Assembly: GCA_028277605.1 (NCBI GenBank)
Contig: JANQFZ010000084.1
Coordinates: forward strand, 1-64,000
Source: Vallitaleaceae bacterium
Lineage (GTDB): Bacteria > Bacillota > Clostridia > Lachnospirales > Vallitaleaceae
Direction: 5' to 3'
DNA: 64,000 nucleotides
Positions 1 through 64,000 of this stretch are shown here, one piece after another (position 1 is the first letter of the stretch; every line of letters begins with the position of its first letter). The position numbers and the translations under genes are program-made. The notes under the pieces are model-generated. The model was not told the DNA's origin. It worked only from the letters and a program-made list of their open reading frames with translations, and ran no database searches.

Positions 1-43
1 GAATAATAAGTTTTTAAAGCATATTTTATAATATTATATAACA

Positions 44-78
44 AAAGCCCCTATTACGAATTACGTAGTAAGGGCTTT
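44..78 (-). terminator. Terminator after efp
   Basis: An inverted repeat (AAAGCCC at 44-50 and GGGCTTT at 72-78) with a partly paired centre lies just downstream of the efp stop. On the minus strand it is followed by a T-rich run. It probably ends the aro/efp transcript. Confidence 0.6.
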
Positions 79-115
79 ATTCTTCATCATTTCTTAAACT
101 ATAACGAATAAGAGA

Positions 116-673
116 TTACACTCTGGACAAGTACTCTCCAGTTCTTGTATCAATCTTAATCTTATCACCAATATTTACAAATAATGGGACGTTCACCTGT
201 GCTCCTGTCTCAACGGTTGCTGGTTTGGTTGCTCCTGTTGCTGTATCCCCTTTCATCCCTGGCTCAGTATGTGTAATATCAAGCTCAACAAATAAGGGGG
301 GTTCAATACCAAATACAACACTATTATGAGACAATATCTTAACCATGTCATTTTCTTTAACAAACTTTAACGTATCACCCAATTGTTCTTGATTTAATGC
401 AATTTGGTCATAGGTTTCAACATCCATAAAATGAAATAACTCTCCATCGGTATATAAATACTGCATATCTTTTCTTTCTATATGTGCTTTAGGCATTTTC
501 TCACTAGGTCTAAAGGATTTCTCAATAATTGATCCTGTTTTAAGATTTCTTAATTTGGTTCTAACAAAGGCAGCACCCTTGCCGGGTTTAACATGCTGAA
601 ATTCAAGTACTACAAAAATATTCTTCTCATACTCAATCGTTAAACCATTTCTAAAATCGCCTGCTGATACCAT
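116..673 (-). CDS. efp: Elongation factor P
   Basis: EF-P, 185 residues, the usual family length. It binds between the P and E sites of the ribosome and relieves stalling at polyproline stretches. The N-terminal KOW-like domain carries the loop PGKGAAF with Lys32, the position that is modified or acts directly in this family. Two OB-type domains follow (about 65-128 and 130-185), ending in the typical [12 protein letters not shown]. It is the last gene of a co-directional run yqeG-aroE-aroK-aroQ-efp, and placing efp after shikimate genes is common in Clostridia. A start preceded by AAGGAGGGC on the minus strand supports position 673. Confidence 0.97.
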
Positions 674-715
674 CGGCTTAGCCCTCCTTAAATATGCTTA
701 CTTATCCAGTTCTTT

Positions 716-1147
716 TTATAATTCTATTAACTTCTCCATAGCCATACAATAACCGTCAAGTCCTTTACCAAAAATCTGATCCATGCAAACACATTTTGTT
801 ACACTGGTATGTCTAAAGGTTTCTCTTTCATAGATGTTCGAGATATGCACCTCAATGGTTGGTATAGAAATAGATTCAATGGCATCTCTTATGGCATAGC
901 TATAATGTGTATAGGCTCCTGGATTAATAACGATTCCATCCACATGATCCATATAGCACTTTTGCAACTTATCTATAATAGCTCCTTCAGAGTTGGATTG
1001 AAAAACATCAACCCCAATTTTAAGCTGTTCTGCTTTATTTTTAATCATAGCCACAAGTGTTTCATAGGTCTCATGACCATAAATACTTTTTTTTCTAATT
1101 CCTAAAAAATTCAGATTTGGTCCATTAATAACCGTAATTTTTTTCAT
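716..1147 (-). CDS. aroQ: 3-dehydroquinate dehydratase, type II
   Basis: Converts 3-dehydroquinate to 3-dehydroshikimate in aromatic amino-acid synthesis, in the cytoplasm. The 143 residues match the type II (AroQ) family. The signature GPNLNFLG near residues 9-16 is followed by Arg18 and Tyr23 of the active-site loop, NPGAYTHYS carries the substrate-binding Asn, and EVHISNIYERE carries the catalytic His. It lies between aroK and efp with short gaps, so it is very probably co-transcribed with aroK and aroE. Confidence 0.96.
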   Translation of the reverse strand: MKKITVINGPNLNFLGIRKKSIYGHETYETLVAMIKNKAEQLKIGVDVFQSNSEGAIIDKLQKCYMDHVDGIVINPGAYTHYSYAIRDAIESISIPTIEVHISNIYERETFRHTSVTKCVCMDQIFGKGLDGYCMAMEKLIEL

Positions 1148-1159
1148 ATGACACCCTCA

Positions 1160-1663
1160 CTATAATAAGGATAGAATCTCATTGATAATATGATCAGGCG
1201 TCTTTCCAGAAGTCTGAATAATAACATCTGCTGAACTTAAGTATATGCCTTCTCTTTCATCTAACAGACGTTTGATGGTCATTTCCTTATCATCTCCCAT
1301 TAACAACGGTCTGGTCGTATCTTCCTTTAAGTTTTTTATAATATGATTAAAATCAGCGTGAAGAAATAATACAGTACCTAATGCCTTTAATTGTTTAACA
1401 TTTTCTTCTTTTAGAATAATTCCCCCACCAGTAGCTAATACTGTTTTGCTGTTTAGCTTCAACTGTTTTAAAAAATTGGTTTCCAACTCCCTAAAAAAAG
1501 CTTCACCAGATTTAGTAAAAATTTCGGATATTGAACAGTTCTCCTGCTCTTCAATCTTTTCATCCATATCCATAAATCTATAGCTCAATTTATCAGCCAG
1601 CAATCGACCGATTAATGATTTGCCACTACCCATAAATCCAATCAAAATAATATTATCCTTCAT
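1160..1663 (-). CDS. aroK: Shikimate kinase
   Basis: Phosphorylates shikimate to shikimate 3-phosphate using ATP. The P-loop is GFMGSGKS near residues 8-15 and the MDMDEKIEE segment carries the Mg/shikimate-binding Asp. GGG (ATGGGII) and the lid region around Arg (EDTTRPLL) are present. I start the gene at 1663 (MKDNIILIG, 167 residues) because TAGGTGG sits 5-6 bases upstream. An in-frame ATG at 1693 has no comparable site. It sits between aroE and aroQ in the shikimate operon. Confidence 0.95.
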   Translation of the reverse strand: MKDNIILIGFMGSGKSLIGRLLADKLSYRFMDMDEKIEEQENCSISEIFTKSGEAFFRELETNFLKQLKLNSKTVLATGGGIILKEENVKQLKALGTVLFLHADFNHIIKNLKEDTTRPLLMGDDKEMTIKRLLDEREGIYLSSADVIIQTSGKTPDHIINEILSLL

Positions 1664-1716
1664 TAAACCACCTATCTTTATTTGTGCCAACATGATTGAC
1701 TTATATTTTATTAAAG

Positions 1717-2583
1717 TTATTGATAAATAGTATGTTTTAGCTCTTGAAGTATTTCATCTGATACTATTTTGTCAACCCTTTGATGATGCCAAAGCTCAAA
1801 TGCTTTAACGGCTTGATAAAACAACATTTCTAATCCATTGACACTATAACAGCCATTGACCTGCGCTTGATGTAAAAATTTTGTTTGTGCAGGGTTATAA
1901 ATCAAATCAACAGCATAATGACACTTTTTATAAAAGGTATCCTCTTGAATTGGGCTATGATCAATCTTAGGATACATGCCCAGCGGTGTACACTGTATTG
2001 CAATATCTATTTCTTCTAGCTTTGAAATCTCATCATAATTCAGTATGTCTATCGGTAAGGTATAGTATTTTTTGACTTGTTCTTTTAAAAGATAAGACTC
2101 CTCATAGCTCCGATTAATGATAGATATACGACTCGCTTCTTGGCTCGCACATAAAATAGCTGCTGCTTTAGCAGCACCTCCAGCTCCTATCAAAACAATA
2201 TGACCTTTTCTTAGTGAAATTTGGTTATTGATTAAACACTGCTTTAAGCCTTCTATATCTGTATTATAACCACTCATTCCTTCTGAGGTTACTACAATTG
2301 TATTGACTGCACCAGCTTGTTTTGCTAATTTATGAATGGTATCTAACTCGCTCATGACCTCAACCTTATAAGGCACAGTAACGTTTAACCCTTGGACACC
2401 TAATGCTTTTGCTCCTTGAATAGAAGCCTTTAAATTGCCGCTCGTTACATGAAATGGCACATAAACCATATTTATATTGAGTGCTTCTGCCAAACTGTTA
2501 TGAATGAAAGGAGATAGGGTGTGTTCGACGGGATTACCAATCAATCCGTATATCTTAGTTTTGCCATTAACGGTTTTGTTCAT
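1717..2583 (-). CDS. aroE: Shikimate dehydrogenase
   Basis: NADP-dependent reduction of 3-dehydroshikimate to shikimate. The 288-residue protein shows the substrate motif GNPVEHTLSP near the N-terminus, the catalytic Lys in NVTVPYK (about residue 73), the nucleotide-binding GAGGAAKAA near 133-141, and the C-terminal NGLEMLFYQA helix. Its start overlaps the end of the upstream yqeG gene by 17 bases, so the two are translationally close. It is followed by aroK and aroQ. Confidence 0.96.
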   Translation of the reverse strand: MNKTVNGKTKIYGLIGNPVEHTLSPFIHNSLAEALNINMVYVPFHVTSGNLKASIQGAKALGVQGLNVTVPYKVEVMSELDTIHKLAKQAGAVNTIVVTSEGMSGYNTDIEGLKQCLINNQISLRKGHIVLIGAGGAAKAAAILCASQEASRISIINRSYEESYLLKEQVKKYYTLPIDILNYDEISKLEEIDIAIQCTPLGMYPKIDHSPIQEDTFYKKCHYAVDLIYNPAQTKFLHQAQVNGCYSVNGLEMLFYQAVKAFELWHHQRVDKIVSDEILQELKHTIYQ

Positions 2584-3085
2584 AATTTGTCTTCCATTTC
2601 TTATAGGATTGTAAAATCTTATTTTCTGTGCCTCTCTTAATCTTCGTAAACCAATGTTCCTTTTCGGACAGAGGATTCACTAATATGGTTCTGATTCCTA
2701 GTTTATTCCCACCATAGATATCAGTAAATATCTGATCCCCAATTAAAGCCGTCGTGTCTTTTGATGATTGAATAGACTGCATCGCTCTTTTTAGATTTCG
2801 TGTAAAAGGTTTTTTTGCTTTAGGATATGCAAGCAGCTTTAATTTTTCATTAAACCTGAGTACTCTTTTTTTATTATTATTGGATACTAAAGCAATAGTA
2901 AAACCCTTTTCTTTCAATGACATAAAGAGGTCAATAATATTAGTATCTGGATGCTCCACATGACAAGGTACCAGTGTATTATCTATATCAAACAATAAGC
3001 CTCGTACACCTTCTTTATAAAGCTTGGTATACTCGACATCATAAATAGAATCGACAATCTGATTGGGAAACAATCGTTTAAGCAT
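2567..3085 (-). CDS. yqeG: YqeG-family HAD IIIA-type phosphatase
   Basis: A 172-residue HAD-superfamily protein. Motif I is DIDNTLV (nucleophile Asp and +2 Asp), motif II is SNN (ALVSNNNKKR), and motif III/IV is GDQIFTDI. The family is widespread in Firmicutes and often sits beside shikimate or 30S-assembly genes. Its physiological substrate is not firmly known, and in Bacillus yqeG neighbours aroE and yqeH. It is the first gene of this five-gene run, directly downstream of a good promoter. Confidence 0.9.
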   Translation of the reverse strand: MLKRLFPNQIVDSIYDVEYTKLYKEGVRGLLFDIDNTLVPCHVEHPDTNIIDLFMSLKEKGFTIALVSNNNKKRVLRFNEKLKLLAYPKAKKPFTRNLKRAMQSIQSSKDTTALIGDQIFTDIYGGNKLGIRTILVNPLSEKEHWFTKIKRGTENKILQSYKKWKTNYEQNR

Positions 3086-3116
3086 TTTATCACCCTAACT
3101 AAATTTTGTCAACTTG

Positions 3117-3145
3117 ATTATATCAGTTCTATTTTGATAATACAA
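3117..3145 (-). promoter_or_regulatory. Promoter of yqeG-aro-efp operon
   Basis: On the minus strand TTGTAT (3140-3145) and a perfect TATAAT (3117-3122) are 17 bases apart, about 30 bases upstream of the yqeG start at 3085. This is a good housekeeping (sigma-A) promoter. Confidence 0.7.
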
Positions 3146-3178
3146 TGTTTTTCAATAAAATGATAGGAATCAACACTT

Positions 3179-3745
3179 CTACGGCTTATTCCTAAATGTT
3201 ACTTGATTTGAAACATCTAAAGTGGCATCACCGTTTTCTAAATCTAATTCTATAATGAGGGAATGACAGTCAGCAAAATTCGTATCTCCTGCACGTAACG
3301 TAATATTAGCTATGTGTCTACTTAATTCCACCTCATTAGGAGAATCAGAAAAATCGCTTGTTGAGCTTTTAGAGTATTTTAAGGTTTTATCATCTAAACG
3401 AAATTGATGGTAATCATTTGTACCCTCTACAGTATCATATAGCTCTAATACAAAGCATTGAACATTGAGTATATCTGTTTCATTACTTAAATCTATTTCT
3501 TGAATATGTCCCTCATTATCTACATCTATTTTTTTTAATCCTTTAGATTCTATAGCAATATCTACGATTTTATTTAAAGCAGACTGTCCATCCTGCTGAA
3601 TGGTTACAATATCTGTATTTAATTCAAAACTTATGCTGTGGGTTGTTAAAAATGAGCTAATGACAGCAAGCATCATGCCGCCAATCAAAATGGCGGTAAG
3701 TAACTCAACAACTGTAAAACCATCTTGATTTTTTAGTCTTCCCAT
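3179..3745 (-). CDS. Minor pilin-like prepilin (PilW/PulJ-like)
   Basis: A 188-residue prepilin. The N-terminal motif QDGFTVVELLTAILIGGMML is a type III signal: cleavage after Gly by prepilin peptidase, Glu at +5, then a hydrophobic pilin helix. The remainder is a small soluble domain with no recognised fold. The start at 3745 is chosen because AAAAGGGG precedes it. The in-frame ATG at 3787 would add an unrelated leader. It is the last gene of the type IV pilus operon and follows PilX-like and PilV-like genes, the usual place for minor pilins. Confidence 0.82.
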   Translation of the reverse strand: MGRLKNQDGFTVVELLTAILIGGMMLAVISSFLTTHSISFELNTDIVTIQQDGQSALNKIVDIAIESKGLKKIDVDNEGHIQEIDLSNETDILNVQCFVLELYDTVEGTNDYHQFRLDDKTLKYSKSSTSDFSDSPNEVELSRHIANITLRAGDTNFADCHSLIIELDLENGDATLDVSNQVTFRNKP

Positions 3746-3846
3746 TGTAACACCCCTTTTATTTAAAAAACAAAAGAAATATATCATTAGAGATACATTT
3801 TTGTCGTTAGTTTTTTATTATAATACATATCTTATTTCTTTTATTA

Positions 3847-5961
3847 TCACTGATGTGTCCAATTTTCTAATGACATTAAACGCGTGGGATTTAATATTTC
3901 ATTATCTGCATGGGTGGTAATCTCTGGTATATCATGTACCGTTATATACTCATCACTTTCTTTGGGAAATAAGGGTTGCAAATCATATTTTTTTATTGCT
4001 TCAGCGATAAATTGATGGTTGTCCTCTGAGTTGTTAAATGTTACATTTGCTCCATCGTTAATATTAATATTTCCTCCTGCAATAATACAGCCATTATATG
4101 TAAACGTACCACAAATATTGATATTGCCTTTGCTTATGATAAGACCTGTAACGGTTGTATTATCGCTGATATCAGTGCCATTTAGCTTAACTTTTCCGTC
4201 TGAACAAGATAAGTTGATGTCATTTTCCGTACTATTAATACATATAACTGTCTTTTTCTCTGGTTTTGACTCGTTGATATTGTAGACTATACCCTGATCA
4301 TTATTCCATGTGAAATAATTATTTGTTAAATAGCTACTCCTTAAGTCAAATTCTAGCGACTTACTATGAGCCACTTCCTGTGCTGTTCCTATATCCATAT
4401 TAATATTTTCAGATGATATAGATAAATCACCAGATTCATTTTTATCTACTCTTAAGCCTATTGTATAGAGTTTGTCTAAGTTATCATTAATTGATTTATC
4501 TATAATATTGATATCAATATTCCCATTGCCAAGATCTAATTCTTGTGTCCCTATAGTATGACAATACTCTTTAAAATATTTTATTTTATCGAATACAATA
4601 AATGATGTATTATCATCAAACTTATAGCCTAGTTTTAAAGGCTCTTCAGTAAAAAGAGTATTTTTGAAAGCTCCATCATTAAATTTTTCAGCGTAAGCTC
4701 TATAATTTCCTTTAATTGAAACACTTTCTCCCGTTTGATACGGCCATACATCGCTATTTTCAATATTAGGATCTATATAAGCAGTACCTACCACAACTAT
4801 TTCATGACCTTGTATAACTAAACTTGAACTGGATAAATCAGCATTAGTTAGAATACAACTACTTTTATTATGGGTGTCTGAACTTGAACCATCAGAAAAT
4901 CCATAATAATTTCCAATTATTTTTATTTTATTATCTATCCCATTGAGTTCAATATCATCTTTTACATAAACATTTGAGTACTCTTTGCTGTCACCTTTAC
5001 AAGTCGTATCAGTACTACTTATCTCAATTTCTGCCCCAGCACAATTTTTTGGTGTAACTAAACTATTGCAATATATCTCTGAATTAATAATATTGATTAG
5101 TCCCCCATTGCCTGTTTGAATATAACTATCAGTAAATATTTCGCTATTGTTGATGTTCATAGTACCATTAGTAGCAAGGATACCTTTATCTACTTCACTT
5201 CCTTTAACAAATATATCTCCATTAATAGTTATAGTTGAATTGGATAAGTTAAAATCCTGCATAGAAACTAAAGCACTTTGCCATAAAGGATTCTTTTCAA
5301 TTCTTGTAAGGTTTTCAGTAACCCCTACTGGGTATACACCATTGGGATCTTGAATTACCACATCTGCTGTTACTTTTTTTTCTAACCCCTTGTATTGAAA
5401 ATTGGATTCAATACTTATTGTTAGAGAATTTGCTGATGAAGTAATTGATACTGCTTTAGTATCATAGTTTTCATCTTCTTCTTCACTAACCTTTATAATA
5501 AAAGTCTCATTATTGATTGCTTCTTCTATTTTACTTAACTTATTATTAGTATTAAAATAATCCCAAAAACCAATAGAAAATTGTTCTTTTGCGTAGTCTT
5601 GTAATTTCTCTTGATTTAAAGAACCATCTTCCTTTATATATTCAGGATAGTCTAAATTATGATTCGGGTCATTTTTTTTACTTTCTAAATCTGCTTCAAT
5701 AGTTGCTTTTAATACGTCTAAGTTATCCTTTGCAGTTTCATCTCCAGATTTTAATGCATTTTTAACTTCTAACCCAACATAAGCATAGACTTGATCGACA
5801 CCAGATTCTGAATAATATAGGGTCTGTTTCATGGACTGATCTGTTTTTTTCATCTTAACATTTAAGGTGGTCATCATAAGTAGAGCAGTTCCTAAAACTG
5901 ATAATATGATTATAGTAACCATAACCATTAATAAAGTTGAACCTTTTTCATTCTTTACCAT
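3847..5961 (-). CDS. Large PilX-like pilus protein
   Basis: A 704-residue protein whose first 65 residues match the PilX N-terminal domain: NEKGSTLLMVMVTIIILSVL, a hydrophobic helix, then YYSESGVDQV. It lacks a Glu at +5 typical of classical pilins, as PilX proteins often do. Residues about 220-400 and 560-640 contain short runs of the type INNSEIF, INGDI, NINDGANV, suggesting a repetitive beta-solenoid-like fold. Far larger than usual PilX (about 200 residues), it may be a tip or adhesin component. Function is inferred from position between two minor pilin genes. Confidence 0.75.
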   Translation of the reverse strand: MVKNEKGSTLLMVMVTIIILSVLGTALLMMTTLNVKMKKTDQSMKQTLYYSESGVDQVYAYVGLEVKNALKSGDETAKDNLDVLKATIEADLESKKNDPNHNLDYPEYIKEDGSLNQEKLQDYAKEQFSIGFWDYFNTNNKLSKIEEAINNETFIIKVSEEEDENYDTKAVSITSSANSLTISIESNFQYKGLEKKVTADVVIQDPNGVYPVGVTENLTRIEKNPLWQSALVSMQDFNLSNSTITINGDIFVKGSEVDKGILATNGTMNINNSEIFTDSYIQTGNGGLINIINSEIYCNSLVTPKNCAGAEIEISSTDTTCKGDSKEYSNVYVKDDIELNGIDNKIKIIGNYYGFSDGSSSDTHNKSSCILTNADLSSSSLVIQGHEIVVVGTAYIDPNIENSDVWPYQTGESVSIKGNYRAYAEKFNDGAFKNTLFTEEPLKLGYKFDDNTSFIVFDKIKYFKEYCHTIGTQELDLGNGNIDINIIDKSINDNLDKLYTIGLRVDKNESGDLSISSENINMDIGTAQEVAHSKSLEFDLRSSYLTNNYFTWNNDQGIVYNINESKPEKKTVICINSTENDINLSCSDGKVKLNGTDISDNTTVTGLIISKGNINICGTFTYNGCIIAGGNININDGANVTFNNSEDNHQFIAEAIKKYDLQPLFPKESDEYITVHDIPEITTHADNEILNPTRLMSLENWTHQ

Positions 5962-5978
5962 ACTTATGAATACCCCCT

Positions 5979-6809
5979 TTAAATAATTTTGGTAGCTGTA
6001 ACTGTATTTAATAATTTTTCATTTTTCTTAACGCTAACCGTTATCGTATATATCAAATCAAATTCAGTTGAATTTTCAGTTTTATTTAAATAAACCGTTT
6101 CAATATTTCCTTCAATGTAATTTATAGTAGGATTAACTTGATCATCTGTTACCTTCAAAACATGTAAAGTAATTTTCCCACTATCTTTATTAGTAACGTT
6201 TATTCTAGTCTTAACATTAGTTGTACCGTTAGGAGCATTACATTCAATTAGGTCAAGTTGTTCATTTGTTAAACTTATTCCATTGATTAGTTTAACGTCA
6301 ACATGATTATCTTCTGACACACTATGGGTAATCGAAACTTTACCCATATCATATATTAGGTTGATTTCTCTAATATTTTCATCACCAGTATAGATTATAT
6401 CAGATTCAATTAACTCTTGAGGGTTAGCAGTTGATGCTCCATATAATTTAAATTTATTCTCTTCAACTGTGGTTAACTCAATTTTATAGTCATACTCAAA
6501 AGTCGCACTACCATCTATTTTATAGTCCTCTGCCAACTTGTTTATGGTATATTCAATCTTATATCCATCTTTGGTTGTACTCGTTGTTTCGCCTACTAAA
6601 TTATTTAAATCATTTATAGAAAACGCTTTTATCTCTTCAACATACTTTTGAGCTAATTGATTAGCCACCAACTGTTCTCTTGTCTCTATAGAAGTCATCA
6701 AAGAACTATTAAAAATAAAAGCAATCGGTGTAAAGGCAATCCCAACGATAGCAATGGTTACAATTGCCTCTATCAATGTAAAGCCCTTTTCGTTTTTTAT
6801 GATACGCAT
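5979..6809 (-). CDS. Minor pilin-like prepilin (PilV-like)
   Basis: A 276-residue prepilin. The signal NEKGFTLIEAIVTIAIVGIA gives a cleavage site after Gly, Glu at +5 and a long hydrophobic helix, as in PilV/GspI proteins. The C-terminal soluble part is Thr/Asn/Glu rich and has no recognised domain. The start at 6809 is supported by GAAGGTGAG just upstream. An earlier in-frame ATG (6839) would overlap pilO. The true start is 4 bases past the pilO stop (6814), which implies coupled translation. Confidence 0.82.
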   Translation of the reverse strand: MRIIKNEKGFTLIEAIVTIAIVGIAFTPIAFIFNSSLMTSIETREQLVANQLAQKYVEEIKAFSINDLNNLVGETTSTTKDGYKIEYTINKLAEDYKIDGSATFEYDYKIELTTVEENKFKLYGASTANPQELIESDIIYTGDENIREINLIYDMGKVSITHSVSEDNHVDVKLINGISLTNEQLDLIECNAPNGTTNVKTRINVTNKDSGKITLHVLKVTDDQVNPTINYIEGNIETVYLNKTENSTEFDLIYTITVSVKKNEKLLNTVTATKII

Positions 6810-6813
6810 AGAC

Positions 6814-7914
6814 TCACCTTCTCGCATCCATAACATCACCTTTAGTTTTATTTAGCTTAAATCTAGGATCATCTTTATCATCATGATATTGTACAATGAT
6901 AGCAGGCTTATCTGTATCATTAATAATCGTTGCATTTACGCCGCTTTTGTCTTTTTCAGAATTTCTATCTTCACCATAGACTTTTATCTTAATATTTTCA
7001 CCCGGTTCAAAAGCAATCTTATCTTTATAGTTTTCAGGCATAGATTCTCTCGGTGTTTTATATCTGTAATAATAGGTATCTCCTTCTTTTAAGACATGCA
7101 ATTCAATAGCTATACTATCATTCTTATCTTCATATACATAGCTTTCAGCTTGTACATCATTGCTTTCTCCTATGATAACTGTCGTATAATCTGATGTAAT
7201 AGGCTTGAGCATTATAAAAAAATCCTCCTCATCCTGAGACTCTAAAGCGTCATCATTGTAAGCTTTGTATGAATAACCATCAAAAGGTTTAAATATTGAG
7301 GTTTTACCAATGCTATAGCCTTCTAACGCTGTCATACGTATGAGTTCTTCTGAATGAACAACGCCATAAAATGCTATAGATAGAGTTCCATTTAGAAAAC
7401 CATCTTCTAGATCATTAGACACCGCAAATGTATCAATGACCATTCTATGCCGATTCTGCATGTTATGAAAGTAATCCAGTAGTCCTTTTAGCTGAGCATA
7501 GCTACCCTTAAAGTCTAATGATATACCAATTTTTACTGCTGATTCTGTATAAGATTCTGTTTGTAAAGTATTCACTATTTCTATTTCATTAAAGGTAATA
7601 CTGGGAAAATACAGTTCTAATGAGTTCTCTATATCATCAACCTGCTTAATAATCCATTCTTGACTAATGATTGCAGGAAATTTTTTTTCTATAACTGCAA
7701 CCTGTGCCTTAAGCTTTTTTAGATTTTTCTCAACAACTGCTTTGTTAGAAGCACCTTGTAATTGATTATATTCTACTTGTAATTGATTGATTTCATCTTC
7801 TAAATCCTTTGCTCTAGTTGCAATAGGCTTGTAAGCAAATTGGTAGGCTGCTGCCAATACAACAACACATACTAGTACCACTAAGAGCTTTTTATCTCTA
7901 TCCGTTAAAGTCAT
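6814..7914 (-). CDS. pilO: Type IV pilus inner-membrane protein PilO-like
   Basis: A 366-residue protein. One N-terminal membrane helix (about residues 8-26, LLVVLVCVVVLAAAYQFAY) is followed by a coiled coil (about 35-80) and a ferredoxin-like domain, the layout of PilO. PilO and PilN form the alignment platform linking the cytoplasmic PilM ring to the pilus machine. The C-terminal about 150 residues go beyond canonical PilO and are of unknown role. It starts 3 bases after the pilMN fusion gene ends. Confidence 0.82.
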   Translation of the reverse strand: MTLTDRDKKLLVVLVCVVVLAAAYQFAYKPIATRAKDLEDEINQLQVEYNQLQGASNKAVVEKNLKKLKAQVAVIEKKFPAIISQEWIIKQVDDIENSLELYFPSITFNEIEIVNTLQTESYTESAVKIGISLDFKGSYAQLKGLLDYFHNMQNRHRMVIDTFAVSNDLEDGFLNGTLSIAFYGVVHSEELIRMTALEGYSIGKTSIFKPFDGYSYKAYNDDALESQDEEDFFIMLKPITSDYTTVIIGESNDVQAESYVYEDKNDSIAIELHVLKEGDTYYYRYKTPRESMPENYKDKIAFEPGENIKIKVYGEDRNSEKDKSGVNATIINDTDKPAIIVQYHDDKDDPRFKLNKTKGDVMDARR

Positions 7915-7917
7915 AGC

Positions 7918-9489
7918 CTATTCCCCCTTGCAGAAATCACATCTCATTGTAAATGAATAATGAACTTCTTGATTGTTATCAACTTCTTCTATGATAGCAG
8001 GTACATAAACAGATCTAAAATAGGGTAAATCTTTAATACTCTGTATAAATCTCGCAACCGTCATTTTATCCTTTGCTACGCAATTTAACATAAGCTGTTC
8101 ATTAGAATGATTCAAGCTTTTAAAAAATATATTCTCTGGCATTTGTTTTTCTATGGCTTCAATAATACTTAACATTTCTAAGGATGTATTATCTGATGAT
8201 GCCGATATACCTTTTAAAAACTCTAATTGTTCGGATAAAACTTTTGTGCTCTCCATTAAAACTGCGACTTCATGCGCTGCTTCTATTTGCTCCATCAATA
8301 CTTTTTTTTCATGCTTCATATGACTAATATGATTGAGCTGGTAAGTAACAAAAAGCACACTAGACAATCCTAGTAATATTCCCAGTTCAATCAATAATCT
8401 TAACTTATTTTTCTTTTGGCTTTTCTTCCTCACCGTATGAGGTAATAGATTTATCTTAGAATATGCACCACCAATGCAGATATGGAAAAAGCTATTAATC
8501 TCAGTGCTTTCTAATTCTTTGCTCTCCAACTGTGACATCTTCTCAAAGGTCTGTGTTTTGATATTAAAGTACTTTTCGATGTATTCTTCTATACCACATA
8601 GCTTTGAGCCGCCGCCTAGTAAATATATGTTGTTAATCTTATCAGAATGTCTAGTAGAAAAATAGTCTAATACTCTTGAAACCCCATTCAAAACTTGGTT
8701 TAATGGACTTGAAACAGTATTAGGCAGATAAGCATTAGAATCATCTTCTAATGTTATCAAAGCTTCTTCACAGAGCAGTTGACTCGCCTGTTCATAGGTC
8801 ACATCTCGAATAGCAGTTACTTTCTCAACCACAGCACTTACACCGTAGGGCATATTACGTAACAGTTGTATTTTCTGTTCTGCAATAAATGCAACTTGAG
8901 TCGTTTCACTACCTAAATCTATTACCATCGCTGATTCCTTTAATTGCTCTTGCTGTATAAAGTGAGCAAGACTGTTACCAACATAATCAATGCTATGTAA
9001 TCTTAGCCCTAAATGGTCGGTTAATTCAACATAAGACTCTACATGAGAGGATAAAGCAGCTACCAATTGTACTTTATATTTTTTTTCCTGTTTATTATGA
9101 ATTGTATCAACTATAGCATAGTCTACTATGTACTCATCTAGGTTCACTGGAAAATACTCTTGAACGTTCACTTGTATCAATGCTTTTAACTTATTTTTAC
9201 TCACTTTAGGAAGTTCCACTTCTCTTGTAATAATTCGAGTACTTGAAATAGAAAAAACAACCTCTTTTGTTTTGATTTGATGCTTTTCAATGGCTTTTCC
9301 TATTACTTTTTTTAAACCATCAATATCTATAAGCTTACCATCATGAATAGTATTGTCAGGCGTTTTTATTTTAACTGCATGCTTTAAAAACACCTTATTT
9401 CTTGTTCTAATCATTTCAGTAATCTTGATATGTTCCGATCCCATATCAATACTCATTAGCTTCTTAGAAAAAAAATCTGAAAAGGTCAT
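7918..9489 (-). CDS. pilM: PilM-PilN fusion, type IV pilus assembly
   Basis: A 523-residue protein joining two usually separate subunits. Residues 1 to about 350 are an actin-like PilM ATPase: MSIDMGSEHIKI phosphate loop, AMVIDLGSETTQVAF, and LGGGSKLCGIEEY. Residues about 355-523 look like PilN: the INLLP motif, a membrane helix (LLIELGILLGLSSVLFVTYQL), a coiled coil and a small alpha/beta domain. There is no stop between them. In most bacteria PilM binds the INLLP peptide of PilN, so here the contact is made in cis. It is followed immediately by pilO. Confidence 0.87.
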   Translation of the reverse strand: MTFSDFFSKKLMSIDMGSEHIKITEMIRTRNKVFLKHAVKIKTPDNTIHDGKLIDIDGLKKVIGKAIEKHQIKTKEVVFSISSTRIITREVELPKVSKNKLKALIQVNVQEYFPVNLDEYIVDYAIVDTIHNKQEKKYKVQLVAALSSHVESYVELTDHLGLRLHSIDYVGNSLAHFIQQEQLKESAMVIDLGSETTQVAFIAEQKIQLLRNMPYGVSAVVEKVTAIRDVTYEQASQLLCEEALITLEDDSNAYLPNTVSSPLNQVLNGVSRVLDYFSTRHSDKINNIYLLGGGSKLCGIEEYIEKYFNIKTQTFEKMSQLESKELESTEINSFFHICIGGAYSKINLLPHTVRKKSQKKNKLRLLIELGILLGLSSVLFVTYQLNHISHMKHEKKVLMEQIEAAHEVAVLMESTKVLSEQLEFLKGISASSDNTSLEMLSIIEAIEKQMPENIFFKSLNHSNEQLMLNCVAKDKMTVARFIQSIKDLPYFRSVYVPAIIEEVDNNQEVHYSFTMRCDFCKGE

Positions 9490-9550
9490 AGCTTTCCCCC
9501 TCTCTTGTCCATTACTGAGTCATTATCTTATTAATTATTTAAGAATCTAG

Positions 9551-10282
9551 TTATGCGAAAAAAGATAAGTACCATTTCATGAGTGTATCTCCATATAATA
9601 TAGCACTATACAAACCAATCGTCAGAAAAGGGGCAAAGGGTATCAGGGCTTTTCTATCTGCTTTTTTAGCGACTATACGCCCTATGCTAACTACTAAACC
9701 AATAAAAGCCCCTAGAAATAAACCTATCACCACATTCCAACCTATGATTAAGCCAGCTACAGCCATAAGCTTAATATCACCGCCTCCAAGCTTGCCTTTG
9801 TAAAATAAACTTAAGATCAGCAAAGGAACACTAGCAGCAAAAAAACCTACAGCATAAAATAACCATTGTTCATTATTCAATATGACATTCAGAATACCAA
9901 GAATCAAAATGAATAGATTAATACTATTCGGTACAATTAAATGTCTTAAATCAATCATAAACACAACAATTAGTGCGGACGCAAAAGCACAGTAAATAAA
10001 AGTCTGTACACTCCATCCAAAAACAAAGTATATCCACAAATAGGCTGCTCCGTTAGCCAGCTCTATTAGCGGATATTGCCTATTAATTTTACTCCCACAG
10101 TACCTGCATCTTCCCTTTAACATCAGAAAGCTGACAACAGGTATTAGATCATACCACGCAAGCTTATGTCCACAGGTCATACAGTGAGATGAACCGTAGA
10201 CAATGGACTCTTTCTTGGGTATTCGGTAAATGCAGACGTTGAGGAAACTGCCTATGATAAATCCTAAAATTAATATCACCAT
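9551..10282 (-). CDS. pilD: Prepilin peptidase (A24)
   Basis: A membrane aspartic protease that cleaves prepilin leaders and N-methylates the new N-terminus. The 243 residues contain the N-terminal domain with two CxxC pairs (CMTCGHK and CRYCGSK), typical of bifunctional enzymes. Catalytic Asp residues are in FMIDLRH and GGGDIKLM, with about seven membrane helices. It lies directly after the pilin gene in the pilus operon and is the only prepilin peptidase in the window, so it should process all four prepilins encoded here. Confidence 0.95.
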   Translation of the reverse strand: MVILILGFIIGSFLNVCIYRIPKKESIVYGSSHCMTCGHKLAWYDLIPVVSFLMLKGRCRYCGSKINRQYPLIELANGAAYLWIYFVFGWSVQTFIYCAFASALIVVFMIDLRHLIVPNSINLFILILGILNVILNNEQWLFYAVGFFAASVPLLILSLFYKGKLGGGDIKLMAVAGLIIGWNVVIGLFLGAFIGLVVSIGRIVAKKADRKALIPFAPFLTIGLYSAILYGDTLMKWYLSFFA

Positions 10283-10297
10283 AATCAGTATTGTATG

Positions 10298-10744
10298 CTA
10301 GTTATATGAAGGATCGGGATTCGGATACACTTGCTTTAAAGTTGCAACAGTGCTATCTGCAACACCATCTGGACCTGCATATATTATTAATTCATCGCTA
10401 GTAATGTTAATATAGAAAAATTCTAATGTATTAGAGTTGAATTTTGGAGTTAAATTTGCTCCATTTAAGTTATCAATTACATCATTAACAAACCCTGCAG
10501 TAGGTTCCAATTGAAAAAAGCCAGTAGTAGATGCATAAGTATCCTCTATTTTTGTTTTTGCAACAGCATTAGCAATCGTCTGTGCATTTGTCTTATCAGC
10601 AGCTTTTCTTGAATCATCCACACTGTTCATAATATTAGGTACTGCAATAGCCGCAACAACAGCCAAAATAGCTATAACAATAATTAACTCCACTAATGTA
10701 AATCCTTTTTCATTACTCCATAGTTTCTTTAGAAATTTTTTCAT
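10298..10744 (-). CDS. pilA: Major type IV pilin (PilA-like)
   Basis: A 148-residue prepilin. The start at 10744 is supported by GGGAG upstream; earlier ATGs add a non-pilin leader. The signal SNEKGFTLVELIIVIAILAV has Gly at -1, Phe at +1 and Glu at +5, followed by the long hydrophobic helix ending AVPNIMNS. The soluble part is short (about 100 residues) with no cysteines, as in many Gram-positive pilins. It follows the platform gene pilC and precedes the peptidase. Most probably the main fibre subunit. Confidence 0.88.
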   Translation of the reverse strand: MKKFLKKLWSNEKGFTLVELIIVIAILAVVAAIAVPNIMNSVDDSRKAADKTNAQTIANAVAKTKIEDTYASTTGFFQLEPTAGFVNDVIDNLNGANLTPKFNSNTLEFFYINITSDELIIYAGPDGVADSTVATLKQVYPNPDPSYN

Positions 10745-10895
10745 TTTTCTATCTCCCTCTTTATCTTTTTTTATACCTCTTATGTACATATTAATTGCAG
10801 TACAAAGATGTAATGTATAGTATTTAACAAAGGTTCTTACTTTCCTTAAGAACACTTTGATTATACTCGTATTTTATTAATTATTCACTCTTGCC

Positions 10896-12101
10896 TTACA
10901 TCTGCCCCATGCCATTGTACATCTGAAACATAGGCTGTACGATAGATATAACTACAAAGCCAACGATCACAGCAAGTACAATGATGATAAGTGGTTCTAG
11001 CATTGTCGTAAGCTGTGTAACGGTTGTCTGGACTTCATCGTCATAGAAGTCTGCTACTCTGACGAGTATATCCTCGAGTTGTCCTGTCTCTTCGCCTATC
11101 TTTACCATATGTGTGACCATAGGTTCAAAGACATCCATGTCCTTTATGGGCTTTGCCAGTGGCATACCTCGGCTGACCTGTTCTCTAGCATTTAACAGTC
11201 CTTTTTCAACTACATAGTTACCAACTATTTTGGCTGTGACATCTAAAGCCTTTAAAATAGGTAGCCCAGATGCTAACAGGGTACTCATCGTCCTTGTAAA
11301 TCTGGATGCAGCAACCTTGGTATTGAGCTTTCCAAATATAGGTATTTTAAGCTTCAATCTGCCAAAGGTAATTTTGCCTGCTTCCGTTGTGCTGTAATAC
11401 TTTAAAGCGGCTATAATGAGTGCAATAGTAATTAAAAGAAGCCACCAGCCTGTTTTCATGAATTCTCCCATACCAAGTAATGCTCTAGTCGTTACAGGAA
11501 GATCCATCCCCATGTCTGAAAACATGCCAACAAAAGTGGGTACTACAACTGTAATTAATACACCGATAACAACAACGGCTATAATAGATACCAATGCTGG
11601 GTATGTAACGGCTTTTTGAACGGACTGCTGTAATTTGTATTCCTTTTCAAAATTCAGAGCCATTCTGTCAAAAGAAATTTCTAAATTACCGCTCACCTCC
11701 CCCGCTTCAACCATATTGATCAGTAGATTAGGAAAGTACTTTTGATGCTTTTGCATGGATGAAGCTAAAGTATCTCCTTGTTCAACCGATTGATAGATAT
11801 CTTCTAGTACTTTTCTTAAATACTTGTTTGCAGTTTGTTCTTGAAGTAAATATAAAGCATCTAGTATCGTAACACCAGCATTCAATATACTTGCAAGCTG
11901 TCTGCAAAATATAGCTAAATCCTTTGTCTTAACAGGATTACCTATTACAATATCTTTTTGTAGGGCTCCCTGCTCGGTAACATTCAGGGGGTAGAATCCA
12001 TTTTCCTTCAAGGTTGTAACTGCAACACTGCGATTACTAGCCTCCATCTTGCCCTTCTTAGTCTTTCCATCCTGTGTCACAACTGTATATAGAAATGTCA
12101 C
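10896..12101 (-). CDS. pilC: Type IV pilus platform protein PilC (GspF family)
   Basis: Inner-membrane core protein around which pilins are assembled. At 401 residues it shows the two GspF cytoplasmic domains (about 65-190 and 268-390), with RQLASILNAGVTILDAL and RTMSTLLASGLPILKAL as paired repeats. Membrane helices are at about 170-190, 215-235 and 370-395. It sits downstream of the ATPases pilB and pilT. A gene-free gap of about 230 bases separates it from pilT, in which I see no clear feature. Confidence 0.96.
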   Translation of the reverse strand: MTFLYTVVTQDGKTKKGKMEASNRSVAVTTLKENGFYPLNVTEQGALQKDIVIGNPVKTKDLAIFCRQLASILNAGVTILDALYLLQEQTANKYLRKVLEDIYQSVEQGDTLASSMQKHQKYFPNLLINMVEAGEVSGNLEISFDRMALNFEKEYKLQQSVQKAVTYPALVSIIAVVVIGVLITVVVPTFVGMFSDMGMDLPVTTRALLGMGEFMKTGWWLLLITIALIIAALKYYSTTEAGKITFGRLKLKIPIFGKLNTKVAASRFTRTMSTLLASGLPILKALDVTAKIVGNYVVEKGLLNAREQVSRGMPLAKPIKDMDVFEPMVTHMVKIGEETGQLEDILVRVADFYDDEVQTTVTQLTTMLEPLIIIVLAVIVGFVVISIVQPMFQMYNGMGQM

Positions 12102-12335
12102 CTTTAGCCCTCCCTACCTATTTCGACATGATACGATTTCTTATCATTTATTGCGACTTATTTCTTAAGACATAATATTATATGAGAGCTATACCTAAAT
12201 ATATAGTGGTTATGCCTGTCTATAATCTATTATATTGTTCATTACAGCTAATTAGTCCTAGTTATTTTGAGCTGAATCACTATGATTGCTTACCAACTCA
12301 TGTTTCAACCTATGCCTTCTCATTATAACGCTTAC

Positions 12336-13391
12336 TTATACTAGCTTTCGTTCTAAAAAGGCTGGGTCGGTTGCCACTGTTAATGCATGCTCTCTTGTTA
12401 TAACTCCTTCTTGATAAAGGGTATAAATCGCATCATCCATGGTCTGCATACCAAGTCTTTTGCTGGTCTGCATGGTTGAAGTTATTTGATGAGTCTTACC
12501 TTCTCGTATCATATTTCTAACTGCTTGATTGACATGCATCACTTCAAACGCGGCTACTCTGCCCTTATTATCGCTTCTTGGCAAAAGTTGTTGTGAGATT
12601 ACTGCTTGAAGGACGGCTGCTAGCTGCACTCGAATTTGTTGCTGTTGGTGGGGTGGGAACACATCTATAATTCTATCAATGGTATTAGCTGCCCCAATGG
12701 TATGCAGGGTAGATAAAACCAAATGTCCTGTTTCGGCTGCTGTTATCGCTATTGAGATAGTCTCTAAATCACGCATCTCTCCAACCAGAACTATATCTGG
12801 ATCCTGCCTGAGAGCCGCTCTTAATGCATTGGCATAGCTTCTGGTATCTAAGCCTATTTCTCTTTGATTAACAATACTCTGATTATGTTTATGTAGATAT
12901 TCTATGGGATCTTCTAGTGTTACAATATGACTATTTCTTGTCTTATTCATAAGATCTATTAAAGAAGCCAGTGTGGTTGATTTTCCACTACCCGTTGGTC
13001 CCGTTACCAACACAAGCCCTCTTTGCTTTTGATACAGTTGAATAACTGAATCAGGAACCCCTAGTTTTCTTGGATCAGGGATATGAGAGTCCACAAGTCG
13101 GATAGCAGCTGCTAATGAGCCTCTTTGCTTGAAGATATTGACCCTAAATCTTCCTATGGAAGCCATAGAAAAAGAAAAATCTACTTCTCCATATTGGCTT
13201 AAGTGTTCCATCTGCTGTTCATTCATTATGGATTGAAGAAGCTGTTCTGTATCCTTTGGATACAGGGGTGTATCGGTCATATAATCAAGCTTTCCAAAAA
13301 CTCTTATAACAGGTGGTATACCTACCGTAATATGTAAATCGGATGCCTTACTTTCTTTAGATTGAGTTAATAATGCTTCCATGCTAACCAT
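12336..13391 (-). CDS. pilT: Pilus retraction ATPase PilT
   Basis: Hexameric ATPase that depolymerises pili for twitching. Start 13391 (MVSMEALL, 352 residues) is preceded by AAAGGTGATT; a longer reading frame would run into pilB. Visible motifs: LHITVG near the N-terminus, Walker A GPTGSGKST, the Asp box (VTLEDPIEYLH), Walker B DIVLVGEMRD, the His box (GHLVLSTLHT) and PilT-specific AFEVM. It follows pilB, and its presence argues for dynamic, retractable pili. Confidence 0.96.
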   Translation of the reverse strand: MVSMEALLTQSKESKASDLHITVGIPPVIRVFGKLDYMTDTPLYPKDTEQLLQSIMNEQQMEHLSQYGEVDFSFSMASIGRFRVNIFKQRGSLAAAIRLVDSHIPDPRKLGVPDSVIQLYQKQRGLVLVTGPTGSGKSTTLASLIDLMNKTRNSHIVTLEDPIEYLHKHNQSIVNQREIGLDTRSYANALRAALRQDPDIVLVGEMRDLETISIAITAAETGHLVLSTLHTIGAANTIDRIIDVFPPHQQQQIRVQLAAVLQAVISQQLLPRSDNKGRVAAFEVMHVNQAVRNMIREGKTHQITSTMQTSKRLGMQTMDDAIYTLYQEGVITREHALTVATDPAFLERKLV

Positions 13392-13416
13392 TGAATCACC
13401 TTTCAAAGTGGATGAC

Positions 13417-15117
13417 TTAATTTGTACCATATGCTATTCTAATCAATTCTTCTATAGAGGTTGTCCCATCTAATACTAACCTCGAAGCATTTGCTTTTAT
13501 AGATTTCATACCCTGTTCAATGGCTATTTTTCTAATCTCCTCAGTGGTTGTACCTTTAGAGATTAAACTCCTCAGTTCTTTAGAAACTTCCATTATCTCG
13601 TAAACACCAATTCTACCTTGATATCCAGTATCGTTACAGAATTTACAACCTTTTGCTTTGTGGATATAAACCTCTTCATGACTGTCTATGTCTAATAGAT
13701 TTTTCTCATACTCAGTTGCTAAACAGCGTTCTTTACATTTAGGGCAGAGCTTACGTACGAGTCGTTGAGCTATAATACCTACAACCGATGCAGCAATCAA
13801 AAAGGGTTCTACCCCCATGTCCACTAACCTAGATATCGTACTAGGAGCATCATTGGTATGTATCGTGCTGACGACTAAATGTCCTGTTATAGAAGCCTTG
13901 ACTGCTATGTCCGCTGTTTCGGCATCTCTTATTTCACCAATCATAATAATGTCTGGATCTTGGCGTAGTATTGAGCGTAAAGCTGAAGCGAAATTTAAAC
14001 CTATTTTAGAATTAACCTGCACTTGGTTAATGCCTTTGATCTGTGATTCAACTGGATCTTCTACAGTTATAATATTAATATCCTCTCGATTGAGCTCATT
14101 GAGCGCTGTGTATAGAGTGGTTGATTTACCACTTCCAGTTGGGCCAGTAACTAATATGATACCGTAGGGGTTATTTAGGATATGATCAAACTTGTCCAAA
14201 TCATCCTTAAAAAAACCAAGCTCTCCTTTACCTTTGTTAAAACCTTCTTTATTGTTAACACGCATAACAATTTTTTCACCATAAACGGTTGGTAAAGAAG
14301 AGACACGAATATCATAGGTTCTATTATCGACTTTTATGCTGATTCTACCATCTTGAGGCTTTCTTTTCTCTGCTATATCCATGCCTGCCATGATTTTTAT
14401 TCTAGCACTGATAGCTGGTAGAAGGGCTATTTCATAGTCAAAAAACTGTTTAAGCTTACCATCTACCCGAAAACGAACTCTAATGAACTTTTCATAAGGT
14501 TCAATATGTATATCACTTGCTCTGTAGGTCACTGCCTGCTCTAGAACTGTATTGACCAGTTTAACAATAGGAGCGCTCTTGACCATATCATTGACCGTGT
14601 CTTTTGCTGTTCCCTGAGCTAAATCTACGGCAAGCTCTTGTTTGTATTGTTCTGCCGCCTTCATGGCTTTCTGCTTGCCATAATGGATATCTATGGCTTT
14701 ATTAATACCTTCTTCAGAAGCAAGCATGGGTATAACGTTTTTCCCAGAGTAAAGATGAACATCATCTACTGCATAAATATTTAGCGGATCCTCCATAGCG
14801 AGATATAAATCATTCGCTTTTAACTGGACTGGTATCACTTTGTGCTTACGAACAATCGTTTCTGTAACGAGTGCAATAACTGAATTTTCTATCGTATAAT
14901 CATTGAGATCAACAAATGGTATTCCTAATTGAAATTCAAGGGTTTCATGAATACTCTTCTTGGTAACATAGCCAAGTTGTACAAGAATTTCACCTAGTTT
15001 TTCATTATTTTCTCTTTGCAATCGAAGCGCTTCTTCAAGCTGACCACTGCTAATAAGACCATATTCTACAAGTAAATCTCCTAATCTGTATTTTCTCTTG
15101 TATAATCCAACATTCAC
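13417..15117 (-). CDS. pilB: Pilus assembly ATPase PilB (GspE family)
   Basis: Drives pilin polymerisation. The 566 residues contain an N-terminal MshEN domain (about 1-150, including LGDLLVEYGLIS and LGEILVQLGYV repeats), then the ATPase with GPTGSGKSTTL, ITVEDPVE, DIIMIGEIRD and STIHTND. Four cysteines of the zinc loop are in CPKC and CKFC. The ribosome site GGGTGG lies before the ATG at 15117. It is the first gene of the pilus operon, downstream of a promoter at 15158-15187 and of the sigK 3' end. Confidence 0.97.
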   Translation of the reverse strand: MNVGLYKRKYRLGDLLVEYGLISSGQLEEALRLQRENNEKLGEILVQLGYVTKKSIHETLEFQLGIPFVDLNDYTIENSVIALVTETIVRKHKVIPVQLKANDLYLAMEDPLNIYAVDDVHLYSGKNVIPMLASEEGINKAIDIHYGKQKAMKAAEQYKQELAVDLAQGTAKDTVNDMVKSAPIVKLVNTVLEQAVTYRASDIHIEPYEKFIRVRFRVDGKLKQFFDYEIALLPAISARIKIMAGMDIAEKRKPQDGRISIKVDNRTYDIRVSSLPTVYGEKIVMRVNNKEGFNKGKGELGFFKDDLDKFDHILNNPYGIILVTGPTGSGKSTTLYTALNELNREDINIITVEDPVESQIKGINQVQVNSKIGLNFASALRSILRQDPDIIMIGEIRDAETADIAVKASITGHLVVSTIHTNDAPSTISRLVDMGVEPFLIAASVVGIIAQRLVRKLCPKCKERCLATEYEKNLLDIDSHEEVYIHKAKGCKFCNDTGYQGRIGVYEIMEVSKELRSLISKGTTTEEIRKIAIEQGMKSIKANASRLVLDGTTSIEELIRIAYGTN

Positions 15118-15157
15118 TAACTTCCACCCTTTTCTAAATTTAGTACAACTTACCTCT

Positions 15158-15187
15158 ATATTAAGAGTTTTACTACGGATTTGTCAA
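15158..15187 (-). promoter_or_regulatory. Promoter of type IV pilus operon
   Basis: Minus-strand TTGACA (15182-15187) and TAATAT (15158-15163) are separated by 18 bases, about 40 bases before pilB. The -35 box is perfect and the -10 box is 4 of 6. It lies between the sigK 3' end and pilB. Confidence 0.6.
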
Positions 15188-15239
15188 GTTAGTATTCCGT
15201 TATTTTTATATTAATTTTAAGTTTTTATTAATTGTACAG

Positions 15240-15314
15240 TTAATTCGACTTATTCTCTCCTGATAAGACTTTATACAACTTATTTAGCGCTTTCTTCTCT
15301 ATTCGTGATACATA
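15240..15314 (-). pseudogene. sigK: Detached 3' end of sigK (exon-like fragment)
   Basis: Read on the minus strand from 15314, the sequence encodes Y-VSRIEKKALNKLYKVL and seven further residues (ending NKSN) to a TAA at 15240. This is the missing end of sigma-K region 4.2; the Bacillus protein continues SRSYVSRIEKRALMK at the same point. It has no start codon or ribosome site of its own. It is not a dead fragment: joined at the TA core (15313-15314 with 26579-26580) it completes the reading frame of the 5' part. It is the outer flank of the intervening element's left junction. Confidence 0.93.
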
Positions 15315-15335
15315 CCCTGCAGCTAAAAAAGGGCA
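15298..15335 (-). other. Left junction of sigK-intervening element (att half-sites)
   Basis: The crossover dinucleotide TA is at 15313-15314. To its left is sigK coding sequence, to its right the element end CCCTGCAGCTAAAAAAGGGC (15315-15334). Together with the opposite junction it gives a palindromic attP. The boundary is set by where the sigma-K reading frame stops being conserved. Confidence 0.88.
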
Positions 15336-15489
15336 AAAAAAATATATTCTTTTTAAGCATTAGGTAATAAATAATTAAAAAACATACATTGCCTTAAATG
15401 ATACTTTTTAATATTTTCAAATAATTAATTTAGTCAATTAGCAGTTTAGTATTTATTCTCTAAGAAATAATTCTTTACTTTTAAGATAA
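15336..15489. other. AT-rich element end, no gene
   Basis: Between the left attachment site and the GNAT gene the sequence is very AT-rich, and I see no open frame or clear hairpin in it. It may hold recombinase accessory sites, but nothing shows that. Confidence 0.4.
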
Positions 15490-16050
15490 TTATCTATTAT
15501 CTTCGGTATTCAAATTAGGATTATAAAATCTATAATAGTAATACGGTTTTTCCTGTTCCTCTCCCGAATTTAATATGTACTTTTTACTTATTTTATTAAA
15601 TCCAGCTTTTTCTACTACTTTTTGTGAAGGGTAATTATCCAGCTCAACTATTGCTATTAAATAGTCTAAATGAAACTGATCCACTGCCCAATGACTCATA
15701 GCAATGCCAGCTTCACTCATGTAACCTTTGTTACTTTGGGATTCTGAAATAAAATAAGCAATTTCAACTTCATTATTGACTTCTTCTTTGTTTCCGACAC
15801 CGATCATACCTATTAATTCATTATTTTCTTTTAATTCTATTGCCATCATAATTCTTACATTCTCTTTGGTTGAAACTGTATACATCTGTTGAATCCACTC
15901 AATCCATTTTTCTCTTTGTTCAAGGGTGATATTCCAGTCTGGCATCCATTTCAAAATGTATGCTTCACTACATATCGTATGTAGTTTTCTTTTATCTTGC
16001 TTCTTGAATTCTCTTATACGTAATCTTTCCGTTTCAATACATAGTCCCAT
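15490..16050 (-). CDS. GNAT N-acetyltransferase (RimJ/RimL type)
   Basis: A 187-residue acetyltransferase. It opens with the typical IETERLRIREFKKQD and carries ELIGMIGVG, VEIAYFISESQSNKGYMSEA (acetyl-CoA-binding region, a variant of the Q/RxxGxG/A motif) and PSQKVVEKAGFNK near the C-terminus. The start at 16050 has GAAAGG upstream; a longer frame would overlap the recombinase gene by 29 bases. The substrate is unknown: protein N-termini, amines or antibiotics are all possible. It lies at the left end of the sigK element, downstream of the recombinases and in the same direction. Confidence 0.82.
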   Translation of the reverse strand: MGLCIETERLRIREFKKQDKRKLHTICSEAYILKWMPDWNITLEQREKWIEWIQQMYTVSTKENVRIMMAIELKENNELIGMIGVGNKEEVNNEVEIAYFISESQSNKGYMSEAGIAMSHWAVDQFHLDYLIAIVELDNYPSQKVVEKAGFNKISKKYILNSGEEQEKPYYYYRFYNPNLNTEDNR

Positions 16051-16138
16051 ATTTTTCAACCTTTCACCGTCAGCTAAGTTGGTACGAGTATCAACTGTAG
16101 TATACCATATCAATTTAAAAACTATCAACGTATACAAA

Positions 16139-17605
16139 CTAAAAACTATCCTCAAAATTCCATACAATTATTATTTTATTCTTATGCTCTATAATAATAT
16201 GGTCAATAAACACATCTACCATCTCTCTTGTTACTTCATTAAAGGGCTTAAGGATATCGGTATCTCTAACTATATTCTCACTAGTTTCTATAGCTAATTT
16301 TAAAAGTTCTATTTTTCCATTTACTTCTTTTATTTTATTCCTGATTTCAACTTCTTTACTTTCACTACTACTATTTTGCTGTTTAAAAACCTCAACAGAT
16401 AGACTACCACACTTATATGCTTTGTAATTATCAAATCGTCTATTTTGTAATTGTTGCAAGGAATTACAATAACCTTTGATTGTTCTTGCATACTTCCATA
16501 GTTTTTCTTGTCTATCTTGGTTTAAATCTATTTCATAATTAGTCAGTTGTTTGAATTTCTGTAGCAATAGAAGTACCACTTTTTCTATAATGGTATCATC
16601 GATTGGCTTATTAATACACCCTGCATACTTTATCTTGGATGTGAACAACTCCACATTCTTTTTTTTGGTCTTCTTTGCGTAATGTTTAAATAAGCTTTGT
16701 ACTTTATTAAAATCCTTACGACTAACTAATGCTTCATGGGCATCTTCTACTACAATCCATTGAGTTTCAGGAACTAATCTATCTTTTTTACTTCCTATTT
16801 CCTTTCTTAGATACTTTCCATAGACAGCATCTCCCACATACCTTCTATCTTTTAAGATTGCCTGTATTCTAGAACCTCTCCAATAAGTCATATCTTTAGA
16901 ACTATTACATGGGAACTGATTTTTTCTCTTTTTCCTTAACATAAGAGGAGATAAAATGCCCTCCTTGTTAAGAGCTTCTGCTATAGCGGTAGTTCCTTTA
17001 CCCTCTAATCTCATTGAGAAAATTCTTTTTACAACGTCAGCACTCACTTCATCTGGAATCAGCCTTTTTTCCTCGTTTTTTATAAATCCATAGGGCGCAT
17101 AGGCTGTCATATGTTTACCCTGTTTGGCTCCAGCTCTCTTAGCAGTTACTATTTTTTTTGATAGGTCTCTAGAATAAAAATCATGAACCACATTTTTAAA
17201 TACCACATCAATATCACCTGAATTGTGATTCAACTCATGGCTGTCATATGAATCATTGATGGAGATAAACCTAATCCCTAGAAAAGGAAAAATTTTCTCC
17301 ATGTATGTGCCTGTTTCTATGTAATTACGTCCAAACCTAGAAAAATCCTTAACGATAACACAATTGATTTTTCCGTATTTAGCATCTTCTATAAGAGCTT
17401 TAACCGCTTTTCTATTAAAATTTGTCCCACTGATTCCATCGTCTATGTATTCTTTTATTGTCCCATTTTTTAGCTCTGGATGATGATGTATGTAATCCTT
17501 TATCCGTTCTCTTTGGGATATAATACTATTACTATCACAATCAGATGTTTTGATGTCCTCTGAAGATAGTCTTAAATACATACCAATACAATAATCCTTA
17601 GTCAT
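16139..17605 (-). CDS. Large serine recombinase A (zinc ribbon lost)
   Basis: A 488-residue serine recombinase. The N-terminal catalytic domain has YLRLS (nucleophile Ser14), DDGISGTNFNR and VKDFSRFGRNYIETG. The recombinase DNA-binding domain follows (about 165-300, with KRIFSMRLEGKGTTAIAEALN and YWRGSRIQAILKDRRYVGDAV). The zinc ribbon seen in its neighbour is reduced to FTSKIKYAGCIN with one cysteine, then a coiled coil and a C-terminal IIIVWNFEDSF. It is third in a recombinase operon, 10 bases after recombinase B, with GAGGTG before its ATG. Likely part of a multi-subunit integrase/excisionase. Confidence 0.9.
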   Translation of the reverse strand: MTKDYCIGMYLRLSSEDIKTSDCDSNSIISQRERIKDYIHHHPELKNGTIKEYIDDGISGTNFNRKAVKALIEDAKYGKINCVIVKDFSRFGRNYIETGTYMEKIFPFLGIRFISINDSYDSHELNHNSGDIDVVFKNVVHDFYSRDLSKKIVTAKRAGAKQGKHMTAYAPYGFIKNEEKRLIPDEVSADVVKRIFSMRLEGKGTTAIAEALNKEGILSPLMLRKKRKNQFPCNSSKDMTYWRGSRIQAILKDRRYVGDAVYGKYLRKEIGSKKDRLVPETQWIVVEDAHEALVSRKDFNKVQSLFKHYAKKTKKKNVELFTSKIKYAGCINKPIDDTIIEKVVLLLLQKFKQLTNYEIDLNQDRQEKLWKYARTIKGYCNSLQQLQNRRFDNYKAYKCGSLSVEVFKQQNSSSESKEVEIRNKIKEVNGKIELLKLAIETSENIVRDTDILKPFNEVTREMVDVFIDHIIIEHKNKIIIVWNFEDSF

Positions 17606-17615
17606 AAGCTACACC

Positions 17616-18557
17616 TCATGAAAAGCTTTGAACTCTGTTGAAGATCTCCTCATCAATAATTGGCTCATGTGTATGTCTTATAAGTGTTATATCTTTTAAT
17701 TTTGTTTTATTATTGTGTTTTGATTTGTAAAGTGCTGTATCATATTTACGAAGAACAATCGCTCCAATATAATTCGGATTTTCTAATAGACTTTTTACTG
17801 TAGAACCTCTCCAAAGTGTTTTTTCTTCCCTATCTTTACTTCCCCTTAATCCTTTTTCCCACAGGTAACGATGCTGAGTAGGTATACCTAGATCATTGAG
17901 TCTGTGAGCAATGGCGGTTACACCCATTTGCTTTAGTCTTAGATTGAAAATCATAAGAATAACGTCTTTTGTCTCTTCATTTACTTCCAGAACATATTTA
18001 TTATGGGTCGATTTTTTATACCCATAAGGTGCATATCTACCAAGGAATTGACCACTTTTCTTTTTTGCATCCAATGTTGTGCATATTTTTTTTGATATAT
18101 CCTTAGCATAGCTATCATTAATGATTGATTTTAGTGCCGCCTCTAATGCTTGGTTATCGTTAACATACTGACTATCATAATTATCAGTAATAGCTATTAA
18201 ACGTACCCCAATAACAGGAAATATCTTTTCTATATACTGACCTGTTTCAATATAATTCCTACCAAGCCTTGACAAGTCTTTTACAATAATAGTGTTAATT
18301 AAGCTATCATTAATATCCCTGATTAAATGATTAAAAGCTACTCGATTAAAATGAGTTCCTGAAAAGCCATTATCCATGTATGTCTTTTTATAGGTCAACT
18401 CATTATGATGCTCAAGATAGTTTTTAATTATGCTAATCTGATTTTCTATAGATCCTCCTGTTTTATTATCTTCTATAGATAATCTTGCGTAAATGCCTAC
18501 TGTATACCTAGCACTAGAGGGTGGTTGTTGACGATGTTTTCTACTAACACGTGCCAT
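17616..18557 (-). CDS. Large serine recombinase B (short form)
   Basis: A 313-residue serine recombinase. The catalytic domain is complete (YARLS with Ser27, MDNGFSGTHFNR, VKDLSRLGRNYIETG), as is the recombinase domain (to about residue 300, LWRGSTVKSLLENPNYIGAIV). It ends after HEPIIDEEIFNRVQS, exactly where the zinc ribbon and coiled coil normally begin. The stop is followed 10 bases later by the next gene, so the C-terminal half is absent and not merely frameshifted. AAGGAGG precedes the ATG. It probably works only with a full-length partner. Confidence 0.9.
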   Translation of the reverse strand: MARVSRKHRQQPPSSARYTVGIYARLSIEDNKTGGSIENQISIIKNYLEHHNELTYKKTYMDNGFSGTHFNRVAFNHLIRDINDSLINTIIVKDLSRLGRNYIETGQYIEKIFPVIGVRLIAITDNYDSQYVNDNQALEAALKSIINDSYAKDISKKICTTLDAKKKSGQFLGRYAPYGYKKSTHNKYVLEVNEETKDVILMIFNLRLKQMGVTAIAHRLNDLGIPTQHRYLWEKGLRGSKDREEKTLWRGSTVKSLLENPNYIGAIVLRKYDTALYKSKHNNKTKLKDITLIRHTHEPIIDEEIFNRVQSFS

Positions 18558-18572
18558 GGCGTAAGCCTCCTT

Positions 18573-20159
18573 TTACAACTTAAAAGTATCCTCAAATCTA
18601 AAATTTATGATTATTTTTTTCTTATTCACAATAATAATTCTTTCTATCAGTAATACAATCAGTGCCCTCGTTATTTCTGTTATATTTTTATTTTCAATAA
18701 ATTCTTTAATCCTTTTACTTTTCCCTTTACTTTTAATAATATCGTCTGCTTGGTTTTGTAGATCCCTGAGTTGTTTTTGAATTTGAGAACTCCTCACTTC
18801 AAAAGCATCCTTCATATCATAATAATCTGTTTTAGTGATAATACCGTCTTTAACATCTTCATATAAACCTGCTATTAACTTCTTGTACTTCTCAAGCTCA
18901 TTTTCTTGAAAAACTATTCTTCTGTATACTTTTATGTATTGACTGTCATTCATCGGCATATTTTCATAAAAAATAAGCATTTCCTCAGCTTTGACTATCA
19001 GATTAATTAATGTATTTAAAACAGCAAGAACTGTTTTATTTAGTGATAGCTCGCTGATTCTATGGGAGGTACATTGATACTTATCTGCTTTATATGTGGA
19101 ACATATATAGTAAACATAGTCTTTAGTACTGCTTTTTACAGTTTTTCTTACCATTGTGTTCATGCAGTTACCACAGTACAATAACCCTGAAAAGGGATAT
19201 ACCATATCTCGCCTTTCGCTTCTCCTTGTATCAAGCTTAGCAATTGCTTCGACAAGACTAAAGCTATCTTTTGAAATGATAGCTGGATGCGTACCCTCAA
19301 CACGTATCCACTCTTCTTCTGGTTTAGTTATTCTTTTTTTTAGCTTGTAATTGATTCGTCCACTTCTTCCCTGTACCATAACACCTGTATACATTTCATT
19401 TTTTAGTATTCTCTCGATCGTACTGGCTGACCATTGGGCAGTTTTATGAACTTTGAAGGGATTTTTATAGGAGTAACCTAAGGCTTGTTTATATTCATAT
19501 GGAGATAAAATGCCTTGCTGATTAAGAACATCTGCTATTTTTCCTGTACTATAGCCTTTTATCCGCATTTTAAATATGTCTCTAACCACATCAACGGCAT
19601 AATCATCTATGATAAGCTTCTTATGATTATCTTTGGATTTAGCATAACCATAAAGCGGAAAGGAGCCTGTGTGTTCTCCTTTTTTTTGTCTTACTAAAAG
19701 ACTGCTTCTAACTTTTGTAGAAATATCTCTACTGTAGGAATCGTTGATAAGGTTTTTAAAGGGTATTAATAAACTATCTGTGATGGATTGGTTTTTTAGA
19801 CTATCATAACTGTCATTAATTGCGATAAATCTTACGGATAACAACGGAAAGAGCTTTTCAATGTATCTTCCAGTTTCTATATAGTCACGACCAAATCTTG
19901 ATAAATCCTTTACAATAATACAATTCACTTTACCATTCTTGACAAGATCGATCATCTCCTGAAAAGCAGGACGTTCATAATTGATACCGCTGTATCCATC
20001 ATCTACTTTTTCTGCTATCAGTTGGATATCAGGATTTTTTTTTAGAAAGGCATAGATTAATTCCCTTTGATTCGATACACTATTACTCTCTTTTTTGCAT
20101 CCATCATCCTTGGAGAGTCGAATATAAATAACGCCATTGTACTTTCTATCTGTTTCCAT
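18573..20159 (-). CDS. Large serine recombinase C (full length)
   Basis: A 528-residue recombinase with all domains: catalytic (YIRLS, Ser16; DDGYSGINYERP; VKDLSRFGRDYIETG), recombinase domain (about 165-300), zinc ribbon with CGNC followed by two more cysteines (YYICS, QCTSH; about 330-375), then a coiled coil (about 400-480) and an IIINFRFEDTF tail. This is the standard architecture of large serine integrases such as SpoIVCA, the skin recombinase. It is the only one of the three with an intact zinc ribbon. AGGGG precedes the start, and the DUF6870-like gene ends 10 bases upstream. Confidence 0.92.
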   Translation of the reverse strand: METDRKYNGVIYIRLSKDDGCKKESNSVSNQRELIYAFLKKNPDIQLIAEKVDDGYSGINYERPAFQEMIDLVKNGKVNCIIVKDLSRFGRDYIETGRYIEKLFPLLSVRFIAINDSYDSLKNQSITDSLLIPFKNLINDSYSRDISTKVRSSLLVRQKKGEHTGSFPLYGYAKSKDNHKKLIIDDYAVDVVRDIFKMRIKGYSTGKIADVLNQQGILSPYEYKQALGYSYKNPFKVHKTAQWSASTIERILKNEMYTGVMVQGRSGRINYKLKKRITKPEEEWIRVEGTHPAIISKDSFSLVEAIAKLDTRRSERRDMVYPFSGLLYCGNCMNTMVRKTVKSSTKDYVYYICSTYKADKYQCTSHRISELSLNKTVLAVLNTLINLIVKAEEMLIFYENMPMNDSQYIKVYRRIVFQENELEKYKKLIAGLYEDVKDGIITKTDYYDMKDAFEVRSSQIQKQLRDLQNQADDIIKSKGKSKRIKEFIENKNITEITRALIVLLIERIIIVNKKKIIINFRFEDTFKL

Positions 20160-20169
20160 TACAAAACCC

Positions 20170-20412
20170 CTATTCCATTATCCTAAAATACTCCATTAGT
20201 CTATCTGTAAGAGTCGTGTTACAATCGCTAAAAACGGATTCAACCATGATTCCATCACATTTGAATTGATATGGGTTTTTGATCTCCTCTATAAATCTCC
20301 TTAATCTTTCCTCCGGGTCTAAATCTGTATTGATTTTGATATCTTTAATATCTACTAATTCATCTATCGATGTATCTGTTAATGTTTCATTTTGGCTTAT
20401 CTTAGAACTCAT
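20170..20412 (-). CDS. DUF6870-like small protein
   Basis: An 80-residue acidic protein. The core DIKDIKINTDLDPEERLRRF followed by IEEIKNPYQFKCDGIMVESVF resembles the DUF6870 family, which I recall from clostridial mobile elements beside serine recombinases; that assignment is from memory. There is no membrane segment and no clear DNA-binding motif. It is the first gene of the recombinase operon, with ATAGGAG upstream of its ATG and 10 bases to recombinase C. Its position makes it a candidate directionality factor or regulator for the recombinases, which is inference. Confidence 0.72.
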   Translation of the reverse strand: MSSKISQNETLTDTSIDELVDIKDIKINTDLDPEERLRRFIEEIKNPYQFKCDGIMVESVFSDCNTTLTDRLMEYFRIME

Positions 20413-20484
20413 ATTGACATCTCCTATATTGCATCATGAAAGCTCTTACCAAAAATATATGTCTGTCATCGATTGTCTCATGCA

Positions 20485-20515
20485 TAAAAAAATTCAGAAG
20501 ATTTCTCTTCTGAAT
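20485..20515 (-). terminator. Terminator after MutS-like gene
   Basis: The inverted repeat ATTCAGAAG (20492-20500) and CTTCTGAAT (20507-20515) is followed on the minus strand by seven T. It separates the MutS-like gene from the recombinase operon, so the latter needs its own promoter in about 20413-20484. I found no convincing consensus there. Confidence 0.8.
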
Positions 20516-20566
20516 CAAAGTTCAATAGTTATATTATTTAATAAGTATTAACTCTAAAAGCTTTTG

Positions 20567-22216
20567 TTAAAGCTCTAATACATACGCTTTTGCCTTATCT
20601 ACAATTGTTTTTGGAAAACCAATATGGCTCAATAATCTTATGGCATTTCTTGAGGTAGCAACCCCTTCTTTTACTTTATAATCAAAAACAATTTCGTTAT
20701 CTTGCATGATTTCAGTGAAGTGAAGGTTGTCATAATACTCTTTTAATAAACTAGTTAATTCTATATCATGTGAAGCTACCACTGCTAAGCAGTTCTCATC
20801 CTTAAGGTACCTTAAAATAGCAGCAGATGCAGCAATTCTTTCTTCGGTATTTGTTCCCCTTAGGATTTCATCAATAAAACATAGGGTTACTCTTTTACTA
20901 TTTAAAGTCATGAGGATTCTTTTCAGATATTTTATTTCTTTAATGTAGTAGCTTTCACCTGTTGTAATATTATCCCTTACTGCCATAGAGGTAATAACAT
21001 TGGCATGAGGAATATAAGCAGACTTAGCAAGACAAGTATTGATACTCTGTGCTAATATCATGTTGATGGCTATTGCTTTGATATAAGTTGATTTGCCAGA
21101 TGCATTTGAGCCAGATATAATACAGCTATTATCTAACAGGACGTCATTACAAACAGGTTCATCAATCAAAGGATGATACATATCCCTTATTTCAAGCGTA
21201 TGGTTTTTAGTGAACTTAGGAGTACAATAGGTAGGAACACTTTCTCTAAATGAAGCAATACTGATAGCTGCATCCATTTCTCCAATCAAAGTATACAACG
21301 AAATAAAGTCCTTTTTATTCTTTTCTAATATACTGATCACTTGATGAAAAACATGAAAATCCCAGAGCGTAGCACCAATCAAGTAGTCAATAATCATACC
21401 ACCAATATCACCCGTAAAAGAGCTCTCTTTTTTTCTTTGTATTAAAAAAATTCTATTGATTGCCTTTTTTAATATTTTGACTTTATTAAGAAACTCCTTT
21501 TTGTTATCAATAACGTTGTCTTGATCTTGAACGATAATGTCATGAGCAGCATTAACAACGTTTACAACAGTAGTTAACATTTCAATATGTAGTTCGCATT
21601 TATTTTTACCAAAAGTATAGAGAACCATGTTGGTGAGAAATAATACAAGGGTTAAAAGTACAAAAGGACCATTAAAAAGAATTGCAGGAAGAATAGAAGC
21701 TAATAGTGCAATACCCATCAAACGGTAACCCCATATATGCTTTAGCTTATAAGTGGATAAATCATGAATAAAAACCGGTAAGAAATAGCTGATTTTGCGC
21801 CTTCCCATTCCTGCAAGTTTATACTGTGTTTTTTGTCTTTTACTCTCATGCTTCTCTAAGAAAGTAACCATTCTATCTAATCTTTGCTTACTCTTTGTAT
21901 TCTTTTCTATAGCATGCAAGTGCGTATACAACACCTGTTCTCCTATAAAGGAATCACAATTATTGATTCTCTGAAACACTTTGTCCATATCCAAGTCATT
22001 CCAAGTGATGTCATCAATACAGTCATTTTCTTTATTAACTATATCTGTATAGCGGTATAGATGGTTAACGCTTTCATAGTCAAAGCCAAGCTTTGGTTTT
22101 TTTCCATATTTAGTTTTGATATGATATTGCAGAGTCTTTTTGTTACTTACTCTTGTATGAATACTGACACCCACGATGGTTAAGAGTATAGCTACAGCAA
22201 ATATTAATGCTTCCAT
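20567..22216 (-). CDS. Membrane-anchored MutS-like ATPase
   Basis: A 549-residue protein. An N-terminal membrane helix (residues 3-20) and a helix pair at about 165-205 are followed by a core domain and a MutS-type ABC ATPase at the C-terminus: Walker A GSNASGKST, ABC-like TTGESYYIKEIKYLKR, Walker B VTLCFIDEILRGTNTEER and the switch His in VASHDIEL. It lacks the mismatch-recognition domain of MutS1, so it is not a canonical repair protein. Similar proteins are common in Clostridia with unknown roles. It lies on the sigK element, as cargo, and ends in its own terminator. Confidence 0.85.
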   Translation of the reverse strand: MEALIFAVAILLTIVGVSIHTRVSNKKTLQYHIKTKYGKKPKLGFDYESVNHLYRYTDIVNKENDCIDDITWNDLDMDKVFQRINNCDSFIGEQVLYTHLHAIEKNTKSKQRLDRMVTFLEKHESKRQKTQYKLAGMGRRKISYFLPVFIHDLSTYKLKHIWGYRLMGIALLASILPAILFNGPFVLLTLVLFLTNMVLYTFGKNKCELHIEMLTTVVNVVNAAHDIIVQDQDNVIDNKKEFLNKVKILKKAINRIFLIQRKKESSFTGDIGGMIIDYLIGATLWDFHVFHQVISILEKNKKDFISLYTLIGEMDAAISIASFRESVPTYCTPKFTKNHTLEIRDMYHPLIDEPVCNDVLLDNSCIISGSNASGKSTYIKAIAINMILAQSINTCLAKSAYIPHANVITSMAVRDNITTGESYYIKEIKYLKRILMTLNSKRVTLCFIDEILRGTNTEERIAASAAILRYLKDENCLAVVASHDIELTSLLKEYYDNLHFTEIMQDNEIVFDYKVKEGVATSRNAIRLLSHIGFPKTIVDKAKAYVLEL

Positions 22217-22395
22217 TGATTGTCCCCTTTTTAGATATTAGGATTTCATCCTTTTATCAATTGTAACCTATTAGCAACTCAAAAACAATGTTAAGTAACT
22301 GTCAATTTACTATCATACTCGTATACTTGGTTTATGTACTTCACTAATTATGAAAGCTTACTTTGCATATTTTTGAGTTTTTGCTGAATGAAATA

Positions 22396-23421
22396 TTAAT
22401 ATAACCCTAATTGACGTATATCATTCAATATTGGCCAAGCACCTTCACTAGTATTAGATATAACCGTTATTATGACCTCTTTATCTTGATGAATGAGTGA
22501 TTTAAATGATACGCCTGGATCACAGCCAACCATAGAGACTATAGTTGATTTATCCGATTTCTTATATAGCCATAAACCATAACCATGATAAGATTTCTCA
22601 CCATCACTTGTACTAATAACAGGTTTTACATAAGCTTCAACTAATGCTTTTGGTAAAAGCTGATAATTAAAAAAAGCATCCCATAGACGATACACATCCT
22701 CTACTGTAGTGAATGCACCCCCATCACCACCAGCAATAATTGGTAAATTATAGACATTAGTTTGCCAACTATCTCCTTTATCTATATAGCCATTAGCTGT
22801 ATTTTCTGGTAATTGATTTAAGGGAAAGAAACCAGAATGTTTCATATCAGCTAAGTTAAAAATATGCTGCTTTACATATTCTGTATAAGCCATACCTGAT
22901 ACTTGTTCAATGACAATTGCTAATAATATATAACCACTATTACAGTATGAGAATTTTTCACCTGGGTTAAATTTCATCTTTTCTTGAGGAAAAATAGGCA
23001 AATACTGTATAGGGCGCTTCAACTCATACCAAGGAATTGCTAATGTGAAGTTATTAAAATCATCTACTTTTTCTTCATCATAATAGTCTGGTAGTCCTGA
23101 TGTATGGGTTAATAGGTGTTCTATGGTTATGTTCTTAGAGTAAAGCGGAAAATCATATTTTACAATATCAAACACCTTTGTTTCAAGCGTTAATTGTCCT
23201 GACTGTACTAACTTACCTATCGCTAATGCTGTAAAAAATTTAGTTCCTGATGCAATTCCAAATCTTGTTTCTAAGTTATTGGGTATTTTATTACTTCTAT
23301 CTGCATACCCATAGGCTTTACTAAAGATGATATCGCCTTTTATTCTAATGGATATAACACCTGAAAAGTTGTTTTTATTCACAGAATCTGTTATGACATC
23401 ATGTATCCTTGTATTATTCAT
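22396..23421 (-). CDS. Beta-lactamase-fold serine hydrolase
   Basis: A 341-residue class C beta-lactamase-like or D,D-peptidase-like protein. Motifs: SGTK (SxxK, Ser58), YCN (YxN, in KFSYCNSGYI), HTSGLPDYY, and a C-terminal HGYGLW region standing in for the KTG element. No signal peptide is visible, so it is probably cytoplasmic. The substrate could be an ester or peptide. The start at 23421 has AAGGAG at ideal distance; the longer frame would start inside a hairpin (23474-23510). It is element cargo. Confidence 0.85.
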   Translation of the reverse strand: MNNTRIHDVITDSVNKNNFSGVISIRIKGDIIFSKAYGYADRSNKIPNNLETRFGIASGTKFFTALAIGKLVQSGQLTLETKVFDIVKYDFPLYSKNITIEHLLTHTSGLPDYYDEEKVDDFNNFTLAIPWYELKRPIQYLPIFPQEKMKFNPGEKFSYCNSGYILLAIVIEQVSGMAYTEYVKQHIFNLADMKHSGFFPLNQLPENTANGYIDKGDSWQTNVYNLPIIAGGDGGAFTTVEDVYRLWDAFFNYQLLPKALVEAYVKPVISTSDGEKSYHGYGLWLYKKSDKSTIVSMVGCDPGVSFKSLIHQDKEVIITVISNTSEGAWPILNDIRQLGLY

Positions 23422-23473
23422 AGAATCTCTCCTTAAACTTTTATCACCTAGAATCTTCAACTTCAAACTAAAC

Positions 23474-23510
23474 AATATGGCATATTACTTCTAAAATAAT
23501 ATGCCATATT
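23474..23510 (-). terminator. Hairpin between aminopeptidase and serine hydrolase
   Basis: A perfect 14-bp stem (AATATGGCATATTA at 23474-23487 with its complement at 23497-23510), 9-base loop. It lies just after the aminopeptidase stop codon. The following minus-strand bases are only moderately T-rich, so it may be a weak terminator or a processing hairpin. Confidence 0.5.
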
Positions 23511-23527
23511 CATAAATCGATTTAGTT

Positions 23528-25309
23528 TTATTCAATTGGTTCTGTGGCTAATTTCAGCCATGTCTCAATCTCTCCATCAACATAAGGTGATAGAGTTTCA
23601 TAAACAACCTGATGATAATCATTTAGCCATTGTATTTCCTCTGTTGTTAATAGACTGGGAACAATCGCTCTTTTATCTATTGGACAGTAGGAAATGGTTT
23701 CAAAATTCATAAACGTTCCCATTTCGTTAGATGTTTTCTCTTTCACAAGCATAACATTTTCAATACGAATACCGTGTTTGTTTTCTTTATAAATCCCAGG
23801 TTCATTGGTTAATACCATGTTTGGCTGTAAAACCACATTGGATTCTTTTCTTATCCTGCTTGGTCCTTCATGAACGCCAAGTGTATAGCCTACGCTGTGA
23901 CCTGTTCCGCTTTTATAATCCATATTTGCCGCCCATATCGGCTGTCGTGCGATAACATCTATGTTTGCACCCGTACTTCCATATAGAAAGGTTAATTTAG
24001 ACAATGCTATATGAGCTTTTAAAACTAGAGTATAATCCGTTTTTTCTTCTTCTGTTAAAGGTCCAACTGCAATGGTTCTGGTTATGTCTGTTGTCCCATC
24101 CAGATATTGACCGCCTGAGTCTATCAAAAACAAGCCCTTATTCTCAATAAGGGAAGAACTCTCTTCATTTGTACTATAATGCATCATTGCTGCATTTCCT
24201 GCATAGGCAGGTATGGTTTCAAAGCTTGGCTCAATAAATAAGTCTTGCTCTTTTCTAAAATCTAAAAGCTTAGATGAAGCTTGATGTTCTGTCAGCTTTC
24301 CTGTGGGTGCATTTTTATCAAACCAGTATAAGAAATTTACCATGGCTACGCCATCTCTAACTTGACAGTTTTTTAAATTCTTTTCTTCAACATCACTGAA
24401 TCTCGCTTTTTTCATATAAGTTAAGTCATCTGCTTCAATCACTCTATTGGTATCATTGATGGAAACAGCCATTAGACCATTCACTATATTTGGATCAATG
24501 AACACCTTTTTATTATTTAATTTTTTGAGATCTTCGTAGTAATTGGTATATGCTTTAAGGGTAACACCTTCTTTATTAAAATACTGCTTCATCGTCTCTG
24601 GTACTTTTTCCTCATTAATATACAAATATGCTTCTTCATCAGTTATTAGAGCATAGGCATAAGCGACTGGCGTAAATGAAATATCATGGCAGCGGAAATT
24701 AAATAGCCATGCAATATCATTAAGTGAATTCATAAGGTATGTATCTGCCCTATAAACAGTCATTTCCTTTCTAATATCAGCTATCTTTTCACTAATATGA
24801 GCACCTGTGAATTGGTATTCATGTAAGAAAATTTTATCATTAGGTAACTGAGGACGGTTTTCCCAAATCTTATCTATTAAATCCTTATCTTCACTATAGT
24901 TAATTTGCTTATATTTAAGATTATCTTTTATTTTTTTTACCTGATTATAACTGAATAAGCTAGCATCAAAACCTAAAGTCATACCATCATCTAAATGACT
25001 ATCCAACCATTCATTTAATGAAGGAACGCCTGGTTCTAACAACCGATACAAATCGATGGATGTCCCTTCAAGCTCCCTTTCTGCTTGTATAAAATAACGA
25101 CCATCTGTAAAAAGACCTGCCTCTTCTAATGTTACCACGGCTGTACCTGCCGAACCTGTAAAACCCGTTAAGTAAGCTCTGCTTTTAAAGTGCTCAGCTA
25201 CATACTCACTTAAATGTGAATCAGAGCTTGGAACAATATAGATATCTATATGCTCGTCCTTCATATGCTGACGTAATGCTTCTAAAATGTTTAATATGGT
25301 ATTTTTCAT
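23528..25309 (-). CDS. Xaa-Pro aminopeptidase (M24B)
   Basis: Removes N-terminal residues preceding proline from peptides, in the cytoplasm. About 593 residues from the start at 25309 (AAGGAGG upstream). There are two creatinase-like N-terminal domains (about 1-300) and the metal-binding pita-bread domain: LIDSGGQYLDGTTDITRT (two Asp ligands), GTGHSVGYTLGVHEGP (His) and LTNEPGIY (Glu), then RIENVMLV. Length matches eukaryote-like M24B enzymes common in Clostridia. It reads as a housekeeping enzyme, which makes its place inside the sigK element notable. Confidence 0.92.
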   Translation of the reverse strand: MKNTILNILEALRQHMKDEHIDIYIVPSSDSHLSEYVAEHFKSRAYLTGFTGSAGTAVVTLEEAGLFTDGRYFIQAERELEGTSIDLYRLLEPGVPSLNEWLDSHLDDGMTLGFDASLFSYNQVKKIKDNLKYKQINYSEDKDLIDKIWENRPQLPNDKIFLHEYQFTGAHISEKIADIRKEMTVYRADTYLMNSLNDIAWLFNFRCHDISFTPVAYAYALITDEEAYLYINEEKVPETMKQYFNKEGVTLKAYTNYYEDLKKLNNKKVFIDPNIVNGLMAVSINDTNRVIEADDLTYMKKARFSDVEEKNLKNCQVRDGVAMVNFLYWFDKNAPTGKLTEHQASSKLLDFRKEQDLFIEPSFETIPAYAGNAAMMHYSTNEESSSLIENKGLFLIDSGGQYLDGTTDITRTIAVGPLTEEEKTDYTLVLKAHIALSKLTFLYGSTGANIDVIARQPIWAANMDYKSGTGHSVGYTLGVHEGPSRIRKESNVVLQPNMVLTNEPGIYKENKHGIRIENVMLVKEKTSNEMGTFMNFETISYCPIDKRAIVPSLLTTEEIQWLNDYHQVVYETLSPYVDGEIETWLKLATEPIE

Positions 25310-25420
25310 AAAGTACCAGTCCTCCTTCTGCATTTGTAAAATCATTATAACAGAAACATAAATCTAATCATAGCCTAACGCTTATTATTGTTAACTACGG
25401 CTTTTAATAATTGTTTTCAC

Positions 25421-25624
25421 TTAATTAATTCTTGAATCTATATATCTATCAATATCTCTATTAATATATCCTTCTCCAGCTGTATGAAGTATATCATAAC
25501 ACTCTCTAATATAATTGAATACATCATTCTTTTCAAAAACTTCTAATGCATCCTTACCATTCATATGATGATTAAGTTTGTAGATTTCTAAGCAGAAAAT
25601 AGTGAAATCAATAATTCTATCCAT
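25421..25624 (-). CDS. Small DUF3791-like protein
   Basis: A 67-residue protein. The pattern IDFTIFCLEIYKLNHHMNGK, ALEVFEKNDVFNYIRECYDI, then LHTAGEGYINRDI fits the DUF3791 family, small helical proteins encoded beside DUF3990 genes. GAGGTG precedes the ATG, and the gene starts 11 bases after its upstream neighbour ends. It is the third gene of the DUF3990 trio. It may be a partner or antitoxin of the DUF3990 protein; this is inferred from gene order alone. Confidence 0.7.
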   Translation of the reverse strand: MDRIIDFTIFCLEIYKLNHHMNGKDALEVFEKNDVFNYIRECYDILHTAGEGYINRDIDRYIDSRIN

Positions 25625-25635
25625 AATTAATCACC

Positions 25636-25872
25636 TCATATCTGGGGATAACTTATTTTACCACTCTTTACTTCTTGCGAGAACATTTCAAATAGCTTTT
25701 CTGTGCTATACTGCCAGAATTTTGTTTGCTCTTTTTCCAATAATTCATATAGATGAGACAAATATAATTTTGTTATAGCATCTTTATCTGATATATTTAA
25801 TTCTATAGCAATCTTCTTAACTAAGTCTCCTATGATTATAGGAAGGATTGCATTAAATCTATCTTTATCCAT
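25636..25872 (-). CDS. DUF3791-like protein, putative antitoxin
   Basis: A 78-residue helical protein. Features: an ILPIIIGDLVKKIAIELN helix, then DAITKLYLSHLYELLEKEQT and a WQYSTEKLFEMF segment, as in DUF3791/related partners of DUF3990 genes. The start at 25872 follows a strong GGGAGGGAA site lying within the end of the DUF3990 gene. The DUF3990 stop is at 25874, so the two are translationally coupled. Coupling and small size suggest an antitoxin; no activity can be read from sequence. Confidence 0.68.
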   Translation of the reverse strand: MDKDRFNAILPIIIGDLVKKIAIELNISDKDAITKLYLSHLYELLEKEQTKFWQYSTEKLFEMFSQEVKSGKISYPQI

Positions 25873-25873
25873 T

Positions 25874-26365
25874 CTATTTCCCTCCCAAAAACACATAACT
25901 ATTAAATAAGCAGAATTCTAATGCTAGATTTGTATGAAATAGTATTTGATCATATAACTTTACTACTTTTAATCTTTTTATTGCTTCTTCTTTATTAAGA
26001 ATACCTGTTTCAAAAAGCTTGACTGTACTATATACATTGTCATCTGCTACAGGACCAATTATTATATCATACTCACTACTTATATCTCTTCCCCTTCGAT
26101 TTGCAGTAATAAAGTCCAGCCATTCTCCATTAGCATGAAGATATTCAATAATATGAAGTTTTTCTTTTGCTTTTTCTATATCAAATTGGTAGATAGATAA
26201 ATATTTGTTCTTAGAATTATTCCTTAAGCTTACCTTTTTTGCCCATCGTATAGCTTGTTCTTTATTACTGGTTGTATAAAACCCTGTTCCAAAATCTAAT
26301 AATCGATTACTCTTTAATACCATAGGTTTATCAACAATTACATCGCTACCATGATAAATATTCAT
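25874..26365 (-). CDS. DUF3990 protein, putative ADP-ribosyltransferase toxin
   Basis: A 163-residue DUF3990 protein. The start MNIYHGSD, the central DFGTGFYTTSNKEQAIRWAKK and the later SEYDIIIGPVADD fit the ART-like fold (H-Y-acidic type), placing it near ADP-ribosyltransferase or RNA 2'-phosphotransferase-like enzymes. GGAGGGG precedes the start. Together with two small downstream genes it forms a toxin-antitoxin-like cassette at the right end of the sigK element, next to the attachment site. Toxicity is inferred from family and context. Confidence 0.75.
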   Translation of the reverse strand: MNIYHGSDVIVDKPMVLKSNRLLDFGTGFYTTSNKEQAIRWAKKVSLRNNSKNKYLSIYQFDIEKAKEKLHIIEYLHANGEWLDFITANRRGRDISSEYDIIIGPVADDNVYSTVKLFETGILNKEEAIKRLKVVKLYDQILFHTNLALEFCLFNSYVFLGGK

Positions 26366-26526
26366 CTAACCCCTCCAATTCAAAAATAATCTACTTAAAC
26401 AATCAAATTTGATATATTTCAATATCATCTGTAGTATATCATAACTGGTCTTAAATTAAAAACCATCATTTTTGTATAATCACTTAGAGGTCATTAACTA
26501 ATCTTTTATATAGTATAAAATAGAGC

Positions 26527-27195
26527 TTAACAAATAAACACTTCCTGTTTACTATTTAGCCCTATTATCCTCGCAGAGTAAGATCGTGAAATTCCTAGCA
26601 TATCAGCAATCTCTCTCTGTGTTTTTTCCTTACCATTAAACAATCCATATCTAAGTTCAATGACTGTCTGTTCTCTATTTTTTAGTACATCCTTCATTTT
26701 ATCATAAAGCTGTCGTATTTTAATTTTTAAATCGACTTGGTCAATGATTGCTTCATTTTGTGTTTCTATCACGTCTATTAGACTAATTTCGTTACCTTCT
26801 TTGTCTATTCCTATAGGTTCTTGCAAGGATACCTCCTTGGTCTTCTTCTTCTCAGATCTAAGCATCATTAGAAGCTCGTTTTCTATGCATCTTGCAGCGT
26901 ACGTAGCTAAACGGGTGCCCTTGTTAGGATCATAAGTCATGATGGCTTTGATGAGACCAATAGTACCGATAGAGATGAGGTCATCCATATCTCTATCTGG
27001 GGTATTATACTTTTTGACTATATGGGCAACCAATCTGAGATTCCGTTCAATAAGAATATTTCTTGCTTGGATATCACCATTCTTGCATTTAATGAGATAG
27101 GTTTTTTCTTCATCGCTACTTAAAGGCTTAGGAAAAGACTGTGAAGCTGTAAAATAAAATCCTGGTAGAATAAAAGATATAAAATTAAAAAACAA
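26527..27195 (-). CDS. sigK: Sigma-K 5' part, interrupted by skin-like element
   Basis: Pro-sigma-K without its last 23 residues. Visible: a hydrophobic pro-sequence (FFNFISFILPGFYF), FPKPLS, region 2 (NLRLVAHIVKKYNTPDRDMDDLIS core, then ATYAARCIENELLMMLRS), the sigma-K signature DKEGNEISLIDV, and region 4 up to QREIADMLGISRSY. After Tyr216 (ATG numbering) sigma-K homology ends and 15 element codons lead to a stop at 26527. I choose the TTG at 27195: it has AGAGGTG upstream, and the sigma-E-like promoter would start transcripts near 27222, making the ATG at 27225 (no ribosome site) unlikely. Joined to 15240-15314 the protein is 229 residues (239 from the ATG). Confidence 0.92.
   Translation of the reverse strand: MFFNFISFILPGFYFTASQSFPKPLSSDEEKTYLIKCKNGDIQARNILIERNLRLVAHIVKKYNTPDRDMDDLISIGTIGLIKAIMTYDPNKGTRLATYAARCIENELLMMLRSEKKKTKEVSLQEPIGIDKEGNEISLIDVIETQNEAIIDQVDLKIKIRQLYDKMKDVLKNREQTVIELRYGLFNGKEKTQREIADMLGISRSYSARIIGLNSKQEVFIC
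26558..26595 (-). other. Right junction of sigK-intervening element (att half-sites)
   Basis: TA core at 26579-26580. The element arm (26558-26578, beginning AGCCCTATTATCC and ending CGCAGAG) lies to the left, and sigK coding sequence (AGATCGTGAAATTCC, complement of GISRS codons) to the right. The arm is the inverted partner of 15315-15335. Confidence 0.88.
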
Positions 27196-27228
27196 AACAA
27201 AAAGCACCTCTATATATGTATTCATAAT

Positions 27229-27257
27229 ATTCTATGAACATAGGAATAAGATTGTGC
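27229..27257 (-). promoter_or_regulatory. Sigma-E-like promoter of sigK
   Basis: On the minus strand GCACAAT (27251-27257) and CATAGAAT (27229-27236) are 14 bases apart. The sporulation sigma-E consensus is KMATATT and CATACAHT, so the match is 5 of 7 and 7 of 8. Early mother-cell control of sigK is known in Bacillus; here it is inferred. Confidence 0.6.
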
Positions 27258-27264
27258 CTTTCCA

Positions 27265-28494
27265 CTAAAAATTTTCTTTCTTTCTAATAATAGTACCCTT
27301 ACGTAATGGTATATCCGATCGTAGGGTTATGACCTGTTTTGGGTGAGGAGCACTCTCTACATGCTCTCCCTCTTCATTCCACATTTCTTTTACCTGTAGC
27401 AAAATATTTCCACCATCCTGCATGGCTTCTAAGGTATCGCCAACGATAAATTTATTTCTTTGCTGAAGCTTAACGATTTGATGCTCTATGTCATAGCTTA
27501 ATACTTTTCCAACAAATGTATAATTTCTTATATAGGTATTACTATCATAAATCTGATCCTGACCTGAAGGCTTATTATAGTAAAAGCCTGTAGTAAATTG
27601 TCTATGTGTACATTTTTGCACTTCTTCTAAATAACTATCAATATTTCTTCTATATTTCTCCTCATCCTCAAAGTAATCATCAATGGCACGTCTATACGCC
27701 CTAGTTACAGTTGCAACATATAGAGCTGTTTTCATTCGACCCTCAATCTTTAGACTTTTGATCCCTGCATGAATTATATCAGGAATATGACCAATCATAC
27801 ATAAATCTTTTGAGTTATAGATATACGTTCCTCTTTTATTTTCCTCAATTGGCATATATTCTCCTGGTCGTGTTTCTTCTACCAAATGATAGCGCCATCG
27901 ACATGGATGCGTACAAGCACCTTTATTTGCATCTCTTCCTGTCATATAGTTACTTAACAGGCATCTTCCCGAGTAAGAAATGCACATTGCTCCATGGACA
28001 AACGCCTCTATATCTAACGTTTTTGGGGTTTTATCGTGGATTTCTTGAATTTCTTTAAACGAAAGCTCTCTTGCTACAACAATTCTCTTAATACCATTTT
28101 TATGCCAGAAGGCTGCACTCATATAGTTGGTATTATTTGCCTGTGTACTGAGATGCAGTTCCATTTCTGGCATAACTTCCTGTGCAACAGCTAACATACC
28201 GGGATCAGCAATGATAACAGCATCTGGTTCCAGTGTTTTTAAGTCCTTGAAATAGGAATACACCTCTTCAATATCTTCATTGTGAGCAATAATATTAGCA
28301 GTAATATAGACCTTAACCTTTTGTTGATGCGCTTCCTCAATGCCTTGCTTCATTTGATCTAAAGTAAAATTCTTAGCTTTTGCTCTTAAACCAAACTGCT
28401 GCCCACCCATATAAATAGCGTCAGCACCATATATAATAGCCGTTCTAAGTGTTTCTAGGCTCCCAGCTGGAATTAAAAGTTCAGGTTTTTTCAT
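27265..28494 (-). CDS. trhP: U32 peptidase-family protein, tRNA U34 hydroxylation (TrhP-like)
   Basis: A 409-residue U32 family protein (ELLIPAGSLETLRTAIIYGADAIYMGG at the N-terminus in pieces; HGAMCISYSGRCLLSN signature; cysteine pair GACTHPCRW). Bacillus YrrN/YrrO and E. coli TrhP use prephenate-dependent chemistry to make 5-hydroxyuridine at tRNA position 34. The adjacent trmR methylates that group, so the pair supports this role over proteolysis. It lies directly upstream of sigK (both minus), 40 bases from the sigK -10 box. Confidence 0.85.
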   Translation of the reverse strand: MKKPELLIPAGSLETLRTAIIYGADAIYMGGQQFGLRAKAKNFTLDQMKQGIEEAHQQKVKVYITANIIAHNEDIEEVYSYFKDLKTLEPDAVIIADPGMLAVAQEVMPEMELHLSTQANNTNYMSAAFWHKNGIKRIVVARELSFKEIQEIHDKTPKTLDIEAFVHGAMCISYSGRCLLSNYMTGRDANKGACTHPCRWRYHLVEETRPGEYMPIEENKRGTYIYNSKDLCMIGHIPDIIHAGIKSLKIEGRMKTALYVATVTRAYRRAIDDYFEDEEKYRRNIDSYLEEVQKCTHRQFTTGFYYNKPSGQDQIYDSNTYIRNYTFVGKVLSYDIEHQIVKLQQRNKFIVGDTLEAMQDGGNILLQVKEMWNEEGEHVESAPHPKQVITLRSDIPLRKGTIIRKKENF

Positions 28495-28589
28495 TGCTAT
28501 TTTCCCTTCTTATTAAAATCAACACTATAGATAAAATCCATCACCTTTTCTATGAAATCAAGGTATAGGATAAACTTATCATGTGATTC

Positions 28590-29249
28590 TTATACAATCT
28601 TATAACTAATGGTTAAGCCATCTGATATTGGAAGAATAGAGGTTTTTAATTGTGAATGATGATTGAGTTCCCATAAAAATTGACGCATTCTCTTGTGAAT
28701 CGTTCTTTGCCTTCGAGGCACACTATATCTTGACTTAGCTATTAATCCGTTTTGCAGAACATTATCAGATATAAGAAGACCTCCAACCTTAAGAAGCTTA
28801 AGGCAAAAAGGTAAAAAGGCAAGATACTGCCCTTTAGCCGCATCCATAAAAATGACATCATAAGTCTCTTTATGATCAACTAAGATCTTAAGGTGCTCTT
28901 CGGCATTTCCATGCAAGAGTGTAATAACATCTTCTTTCTTTGCCATTTTGATATTTTTTCTAGCTTCCAATACCATTTTATCAGAACGCTCTATGGTTGT
29001 CATTGTACCGTTATCGTCTAGATACCGACTCATAATAATGGATGAATATGCAATTGCTGTACCTATTTCTAGTATTCTTTTTGGTTTCTTTATTATGAGT
29101 AAAACCTCTAACAACTGTTTAACCTCTGACTTTATGATTGGCACATGTTGCTTAACTGCATAACGCCTGATAGCAGATACTACCTCATCCTCTTCTGGTT
29201 CAATGGCTTGTAAAAAATGACTAATATAATCATAAGTAATTTCGCTCAT
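28590..29249 (-). CDS. trmR: tRNA 5-hydroxyuridine methyltransferase (O-methyltransferase)
   Basis: A 219-residue class I SAM methyltransferase of the COMT/YrrM type: ILEIGTAIAYSSIIM (SAM-binding), TIERSD, YDVIFMDAAKGQY with catalytic Asp, LISDNVLQNG with metal ligands. Bacillus TrmR converts 5-hydroxyuridine to 5-methoxyuridine at tRNA U34. The order mltG-trmR-trhP matches yrrL-yrrM-yrrN/O in Bacillus, which supports the specific role. Confidence 0.88.
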   Translation of the reverse strand: MSEITYDYISHFLQAIEPEEDEVVSAIRRYAVKQHVPIIKSEVKQLLEVLLIIKKPKRILEIGTAIAYSSIIMSRYLDDNGTMTTIERSDKMVLEARKNIKMAKKEDVITLLHGNAEEHLKILVDHKETYDVIFMDAAKGQYLAFLPFCLKLLKVGGLLISDNVLQNGLIAKSRYSVPRRQRTIHKRMRQFLWELNHHSQLKTSILPISDGLTISYKIV

Positions 29250-29344
29250 ATCTAAACTTATTTCCCTTCAAACATCCCTATCATTATTTGCAATCATGCT
29301 TTTTCTTATTGATTATTGCATCATAATAACAGTCATTAAGATTA

Positions 29345-29372
29345 AATAACTCAGGCATAAGCCTGAGTTATT
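29345..29372 (-). terminator. Terminator overlapping mltG stop
   Basis: A perfect 12-bp stem (AATAACTCAGGC at 29345-29356, GCCTGAGTTATT at 29361-29372) with ATAA loop, overlapping the last bases of the mltG stop codon. Only a short T-rich run follows. It may reduce read-through into trmR. Confidence 0.6.
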
Positions 29373-30441
29373 AAAAATCTTGTTTGTATTTATTCTTAGC
29401 AGCATTGTGTGCCTCTAAGGTTGTGTTAAACTCATGCTCTCCTGTCGCACTATCTTTTAATACAAAGTAACGATAGTCTGTATCTTCTGGATAAAGTGCG
29501 GCATAGATAGAATGCTGTCCTGGGTTTGCTATAGGTCCTATAGGCAACCCTGGATTTTTATAAGTATTATATGGTGAGTCGATTTCCAAATCCGAATAAA
29601 GCAATCGTTCTCTATCCTTATCTAACATATACATCACGGTAGAACACATACAAAGATTGATATTATCTTTCAAACGATTATAGATGACACTGGATACCAA
29701 TGTTCTTTCTTCTTTTACTCTTACTTCTCTTTCAATGATAGAAGCGATAGTAATAATTTCGTCCACTGAATAACCAAGATCCTCGGCTCGTTCATAATAC
29801 TCCTGTGTAAAAACCTCATCAAACTTAGCAAGCATTCTACTCACTATTTCTTGAGCGGTTGAATCTGTGTAAAACTCATAAGTATCAGGAAACAAATAAC
29901 CTTGAAGCTTACTGTCTCTATCTGGTATCTGTTCGATAAATGTATACCCGTAGGCAACATTGTTAACAGCATCCTTAAACTCATCTTTTGTACAGAAGCC
30001 TTCACTAGATAACTTATCTGCAATCTGTTCCATTGTATAGCCTTCAGGAATAACAAAAGTCTTAGTATCCTTCTTTGCCCCTTCTGTTATTAAGGTTCTC
30101 ATCAATGCATCATCATCCATACCCGTATTTAAAACATAATCTCCATATTTAAACTGTCCATCCATTCCAGACAGCTTTGCATTAAGGAGAAAGTAATAAA
30201 CATTATGGATTAGATTATTGTCTTTCAATATACTAGCAATCTGCTTGGTAGAGGCACCTTTAGGGATGGTTATCTGAACATCTTTGACAGCCATATTGTC
30301 TGTGGATGGACGAGACATGAAGTCATATCCCGTCTTATAGGCATATATGCCAATATTATAAATAATTAAGGCACCAGCAACCAGTATAATTCCTTTTATC
30401 AATAATCCTAAAACACTTGTTAATACTTTATTTTTTTTCAT
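29371..30441 (-). CDS. mltG: Endolytic transglycosylase MltG
   Basis: Membrane enzyme that cuts nascent glycan strands and sets their length. The 356 residues have one N-terminal membrane helix (about 9-30) and a LysM-like segment (ITIPKGASTKQIASILKDN), followed by the YceG domain: LQGYLFPDTYEF, the catalytic Glu in IASIIEREV, and GLPIGPIANPGQHSIYAALYP. It lies between the ylbF-like gene and trmR, matching Bacillus yrrL synteny. Confidence 0.95.
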   Translation of the reverse strand: MKKNKVLTSVLGLLIKGIILVAGALIIYNIGIYAYKTGYDFMSRPSTDNMAVKDVQITIPKGASTKQIASILKDNNLIHNVYYFLLNAKLSGMDGQFKYGDYVLNTGMDDDALMRTLITEGAKKDTKTFVIPEGYTMEQIADKLSSEGFCTKDEFKDAVNNVAYGYTFIEQIPDRDSKLQGYLFPDTYEFYTDSTAQEIVSRMLAKFDEVFTQEYYERAEDLGYSVDEIITIASIIEREVRVKEERTLVSSVIYNRLKDNINLCMCSTVMYMLDKDRERLLYSDLEIDSPYNTYKNPGLPIGPIANPGQHSIYAALYPEDTDYRYFVLKDSATGEHEFNTTLEAHNAAKNKYKQDF

Positions 30442-30461
30442 GTTTTCACCCTCTGTTGTAC

Positions 30462-30854
30462 TTATTCCAGAAAGCTAATATCAAAATCAATTGCTTCATA
30501 AATACAGTTATAGATTTTAGATAGTAATTTAGATAATTTTAACTCTGCATCAAGAAAATTCTTTACGTCAGGATCACTTAAGATTTGTTCGTTTTCATCC
30601 GTTAACTTTATCAATTGCTCATAAGCATTATAAGAACCATAATTTTGATTGATTTGTATTTCAAAGCTGTTCTTTCTAAAAGCATCTACTTTTTCTCTCA
30701 AATCATCATCTATTCTTGCTTTACATTCTTGATAATCCTTGTAAATTTGTCCGTTTTTTATACTATCTACTAAAGCTTTAGTTTCTTTCACGGCTCTATC
30801 TACTTCCGTTTCTTTGTTTTCTTCATTCACTCTAATTTCATCAACTATATTCAT
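30462..30854 (-). CDS. YlbF/YmcA-family regulator
   Basis: A 130-residue helical protein of the YlbF/YmcA (Com_YlbF) family: DRAVKETKALVDSIKNGQIYKDYQ, then a Lys/Glu-rich helix and YGSYNAYEQL. In Bacillus YlbF, YmcA and YaaT form the Y-complex acting with RNase Y on mRNA maturation. The gene sits between the RNase J gene and mltG, an RNA-processing context in keeping with such a role. Confidence 0.8.
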   Translation of the reverse strand: MNIVDEIRVNEENKETEVDRAVKETKALVDSIKNGQIYKDYQECKARIDDDLREKVDAFRKNSFEIQINQNYGSYNAYEQLIKLTDENEQILSDPDVKNFLDAELKLSKLLSKIYNCIYEAIDFDISFLE

Positions 30855-30866
30855 GTTATCACCATA

Positions 30867-32531
30867 TTATTTAATTTCCATTATAATTGGTAGAATCATA
30901 GGACTTCTTTTTATCTTTTCCCATAAATAATTCCTTAAAGTATCCTTAATGATTCCTTTGATTTTTGACCAGTCTGTAATTCTTTTCTGTGCACATTTAT
31001 CCAGTTCTAGCTTAACAACACTTTTAGCTTCTTCAATTAAATCCTCAGATTCTCTCACATAAACAAAGCCTCTTGATATGATATCAGGTCCACTCAAAAT
31101 CTGCCCTGTTTGCTTTTGTAGTGTTACCACTGCAATGAGTAATCCATCCTGCGAAAGCTTTTGTCTGTCTCTTAAAACAATGTTACCAACATCTCCGACA
31201 CCTAGACCATCGACTAATATCTGTTCAGCAGGTACCTTTCCAGTTATTTGACAAGCATTTCTATCTAGTTCTAGTACATCACCACATGCAATTAGAAAGC
31301 AGTTTTCTGGGCTCATACCTAATCGAACCGCAATTTCCTCATGACTTTTAAGATGTCTATATTCACCATGTACGGGAATAAAAAACTTAGGTTTTACGAG
31401 CGTATGGATAATTTTTAGTTCCTCTTCTCGTGCATGCCCAGATACATGGGTGTCTTCATAAATTACTTCTGCACCTTTTCTAAACAATTCATTAATAACT
31501 CTAGATACTGTCTTCTCGTTACCAGGTATTGGCTTAGAGCTAAAAATAACTTTATCACCTTTTTTTATATTAATCTTTCGGTGTATAGAAGAAGCAATTC
31601 TAGACAATGCAGCCATAGGCTCACCTTGACTTCCAGTTGTAATAATCACTATCTCATTATCCCTATACTTGGAAATCTCTTCTGCACTTATTAACATATT
31701 GTCTGGAATTCTTAAATAACCTAATTCCGTGGCTGTTTTAACAACATTAATCATACTACGTCCTTCAACAACTACCTTTCGGTTATACTTCTTTGAAGAG
31801 TCGATGATTTGTTGAACACGATCAACATTTGATGAAAAAGTTGCAACCAGAATTCTGCTATCAGTAGAATTTGAAAAGATTTCATCAAAAGCTTTTCCAA
31901 CTGTACTCTCAGACATTGTATAACCTTTTCGCTCTGCATTGGTACTATCAGCCAAAAGTGCTAAAACACCTTTTTTACCAAGGTCTCCAAATCTCTGTAG
32001 ATCAATAGGCTCACCATAAATCGGTGTATAGTCAATTTTGAAATCACCAGTGTGAATAATAACTCCTTCTGGCGTAGTGATAGCCAATGCTACAGAATCT
32101 GCAATACTGTGATTAATATTAATGAACTCGACTTTAAAACAACCCAGCTCAATGGTCTGTCCGGGTACAACACAGTTTCTTTCTACACTTTTTATTAAAT
32201 TGTGTTCTCTTAATTTGTTCTCAACTAACCCTAGAGTCAACTTAGTTCCATACAAGGGAACATTAACCTGTGGAAGAACATAAGGCAAAGCACCAATGTG
32301 ATCTTCATGGCCATGGGTTAAGACAATCCCTTTGATTTTCTCATAGTTTTCTTTAAGGTAGGTTACATCAGGTATGACTAAATCTATACCCAGCATTTCA
32401 TCCTCTGGAAAGGCAAGACCACAGTCAACAACCATAATATGTTCTCCATATTCAAAGACTGTGATATTCATACCGATATGTCCAAGCCCTCCTAAAGGGA
32501 TAATTTTTAGTTTTGATTTGCGTTTAGGCAA
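30867..32531 (-). CDS. rnj: Ribonuclease J
   Basis: Metallo-beta-lactamase/beta-CASP RNase with 5'-3' exo- and endonuclease activity. Metal motif HGHEDHIG (HxHxDH), INHSIADS, HTGDFKID, and the beta-CASP part ATFSSNVDRVQQI and GSQGEPMAAL, HVSGHA. I place the start at the TTG at 32531 (PKRKSKLKIIPLGG, 555 residues) because GGAGGTGAAAAT stands directly before it. The ATG at 32573 has only a weak site. Either start gives a full-length enzyme. Confidence 0.93.
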   Translation of the reverse strand: MPKRKSKLKIIPLGGLGHIGMNITVFEYGEHIMVVDCGLAFPEDEMLGIDLVIPDVTYLKENYEKIKGIVLTHGHEDHIGALPYVLPQVNVPLYGTKLTLGLVENKLREHNLIKSVERNCVVPGQTIELGCFKVEFININHSIADSVALAITTPEGVIIHTGDFKIDYTPIYGEPIDLQRFGDLGKKGVLALLADSTNAERKGYTMSESTVGKAFDEIFSNSTDSRILVATFSSNVDRVQQIIDSSKKYNRKVVVEGRSMINVVKTATELGYLRIPDNMLISAEEISKYRDNEIVIITTGSQGEPMAALSRIASSIHRKINIKKGDKVIFSSKPIPGNEKTVSRVINELFRKGAEVIYEDTHVSGHAREEELKIIHTLVKPKFFIPVHGEYRHLKSHEEIAVRLGMSPENCFLIACGDVLELDRNACQITGKVPAEQILVDGLGVGDVGNIVLRDRQKLSQDGLLIAVVTLQKQTGQILSGPDIISRGFVYVRESEDLIEEAKSVVKLELDKCAQKRITDWSKIKGIIKDTLRNYLWEKIKRSPMILPIIMEIK

Positions 32532-32593
32532 ATTTTCACCTCCATAGTATTTTACAAACTTATTTATGTTCATCTTTTATTACCTTTTTTTGT

Positions 32594-33046
32594 TTAATCC
32601 TGTGGTTGCTTATTTCTACATGCTTCACATACACCGTAAAATTTCACAATATGATCATTGACTTTAAATCCATATTTATTTAAAATCTCTGCTTCTACAG
32701 AACCTAATAAGTCCTCTTTCGCTTCAATTATTCTTCCACATCTATCACAGATTAAATGATGATGGTGATGTTCTAGATTAATTTTACTGATTTCATATCT
32801 TATATAACCATCATCTAGATTTAATGTTTCAATTAATTTTAACTCATGTAAAAGCTGTATGGTTCTATATACAGTTGCTAGACCTATTTTAGGGCAACTA
32901 ACCTTCACTTTATCATAAATCTCTTCTACTGTTAAGTGCAATTTATCATTTTTTTGCAAAACTTCAAAAACAGCGCGTCTCTGACTGGTTGGCTTCAGCC
33001 CCCTGCTTTTAAGTAATTCCTTAAATTCTTCTTCACTTATAACCAT
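32594..33046 (-). CDS. Fur-family metal/peroxide regulator
   Basis: A 150-residue Fur-family repressor: winged helix with LKPTSQRRAVFEVL and GLATVYRTIQLLHEL, then the HHHHH metal cluster (NLEHHHHHLICDRCGR) and a C-terminal CEAC. Two CxxC pairs would bind structural zinc. Whether it is Fur, PerR or Zur cannot be decided from sequence. The start at 33046 has a GGGG ribosome site; the ATG at 33067 has none. Confidence 0.88.
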   Translation of the reverse strand: MVISEEEFKELLKSRGLKPTSQRRAVFEVLQKNDKLHLTVEEIYDKVKVSCPKIGLATVYRTIQLLHELKLIETLNLDDGYIRYEISKINLEHHHHHLICDRCGRIIEAKEDLLGSVEAEILNKYGFKVNDHIVKFYGVCEACRNKQPQD

Positions 33047-33203
33047 ATTACAGTACCCCACGAACATTATTAGCTCATTGACTCAATTATAAGGCTCTAT
33101 GCTATTTTTGTCAACTTTAGTACATTTTATTGATTTCCCCAATATTTTTTTCTGTACTATTTGTGACAATAAATAAATAGGCTTACGTAATCGTTTCTAT
33201 AGT

Positions 33204-33476
33204 CTAGACATCTAATTCAAAATTATCCATATCTTTAGAGAATTTTTCCATTATCGGAGTTAGTTCATCTTCATCATCTACTATTTCATAGATTACATCC
33301 TCTTGTTCTACTTTAACAGCCTTCAATATATAGGCTGTTACTTGTTCACACTCCAGTTCCTCTTCTGGTACCACTAGTAAATAGACCTTATCATTATAGT
33401 CTAAAGAAGATAATACGGTAAAGTTGACATCTTCTCCCGTTTCCTCAAATTGAAATTGAATGGTTTTATCGTTCAT
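33204..33476 (-). CDS. DUF1292 protein (YrzB-like)
   Basis: A 90-residue acidic protein: IQFQFEETGEDVNFTVLSSLDYNDKVYLLVVPEE and a Glu/Asp-rich tail, the DUF1292 family (Bacillus YrzB). It is encoded next to ruvX and ireB as in many Firmicutes. Function unknown. Confidence 0.9.
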   Translation of the reverse strand: MNDKTIQFQFEETGEDVNFTVLSSLDYNDKVYLLVVPEEELECEQVTAYILKAVKVEQEDVIYEIVDDEDELTPIMEKFSKDMDNFELDV

Positions 33477-33514
33477 TCTATCACCTGCTTTGCTTTAACC
33501 TTTAACTAAAGGCA

Positions 33515-33961
33515 CTAGTTCCCTATTTCATCCTCTTTTATTGAATTTAAGTAGCCCTGAAGGATGAAAACGGCAGCCATCTTATCAATGACTTTTTTTT
33601 GCTTGTTTCGACTTATATCTGCTTCTAAAAGCGTACGTTTAGCACCAAGTGTGCTTAGACGCTCATCCCACATAATAACAGGAACATCTAACTCTTTTTC
33701 TATTCTTGACATAAAATGTAAGGTTTTATCAGCTCTTTCTCCAGCTGTATTGTTCATATTTTTAGGAAAGCCTAAAACAATGGATTTTACATCGTACACT
33801 TTTATTAATTCTTCTAATCGTTTTATTGTAGATTTAAGGTTATTCTCCTCTTTCCGTCGAATGGTTTCAAGACCCTGTGCTGTCCACCCAAAAGGATCAC
33901 TGACGGCTACACCTACCGTTTTACTTCCATAATCTAATCCAATAACTCTCAATTTTGTCAC
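33515..33961 (-). CDS. ruvX: RuvX/YqgF Holliday-junction resolvase-like nuclease
   Basis: A 148-residue RNase H-fold protein of the YqgF family: LGLDYG-type start (VIGLDYGSKTVGVAVSDP), IVLGFPKNMN, and WDERLSTLGAKRTL with acidic residues. The family is linked to 16S rRNA 5' maturation and possibly Holliday-junction resolution. Located between ireB and DUF1292, the usual Firmicute order. Confidence 0.94.
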   Translation of the reverse strand: MTKLRVIGLDYGSKTVGVAVSDPFGWTAQGLETIRRKEENNLKSTIKRLEELIKVYDVKSIVLGFPKNMNNTAGERADKTLHFMSRIEKELDVPVIMWDERLSTLGAKRTLLEADISRNKQKKVIDKMAAVFILQGYLNSIKEDEIGN

Positions 33962-34054
33962 TTCCTAATTCATTTACAGTAACACGGCTTTTCCATTACG
34001 ATAAAAAACTGTAGATAGGTATTCTAACCTTTCTACAGCACTGTTAAAACTCTG

Positions 34055-34315
34055 TTAGCAATTATGCTTAACGTAATCCTTAACTAGCTCTTCTAACAGT
34101 TCATCTCTTTCAATCTTGCGTATTAAGCTGCGTGCATTATTATGACTCGTAATATAAGTGGGGTCCCCAGATAAAATATACCCAACAATTTGATAAATCG
34201 GATTATATCCCTTTTCACTGAGTGCCTTATAAACATTTATCAATATCTTTTGTGCTTCATTTACGGGTTCTTTTTCCAATCGCTTAAAAAATTGTGTTTC
34301 ATAGATATCTGGCAT
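34055..34315 (-). CDS. ireB: IreB-family regulatory phosphoprotein
   Basis: An 86-residue protein matching IreB (YrzL): [59 protein letters not shown] (given in parts). IreB is a substrate of the Ser/Thr kinase IreK/PrkC and affects cell-envelope stress and cephalosporin tolerance in Enterococcus. It heads the ireB-ruvX-DUF1292 group. Confidence 0.93.
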
Positions 34316-34424
34316 TATATCACCCCTTCGTATGGTTTAATTCTTACACCAATCTCTAAGTATAACTACCTAATTACATTATAATTATATAGTAATATAT
34401 AAATCGATAAATATCAAATAAATT

Positions 34425-35804
34425 TTATTGCAATAAATTTCCAAGAACCATGTCATTTTTTACAATTTTTAAGTCAACCCTTTGTATCGAATTTTCTAAA
34501 TTTTGGTCATTTCTAACAATAACCTTGATGTAATTATTAGTATATCCAGTATGATATGCTTTATTATCCAATTGGATACTTTCTTCAAATAGTACTTTTT
34601 TCTTATATCCAATAAAACCATTGATGTAGTTTTGTTTTAACTTCTCTCCTAAAGCTATTAGGTGCTGGCTTCTTTCATGTTTTATGTTGCCATCCACTTG
34701 GTCTTTTCTTCTCGCAGCTACTGTTCCCTCACGTTTGGAGTATTTAAAGACATGAATACTGCTAAAATTTACTTTTTCAACAAATGATACTGTCTGCTGA
34801 TACTCTTCTTCAGTTTCACCTGGAAACCCAACGATAATATCTGTCGTAATAGAAGGTTCTTTGTAATAATTTCTAATCATCTGCACTCTATCTAAGTATT
34901 GTTCTGTTGTATACTTTCTATTCATTCTTTCTAAGGTTGCATTACACCCACTTTGCAGAGACAAATGAAAGTGAGGACATACCTTCTTTAGGGTTATAAG
35001 ATGACTTACGAATTCAGTTGTTACAATATTTGGTTCTAAAGATCCTAAACGAATCCTTTTGAGACCTTGAATAGAACTTAAACGCTCTAACAGCTTAGAT
35101 AATGAGGCACCCTCTAAGTCTTTACCATAAGAGGCTAGATGAATACCTGTCAGCACAATTTCTTTATAACCATTTTCTGTAAGTGCTTGAACCTCATGGA
35201 TGGTATCTTCCATACCTCTGCTTCTTATTCTTCCTCTAGTATAAGGAATAATACAAAAAGAACAGAATTGATTACAGCCATCTTGAATTTTAATGTACGC
35301 TCTTGTTTTATGGTTAACTTTAGAAATCCATAGGTCTTCATAGCGTTTCACTTGATGGATATTATCGACAAGATTTGTCTTTTCTTTTTTACATATATAG
35401 TCTTCTACCAGTTTCACTATACTATTCTTACGTGTATTTCCAATAATGATATCTGCAACTGCATCTTTTTTTAATTTTTCATGTGCTACTTGAGCATAAC
35501 AACCAACCGCTACAATAACAGCATCTTTGTTCTTTTTCTTTGCTTTTGACAACATTTGTCTGGATTTTTTATCTGCCATAGTCGTTACTGAACAAGTATT
35601 AATCACATAAATATCAGCTTTTTGGTTAAATGGTACAGTCTCATAGCCTTCGGATTCAAACTTCTGCTCCATAGCTTCTGTTTCGTACTGATTGACCTTA
35701 CAGCCTAAAGTATAAGTAGATATTATTTTTTTACGACCATATTTTTTATAAAATTCTTTATTGTTGAGTCTTAAATCAACTCTATTTATAGTAGCATCTT
35801 CCAT
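34425..35804 (-). CDS. mtaB: tRNA t6A37 methylthiotransferase MtaB
   Basis: Radical-SAM enzyme that turns t6A37 of tRNA into ms2t6A. The start at 35804 has GGAGGAAAC upstream (459 residues). UPF0004 domain with TLGCKVNQYETEAM, NTCSVT and VGCYAQ (three Cys for one cluster), the radical-SAM CxxxCxxC in DGCNQFCSFCIIPYTRGR, DIIVGFPGETEEE, and a C-terminal TRAM domain (about 395-459). The upstream leader is duplicated at 38609-38669. Confidence 0.94.
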   Translation of the reverse strand: MEDATINRVDLRLNNKEFYKKYGRKKIISTYTLGCKVNQYETEAMEQKFESEGYETVPFNQKADIYVINTCSVTTMADKKSRQMLSKAKKKNKDAVIVAVGCYAQVAHEKLKKDAVADIIIGNTRKNSIVKLVEDYICKKEKTNLVDNIHQVKRYEDLWISKVNHKTRAYIKIQDGCNQFCSFCIIPYTRGRIRSRGMEDTIHEVQALTENGYKEIVLTGIHLASYGKDLEGASLSKLLERLSSIQGLKRIRLGSLEPNIVTTEFVSHLITLKKVCPHFHLSLQSGCNATLERMNRKYTTEQYLDRVQMIRNYYKEPSITTDIIVGFPGETEEEYQQTVSFVEKVNFSSIHVFKYSKREGTVAARRKDQVDGNIKHERSQHLIALGEKLKQNYINGFIGYKKKVLFEESIQLDNKAYHTGYTNNYIKVIVRNDQNLENSIQRVDLKIVKNDMVLGNLLQ

Positions 35805-35825
35805 TAAGCCGTTTCCTCCAAAATT

Positions 35826-35886
35826 AAGCATAAATATAATTTACCATACCGCTGATTGGTAATCAACTTAAACTTATATCCATCTT
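35826..35886. repeat. Leader repeat, copy 1 (upstream of mtaB)
   Basis: About 60 bases, starting GCATAAATATAATTTACCAT near 35828, recur with few changes at 38609-38669 in the same direction. On the minus strand both keep TTGAT, a 17-base spacer and TAAATT, a possible promoter for mtaB in this copy. Confidence 0.8.
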
Positions 35887-35904
35887 AATGTTTCTGTACT
35901 AATG

Positions 35905-35934
35905 AAAAAGGAATATCATTAACGATATCCCCTT
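35905..35934 (-). terminator. Terminator after kelch/Fn3 gene
   Basis: Inverted repeat AAGGAATATC and GATATCCCCTT around ATTAAC, followed on the minus strand by five T. It lies just after the stop of the kelch protein gene. Confidence 0.7.
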
Positions 35935-35943
35935 TAGTCTATA

Positions 35944-37395
35944 TTATTTTGTATACTCGTTAACTTCAATACATATTATTTTATCATAGGTAATATAGTC
36001 TTTTCTGCTAACATAAGGTCCAGCGTTATAATCTTTGGTAAACACGTAATAGGCTGTTTCTTGTCCAGTACTTCTATCAGTATACCAATTCATGAAAGCA
36101 TCAACATCTGTCTTTGTTAAATCATACTCTTTGTCATTTTCATCTAATAGCTTAATTAATAACAGTGCTCTATTATTATCATTATTATTACTATTATCTT
36201 CAATCATAGAAGATGCTATATTAGAATCTGCACTTTCCTGCCCATTTTTTACTGCTCGGACAACATAATAGTAGGTTACTCCTGGGGTTACATTTGTGTC
36301 CGTGTAAGTCGTTGCCGTTATACCACTTGCAATGATTACATCTACAGTACCAGATGTGGTTGACCTTAATATAGTATAGCTATCAGCATCTGGAACAGCA
36401 TCCCAATTTAAAGATATACTCGTGTCTGATGCTTGAGCAACCAAATTAAGTGGAACATCTACAGTTATAACAGTGCTAGGAGGGGTGTAAGCATATACAA
36501 CATCTAGCACACCACCACCACTAATTTGTCCACCAATTACATACAATTCTCCATTCGCTTTTACTACTCCCTTATAAGTTCTTGTAAAAGGTATATTATT
36601 TTTTTTAATCCAATTATCTGCTTCTATATCGTATTCATATAGTTTATTATCACTTCCACAAAAATATATTTTACCATTAACTTCTCCAGCTTCACTACCA
36701 TATGTTGGCAAACTAGCTTTTGATGTCCATGTATCTGTTTGTGGATCATATTCATCCACGGTCATAGTTGGTTGACAAATAGTATTATACCCAGATATAG
36801 CATATATTTTATCTTGATACTCTGCAATTGCAAAATAATGTCTTGGTGTTGGCATGCTTGCTTTTGTAATCCAAGTATCTGTTATTGGATTATATTCCTC
36901 TACTGTATTAAGAATACTTCCAGCATTCTTACCTCCCATAGCATATATCTTCCCATTAGCCTCTATAACACTTAAATAGTTTCTACCTGTTGGCATACTT
37001 GCTTTTGCTGTCCAAGTATCGGTTATTGGGTCATATTCTTCTACTGTATCAAGGTTATTGTCAGTAAGGTTCCCTCCGCCTATGGCATATATTTTACCAT
37101 TATACTCTGCTGTTCCAAATGCACACCTAGCTGTTGGCATATTTGCTTTTGTAGACCAAGCATTCGTTATTGGATCATATTCTTCAACTGTATCAAATAG
37201 TATAGTATCATCCCATCCACCCAAAGCATATATTTTGCCATTTGCTTTTGCAACTCCGAAGTTAGCTCTTGCCGTTAATAAGCTAGCTTTATTTGACCAA
37301 CTACCTACATCCTCAGCCCCCACTACAGTAAAAGAGTGAGCCATAAAAAACACTATCATCAATAATAATCTAGACTTTCTAAAATATTTCTTCAT
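35944..37395 (-). CDS. Secreted kelch-repeat and fibronectin III protein
   Basis: A 483-residue exported protein. The start at 37395 has AAGGAGG upstream. A signal peptide (KKYFRKSRLLLMIVFFMAHS...VGA) is followed by about six kelch repeats, residues 30-310, each with NGKIYA(I/L/M)GG or a variant such as NGELYVIGG and a PITD(T)W strand. A fibronectin type III domain comes next (about 318-405; TSISLNWDAVPDADSYTI) and a 60-residue tail. It has no cell-wall anchor. Likely a binding protein of the outer surface. Its repeats are near-identical at DNA level, so recent expansion is likely. Confidence 0.87.
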   Translation of the reverse strand: MKKYFRKSRLLLMIVFFMAHSFTVVGAEDVGSWSNKASLLTARANFGVAKANGKIYALGGWDDTILFDTVEEYDPITNAWSTKANMPTARCAFGTAEYNGKIYAIGGGNLTDNNLDTVEEYDPITDTWTAKASMPTGRNYLSVIEANGKIYAMGGKNAGSILNTVEEYNPITDTWITKASMPTPRHYFAIAEYQDKIYAISGYNTICQPTMTVDEYDPQTDTWTSKASLPTYGSEAGEVNGKIYFCGSDNKLYEYDIEADNWIKKNNIPFTRTYKGVVKANGELYVIGGQISGGGVLDVVYAYTPPSTVITVDVPLNLVAQASDTSISLNWDAVPDADSYTILRSTTSGTVDVIIASGITATTYTDTNVTPGVTYYYVVRAVKNGQESADSNIASSMIEDNSNNNDNNRALLLIKLLDENDKEYDLTKTDVDAFMNWYTDRSTGQETAYYVFTKDYNAGPYVSRKDYITYDKIICIEVNEYTK

Positions 37396-37443
37396 TTCAT
37401 TTCCTCCTTGAGTACGATTTTCATTATTAATACAATATTTCAA

Positions 37444-37840
37444 ATTTTACCATATTAGATAATTAATATATAGCCTTATAATTCCTTTATTTGGATAGTA
37501 TAATTAAATGTTAATTATCTTTTTCGACAAATTATTCAATTCCAAAAATATTATCTTAAGACTATAGCAAATTAGTCCCTACTTGGTATTAAAAGTTCTA
37601 CATAAAAAGGTTAATCTTCGTTATTCTTTTATAACTACATACTTCATGACAAAAAAAGACCACTGAATAAAGTCGTGATCTTTTAAGTATGCTAATATAG
37701 TCCCACTTTTAAAAAAATGAGTATATTTAGTCCCTGGATTAATGGCAAATAAACTTATTGTTATTGATTATAACACTTTAGAATGTATGTTTAAACTTTG
37801 AAATTATAAAATTTCACCATTCATAGGCTAACAAAAACTT
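37444..37840. other. Gene-free stretch with repeat
   Basis: No credible gene. It contains copy 1 of a 143-base direct repeat (37612-37754). The rest is AT-rich. Confidence 0.5.
37612..37754. repeat. Accessory-region direct repeat, copy 1
   Basis: About 143 bases from TAATCTTCGTTAT to TTAATGGCAAA-TAA recur at 40227-40370 at an estimated 90% identity by eye. It includes TATAGTCCCACTTTT and TATATTTAGTCCCT. No coding capacity is seen. Confidence 0.85.
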
Positions 37841-38509
37841 TCAGTCTAATGTTACATAATCAAAGAGTTCTATATCATCTAATGTAATCATTTTGATGTA
37901 TTTCTTAAAATAGTCTTTATGTTTTAAATCGTAACTTTCTAAATAAACTAAAACGTATTCTCCTGATTGACAAATATGATGACCATACTCGTAAACATCG
38001 TCTCTCAAATCTTGCCTAATAATATGATAACTCCCTAATATATTAGCACAATTTTCATCACCTATATAGGCTACTCTTAGTGTATCGCCGTGTGTATTTT
38101 GCATGAAAGTGAAATTACCTGTTGGATCAGAATTTAGCCTTATCCTAATACTAGGTCGCTGTACATTATAGTCTGTTGTTACAGTAATAGATCCATCTTT
38201 ATTATAAATGGGTTCAATTATCTTTAAATTTGAATTTTCTATATCTCTATATGCATCTATGTAGTCTATACTTTCTATAACATTTTTAAAACAATTGGTA
38301 TGGTCGTTTAACTCTGATTCTAATTCAGATATTTTTTCCTCTAATCTTTCTAAAGATGAATTAAGCTTCAAATTTTCTTCTTTTTGAATATGTAACTCAT
38401 TTTGAATATCCTCTAATTCTTTTTCAAGTTGCACTTTTTTACTTATTTTTTCATTTGATGTACAACCCACTAATAAAAGTACGATTAATACTAGTATCAA
38501 CTTTTTCAC
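37841..38509 (-). CDS. Lipoprotein with coiled coil
   Basis: A 222-residue protein. The signal peptide ends in the lipobox LVGC (Cys16), so it should be a membrane-anchored lipoprotein. Residues 24-72 form a Glu/Lys/Leu heptad coiled coil; the rest is a small beta-rich domain (YNKDGSITVTTDYNVQR; FTFMQNTHGDTLRVAYIGD). I do not recognise the domain. It lies in an accessory patch bounded by direct repeats. Confidence 0.8.
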   Translation of the reverse strand: MKKLILVLIVLLLVGCTSNEKISKKVQLEKELEDIQNELHIQKEENLKLNSSLERLEEKISELESELNDHTNCFKNVIESIDYIDAYRDIENSNLKIIEPIYNKDGSITVTTDYNVQRPSIRIRLNSDPTGNFTFMQNTHGDTLRVAYIGDENCANILGSYHIIRQDLRDDVYEYGHHICQSGEYVLVYLESYDLKHKDYFKKYIKMITLDDIELFDYVTLD

Positions 38510-38608
38510 TTCAATTTCCCCTTCAGTTTACCTATAGCTTTATTACATAATAATTATGCCTAAAGGATACTATTTAGGTTTTTAAATTATGTATAGTTAG
38601 TCCAAATT

Positions 38609-38669
38609 TAGCATAAATATAATTTACCATACCGCCGAATGCTTATCAACTCAAACTTATATCCATCCT
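38609..38669. repeat. Leader repeat, copy 2
   Basis: Second copy of the mtaB leader (see 35826-35886). Here it faces no mtaB gene; the kelch and lipoprotein genes lie between the two copies. Confidence 0.8.
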
Positions 38670-38761
38670 TATTAATTCAAACTTTGTATCCATGTCAGCC
38701 CTCCTAGAGTTCTAGTTGGTCCTCTTCTTCGATTCTATCCAATATCCTGTTCTTTTGTTTC

Positions 38762-39113
38762 TTATATACCATTGAACCTGACATGAATACCGTTTAATGC
38801 TAGGGTATAGTTCCTTTCATCAAGGTTATAAAAAATATCTAATGGCGTAGTGGATTCATCTGCGTAATTGTTATATAGATTGAAGGATAATCTTATTAGG
38901 TTCTTAGCACTTGATGAGAAAGTCTACCTGTGTTGATTGTAAACATTCTGGACGTATGCTGTGGTCTTGAACGTCATAAATATGATTGATTATATTAGCT
39001 AGGTCTAAGTTTCCTCAAAGAATATAGAACACGGCATGTCTCTCATGAACGGTGGGATAAGTATTGTCTCTTTGTAATGAGTAAAAAAAATGATCTTCAA
39101 TTATGAAGGACAC
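38762..39113 (-). pseudogene. Decayed DUF6075-like gene
   Basis: Read on the minus strand from a GTG at 39113, a frame gives DHFFYSLQRDNTY, ERHAVFYIL, then an in-frame TGA (39014-39016), GNLDLANIINHIYD, HSIRPECLQ, a frameshift near 38905-38915, and KNLIRLSFNLYNNY and PLDIFYNLDERNYTL to a stop at 38762. The order resembles what I remember of DUF6075 proteins (FYIL-GN, YDF..HSIKPECL, LIRLAFNLYN). One stop and one frameshift mean it is inactive. Confidence 0.55.
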
Positions 39114-39137
39114 TGTATTCACTTATTATTTGGGCTG

Positions 39138-39166
39138 AAAAAAACCGACTACATGATTGCAGTCGG
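39138..39166 (-). terminator. Terminator after HigA-like gene
   Basis: CCGACT (39145-39150) and AGTCGG (39161-39166), with further pairing towards an ATCA loop, followed on the minus strand by seven T. Strong intrinsic terminator just below the antitoxin stop. Confidence 0.85.
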
Positions 39167-39172
39167 GTTAGC

Positions 39173-39445
39173 TTATCTAAATTCTATATGAAGTTCTTTT
39201 CCTAGAGCATGAGCAATCCTTTTGAGATATGCAATGCTAGGATTATAATTAGCATTTTCAAGTCTGCTAATGTGACTTTGCTGTATGCCTGTCAGTTTTG
39301 ATAGGTCTTTTTGAGTAAGCTTTTTTTCTTTTCTCGCATCTATCATGGCTTGTTTAATCTCATATTCGACAGCTAAATCATCGTATTCCTTCTTAAAATC
39401 AGGGTCTTTCAAACATTCGTCTAAGTAGTCGTTAAAACCAGTCAT
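39173..39445 (-). CDS. XRE-family antitoxin (HigA-like)
   Basis: A 90-residue helix-turn-helix protein: LTQKDLSKLTGIQQSHISRLENANYNPS is the XRE domain (given as the visible core), following an N-terminal helical part. AAGGAGG stands before the start at 39445. It follows the HigB-like gene with a small overlap region, the usual toxin-first order of HigBA. Expected to bind the toxin and repress the pair's promoter. Confidence 0.85.
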   Translation of the reverse strand: MTGFNDYLDECLKDPDFKKEYDDLAVEYEIKQAMIDARKEKKLTQKDLSKLTGIQQSHISRLENANYNPSIAYLKRIAHALGKELHIEFR

Positions 39446-39794
39446 TGCTATGCCTCCTTTCAAACTCCATCTTATATTTTATTGCCTTTTCAATTTCTCT
39501 TGGTGGTGTTTTTTGAGTCTTTTTTATGAATCCATTGGTTAATATAATGTTATTGTCTACATAAAAGAAATAGAATATCCTTGATATATTACTTGAAAAC
39601 TTAATCCTAAGTTCAAATATCCCCTTATCAATATGTTTACAATGGGGTTCTCTTAGTTCTCGTCCGTTACCTCTTAGTAGAGTTATTTCCCTCAATGCTT
39701 TTGCTTTCATCTTTGTATCTAAGCTTTCAAGAAATTCTTTTACCGATTCTTTTCCATTTTCGCTTTCGTAAAATTTTATAGTATAAATAACCAT
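39432..39794 (-). CDS. RelE/HigB-type toxin (Gp49-like)
   Basis: A 120-residue protein of the phage Gp49-like/HigB family: FYESENGKESVKEFLESLD, LREPHCKHIDKGIFELRIKF and ILTNGFIKKTQKTPPREIEKA. Such toxins are ribosome-dependent mRNA interferases. It is upstream of the XRE antitoxin gene, whose start lies inside its 3' end. The accessory location between direct repeats suggests acquisition. Confidence 0.87.
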   Translation of the reverse strand: MVIYTIKFYESENGKESVKEFLESLDTKMKAKALREITLLRGNGRELREPHCKHIDKGIFELRIKFSSNISRIFYFFYVDNNIILTNGFIKKTQKTPPREIEKAIKYKMEFERRHSNDWF

Positions 39795-39989
39795 CTCCTA
39801 TTAATATAATATGCTGTATATGACATATTGTCAATGTCAATTTATGTACTTTCATTGCTCTATCAGTTTCGATATATTTTAACCTCAATTATCTAATTAT
39901 TACTTTCGTCATATAAGCGGCTAATTTAAACCCTATTTTAAAACCATAAACAAAGTGGATTTTAGTCTCTATTACAGAACGCTGTGCTT

Positions 39990-40163
39990 TTATATCCAAT
40001 AGTTTATCATATATTTATCTTTGCTCTTGGCTAATTTGATATTTAAAAATTCATTTTCCTTTTTAATAATTTCTGAACTGCATTTATCATATTCATCTGT
40101 TCGGGTAAAATTCTCAAATGAGTCTATTTCTCCGTTAAATAATTGTTCTATCATTGATCCCAT
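39990..40163 (-). CDS. Short DUF6809-like protein
   Basis: A 57-residue protein from the start at 40163 (AAAGGATG upstream). SMIEQLFNGEIDSFENFTRTDEYDKC recalls DUF6809 (about 100-120 residues), from memory. It may be a truncated copy. An earlier ATG (40214) would add 17 residues without a ribosome site. Function unknown. Confidence 0.5.
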   Translation of the reverse strand: MGSMIEQLFNGEIDSFENFTRTDEYDKCSSEIIKKENEFLNIKLAKSKDKYMINYWI

Positions 40164-40226
40164 ATAATCATCCTTTAATTGTGTGATCATTAAAAAATAC
40201 ATTGAGTTCAACAATAAACAGATGTA

Positions 40227-40370
40227 TAATCTTCGTTATGGTTTTATACCTACATACTTCATAACAAAAAAAGACCACTGAATAAAGCCGTGATCTTCCA
40301 AGTATGCTATTATAGTCCCACTTTTTAAAAAAATGAGTATATTTAGTCCCTAGATTAATGGCAAACTAAC
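40227..40370. repeat. Accessory-region direct repeat, copy 2
   Basis: Copy of 37612-37754 in the same direction. The two copies bracket the lipoprotein, the decayed DUF6075-like gene and the HigBA pair. Confidence 0.85.
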
Positions 40371-40457
40371 AAAACATGGTCATGTATCCATCGGTCAAGT
40401 CTTTTTTATAGATAAAAGTTCATTAATTTTTATTCCTATTTTTAGTATTTTTTATCC

Positions 40458-40489
40458 TTGACATACATTGAGATACACGTTAGTATAAT
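40458..40489 (+). promoter_or_regulatory. Promoter of HPr-like gene
   Basis: TTGACA (40458-40463) and TATAAT-type sequence ending near 40489 lie about 45 bases upstream of the plus-strand HPr-like start at 40531. Spacing is slightly long, so the exact -10 is uncertain. Confidence 0.5.
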
Positions 40490-40530
40490 CTTGTAGTAAA
40501 ATAAAAAAACAAACCTAAAGGGGGTACATA

Positions 40531-40761
40531 ATGAAAAAAACAAGAATTTCTTTAAACTCAATTGATAAGGTGAAATCTTTCGTAAATATAGTTAGTAAGT
40601 TTGATTGCGATTTTGACCTTATTTCTGGTCGTTATGTGATTGATGCTAAATCTATCATGGGTATTTTCAGCTTAGACTTAAGCAAGCCTATTGATTTAAC
40701 CATTCATGATGATGCATCAGAAAGTATCATGTCAGCATTAAGTGAATTTATCGTTGACTAA
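40531..40761 (+). CDS. HPr-like protein lacking the active-site histidine
   Basis: A 76-residue protein with HPr fold features: DLISGRYVIDAKSIMGIFSLDLSKPI aligns with the Ser46 region of HPr (KSIMG, here Ser41). The N-terminal GLHARP is replaced by IDKVKSF, so it cannot carry phosphate on His. Unlike Crh, which has Gln15, the whole site is gone. Ribosome site AAAGGGGG. Similar short HPr-like proteins occur in Clostridia. It could be a target of HPr kinase, but no such kinase gene is seen here. It is one of the few plus-strand genes. Confidence 0.82.
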   Translation: MKKTRISLNSIDKVKSFVNIVSKFDCDFDLISGRYVIDAKSIMGIFSLDLSKPIDLTIHDDASESIMSALSEFIVD

Positions 40762-40763
40762 TA

Positions 40764-40793
40764 AGAATCCACTAATTCACATTAGTGGATTCT
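40764..40793. terminator. Bidirectional terminator between HPr-like gene and thiI
   Basis: A perfect 13-bp stem (AGAATCCACTAAT and its complement at 40781-40793) with TCAC loop, followed by ATTTCAT on the plus strand. It overlaps the thiI stop and lies just after the HPr-like stop, serving convergent genes. Confidence 0.75.
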
Positions 40794-41974
40794 ATTTCAT
40801 CTCCTCTTACTGAAATTACCTCTATCTGCGAAATAGCATCTTCTATTTTCATCTCTAGATTTTCTAATCTCTTTTCTGATTGTTCTATAACTTTTAATGA
40901 AGGCTTAGTTACTGGATGTTTTGCAACAAATATTGTACAGCAGTCTTCATAAGGTAGTATGGATGTCTCATAAGTGCCTATCTGTTCTGATAAGTGAATT
41001 ATATCTTGTTTATCAAAAGCAACCAGCGGTCTAAAAACTGGTATGGTACATACACTGTTGGTAGCGACCAAACTCTGAATGGTCTGGCTTGCGACCTGCC
41101 CAATGGATTCTCCAGTGATGAGAGCTTGACATTGGTTTTGAATGGCAACACGTTCTGCAATACGCATCATAACTCTTCTCATAATAATTGTCAGCTCTTC
41201 ATGAGGACACTGCTCATAGATAGCTAATTGAATCTCTGTAAAGGGAACTACATGGAGCTTAATCCTGCCTGTATACCTTGATACCAGTTTAGCTAAATCG
41301 ATTACCTTTTGTTTAGCTCTATCACTGGTATAGGGATGGCTGTGATAATAAATAGCATCAATACCTACACCTCTTTTGGCTACCATCCAGCCCGCTACAG
41401 GACTATCAATACCACCTGACAGCATAAGCATGGCTTTTCCATTAGTGCCCACTGGCATACCGCCTAGACCCTTAATGATCTTAGAATAAATATACCCTTT
41501 GCTTCTAATCTCAACCCACACTTTGACATCTGGTCGATGAACATCCACCTTTAAATAAGGACACTTTTCTAACAGATACGCCCCTACCTCTCTAGCAATT
41601 TCCATAGAGTTTAATGGATAACGTTTATCTGCACGTTTGGCTTCTACTTTAAATGTAAAAGGCTTGTCCTCATAAGCTTCTTTAACATATTGGTAAGCAC
41701 TCTCTTTAATTGTCTCCATATCCATATCATCCAAAACGATAACTGGACATATCCCTACAATACCAAACACCTGCTTAAGCTTCTCAATCACTTCATCCTG
41801 ATCATAATCAGATAGTGGATTAATAAATAATCGTCCCTGTTCTTTTCTAACTTTAAATTCACCACAGGGTTTTAACCGATATCGAATTTGACGGACTAAA
41901 GCGTCCTCAAATACATGTCTATTCTTTCCTTTTATCGCTATTTCTCCATATTTTAATAAAAAAGCTTTCTTCAT
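40772..41974 (-). CDS. thiI: tRNA 4-thiouridine(8) synthase ThiI
   Basis: Makes 4-thiouridine at tRNA position 8. The 400 residues have the NFLD/THUMP region (1-165) and the PP-loop AMLMLSGGIDSPVAGW near 185-200. There is no C-terminal rhodanese domain, as in Bacillus, so sulfur must come directly from a dedicated cysteine desulfurase. That enzyme is encoded immediately upstream. The stop lies in a terminator stem. Confidence 0.95.
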   Translation of the reverse strand: MKKAFLLKYGEIAIKGKNRHVFEDALVRQIRYRLKPCGEFKVRKEQGRLFINPLSDYDQDEVIEKLKQVFGIVGICPVIVLDDMDMETIKESAYQYVKEAYEDKPFTFKVEAKRADKRYPLNSMEIAREVGAYLLEKCPYLKVDVHRPDVKVWVEIRSKGYIYSKIIKGLGGMPVGTNGKAMLMLSGGIDSPVAGWMVAKRGVGIDAIYYHSHPYTSDRAKQKVIDLAKLVSRYTGRIKLHVVPFTEIQLAIYEQCPHEELTIIMRRVMMRIAERVAIQNQCQALITGESIGQVASQTIQSLVATNSVCTIPVFRPLVAFDKQDIIHLSEQIGTYETSILPYEDCCTIFVAKHPVTKPSLKVIEQSEKRLENLEMKIEDAISQIEVISVRGDEIESTNVN

Positions 41975-42002
41975 GGTTCCTCCTAATGTCTATCCTTAAA
42001 CT

Positions 42003-43172
42003 CTATTTTTTCTTTATTAGACGAAGCTTAGGTATGGTCTTTATTAAGACCTGAATACAATAATCTAGTTCTTCTTTTGTTGTAAGAATAGAAAAACTAA
42101 AGCGTATACTTCCTTCAATGGCATCTTCATTAAGCCCTATAGCCTTTAATACATGACTTTGGCTTGACTTATTAGAAGAGCAGGCTGAGCCTGTTGATAC
42201 ATAAATACCACTGCTTTCTAGCGCATGCAGTAAAACCTCTCCTCTAATATCATTAAACCGTATGTTCACAATATGCGGGGCTGTTTCTTCTATAGCATCA
42301 CTGCCGTTAATAAAAACGCCTTCAATATGCTTCGTTACCTGACTGATAAAATACCTCTTCAAATTATACAGATAGTCTCGGTGTTTATCAAGGCTTTCAT
42401 ACATCTTTTTTGATGCAATACCTAAAGCTGCAATACCAGATACATTTTCCGTACCTGAGCGAATACCGCTTTGATGAGAACCCCCATAAAGTAAAGGCTT
42501 AACTCTTACCTGATTAGAAATATAAAGAGCTCCTACACCTTTAGAAGCATGAATTTTATGTCCGCTTATACTTAGTAAATCAATTTTCATTCTCTTTGGA
42601 AAGATGTTTGCCTTGCCAAATGATTGGATAGCATCTACATGAAACTTAGTTTTGGGGTTTTTTTGCTTAATGATTGAACCGATTTCACCAATTGGTTCCT
42701 TGCTACCAATCTCATTATTAACATGCATGATGGAAACGAGTATGGTATCTTCAGTTATTGCATTTTTTAAATCCTGTAGATCAATTAAACCATTGGAATT
42801 GACGTTTAGATAGGTAACGCTATGCCCCATTTCTTCTAATGCCTTGAGTGGCGAAAGCACTGAGGCATGTTCTATAGAAGTGGTTATGATATGCTTTCCT
42901 TGTCTTTCGTAGGCTTTAGCACAACCCAAAATGGCAAGATTATTTGACTCCGTTCCACCCGATGTAAAATATATCTCATTCTTGTTTATTTTTAGAAGCT
43001 TGCTTAAGATTTCTTTTGTCTTTATGATAGACCGCTCTGCCTTCATCCCTTTATGATGTAATGAAGAAGGATTTCCATAATCCTCCTTTAATATCCGAAT
43101 GGTTTCTTCAATTACCTCAGGAAAAGCCTGAGTGGTAGAAGCATGATCTAGATATGCTTCCATATCTAACAC
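42003..43172 (-). CDS. Cysteine desulfurase (NifS/NifZ-like)
   Basis: PLP enzyme releasing sulfur from cysteine. At 389 residues it shows DHASTTQ, SGGTESNN, the PLP-lysine motif SISGHKIHASKG, GTENVSGI, and the active-site Cys in SSNKSSQSHV region (STGSACSSNK). In Firmicutes a desulfurase adjacent to thiI (NifZ type) supplies sulfur for tRNA thiolation. The 28-base gap to thiI supports joint transcription. Confidence 0.93.
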   Translation of the reverse strand: MLDMEAYLDHASTTQAFPEVIEETIRILKEDYGNPSSLHHKGMKAERSIIKTKEILSKLLKINKNEIYFTSGGTESNNLAILGCAKAYERQGKHIITTSIEHASVLSPLKALEEMGHSVTYLNVNSNGLIDLQDLKNAITEDTILVSIMHVNNEIGSKEPIGEIGSIIKQKNPKTKFHVDAIQSFGKANIFPKRMKIDLLSISGHKIHASKGVGALYISNQVRVKPLLYGGSHQSGIRSGTENVSGIAALGIASKKMYESLDKHRDYLYNLKRYFISQVTKHIEGVFINGSDAIEETAPHIVNIRFNDIRGEVLLHALESSGIYVSTGSACSSNKSSQSHVLKAIGLNEDAIEGSIRFSFSILTTKEELDYCIQVLIKTIPKLRLIKKK

Positions 43173-43194
43173 CTCACATTTTATTTAATTTCAT

Positions 43195-43218
43195 AAAAAA
43201 AGGTAGGTTTCCCTACCT
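43195..43218 (-). terminator. Terminator after cheY-like gene
   Basis: GGTAGG (43202-43207) and CCTACC (43212-43217), TTTC loop, followed on the minus strand by seven T. It ends the hrcA-dnaK-prmA-rsmE-cheY run and separates it from the desulfurase gene. Confidence 0.85.
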
Positions 43219-43585
43219 ATCCTTTATTTAATGCACTCTCAATTGCCTGTATGACTCTAGATTTTTGAAAGGGTTTTACAATAAAGTCCTTTGCGCCATT
43301 TTTAATGGCTTCAATGACCATAGGCTGTTGTCCCATTGCAGAACACATAATGACTTTGGACTCGGGACTTTCCTTAATGATATGTGGTAAAGCTGTAACA
43401 CCGTCCATCTCTGGCATAGTAATATCCAATGTTATAATATCTGGTTTATGTTCTTTTGCCCGCTCTATGGCTTCCTTACCATTACTTGCTTCTGCAATAA
43501 TATCATAATTCTCTTCTTGGAGCATTTTTTTTAAAACCGTTCTCATGAAAACAGCATCATCAACAATTAATACAGTTGCTGCCAT
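43217..43585 (-). CDS. Single-domain CheY-like response regulator
   Basis: A 122-residue receiver domain: acidic pair VDD (9-10), phospho-acceptor Asp54 in ITLDITMPEMDG, Thr/Ser in VIMCSAMGQ and Lys in FIVKPF. There is no output domain, as in CheY and Spo0F. AGAGGAGG precedes its ATG, which lies within the 3' end of rsmE (26-base overlap). No chemotaxis genes are near, so its kinase and target are unknown. Confidence 0.92.
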   Translation of the reverse strand: MAATVLIVDDAVFMRTVLKKMLQEENYDIIAEASNGKEAIERAKEHKPDIITLDITMPEMDGVTALPHIIKESPESKVIMCSAMGQQPMVIEAIKNGAKDFIVKPFQKSRVIQAIESALNKG

Positions 43586-44324
43586 TAGATTCCTCCTCTA
43601 ATTCAAACATAAGTATAGCTAATGTAGTCAAGCTTGCTGTCTCTGTTCTTAATATTCTATGACCTAGGGTTATGATTTTAGCCCCATGATGTGTCGCTTC
43701 TTGTACTTCGTTCTCAGTGAAACCACCTTCAGGACCTATCAATACACCTACAGATTGATGATTTAGGTCTCTTACTATGTCCTTGCTTTGTTTTATATTA
43801 TGAGCACATTCATAAGGAATAAGTAGAGTATCAATTGTACGAGCAAAGGTTAATGCTTCTTTGTAAGTCATCATGGGATGGACTTTAGGAATCATATCTC
43901 GATGAGACTGTTTGGCTGCTGATTCAGCTATTTTATTCCATCTTATGAGTTTTTTTTGAGATTTGCTCTGATTAAGCTTAACTACTGTCCTGTGAGTAAC
44001 AGCAGGTATAATCTCATAAACACCCAGTTCAACGGCTTTTTGAATAATCCATTCCATTTTTTCATATTTAGGAAGCCCCTGAATCAATGTAATCCTAGAC
44101 TTAAGCTCAGTGTTTGAAATCGTTTTTTCTTTGATTTTTAGTTGGATATCATTGGATTTGAATAAGTCTATTATACAATAATAGGTATGACCATGTCCAT
44201 CACTTATGAGAATTTCATCATTTTTTTTTAATCTCAAAACATTTTTTATATGATTAAAATCATTTCCCGTTATTGTAATAGTTTCTTTGTTAATATTCTC
44301 TAAGGGAACAAAAAATTTATACAT
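43560..44324 (-). CDS. rsmE: 16S rRNA m3U1498 methyltransferase RsmE
   Basis: SPOUT-family methyltransferase (254 residues): N-terminal PUA-like domain (HIKNVLRLKKNDEI) and a C-terminal knot with LIGPEGGFTENEV and LGHRILRTETA. It follows prmA by 4 bases, as in many bacteria, so both are made from one message. Confidence 0.95.
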   Translation of the reverse strand: MYKFFVPLENINKETITITGNDFNHIKNVLRLKKNDEILISDGHGHTYYCIIDLFKSNDIQLKIKEKTISNTELKSRITLIQGLPKYEKMEWIIQKAVELGVYEIIPAVTHRTVVKLNQSKSQKKLIRWNKIAESAAKQSHRDMIPKVHPMMTYKEALTFARTIDTLLIPYECAHNIKQSKDIVRDLNHQSVGVLIGPEGGFTENEVQEATHHGAKIITLGHRILRTETASLTTLAILMFELEEESNGSNCINC

Positions 44325-44328
44325 TGAC

Positions 44329-45273
44329 TCACACTTTCATAACTGCCGCTACAGCAGCCCATTCACCTTTTACTCTAACTTTAAGTATTTCAAAGTTATG
44401 TAATATTAAATGATTCTTTACCTCATCTAGCCTATTTAAGATAATACCCGAAGCTATATATAAACCTTTAGGTTTTAAATACCCTTTAATCTCTTGTGTT
44501 AAAGTCATAACAATATCTGCCATTATATTTGCCACTATAATTTGTGCTTTTATTGATACAACACTCAGTAGGTCACCATGACAAACACTGACTGTCTCTT
44601 GCACCTCATTCAAACAGCAATTGTCCTTAGCTATTTTAACTGCATGCTTATCTAAGTCAATACACGTAACTTGCTCTGCCCCTAATTTAGCTGCTGTAAT
44701 GCCCAATATGCCACTGCCGCAGCCAACATCGATAACACTATCCTTCTGCTTTATATATTGATGGATTAGACTAATACACATGGAAGTTGTTTCGTGTGTC
44801 CCTGAACCAAACGCCATGCCTGGGTCAATATCAATGACAATATCTTCTTCTTTTTTCTGTATTGTTTTTTCCCATGATGGCTTTATGATAATGTTATCAT
44901 CCACCCTGAAAGGCTTATAGTATTTTTTCCAATTATGTGCCCAATCTTCTTCTTTACTTAAACTTGTTTGCAAAAAACAAATCTTAAGCTTATCTTGTTT
45001 TTTTAATCGCTCTAATTCTTCCTTAACGATAGAAAGTTTCTCCTTAACATTTTCTTCCTGTGAGAAATAAAACTTAATCCCTATTTCTTCAGAATTGGAA
45101 TTAACTTCTAATGATTGATCAATATAATCAACAAATAGCTCTTTTTTATCTTGGCTTGTTAAGGTATTATCTATTATTTCTAAACCATGAATTCCAAAGT
45201 CATACAGCAAACAACACACATCATCAACTGCATCTGCATTCACGGTTAAAAGACATTCTGTCCACTGCACCAA
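44329..45273 (-). CDS. prmA: Ribosomal protein L11 methyltransferase PrmA
   Basis: SAM-dependent methyltransferase acting on L11 (314 residues). N-terminal L11-binding part about 1-100, then DPGMAFGSGTHETT, VIDVGCGSGILGI (SAM site) and IIVANIMADIV. It lies between dnaJ and rsmE, the common Firmicute order dnaJ-prmA-rsmE. Confidence 0.95.
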   Translation of the reverse strand: MVQWTECLLTVNADAVDDVCCLLYDFGIHGLEIIDNTLTSQDKKELFVDYIDQSLEVNSNSEEIGIKFYFSQEENVKEKLSIVKEELERLKKQDKLKICFLQTSLSKEEDWAHNWKKYYKPFRVDDNIIIKPSWEKTIQKKEEDIVIDIDPGMAFGSGTHETTSMCISLIHQYIKQKDSVIDVGCGSGILGITAAKLGAEQVTCIDLDKHAVKIAKDNCCLNEVQETVSVCHGDLLSVVSIKAQIIVANIMADIVMTLTQEIKGYLKPKGLYIASGIILNRLDEVKNHLILHNFEILKVRVKGEWAAVAAVMKV

Positions 45274-45285
45274 AGCACACTCCTT

Positions 45286-46419
45286 TTATTCAAAAGCATC
45301 TTTAACCTTGTCAAACCAGTTCTTTTTTTTGGTGCCTTCAACAATGTGTTCTCCACTAAGCTCTGCAAATTGTTTTAGAAGAGTTTTTTGCTCATCAGTG
45401 ACTTTTGTTGGGATTTGAACAACTACAGTCACATACTGATCGCCTCTAATTCTTGAATTTCTTAAATGAGGCACGCCTTTTCCTTTTAATCTAAACTTAG
45501 TATGTGTTTGTGTTCCTGATTTTAAATCGTATTTAACAGGACCATCTATGGTTGGCACTTCAACCTCTGCTCCTAATGTTGCTTGTGCAAAGCTTATCGG
45601 AAGCGTGTAATAAATATCATAGCCATCTCTTTGCAGATCTTTATGTGGACGAATATAGATGGTTAACAGTAAATCTCCTCTAGGTCCACCGTTAGCACCT
45701 GGTTCTCCTTTTCCTTTTAAACGGATACTCTGACCATTATCTATACCAGCTGGTATACTAACAGATATGGTTTTTCTAGTCTTAACATATCCAGTTCCAT
45801 GACAGTGGTCACATTTTTCCTTAATAATCTTACCAGTTCCACCACAAACATCACAGGTCTTAACACTGGTTACAGTTCCAAATAAAGTTTGTTGATTATA
45901 TCTCACTTGTCCTGTACCATGGCAATGTTTACAGGTCTCGGGCTGTGTGCCCTCCTTGGCTCCTGTACCATTACATTTACTACAGGTTTCTTGACTGGTT
46001 ATGGTTACTTCTTTTTCTGCGCCAAAGATACCTTCTTTAAAATCCAATGTTATAGATGCTCTTATATTGGCACCTTTTGCTGGTGCATTTGGTCGTCTCC
46101 TTGAGCCTCCTCCAAAGAAATCGCCAAAAATATCGCCAAAAATATCACCCATGTCGTTAAAGTCAAATCCACCAGCTCCACCTGCTGCATTATTAAATGC
46201 AGAATGACCAAACTGATCATATTGAGACTTTTTCTGAGGATTGCTTAAAACCTCATAGGCTTCAGTCGCTTCTTTAAACTTTTGCTCTGCATCCGTATCA
46301 CCTGGATTCATATCGGGATGATATTGTTTTGCAAGTCTTCGGTATGATTTCTTAATATCCGATTCTGAAGCTTCTCTAGACACACCTAAGACCTCGTAGT
46401 AATCTCTTTTATCCGCCAT
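45286..46419 (-). CDS. dnaJ: Chaperone DnaJ
   Basis: DnaK co-chaperone (377 residues). J domain (1-70) with the HPD triad in [10 protein letters not shown]; a Gly/Phe-rich part; four zinc CxxCxGxG repeats ([32 protein letters not shown]) at about 145-215; and the C-terminal substrate domain. Last heat-shock gene in hrcA-grpE-dnaK-dnaJ, separated from dnaK by 269 bases holding two hairpins. Confidence 0.98.
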
Positions 46420-46555
46420 CTCTTTTCACCTACCCATAATAATTGATATATATATCTAAACATTTCTTTTTTCATTTAGTTACACCATCTAAATTAGAAC
46501 AAAGATGTAATACTAACTTATAGTAATGCATCAACCGTAGAGTTGTTTCGGTTGT

Positions 46556-46614
46556 GTTTACTTTTTACAAATAACAGTTTTGTTCATGCAAATTGTTATT
46601 TATAAAAGGTAAAC
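46556..46614. repeat. Imperfect inverted repeat between dnaK and dnaJ
   Basis: Two 21-base arms (46556-46576 and 46594-46614, beginning GTTTACTTTTTACAAATAAC) match at 19 of 21 positions with a 17-base loop. Mismatches would be G-U pairs on one strand, so an RNA hairpin is possible. Confidence 0.7.
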
Positions 46615-46630
46615 AGTCACAGTCATAGGA

Positions 46631-46663
46631 TTAAGCCAAAGACGTACTAAGTCTTTGGCTTAA
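46631..46663. repeat. 13-bp hairpin after dnaK
   Basis: A perfect stem TTAAGCCAAAGAC (46631-46643) and its complement (46651-46663). No T-run follows on the minus strand, so it may stabilise the dnaK 3' end or attenuate dnaJ, instead of fully terminating. Confidence 0.65.
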
Positions 46664-46688
46664 TAATTATCCTATACCTTTACCTATT

Positions 46689-48551
46689 TTACACTTCTTT
46701 AAAGTCTGCGTCAACAACATCATCTTCCCCATTATTTGGTGAAGCAGTTGGATCTGGTCCAGGAGCACCTTGCTCTGGTCCAGCTGCCTGTGCCTGTTGA
46801 TACAGTTTAGTGGAAATTTCTTGGAATATTGTCATAAATGCTTCTTTTGCAGCTTTAATTTCTTCTGCATCTGCATCCGTCATATTTTCTAAGGTTGTTT
46901 TTCCTAAGATATCCTTTAATTTCTTAGACTCTGACTCAAGCTTTTCTTTATCTCCAGCATCCATCTTATCGCCTAAATCTTTAACTGTTTTTTCTGCTTG
47001 GAAGACTAGAGAATCAGCTTCATTTCTAACATCTATGGATTCTTTTCTCTTCTTATCCTGTTCTTCAAATGCTTTTGCATCATCAACCGCTTTGTTAATT
47101 TCATCATCGTTAAGATTGGTGCTGGCTGTAATCGTAATGTCTTGTGATTTTCCTGTGCCTAAGTCCTTAGCCGTAACGGTTACGATACCATTAGCATCAA
47201 TAGCAAATGTTACTTCGATTTGAGGAATACCTCTTGGTGCTGGTGGAATTCCATCTAATCTAAAACGACCTAGTGTTTTATTATCTTTGGTAAACTGTCG
47301 CTCACCTTGAACGATATGGATATCTACAGCGGTTTGATTGTTTTCTGCTGTTGAGAATACTTGACTCTTATTGGATGGAATTGTAGTGTTTCTATCGATT
47401 AACTTAGTTGCAACACCACCAAGGGTTTCAATACCAAGAGATAATGGTGTAACATCAAGAAGTAAAATATCGCCCGCTCCAGCTTCACCAGATAATTTAC
47501 CACCTTGGATAGATGCTCCTACAGCAACACATTCATCAGGGTTAATACCTTTGAATGGATCCTTATTGGTTAGCTTTTTAACTGCTTCCTGTACAGCAGG
47601 AATTCTTGTAGAACCACCAACTAATAATACTTTATCTAATTCAGATGGAGAAAGTCCAGCATCCTTTAACGCATTGTTAACAGGCTGCATCGTTTTTTCA
47701 ACTAAATCTGCTGTTAATTCATCGAATTTGGCTCTTGTTACAGTTACATCTAAATGCTTAGGTCCCTCTTGAGTAGCTGTTATAAAAGGTAGATTGATGT
47801 TGGATGTTGTTGCTGTGGATAATTCTTTCTTAGCTTTTTCAGCAGCTTCCTTCAATCTCTGCATAGCCATTTTATCAGCAGATAAATCGATACCTTCTGT
47901 TCTTTTGAATTCACTAATTAAGTAATTCATCACACGCTCATCAAAGTCATCGCCACCAAGCTTATTATTTCCACTGGTTGCTAACACTTCAATAACGCCT
48001 TCACCAATTTCTATAAGTGATACGTCAAACGTTCCGCCGCCTAAGTCATAAACCATTATTTTTTGCTCTTTCTCATTATCTAATCCATAAGCTAGTGCAG
48101 CGGCAGTTGGCTCATTGATAATTCTCTTAACATCTAATCCTGCAATTTTACCAGCATCTTTGGTTGCTTGTCTTTGACTATCTGTGAAATAAGCTGGTAC
48201 AGTAATAACTGCTTCTGTTACCTTTTCACCTAAATAACTCTCAGCATCTGTTTTTAATTTTTGTAGAGTCATAGCAGAGATTTCCTGTGGTGAGTATTTC
48301 TTACTATCTATACCTACTCTATAATCCGTTCCCATATTTCTTTTTATGGATGTAATGGTTTTATCTGGATTTGTGATAGATTGTCTTTTTGCTGGTTCAC
48401 CAACAAGTCTTTCGCCAGCCTTTGTAAAAGCTACAACTGATGGTGTTGTTCTTGCCCCCTCTGAATTTGGGATAACAACTGGCTTACCACCTTCCATTAC
48501 TGCAACACATGAATTTGTTGTACCTAAGTCTATTCCTATTATTTTACCCAT
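46689..48551 (-). CDS. dnaK: Chaperone DnaK (Hsp70)
   Basis: ATP-driven protein-folding chaperone (620 residues). Signatures: [40 protein letters not shown], linker [14 protein letters not shown], then substrate-binding and lid domains ending in acidic VVDADFKEV. It lies between grpE and dnaJ and is controlled through HrcA/CIRCE. Confidence 0.99.
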
Positions 48552-48587
48552 TTTTTTCCTCCTTCATTGATACTAGTACTTTGAAAG

Positions 48588-49193
48588 CTAGTTAACAACC
48601 TTCACCATACTATGTCTTATCACACTTTCATTGTAGATATAGCCTTTTTGAAAGACTTCTGCAACCATATTATCATCTAAATCCTTGTCTTCAGCATGTG
48701 TGACCGCATGATGATAGTTTGGATTAAATTCAACTCCAAGTGCCTCAATTTCTTCTACACCTATATCTAGAAGAACTTCCTTTAATTGCTTATAAATCAT
48801 TTCAACGCCTTGAGCAAATCCAGAGGATTTATCATCTTCGGGACAATTCTCTAATGCACGCTCAAAATTATCAATGACAGGAAGCATCTTCTCAATCGCC
48901 TCTTTAACACCATTTTCAAACATTGCTGCTTTTTCTTTGATAGTTCTTTTTCTGTAATTATCAAATTCTGCCATGGTGTGCTGTAATCGATTGATATAGT
49001 CTTTTAATTCTTTATCCTTGTTGCTTAATTGTATTGCACTATCGTCTTCAGAATTGTCTTCAATATCATCTACATTTTTAACATCTTCCTCAGAAGGCTT
49101 TTCCTCTGTGGTATCGGAAGTTATTTCTTCTCCCACTTCATCCTTTGTATCTTCTAACTCTTCCTCCATGAATATCTCTTTCTCTTCAGCCAC
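48588..49193 (-). CDS. grpE: Nucleotide exchange factor GrpE
   Basis: Releases ADP from DnaK (201 residues). Long acidic N-terminus (about 1-60), a coiled-coil helix (about 60-110, DYINRLQHTMAEFDNYRKRT), and the C-terminal beta domain (GVEEIEALGVEFNPNYHHAV). Second gene of the heat-shock operon, 16 bases after hrcA. Confidence 0.97.
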   Translation of the reverse strand: MAEEKEIFMEEELEDTKDEVGEEITSDTTEEKPSEEDVKNVDDIEDNSEDDSAIQLSNKDKELKDYINRLQHTMAEFDNYRKRTIKEKAAMFENGVKEAIEKMLPVIDNFERALENCPEDDKSSGFAQGVEMIYKQLKEVLLDIGVEEIEALGVEFNPNYHHAVTHAEDKDLDDNMVAEVFQKGYIYNESVIRHSMVKVVN

Positions 49194-49208
49194 TTACTTG
49201 TCACCTTC

Positions 49209-50249
49209 CTATCCATTTGGCTTATTAATGATTTTATCCATATGATCAATGATATATTTGAGAGAGGATACAGCTTTAGCATAATCCATTCTCTTAGGAC
49301 CAATGACGCCGATAATACCAATGTTTTCGCCGTCAATCTTATAATTTGCTGTAATAAGACTGCAATCCTTTAAATCCTTGATAATATTTTCATCACCAAT
49401 CATAATTCTGACACCTTGGTTATCTGTGGTTATAAGCTCGTCAATCACACCTTTAATGATTTCCTTATGTTCCAGTGTATGAATAAGGTTACTTGCTTTA
49501 GATACATCATTAAACTCAGGAAACTTAAGTATATTGGTTGTTCCTGATGTAAAGACATCGGTATTATTCACAGATCTTATGGTGTCGAAAACAGCGTCTA
49601 AGATTTTATTAATAATATCCGCATTTGAACCAGCGTAGGCCTTGAGCTGTTGTATCAAAGGCAGATTTATTTCCTCAATAGTCAAGCCGTACAGTTGGTT
49701 ATTTAATATAAAGGAATAGTTATTAAGAACGCTTTGATCAATTGGATCGTTAATATCAATAATATAGTTTTTAATAATATTCCCATCAGTAACAATAACC
49801 GCTAACAGCTTATAGGCATCTATACTAATCAATTGAATGTTTTTGAGCTTAGTTCTCTGAAATTGTGGTGAAGATACTATTGAGGCATAGTTGGTATTAT
49901 CAGCAAGCATCTTAGCGATATCCTTTAATATCAGCTCAATTCGGTCGACTCTTTCTATTAGATGCTCCATATAGGCAATATACTTGGTTATATCACATGG
50001 AATAGCATCCATCATTTTATCTACATACAATCGATAGCCTTTATCTGAAGGTATTCTACCCGCTGAAGTATGCGGCTGAAGAATAAATCCTAAATCCTCT
50101 AAATCAGACATCTCATTTCTTATCGTTGCTGGGCTGATACCCAAGTCATAATACTTAGAAATCGTTCTCGAACCAACAGGTTCACCAGTCTCAAGGTAAT
50201 TAGAAATAATCGCTCGCAGAATTTTTATCTTTCTTTCATTCAAGTTCAT
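49209..50249 (-). CDS. hrcA: Heat-inducible transcription repressor HrcA
   Basis: Represses heat-shock genes by binding CIRCE. From the start at 50249 (AAGGTGG upstream) it has 346 residues: a winged helix (NERKIKILRAIISNYLETGE, PVGSRTISK, SPATIRNEMSDLE) and a GAF-like domain to the C-terminus. The perfect CIRCE just upstream shows that the operon hrcA-grpE-dnaK-dnaJ is auto-repressed. Confidence 0.97.
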   Translation of the reverse strand: MNLNERKIKILRAIISNYLETGEPVGSRTISKYYDLGISPATIRNEMSDLEDLGFILQPHTSAGRIPSDKGYRLYVDKMMDAIPCDITKYIAYMEHLIERVDRIELILKDIAKMLADNTNYASIVSSPQFQRTKLKNIQLISIDAYKLLAVIVTDGNIIKNYIIDINDPIDQSVLNNYSFILNNQLYGLTIEEINLPLIQQLKAYAGSNADIINKILDAVFDTIRSVNNTDVFTSGTTNILKFPEFNDVSKASNLIHTLEHKEIIKGVIDELITTDNQGVRIMIGDENIIKDLKDCSLITANYKIDGENIGIIGVIGPKRMDYAKAVSSLKYIIDHMDKIINKPNG

Positions 50250-50272
50250 AGTATCACCACCTTTTAGTTTTG

Positions 50273-50299
50273 TTAGCACTCGTTATCAATGAGTGCTAA
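50273..50299. promoter_or_regulatory. CIRCE operator
   Basis: TTAGCACTC (50273-50281), nine bases, GAGTGCTAA (50291-50299): an exact match to the CIRCE consensus. It lies between the promoter and the hrcA start, so HrcA binding would block transcription. Confidence 0.97.
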
Positions 50300-50310
50300 T
50301 TCATGACTTA

Positions 50311-50339
50311 AAAATATCACTTACTTTACCATTTGTCAA
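50311..50339 (-). promoter_or_regulatory. Promoter of heat-shock operon
   Basis: Minus-strand TTGACA (50334-50339), 17 bases, TATTTT (50311-50316), directly upstream of CIRCE. Confidence 0.8.
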
Positions 50340-50474
50340 GTGAAATTTAACATTTTTTGTTTTTTAACCTTTACAATAAAACACCATATTTGAAAAAAAT
50401 CCTTTAAAAATCAGGTAGGACAGCATTTCTTCTATACCTATTTCAATTGATTAAGGTTTAATGAGAATTAATGC

Positions 50475-51611
50475 TTAATCAAGAATAAACTCTTTTAAAA
50501 CATAATTACTAACATCTATCCCTCTCTTAGTTAGTTTTATTCTATCTTGGCAGCATGTCATTAGACCTTTTTCTACGAGCTGGCTTACTGTAGTATCATA
50601 AAAGGATTTGATTGAAACATTAAATTTTTTATAAAATGCCTCCCCACTAACTCCTTCCATCATACGTAATCCTAAGAACATATACTCTTCAACACTAGAT
50701 TTTAATGTTACAGGTTCTTCATCCTGCTGAATGAGGTTGAATTGCCCCTCTGCCTGTATATAGTCTTTTAAACGCGTGGTATTATGATACCGACTTCCAT
50801 TAAATAAGGACGCCGCACCTAATCCAACACCAATATAAGGTTCCACCTGCCAGTAAACGGTATTATGATACGAAGAAAAATCCTGCTTAGCATAATTAGA
50901 TATTTCATAATGCCTATATCCTGAAGAATCTAACAGATTATGGGTCGTCCAGTACATCTCTCTTTCTAAATCCTCACTAGGTAACACTAGCTGATTTTTC
51001 TTTGCCATGGTAAAGAAAGGAGTCTCTTTCTCAATTTTCAAACCATAAGTAGAAATATGCTCCGGCTGTAGACTCACAACAGTAGCCAGCGTATCTCTCC
51101 ATACCTCAAGCGATTGTCCTGATAACCCAAACATTAGATCAATATTAATATTATCAAAACCGTTTTTTCTCGCCAAGTCATAACTGGATAAAAACTCTTC
51201 ATAGGTATGAATTCTACCTAATTGCTTCAATAGAGAATTATCCGTAGACTGTAATCCAAAGCTTATTCTATTAATACCCACTTGTCGATAAGCTTCCAAC
51301 TTCACTTGATCAAGCGTACCAGGATTACATTCAATCGTTATTTCCGTCTCCTCCATCAACTGAAAAGACTTAATCACATCAAAAAGCTCAACCATATGAC
51401 GCGCAGATAAAATAGACGGTGTTCCACCGCCTATAAAAATACTTTTGACATAATAGGATTCTATCCGTGAACTATATTGCCTTAATTCACTCTTTAATGC
51501 TTCCATATAAGGTTCTATAAAATGCTCTCGATGCTCAAAAGAAAGAAAATTACAATACAAGCACTTACGAGGACAAAAAGGAATATGAATATAAACACTC
51601 AAAGCCTTCAT
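50475..51611 (-). CDS. hemW: Radical-SAM heme chaperone HemW
   Basis: A 378-residue radical-SAM protein. The CxxxCxxC cluster is in CPRKCLYC, followed by GGGTPSIL, ECNPGTLD, RISFGLQS and the C-terminal HemW domain (VEEYMFLGLRMMEGV). It resembles coproporphyrinogen III oxidase HemN but is short and belongs to the heme-trafficking HemW group, commonly encoded between lepA and hrcA in Firmicutes. Confidence 0.92.
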   Translation of the reverse strand: MKALSVYIHIPFCPRKCLYCNFLSFEHREHFIEPYMEALKSELRQYSSRIESYYVKSIFIGGGTPSILSARHMVELFDVIKSFQLMEETEITIECNPGTLDQVKLEAYRQVGINRISFGLQSTDNSLLKQLGRIHTYEEFLSSYDLARKNGFDNINIDLMFGLSGQSLEVWRDTLATVVSLQPEHISTYGLKIEKETPFFTMAKKNQLVLPSEDLEREMYWTTHNLLDSSGYRHYEISNYAKQDFSSYHNTVYWQVEPYIGVGLGAASLFNGSRYHNTTRLKDYIQAEGQFNLIQQDEEPVTLKSSVEEYMFLGLRMMEGVSGEAFYKKFNVSIKSFYDTTVSQLVEKGLMTCCQDRIKLTKRGIDVSNYVLKEFILD

Positions 51612-52031
51612 CCCATCCGTCCTTTCCCATATTTTGCTATACTTTTAACTACTACTATCCATCATTCTAGTAAAGTGTTCCCACATCTAATTCAAACATT
51701 TTTGAATTACTATATACTACGAAGATTTAAGCCCTATTGATTAATTTACTAGTACAAAAGCTCAATTAGGTAACGAAAAATTTAGCACCCATGTTGTACG
51801 CACAGAAAGGGTGACTAGTATTAGCTACACAGCGAAACAGGAGTGGAGCGTAACCCCTTGCTAAACACGGACGTTTAGGGGGTTATGGAGCTAATACTAG
51901 TCACCCTTGACCGTTAACCAACAGCTAAAATTTTGACCGTCAACCATCACCTATAGACAATCGTCACATAACAGCAATTATAAGGCTTATCTTATCTACT
52001 AATATATTTCGATAAGAGGCTGTTAATATTT
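51612..52031. other. Gene-free stretch with long hairpin
   Basis: No gene visible. It contains the composite hairpin at 51807-51908, followed by two near-identical TTGACCGT(T/C)AACCA units (51907-51920 and 51934-51947). Confidence 0.6.
51807..51908. repeat. Composite palindrome, 102 bases
   Basis: Outer arms of 20 perfectly complementary bases (51807-51826 and 51889-51908, starting AAGGGTGACTAGTATTAGCT). Inside, TAACCCC (51851-51857) pairs with GGGGTTA (51879-51885), and CTAAAC (51861-51866) with GTTTAG (51873-51878). A 24-base one-sided loop remains. It could be a structured RNA or a small palindromic mobile repeat. Confidence 0.85.
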
Positions 52032-53843
52032 TTACTCATCCAATTTCAAAACACTCATAAAAGCCTTCTGAGGAACCTCTACACTCCCCACCTGACGCAT
52101 CCTCTTCTTACCTTCCTTCTGTTTTTCAAGCAGCTTTCTCTTACGCGAAATGTCACCACCATAGCATTTTGCAAGAACATCTTTCCTCAATGCTTTTATA
52201 GTTTCACGAGCAATAATTTTATTACCAACGGCAGCTTGAATAGGAACCTCAAATAAATGCCTTGGTATTTCTAGCTTGAGCTTTTCAGCTATTTTTCTTC
52301 CTCTATCATAAGCCTTATCCGTATGAACAATAAAGGATAGTGCATCCACTACCTCTTTATTAATAAGAATATCCAGCTTAACTAATTCGGATTCTTTGTA
52401 GCCAAGTAATTCATAATCAAAAGAAGCATACCCTCTGGTTCGTGATTTAAGTGCATCAAAAAAATCATATATAATTTCATTAAGAGGTAGTTCATATTTC
52501 AGAAGTGCCCTTGTTTCTTCAATATAATCCATTCCTAAGTACACACCGCGTCTTTCTTGACACAACTCCATGATAGCCCCAATATAATCTGTAGGAACCA
52601 TTATTTCAGCCTTAACTATAGGCTCTTCAATTTTTCTGATTTCCGATGGATCTGGTAAATCGGTAGGATTCGCTAAATCAATAACCTCGTCATTTGTCTT
52701 ATAAACCTTATAAATAACACTTGGAGCAGTTGTCACTAAATCAAGATTGTATTCACGTTCTAATCGCTCTTGAATAATTTCCATATGGAGCAGTCCTAAA
52801 AAACCACATCTAAATCCAAAGCCTAATGCTACAGATGTTTCTGGTTCAAACTGTAAAGATGCATCATTCAGCTGAAGCTTATCCAGTGCATCCCTTAAAT
52901 CTTGATACTTTGAACCATCCGCAGGATATAAACCACAGTATACCATTGGATTGACTCTTTTGTACCCAGGTAGAGGCTGAGTCGCTGGATGCTCAGCATC
53001 CGTAATAGTATCCCCAACGCTTGTATCTTTAACATTTTTAATACTTGCTGTAATATAGCCAACAGAACCTGCATGTAAGCAATCAGTAGAAACAAAATTA
53101 CCTGCACCAAAGTAACCAACCTCGACGACTTCAAAGGTTTTATTGGTTGCCATCATTTTTATTTTCATACCCTTTTTAACCATACCTTCTTTAATCCTGC
53201 AAAAAACGATGACACCTCGATAGGGGTCATACAAAGAATCAAAAACAAGCGCCTTTAATGGTGCCTCTAAATCTCCAGGCGGCGCAGGGATATCCTCTAT
53301 AATCTTCTCCAATACCTGATCAATATTCAGACCATCCTTTGCAGAAATCAAAGGTGCTCCCTCTGCTTCTAAACCGATTACATCTTCTATTTCAGTTTTC
53401 ACTCTATCTGGATCTGCACTTGGCAGATCGATTTTATTAATCACAGGTATAATTTCCAAATCGTGATCCAAAGCTAAATACACATTAGCTAATGTTTGTG
53501 CTTCGATACCCTGAGCAGCATCCACAACCAATACTGCTCCTTCACAAGCAGCAAGACTTCTAGAAACCTCATAGTTGAAATCAACATGTCCAGGTGTATC
53601 AATTAGATTTAGAATATATTCCTGTCCATTTAACGCCTTATAAACCAACCTCACACACTGCGCTTTAATCGTAATGCCTCTCTCGCGCTCTAGATCCATA
53701 TTATCAAGCACTTGTTCCTGCATTTCTCTCTCTGTTAATAAACCTGTATGCTGAATGATTCTATCAGCAAGTGTCGATTTACCATGATCAATATGTGCAA
53801 TGATACAGAAATTACGAATATTCTGTTGTTGATGATTAGACAT
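52032..53843 (-). CDS. lepA: Elongation factor 4 (LepA)
   Basis: Ribosomal back-translocase GTPase, about 603 residues. G motifs: [20 protein letters not shown] and [10 protein letters not shown]. Domains II, III and V follow, and the LepA-specific C-terminus with [21 protein letters not shown] (in parts). I choose the ATG at 53843 because GGAGG lies 11 bases upstream; the ATG at 53852 is only about 3 bases from it. Confidence 0.97.
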
Positions 53844-53929
53844 AGCTATCATTGCCTCCTTACGCTTATAGTCTTGCCTATTATAGCATATCTATTAGAA
53901 CTCAATCAATAATAGTTTTCCACCACAAA

Positions 53930-54814
53930 TCATAACACATATTTATGGATTGCATATGCTACCCCATGCTCATTATTGGTTAATGTTACAGCATCGGCTA
54001 TAGCCTTCACCTCTTCAAAAGCATTTCCCATCGCAATACCTAACCCAGCGTATTCTATCATATGCTGATCATTACCCGAATCACCTATACAGACAATCTC
54101 ATCCTGATTAATACCATAGCCCTGTGCCAGCTTCTCTACCGCAACCGCCTTGTTACACGATTTATTAACTACTTCCATAACATTAGGCAAAGACTTAACA
54201 ATGGTATATTTGTCAGTGATATCTTTAGGGAAATCCTGTAACTTTTCAAACATGCTCTTAGTATACCTTCTTCTTCCTCTAACCTTATCAATATCCATAT
54301 TAACTGTTGGAAAAAGCTCACGTAAAACTTGTACCGTAGCTTCATCCTCGTAGATAAGATTAATCTTAAACACTTCTATTTCATTATCTATTTCATTATA
54401 ATCCACATGCTCTAATAAGGTATTATTTAAAAAAGCATCGTAACGACTGAATACGTTCTCTGTATGCACCATAATACTATTTTTGGTATACACATTGGTA
54501 TCCAGCTCCATCTTTTCGCATAATTGATGAAAGGTTATCAAATCATCATAGTTGATCGTACACGAATTCAGAACATCTCTACTACCATTTTGAATGGTCA
54601 TAGCACCACAACAGCAAATAGTTTGATTATCATCACTCAACAAGTTCAATTCTTTTACATAATTAACCATACCATCAAAAGGTCTACCAGATGCCAAAAC
54701 CACCTTTATTCCATGATCGACTGCTTTTTGGATGGCTCTCTGATTCTCAAGACTGATTTTTTGCCTTCCATTTAACAATGTACCATCCATATCTAAAACA
54801 AGTAATTTGTACAT
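53930..54814 (-). CDS. Cof-type HAD-IIB hydrolase
   Basis: A sugar-phosphate or cofactor phosphatase of the Cof/YidA type (294 residues). Motif I LDMDGTLLNG, motif II VLASGRPF, motif III KAVAVEKLAQ, motif IV CIGDSGNDQHMI and AVTLTNNEHGVA. The start ATG at 54814 has GGAGG upstream. The specific substrate cannot be told. Confidence 0.92.
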   Translation of the reverse strand: MYKLLVLDMDGTLLNGRQKISLENQRAIQKAVDHGIKVVLASGRPFDGMVNYVKELNLLSDDNQTICCCGAMTIQNGSRDVLNSCTINYDDLITFHQLCEKMELDTNVYTKNSIMVHTENVFSRYDAFLNNTLLEHVDYNEIDNEIEVFKINLIYEDEATVQVLRELFPTVNMDIDKVRGRRRYTKSMFEKLQDFPKDITDKYTIVKSLPNVMEVVNKSCNKAVAVEKLAQGYGINQDEIVCIGDSGNDQHMIEYAGLGIAMGNAFEEVKAIADAVTLTNNEHGVAYAIHKYVL

Positions 54815-54826
54815 GTCATCCTCCAA

Positions 54827-55113
54827 TCTAATCTATTGCTCACTTCTATTCTACATTGAAATTAATTTTTTGCAAGAAAATTATTTTATTCTAGTGAACC
54901 ACTTTATATTTAGGGTTAAATTGTGGTAAAATAAGATGTTAATTGCTTTACCACGTAAAAACAGTACAATACAATCAAATGTACTGATTGTAAATGTATC
55001 CGTATGGACAGCATGGAGTTTAAATAGTACAAAACATATTGATGTTAAAATATATGCCCTTATCCATGTTTGACTTAACAAATATTCATCATATCAAGAG
55101 AGGAGTTCTATAC
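54827..55113. other. Divergent intergenic region before ptsI
   Basis: No gene that I trust. It is the leader and promoter region of ptsI. A palindrome GTACTGATTGTA/TACAATACAATC-like patch near 54964-54992 is visible but too weak to call. Confidence 0.35.
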
Positions 55114-56850
55114 ATGAAAAAAGGAATTGCAGCTTCACCCGGAATCGCTATAGGGAAAGTCCTATGTGTAGAAAATCAAGCGATAGTTATAGAAAAGCAT
55201 ACTATAACAGATGTGGATGCAGAACTAGAAAAATTATCAGAATGTATTGATAGGTCTAAAAAGGAATTAGAAGCAATTCAAGAAAAAACACGCAACGAAG
55301 TCGGAGAAGAAGAAGCCGCAATATTTGGTGCTCATATAATGGTTTTAGAAGACCCTGAACTATCAAGTGCTGCGACTGACAAAATCAAAACCGAAAAAGT
55401 CAATGCAGATTATGCCTTTAACGAAATAACCAATCAATTCATTGCTGTATTTGAATCTATGGATAATGAATACATGCGTGAAAGAGCGGCTGATATTAAG
55501 GATGTATCTAATCGTGTTTTAGGCCATCTATTAGGGTGCGTAAAAAAAGATTTATCCCATTTGGATGAAGATGTCATTATCGTAACTCATGATTTAACAC
55601 CTTCTGATACTGCATCTATGGACAAGAAAAAGGTTATTGGTTTTCTTACCAATGTTGGTGGTAAAACGTCACATACAGCCATTATGGCAAGAACATTAGA
55701 TATTCCTGCTATCGTTGGACTAAGTGATATTACGGATTATGTAAAAACTGGTGATACAATTATATTAGACGGAACAAAAGGCGAGGTAATTATCCAACCT
55801 GATGAGCATGATTTATCAAGCTATGATAAGCTTAAGCAGCAATACAATGCAGAAAAAGAACATTTAAAGGCACTTATAGGACTGCCAACTATAACAACAG
55901 ATGATCACAAAGTCGAACTTGCTGCTAACATCGGAAGTGATGAGGACTTAGATGCTGTTCTTAGTCATGACGCAGAAGGAGTAGGCTTATTTAGAACAGA
56001 ATTCTTATATATGAACCGCTCTTCGTTACCCACAGAAGATGAGCAGTTTGAAGCCTATAAAAAAGTAGCTTCCTCCTTAAAGGGTAAACCGGTTGTTATC
56101 CGTACATTAGATATAGGTGGAGATAAAGAGGTTTCTTATCTTAAACTTGAGAAAGAAATGAATCCCTTCCTTGGCTATAGAGCTATTCGCATGTGCCTAA
56201 ATGGCAATGTCAAGCTTTCTAAGGATTTTATGGGCAAAGATATCTTTAAAACACAGTTACGCGCCATCTTAAGAGCAAGCGCTTATGGAAATATTAAAAT
56301 TATGTTCCCTATGATTTCAAGTATTCAAGAATTAAAAGATGCAAAGCAGCTACTAGAAGCGAGTAAGAAAGAACTAGATAGAGAACAAATCAATTATAAT
56401 AAAGCCATTGAGGTCGGAATGATGATAGAAGTTCCATCTGCTGCTGTAATCAGTGATTTATTAGCAAAACATGTTGATTTCTTTAGCATAGGCACCAATG
56501 ATTTGATTCAGTATACCTGTGCTGTAGATAGAATGAATGAAAAAATCAGCCATTTATATGAACCTTATCATCCTGGTGTTTTACGCCTTATAAAGATGGT
56601 GATAGAAAATGCTCATCAGGCAGGCATTTGGGTTGGTATGTGCGGTGGTATGGCAGAAGATCAAATGATGATACCGATATTACTTGGGTTTGGTTTAGAT
56701 GAGTTTAGTATGAGTGCTGCTTCATTGCTTCGTTCTAGACAGCTCATTCGATCTTTAAATAAAAGTGAAATGGAAAAGCATTCTCAGAAGGTTGTAACCT
56801 TGGAAGGTGCAGATGATATTAAGAAATATCTCGTAGACTTAGAAGTTTAA
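55114..56850 (+). CDS. ptsI: PTS enzyme I
   Basis: Transfers phosphate from PEP to HPr. From the ATG at 55114 (GAGAGGAG upstream) it has 578 residues. N-terminal domain MKKGIAASPGIAIGK, the active-site His in NVGGKTSHTAIMARTL (about residue 190), the PEP-binding part GLFRTEFLYM, FFSIGTNDLIQYT, and the C-terminal MCGGMAEDQ with Cys. It is convergent to ptsH and the fructose operon. Confidence 0.97.
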   Translation: MKKGIAASPGIAIGKVLCVENQAIVIEKHTITDVDAELEKLSECIDRSKKELEAIQEKTRNEVGEEEAAIFGAHIMVLEDPELSSAATDKIKTEKVNADYAFNEITNQFIAVFESMDNEYMRERAADIKDVSNRVLGHLLGCVKKDLSHLDEDVIIVTHDLTPSDTASMDKKKVIGFLTNVGGKTSHTAIMARTLDIPAIVGLSDITDYVKTGDTIILDGTKGEVIIQPDEHDLSSYDKLKQQYNAEKEHLKALIGLPTITTDDHKVELAANIGSDEDLDAVLSHDAEGVGLFRTEFLYMNRSSLPTEDEQFEAYKKVASSLKGKPVVIRTLDIGGDKEVSYLKLEKEMNPFLGYRAIRMCLNGNVKLSKDFMGKDIFKTQLRAILRASAYGNIKIMFPMISSIQELKDAKQLLEASKKELDREQINYNKAIEVGMMIEVPSAAVISDLLAKHVDFFSIGTNDLIQYTCAVDRMNEKISHLYEPYHPGVLRLIKMVIENAHQAGIWVGMCGGMAEDQMMIPILLGFGLDEFSMSAASLLRSRQLIRSLNKSEMEKHSQKVVTLEGADDIKKYLVDLEV

Positions 56851-56910
56851 AATACTTAATGAATAGATAAGTATTCAATACAGCTGATTAAAGCATATCA
56901 GCAAACAGTA

Positions 56911-56950
56911 ATGGATAAGAGGTATTGGTTTTATCAGACCTCTTATCCAT
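56911..56950 (+). terminator. Terminator after ptsI
   Basis: A perfect 13-bp stem (ATGGATAAGAGGT at 56911-56923 with complement 56938-56950), 14-base loop, followed by TAATTCTTG. It lies between convergent ptsI and ptsH and may serve both. Confidence 0.7.
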
Positions 56951-56986
56951 TAATTCTTGTAAGCTATCGGTAATAGATTAACTTGT

Positions 56987-57238
56987 TCATTTAGCGGTAA
57001 AATAATCTTCAAGCTTTTTCATAGCTTCTTTTTCGTCTGCGCCTTGAATTTCAACAGTAATCTGATCACCTTTTTTAGCTTCTAGTGTCAGAATCCCCAA
57101 AATACTTTTAGGATTGACATTCATATCATTTTTTTTAAATACAACATCACTTTGTATGTTTTGGCATATTTTCACCAATTCTGTTGCAGGTCTTGCATGT
57201 AAACCTTCTTCAAAAGGCACTGTAAATGTTTTAACCAT
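56987..57238 (-). CDS. ptsH: HPr, phosphocarrier protein
   Basis: Passes phosphate from enzyme I to PTS EIIA domains (83 residues). His14 in EEGLHARPATE and the regulatory Ser45 in NPKSILGIL are intact, in contrast with the HPr-like protein at 40531. Last gene of the fructose operon; it may be a fructose-dedicated or the general HPr. Confidence 0.95.
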   Translation of the reverse strand: MVKTFTVPFEEGLHARPATELVKICQNIQSDVVFKKNDMNVNPKSILGILTLEAKKGDQITVEIQGADEKEAMKKLEDYFTAK

Positions 57239-57297
57239 ATTTTCCCTCCTTTATACACTCATCAAAAAATCAGCTCGGTAACTACTCGTATGATTTT

Positions 57298-58662
57298 CTA
57301 TGAAACATTCTTTTTTAGTGCACCTACCATAAAGGCTGTCACAATTGCTCCTGCAGCTAAAGCAATAATGTAACCAAAGATGTTTTCAACTGCAAATAAG
57401 ACAAACAAACCTCCATGAGGAACTGCTAATGTTGCTCTAAACAACATGGATAATGCTCCTGTTACTGCTGATCCAACCATTATAGAAGGAATGACTCGAA
57501 TCGGGTCTGCTGCTGCAAAAGGAATAGCTCCTTCAGTAATAAAGCTTAAACCCAATACGACAGCTGCTTTTCCAGCTTCTCTTTCAGCTTTTGAGAATTT
57601 ATTTCTGAAAAGCAAGGTAGCTAAAGCTAATCCCAATGGAGGAACCATACCCGCCGCCATAACAGCAGCCATTGTCATTGAACCTGTTCCAGCAACTAAT
57701 GTTCCTGTACCAAAGGCATATGCAGCTTTATTAACAGGTCCTCCCATATCAAACGCCATCATTAATCCTATAATGAGTCCTAGAATAACAGCATTGGTAC
57801 CAGATAGGTTCTCTAGGAAGCTGTAAAGCGCAGTATTAATAGATGCCACTGGACCTCCAATGATATAAAACATGATTAAGCCAACAGCCAGTGAACCTAA
57901 AACAGGAATAATCAATACAGGTAATATCCCTTGCAGTGTTTTTGGCAGCTTGATCGTTTTCTTAATTAATACGACTATGTAACCTGCTAAGAAACCAGCA
58001 ATAATTCCACCCAAAAATCCTGAATTGAGTTGAATGGCAATAGCACCACCTATCATACCAGGTGCAAGGCCGGGTCTATCTGCAATTGAATAAGCAATAT
58101 AACCTGCCAATATAGGCACCATTAAACCAAAAGCACCTGCCCCACCACCAATACTCATTAAGTAAGAGGCAAGCGTTCCTTCCTGTTCAAAAGCATTATA
58201 GCCAAACAAAAAGCTTAATGCAATAGCAATACCACCAGCAACTACAAAAGGAATCATAAAGGAAACACCATTCATTAAGTGCTTATAAAAACCTGTTCTC
58301 CCAGCTGCTCTTTGCTTTTTGATATCTGCTACTTCGTCAGTGAGATTAGATGACCCGTAGATAGGTGCCTTAAGTGCCTTAGCTATCAACCCTTCTGAAT
58401 CCTTCAAAGCTTGACTAACAGAGATACTAAGCACTCTCTTGCCATTAAATCTCTCCATAGGAACAGAAGTATCGCAAGCAAGGATAATAGCATCAGCCTC
58501 TTTGATATCCTGTGGTGTTAGTTCATTTTCTACTCCCACAGAACCTCTAGTTTCCACTTTTACGTCATAACCCTTCCCTTTAGCTGCCTGCTCTATAGCC
58601 TCTGCAGCCATATACGTATGCGCAATGCCAGTTGGGCAAGCTGTAACACCTAATATTTTCAT
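57298..58662 (-). CDS. fruA: Fructose PTS enzyme IIBC
   Basis: Fructose uptake and phosphorylation to fructose 1-phosphate (454 residues). The IIB domain (1-100) has the phosphocysteine site VTACPTGIAHTYMAAE (Cys9). The IIC part has eight or more membrane helices, with FDMGGPVNKAAYAFG and FITEGAIPFAAADP. It follows pfkB and precedes ptsH. The EIIA is encoded separately at 60534-60974. Confidence 0.95.
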   Translation of the reverse strand: MKILGVTACPTGIAHTYMAAEAIEQAAKGKGYDVKVETRGSVGVENELTPQDIKEADAIILACDTSVPMERFNGKRVLSISVSQALKDSEGLIAKALKAPIYGSSNLTDEVADIKKQRAAGRTGFYKHLMNGVSFMIPFVVAGGIAIALSFLFGYNAFEQEGTLASYLMSIGGGAGAFGLMVPILAGYIAYSIADRPGLAPGMIGGAIAIQLNSGFLGGIIAGFLAGYIVVLIKKTIKLPKTLQGILPVLIIPVLGSLAVGLIMFYIIGGPVASINTALYSFLENLSGTNAVILGLIIGLMMAFDMGGPVNKAAYAFGTGTLVAGTGSMTMAAVMAAGMVPPLGLALATLLFRNKFSKAEREAGKAAVVLGLSFITEGAIPFAAADPIRVIPSIMVGSAVTGALSMLFRATLAVPHGGLFVLFAVENIFGYIIALAAGAIVTAFMVGALKKNVS

Positions 58663-58761
58663 AAAAACCCTCCTTTATATAGTATAAATATGGAATAATA
58701 AGGTACAAAGCATTATTCCATTTACTTACCGTAAATACCCTCTAAGCACTAGTATTGATAA

Positions 58762-59706
58762 TTATATCCAATCTTTAGTCATGTTCTCAATCTGTATTTT
58801 TACTAACATCTCATCAATTTCTTTCTGGCTTAAGCGTTCTGTCCCCTCTTTGGTTACAGCTGCTGCTCCGCAAGCTGCTGCATAGCGTAGAGCCTCTAAA
58901 GCATTTTCTTTCTTAAGGTACAGACTTAGAAAGCCACCGAGCATAGAGTCACCTGCCCCTACAGAACTTTTAACTTCAACTTGTACAGGATTTGCTTTTA
59001 AAATGGTGTCCTTAGAAGCAAGAATACTTCCTTTTTCGCCCATAGATACAAGTACCCAATGCACTTTGTATTGTTCGACCACTTTTAATGCAGTTTGTAT
59101 AACCTCTTCTGTCGTATTAATACTTCTTTTAAAGCAATTCTCAAGTTCATGTATGTTTGGCTTGATTAAATAGGGATGTGCTTTAAGCCCCTCTTTTAAT
59201 AAATCACCATCTGCATCTAAGACCGTCTTTGTATATGTATTGGATAATTGGATTAACTCATAGTAAAAACTGTTATGACATCCAGGTGGAACACTACCAC
59301 TAAAAACCATATAGTCCGATTGCTTGGCATAATGCTTGACCAATACTTTAATATCTTGTTTGTTTTTTTCGCTAACATGAAAGCCGCTTTCGTTTAAATC
59401 GGTAGTAACACCACTCTTTAGATCCACTATTTTTGTGTTCATCCTTGTAGCAGCATCTATCCATATAAAGTCAGTGATTAAACTATTTCTATTAAGTAAA
59501 AGAGATGTTTTACTTTTATTGGTTCGACCTAAAAACCCAACAGCAGTGGTTTTCTCACCTAATGTTTGTATAACCTTTGAAACATTGATGCCTTTTCCAC
59601 CAATATCCTCTCTACTATCTTGTACTCTATTGACATAACCATATTTGTATTCTTCTAATATAATTGTTTTATCAATAGCAGGATTAAGGGTTACGGTTGT
59701 AATCAT
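58762..59706 (-). CDS. fruK: 1-phosphofructokinase
   Basis: Turns fructose 1-phosphate into fructose 1,6-bisphosphate (314 residues). PfkB family: TLNPAIDKTI, GGKGINVSKVI, and SVGAGDSMLGGFLS with catalytic Asp. Placed between fruR and the EIIBC gene, which fits the fructose pathway better than tagatose-6-phosphate or other PfkB roles. Confidence 0.94.
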   Translation of the reverse strand: MITTVTLNPAIDKTIILEEYKYGYVNRVQDSREDIGGKGINVSKVIQTLGEKTTAVGFLGRTNKSKTSLLLNRNSLITDFIWIDAATRMNTKIVDLKSGVTTDLNESGFHVSEKNKQDIKVLVKHYAKQSDYMVFSGSVPPGCHNSFYYELIQLSNTYTKTVLDADGDLLKEGLKAHPYLIKPNIHELENCFKRSINTTEEVIQTALKVVEQYKVHWVLVSMGEKGSILASKDTILKANPVQVEVKSSVGAGDSMLGGFLSLYLKKENALEALRYAAACGAAAVTKEGTERLSQKEIDEMLVKIQIENMTKDWI

Positions 59707-59721
59707 AATACTCCCTCTTTT

Positions 59722-60495
59722 CTAAACACATATCACTTCTATATCATATTGACTATACTGAGATACAATCGTTTCTTTCAGCTGAGTATCTGTAATTATT
59801 CTATCAATTCTACCAATTGGTGCAATTTCACATAGTGCCACTTTTTTGAACTTACTATGATCAGCTAAAATAGTTACTTCTGAAGCGATCTTCATCATTT
59901 GATATTTTACCCTCGCTTCTTCTAAATCAGGTGTAGTCAATCCGTTATCGATAGTTACACCATTGACACCAATAAAAGCCTTTCTTACATTAAATCTCTC
60001 TAAGGCTTCCATCGCCATATTTCCTACTGCTGCTAATGTATTGAGCCTAACCCTGCCGCCTATGGCATACAGTTCTACGTTAGGATTTCTTGCAATCGTT
60101 TGTGATACCGTTGTAGAGTTCGTTACAACGACAAGATGTTTGTTGGAGTCTCCTATTAGCTTAGCCAGCTCCAAAGTAGTTGTTCCAGCATCTAAAACAA
60201 GACTTTCATTTTCTTCAAGCATATGAAATGCTGTCGCTGCTATTCTTCTTTTTTCTTCATGAAGCTTTAAGGACTTTTGACTAAAGCTGTCTTCCTGCGT
60301 CAGCGATATGTTTTCTAATACAACGGCACCGCCATGAGTCCTTTCTAATTTTTGATGCTGTTCCAAATAGCTTAAATCTCTTCGAATAGTTGCTTCAGAA
60401 GCTTGTGTTGCTTCACACAATGCTTTGACAGATATTCTCTTGTTTTCTAACAGCATAGTCATAATTTTATTTCTTCTTTCTTCAGGGAACATCAC
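59722..60495 (-). CDS. fruR: DeoR-family repressor FruR
   Basis: A 257-residue DeoR/GlpR regulator: helix-turn-helix (EERRNKIMTMLLENKRISVK, ASEATIRRDLSYLEQ) and a sugar-phosphate sensor domain (LDAGTTTLELAKLI, TNSTTVSQTI, AIGGRVR, GVNGVTIDNGLTTPD). It sits inside the fructose operon and should respond to fructose 1-phosphate. Likely operators lie just after the promoter at 61020-61048. Confidence 0.93.
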   Translation of the reverse strand: MMFPEERRNKIMTMLLENKRISVKALCEATQASEATIRRDLSYLEQHQKLERTHGGAVVLENISLTQEDSFSQKSLKLHEEKRRIAATAFHMLEENESLVLDAGTTTLELAKLIGDSNKHLVVVTNSTTVSQTIARNPNVELYAIGGRVRLNTLAAVGNMAMEALERFNVRKAFIGVNGVTIDNGLTTPDLEEARVKYQMMKIASEVTILADHSKFKKVALCEIAPIGRIDRIITDTQLKETIVSQYSQYDIEVICV

Positions 60496-60533
60496 TTCAC
60501 CTCTATATCCATTATCCTTACTTTAAATCACTG

Positions 60534-60974
60534 TTAGAAAACTGTTTCCAAAATAGCAATGATATCTTTTTTAGTTTCTGCCTTTCTAAGTTCATCTCTA
60601 AATGTCTCATTCATAAGTTTTCTTGAAAGCTTAGCTAATAGTTTTAAATGAAGACTGCCTGAATCTTTCTTAGGTACCCCAATGATAAAAACCAAATCCA
60701 CAGGCTTAGTATCTAACGCGTTCCAATCAACTTCTTTTACTTTTCCAAATCCCAGAAAAGGCTCTGTCACTGCTTCTGTTTTACCATGGGGTATAGCTAT
60801 CCCAAACCCTACAGCTGTTGAATATTCTGCTTCTCTATTGAGTACAGCCTCAATATATTTCTCACAATCATTAATCTTGCCATCCTTATAAGCGAGAGTT
60901 GCTAATCCTCGAACAACCTCTTCCTTCGTATCAGCATCCAATGCCATATCAATAAGTGCCTCATTAATCAACAT
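60534..60974 (-). CDS. Fructose PTS enzyme IIA
   Basis: A 146-residue fructose/mannitol-type EIIA: the active-site His is in AVGFGIAIPHGKTEAV. It passes phosphate from HPr to the EIIB domain. Start at 60974 chosen for AAGGAGGTAGGCTT upstream; the earlier in-frame ATG at 61007 lacks a site. First gene of the operon. It would work with EIIBC at 57298-58662. Confidence 0.93.
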   Translation of the reverse strand: MLINEALIDMALDADTKEEVVRGLATLAYKDGKINDCEKYIEAVLNREAEYSTAVGFGIAIPHGKTEAVTEPFLGFGKVKEVDWNALDTKPVDLVFIIGVPKKDSGSLHLKLLAKLSRKLMNETFRDELRKAETKKDIIAILETVF

Positions 60975-61019
60975 AAGCCTACCTCCTTGTATACCCTTTA
61001 CTTTCAATCATATAACGTG

Positions 61020-61048
61020 ATTTATTTTGATTGATTTTGCTTGTTTTT
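61020..61048. promoter_or_regulatory. Putative FruR operator
   Basis: Directly after the -10 box the minus strand reads AAAAACAAGCAAAATCAATC then AAAATAAATCA: two or three CAAAATCAA-like direct units of the kind bound by DeoR-family sugar repressors. Confidence 0.45.
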
Positions 61049-61077
61049 ATTATATAACAAATATGCACAAAAATCAA
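61049..61077 (-). promoter_or_regulatory. Promoter of fructose operon
   Basis: Minus-strand TTGATT (61072-61077), 17 bases, perfect TATAAT (61049-61054), about 75 bases upstream of the EIIA start. Confidence 0.85.
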
Positions 61078-61080
61078 GAC

Positions 61081-61315
61081 TTACATTAATAATATTTATT
61101 AATTTTTACATCCTATAAAAAGCGCTGGGGCGGTTCTTTTTGCTTGTCCTATTTAAAAATTGTAAGGCTCTCTTATTCAAGCATGACACAAACACATCCA
61201 TAATTACTATTTGCTTAACATATAAAAACGTGTTACATAACAGGGAATATTTTAATTATTTGTCTTTTTTGCCAATACCATATACTTCCTGTATACTATA
61301 TCCCATGAGGAGGCG
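61081..61315. other. Intergenic, no clear feature
   Basis: Between the fructose promoter and the M15 gene I see only AT-rich sequence and a GC-rich patch (AAGCGCTGGGGCGGTTCTTTT, near 61120-61140, shortened here) that may be a weak terminator. Confidence 0.3.
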
Positions 61316-61360
61316 ATAGTTATACATACCATAAGGATTATAATCATATGTTTATTAGGA

Positions 61361-62176
61361 ATGGTGGTACTTAGCTCAGCGATAGTTAGGCATGTAAATA
61401 AACCTAAAGAGAATGATTCAACACCTTCTATTCAAAATGAAATTGTGGATTATAATAAACTGCCAAAGGATATAAATAACAAAACTCAAAATCCGAAATC
61501 AATCACAGAACAAGACCAAGACCCTAAAGAGATAACAGATATGATTGATTTAGATCAAAATAAAGAGGGAGATGATGATATTCAAGAAGTATTTTTAATA
61601 AGTGAGATTGATGATTCAGTTAGAGAAAGAATCTATGGTTTATCCTACAAATCAGAATGTCCAATACCCCTATCTAAGTTAAGATTCCTAACGCTTACTT
61701 ATTATGGGTTTGATGAAAAAACACATACGGGTGAAATGATTGTTCATGAAGAACTATCAGAAGATGTTATTGAAATATTTAGAGAACTATATGAAAACAA
61801 ATACCCTATAGAGAAAATACGACTCATAGATGAATACGAAGCAGATGATAACAAATCCATGGAGGATAATAATACATCCTGTTTCTGCTATAGAACAAAA
61901 ACAAGCGGTAATAGCGTTTCTATGCACGGCTATGGTCTAGCTATTGATATTAATCCTATGCAGAATCCCTATGTCTATAAAAACCTCATATTACCAGAAG
62001 GCTCAAATGATTATGTTGATAGAAGCAAGAATCGTAAAGGTATGATAATAAAAGAGGACATTTGTTACCAAGCCTTCATAAAAAGAGGCTGGACTTGGGG
62101 CGGCAATTGGAAAAAATGCAAGGATTATCAGCATTTTGAAAAAGAACTGGAAAACACTAATCATAAGAATGGTTAG
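61361..62176 (+). CDS. M15-family D-Ala-D-Ala peptidase-like protein
   Basis: A cell-wall peptidase-like protein, 271 residues from the ATG at 61361. The C-terminal domain has SMHGYGLAIDIN (SxHxxGxAxD, zinc His and Asp) and YQHFE (second zinc His), typical of M15C carboxypeptidases/endopeptidases. The N-terminal about 90 residues are acidic and low-complexity. In frame upstream of the ATG are IRIIIICLLG codons that would complete a signal anchor, and GAGGAGG stands at 61307-61313, so translation may really begin near 61322 from a non-standard codon. Confidence 0.83.
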   Translation: MVVLSSAIVRHVNKPKENDSTPSIQNEIVDYNKLPKDINNKTQNPKSITEQDQDPKEITDMIDLDQNKEGDDDIQEVFLISEIDDSVRERIYGLSYKSECPIPLSKLRFLTLTYYGFDEKTHTGEMIVHEELSEDVIEIFRELYENKYPIEKIRLIDEYEADDNKSMEDNNTSCFCYRTKTSGNSVSMHGYGLAIDINPMQNPYVYKNLILPEGSNDYVDRSKNRKGMIIKEDICYQAFIKRGWTWGGNWKKCKDYQHFEKELENTNHKNG

Positions 62177-62372
62177 CCATTATTATTCATAGCTCAACTG
62201 ATTAAGGATGCCTTTAATATCCTTTCCTTGATATTAAAAGCATCCTTATATCTAATATCTAATTATTCTTATACATTAATGTAGATTAGTTTCATATACT
62301 CTTTCATTTGAAAAATTTAAAAATGATTCACTTGTTTTAGAAATAGTACTTGCCTAAGTTCACTCTTTTGCC

Positions 62373-63878
62373 CTATTCAATAAGAACAGTTCCATCACTA
62401 AAAGGCTGAACAAAATCAACTCTGGAATCTTTATAACGATCATATGTTTTACGCCATTCAACCTTATATTGAGCATCATATTTTATAACTACCACTTCTG
62501 AATCAAACAACATTCTAGAAGAATAAATGGACGTAGGTATCTTCTCAATATTTCTCACAGCTTTAACAATAAAACCACCATCCTCAGTTGGAATGATTTT
62601 ACTTGGTGATACTTCTAATTCGACTATACGCCTAATTTCATTACCATCTTGGTCAAATACGATTAACAGCCCGTTATCTCCGTTCCCGTAGCCAATGATA
62701 AGTCTATCGTTCGTTAATGAATGAAAGGCTTTATCCCACATATAGAGTAATAAAGTCCGATAAGTCACTTCTTTTAATATATTACCATCCATATCATATT
62801 TTTGAAAAATACTTTTACAATCAGTAGGTGTGTTACTACTTGTATTATTTTTATCATTACCAACTATATAAATATGGTCATTAGATAAGAGAAATTGACC
62901 GTTAATAAAATCGTAGTGATCATTTTCATGATGATTGACCCATTGAATATTGAGTTCATCATCTATGCATGCTGTAAAAATGATAGTATGATTAATATCA
63001 CCTGCGAATCCAAAATGTCCATCATTAGATTGAGTTGCACCTTTAATAATAAAACCTTTATCCTTATGATAAAAGGCTTCATACAACTTTTCAAAGTCAT
63101 TACCACCATAATTTTTTTGCTCTATAATTTCTCCTTGTTTATCTAGTTTTATTATCGCAATATCCTGAGTAATACTATAATCGTTGATGCTTACTTTATT
63201 ATATTTGGTTTTATGATCTCTTTTATTCTGACACTCTCCTAATAGAATAACTTCTTCTTTTGCAAAAATACTATTGCAATTATAATTATTCAGTTCCTTG
63301 TGCCAGAGTTCATCACCATTTTTATTACATTTCATAATACAAGTTGTATCCTTTCTTCTACTGTAAAAATAAGACTGAATAGAGAGAACAATAGTTTCAT
63401 CATCTAATACACATAGATGATTTATCTCGCCTGTGTTTGTTATATAGTCATATTCTTTCTCCCAGATGACATAACCCCATTGATCTAATTTTACTAAATA
63501 TGGAATATAGCAGCAGTTTCTTTCTGTTGACGTATCATATGCACTTTTACTCTTTTTAACTACACCACCACATAAGTATCCATCTGTAATCTTCTTGATG
63601 CAAGACACTTCAAAATTTGTAATATCTGTTATTACTTCTGATATCGCGTTTGGATTGATATCACTTAACTCCTTATAGTCTTCTTGCTCCATATGAATTA
63701 CCATTACCTCTTCTTCATGAGGTATATCCGTATTTTTAAATTCTTCCTTCTCTACAAGTTCTACTTTCTCATTTTTTTTGAACGACAGACTATGGACTTT
63801 TTCTGAACATGGACTAAACACTAGCAAGGATATAGTGACAAATACAAATGGTATAAGGCATATTTTTGTCATATTCAT
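62373..63878 (-). CDS. Secreted propeller-like protein of unknown function
   Basis: A 501-residue exported protein. The signal peptide (MTKICLIPFVFVTISLLVFS) ends in SPCS, which could act as a lipobox-like site. The rest contains repeated strand patterns such as (V/I)KLDQWGYVIWEKEY, MKCNKNGDELWHKE, IKLDKQGEIIEQKNYGG, FQKYDMDGNILKE and FDQDGNEIRR, each with Asp-x-x-Gly turns, resembling a beta-propeller of about six blades. I do not recognise the family. It lies next to an M56/BlaR1-like gene. Confidence 0.75.
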   Translation of the reverse strand: MNMTKICLIPFVFVTISLLVFSPCSEKVHSLSFKKNEKVELVEKEEFKNTDIPHEEEVMVIHMEQEDYKELSDINPNAISEVITDITNFEVSCIKKITDGYLCGGVVKKSKSAYDTSTERNCCYIPYLVKLDQWGYVIWEKEYDYITNTGEINHLCVLDDETIVLSIQSYFYSRRKDTTCIMKCNKNGDELWHKELNNYNCNSIFAKEEVILLGECQNKRDHKTKYNKVSINDYSITQDIAIIKLDKQGEIIEQKNYGGNDFEKLYEAFYHKDKGFIIKGATQSNDGHFGFAGDINHTIIFTACIDDELNIQWVNHHENDHYDFINGQFLLSNDHIYIVGNDKNNTSSNTPTDCKSIFQKYDMDGNILKEVTYRTLLLYMWDKAFHSLTNDRLIIGYGNGDNGLLIVFDQDGNEIRRIVELEVSPSKIIPTEDGGFIVKAVRNIEKIPTSIYSSRMLFDSEVVVIKYDAQYKVEWRKTYDRYKDSRVDFVQPFSDGTVLIE

Positions 63879-63885
63879 TTACCTC

Positions 63886-64000
63886 TCATATTATTGGATT
63901 TGTTAATAAAATAAGTGCAATGAACAAGCATAAGAGTGATGTTATGATCATCATTGCTACTGGAATACGTTTATAATTGATGATATTGATTAATCGTTCT
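63886..64000 (-). CDS. C-terminal end of M56/BlaR1-like protein (partial)
   Basis: The last 38 codons of a gene that runs beyond the window. ERLINIINYKRIPVAMMIIT, a membrane helix and LTNPII are reminiscent of the last helix of the membrane part of M56 (BlaR1/MecR1-type) peptidases, where KRIxNIIxYKK precedes the helix. Assignment is tentative. Confidence 0.5.
   Translation of the reverse strand, partial: ERLINIINYKRIPVAMMIITSLLCLFIALILLTNPII

Follow-up and report, generated by a model that had tools for sequence, protein, structure and literature searches.

The three tandem serine recombinase genes in the 64,000-nucleotide stretch of DNA that was analysed (the window) belong to a skin-type element that interrupts the sporulation gene sigK. 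Two of them have lost the zinc ribbon by deletion. From the comparison of these genes with their homologues we lean towards a reduced but working triplet, in which the complete recombinase I528 would take the lead and the trimmed M313 and E488 would still take part.

A skin-type element interrupts sigK

The window holds a mobile element of 11,266 bp that cuts sigK in two near the 3' end of the gene, at the junction between SRSY and VSRIEK. The features that delimit the element are:

26579-27225, minus strand: 5' part of sigK (71% identity to the intact sigK of G004 and G010; Sigma70 r2 and a cut r4)
15240-15314, minus strand: 3' end of sigK, absent from the 5' part (YVSRIEKKALNKLYKVLSGENKSN, then stop)
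26579-26580: attL, left core dinucleotide TA (from the reading frame of the joined flanks and a comparison with empty sites)
26555-26578, minus strand: P-type arm of attL, CTCTGCGAGGATAATAGGGCTAAA (similar arm in G527, G107, G125, and G153)
15313-15314: attR, right core dinucleotide TA (flank comparison and joined frame)
15315-15338, minus strand: P'-type arm of attR, TTTTGCCCTTTTTTAGCTGCAGGG (matches TTTAGCCCTTACTTG..GTAGGG of G527 and G017)

The 5' part lies in an ORF (26527-27225) that reads 16 codons plus a stop into the element, and the joined flanks give a sigK of 239 codons, in frame and without a stop. The empty sites are provided by G010 and G004, family members that lack the insert and in which an intact sigK immediately precedes pilB and a U32 peptidase gene comes next; pilB and the 5' part of sigK are 11.3 kb apart in the window. 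The ends of the element carry inverted but not identical arms around the core (TTTTGCCCT...TA...AGGGCTAAA). The sigK-side arm is also present in G527, G107, G125, and G153, where it ends in AGGGCTAAA (AGGGATAAA in G107) at a similar distance from TA, i.e., the P-arms are conserved across five genomes. The skin premise of the original prediction therefore holds: the halves of the split sigK join in frame, attL and attR share a short TA core flanked by inverted arms, and serine recombinases are encoded inside. The host has kept spoIVA.

Besides the recombinases and the gene that heads their operon (see below), the element encodes the following cargo, all on the minus strand:

25874-26365: DUF3990 protein (immediately downstream of E there is a similar cassette in G017 and a DUF3990 homologue in G527)
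25636-25896: small protein of the DUF3990 cassette (no Pfam match)
25421-25624: second small protein of the DUF3990 cassette
23528-25345: M24 peptidase (aminopeptidase P type)
22396-23475: beta-lactamase-fold protein
20567-22216: MutS-like ATPase
15490-16167: GNAT acetyltransferase (true start probably near 16050)

The DUF3990 gene and the two small genes (25421-26365) adjoin attL. We rejected their assignment to the flanking chromosome because they lie within the element in the window. The cassette may be recurrent cargo, since a close cassette occurs downstream of E in G017, as does a DUF3990 homologue in G527.

Three recombinases, one of them complete

The recombinases are named by their position in the triplet, I (internal), M (middle), and E (external):

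18573-20159, minus strand: recombinase I, I528, 528 aa (has every part: catalytic and recombinase domains, Cys4 zinc ribbon, C-terminal region)
17616-18557, minus strand: recombinase M, M313, 313 aa (catalytic and recombinase domains only)
16139-17605, minus strand: recombinase E, E488, 488 aa (retains the coiled-coil region; in-frame deletion of the ribbon)

The ORF list agrees with the predicted tandem of three genes, which share a strand and are separated by 15 bp (I–M) and 10 bp (M–E). A readthrough fusion of M and E was considered and rejected because the two genes are in different frames. Each of the three adjoining genes falls in its own positional clade (FastTree), and they thus form an I/M/E triplet. 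The catalytic domains are intact, as predicted: PF00239 matches all three proteins, the catalytic serines are S16 (I), S27 (M), and S14 (E), and S14, S27, and the arginines of the SRxGR motif are invariant in the alignments with homologues. I528 also matches PF07508 and PF13408 (the latter with 55 bits); M313 and E488 match PF00239 and PF07508 only. Within the trio, the Cys4 ribbon was indeed found in I528 only, the one protein in which the catalytic, recombinase, zinc ribbon, and coiled-coil parts are complete; M313 lacks the ribbon and the coiled coil, and E488 lacks the ribbon. A scan of Viral_contigs revealed no relatives of full-length M, and tblastn searches of plasmids and phages gave no match of at least 40% identity (all were below 40%).

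Both short proteins arose by deletion, because the closest homologue of the triplet, that of G527, has full-length M and E with ribbons. M313 aligns with the proteins of G527 and G017 up to residue 312, after which the alignment resumes only at the final codons and the ribosome-binding site of the gene that follows; about 230 codons are missing, encoding the ribbon and the coiled coil. The GAGGTG motif ahead of E, which resembles a ribosome-binding site, survives this deletion. In the predicted model and the alignment, M313 ends as soon as the final helix of the recombinase domain is complete, in line with the claim that this protein stops before the ribbon. Relative to homologues of 519 aa, E488 has lost about 32 codons in frame, spanning the ribbon, and what had been described as a ribbon remnant is a lone cysteine. 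The E488 model retains long helices, which we read as the coiled coil; the predicted models have mean pLDDT values of 64 and 68, i.e., low confidence overall. Their best Foldseek matches are serine integrases. Between the window and G527, dN/dS is 0.13 for I, 0.12 for M, and 0.16 for E, so that the remaining regions of M and E are about as constrained as I, with dS near saturation. The ratios come mostly from the time before the deletions and would be compatible with a recent decay of M and E.

Related triplets at the same sigK site

The original prediction had proposed a search for three-gene blocks beside split sporulation genes. Related triplets were found at the exact sigK site in four other genomes (G527, G107, G125, and G153), and as a relic in G017. 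The element of G527 extends across at least about 50 kb of sequence on two contigs (L105 and L158) and encodes ParA, ParB, and a TraG-like ATPase; its three recombinases have ribbons, with an M of about 540 aa and an E of 519 aa. The L105 record (JADPRS010000006.1) is named Lutibacter (Bacteroidota) but is probably mislabelled or contaminated, because the genome has spoIVA and a clostridial-type sigK region. The element of G107 is about 8 kb long and has three ribbons. In this genome sigK has a second interruption besides the triplet element between SRSY and V, namely a 4.2-kb insert with a single recombinase near codon 108 (L159 2557-7410; L075 near 4050).

The element of G125 (35.6 kb) has an M of 318 aa and lies in the opposite orientation at the same sigK site (L074, G125:C1:2235995-2272229). 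The TA core is palindromic, and both orientations of insertion would therefore be possible. The I gene of G125 has a frameshift next to six consecutive A (L074 near 8650-8990), which may reflect a sequencing error, decay, or programmed slippage; we set it aside as proof of decay because an error is plausible next to such a run. G153 carries an element similar to that of G125, with an M of 479 aa in which the ribbon is present and much of the coiled coil is gone. In G017, one sigK is intact, and the triplet sits in a second, degenerate copy, its I gene broken next to transposase-like genes; we hence rejected G017 as a working relative and class it as a relic. Finally, G053 has a one-recombinase skin at the same sigK codons.

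Loss of the ribbon across triplets

All three recombinases have ribbons in about 33 of the 38 or so triplets surveyed, a count in which L071 was scored as intact by a longer cysteine motif and L032, whose gap split the run, was added by hand. M lacks the ribbon in the window, in G125, in G102, and at two loci of G056, and E lacks it in the window and at the G056 loci; among these approximately 38 triplets, no I without a ribbon was found that was otherwise intact. In the clean cases, M ends within about a dozen residues of the end of the recombinase domain. G125 and G102 share this domain border as the place of the cut, and E follows immediately in both. The G056 cases are less clean, and we down-weighted their short M genes (draft genome, repeat-like insert after M in L032). 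At another locus (L097 3960-7106), an apparent inversion, either real or an assembly fault, splits M and places E and the C-terminal part of M on the other strand.

The FastTree phylogeny separates I, M, and E into deep position-specific clades, with the short M genes scattered within the M clade, and the trimmed subunit differs from lineage to lineage. Counted by hand, at least five of seven ribbon losses are in M (probability about 0.05 for M alone, about 0.14 for any position), which suggests, without proving it, a bias towards M. Two streptococcal middle recombinases (L174 7655-9328 and L175 5143-6812) have zero zinc-ribbon cysteines; that of L174 is full length despite this, and the fragment in L175 agrees. 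Taken together, the cuts of M at one border in separate lineages and the cysteine-less streptococcal M make the ribbon of M look repeatedly dispensable.

The graded loss of the ribbon had been put forward as a built-in design. The closest relatives and most triplets of the survey have ribbons on all three recombinases, and the gradation is therefore a lineage-specific deletion state; as judged from these alignments, it is derived and does not define the system. The prediction had also named dispensable shorter genes as an outcome that would speak against it: this is shown only for the C-terminal domains.

A candidate regulator and promoter

Two features precede the triplet:

20170-20412, minus strand: DUF6870 protein, 80 aa, heading the recombinase operon (PF21757, 80 bits)
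20454-20483, minus strand: candidate sigma-E-like promoter GCATGAG-N15-CATATATT, overlapping a SpoIIID-like box (pattern and spacing as in L105 and L075)

A DUF6870 gene lies ahead of the triplets in most of the surveyed loci, which were partly picked by the presence of this gene. Its product is a possible directionality factor or regulator. The pattern GCATNRG-N15-CATAYATT with an overlapping SpoIIID-like box, upstream of DUF6870, is common to the window, G527, and G107; it is weaker in G125 and G153, and two triplets outside sigK score equally high on the promoter part. The match to sigma-E and SpoIIID sites is based on general consensus sequences and on few sites. Control of the DUF6870-I-M-E operon by sigma-E and SpoIIID is thus suggestive only.

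How the triplet might work

In the scenario that we favour, sigma-E and SpoIIID would probably switch on the DUF6870-I-M-E operon in the mother cell. The three position-specific recombinases would then recombine attL with attR across the TA core, the element would be excised, and sigK restored. I528, the sole complete enzyme, would provide the zinc ribbon and lead the reaction. M313 and E488, which derive from full-length M and E by internal deletion, would most likely still serve as catalytic subunits at half-sites and be able to do without their C-terminal parts.

A serious rival, which we consider possible if rather less probable, is that I528 works alone, like SpoIVCA or CD1231, and that M313 and E488 are decaying and contribute nothing. 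M and E lack domains found in all close homologues, a single recombinase occupies the same sigK site in G053 and serves the skin of C. difficile (PMC5025042), the gin element needs just GirC of its three recombinases (PMC5595907), and the triplet is decaying in G017, where sigK is intact elsewhere. However, M and E keep long open frames, catalytic residues, and a constraint like that of I; M has been truncated at one domain border more than once, in different lineages, and I, M, and E are retained together in about 33 triplets. The repeated ribbon loss in M, the antiquity of the position-specific paralogues, and the inverted yet non-identical att arms would also fit the model of the original prediction, an obligate, specialised hetero-oligomer in which the ribbon-less M and E have taken separate new roles (arm binding, direction). 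We regard this as improbable: most triplets, including the nearest ones in sigK, have three full-length subunits, the trimmed subunit varies by lineage, and the position bias is based on few events. Even less probable is an element that is stuck in a host that no longer sporulates, with the whole module drifting. The shortening of two of the three recombinases would be expected from this, but the host has an intact spoIVA, no stop interrupts the joined sigK frame, and the I gene and the two att arms are undamaged.

Compared with the reduced triplet led by I528, a more speculative and on balance unlikely extension is a three-part recombinase in which M is a protein of catalytic and recombinase domains, I (and partly E) supplies the ribbon and coiled coil, and the composition helps to set the direction of sporulation-programmed excision. 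According to one report (PMC10754689), deletion of the coiled coil inactivates the phiC31 integrase, whereas the coiled coil of the LI integrase is auxiliary and controls direction; a trimmed subunit is therefore plausible, not assured.

Comparison with known systems

The element combines two known things, skin elements and serine recombinase triplets, that were not found together in the papers searched: in the open-access literature covered, no sigK element with a recombinase triplet was described. The series at one sigK site, from full-length through middle-trimmed and doubly trimmed triplets to the single enzyme of G053, is a natural domain-deletion series. It allows one to ask which subunits and zinc ribbons excision needs.

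The skins of B. subtilis (SpoIVCA) and C. difficile (CD1231) likewise split sigK, carry a serine recombinase gene near one half, and would restore sigK upon excision (PMC5025042). They have one recombinase, which in C. difficile acts with the directionality factor CD1234 (PMC5025042); in contrast, and as the original prediction had it, the element in the window has three, in a DUF6870-I-M-E arrangement with two subunits shortened. Streptococcal integrative and conjugative elements (ICEs) carry triplets that resemble it in having three adjoining same-strand recombinases of the I, M, and E clades and short terminal direct repeats (Ambroset et al. 2016, PMC4701971). Their targets are mutT, traG, and hsdM, whereas that of the window is the sporulation gene sigK. 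Some of their members lack PF13408 (PMC4701971), which a cysteine-less M may explain in part; the streptococcal M that we inspected kept its length without the cysteines, whereas M313 is physically cut. In SCCmec, too, a single element is acted on by more than one large serine recombinase (CcrA and CcrB, seen here as NCBIfam matches), but these are two genes with another target, and the match in the window scores 80 bits against an equivalog cut-off of 900. Like the element in the window, the gin element of Bacillus cereus ATCC10987 interrupts a sporulation gene (gerE) and has three serine recombinases inside; it is a non-phage element excised in sporulation, and its rearrangement requires only GirC and the 42-aa GirX, so that two of the three recombinases are dispensable (PMC5595907). 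The gin genes form a girA-girB operon and a distant girC and are 22–26% identical (PMC5595907), whereas those in the window are paralogues in a tandem triplet.
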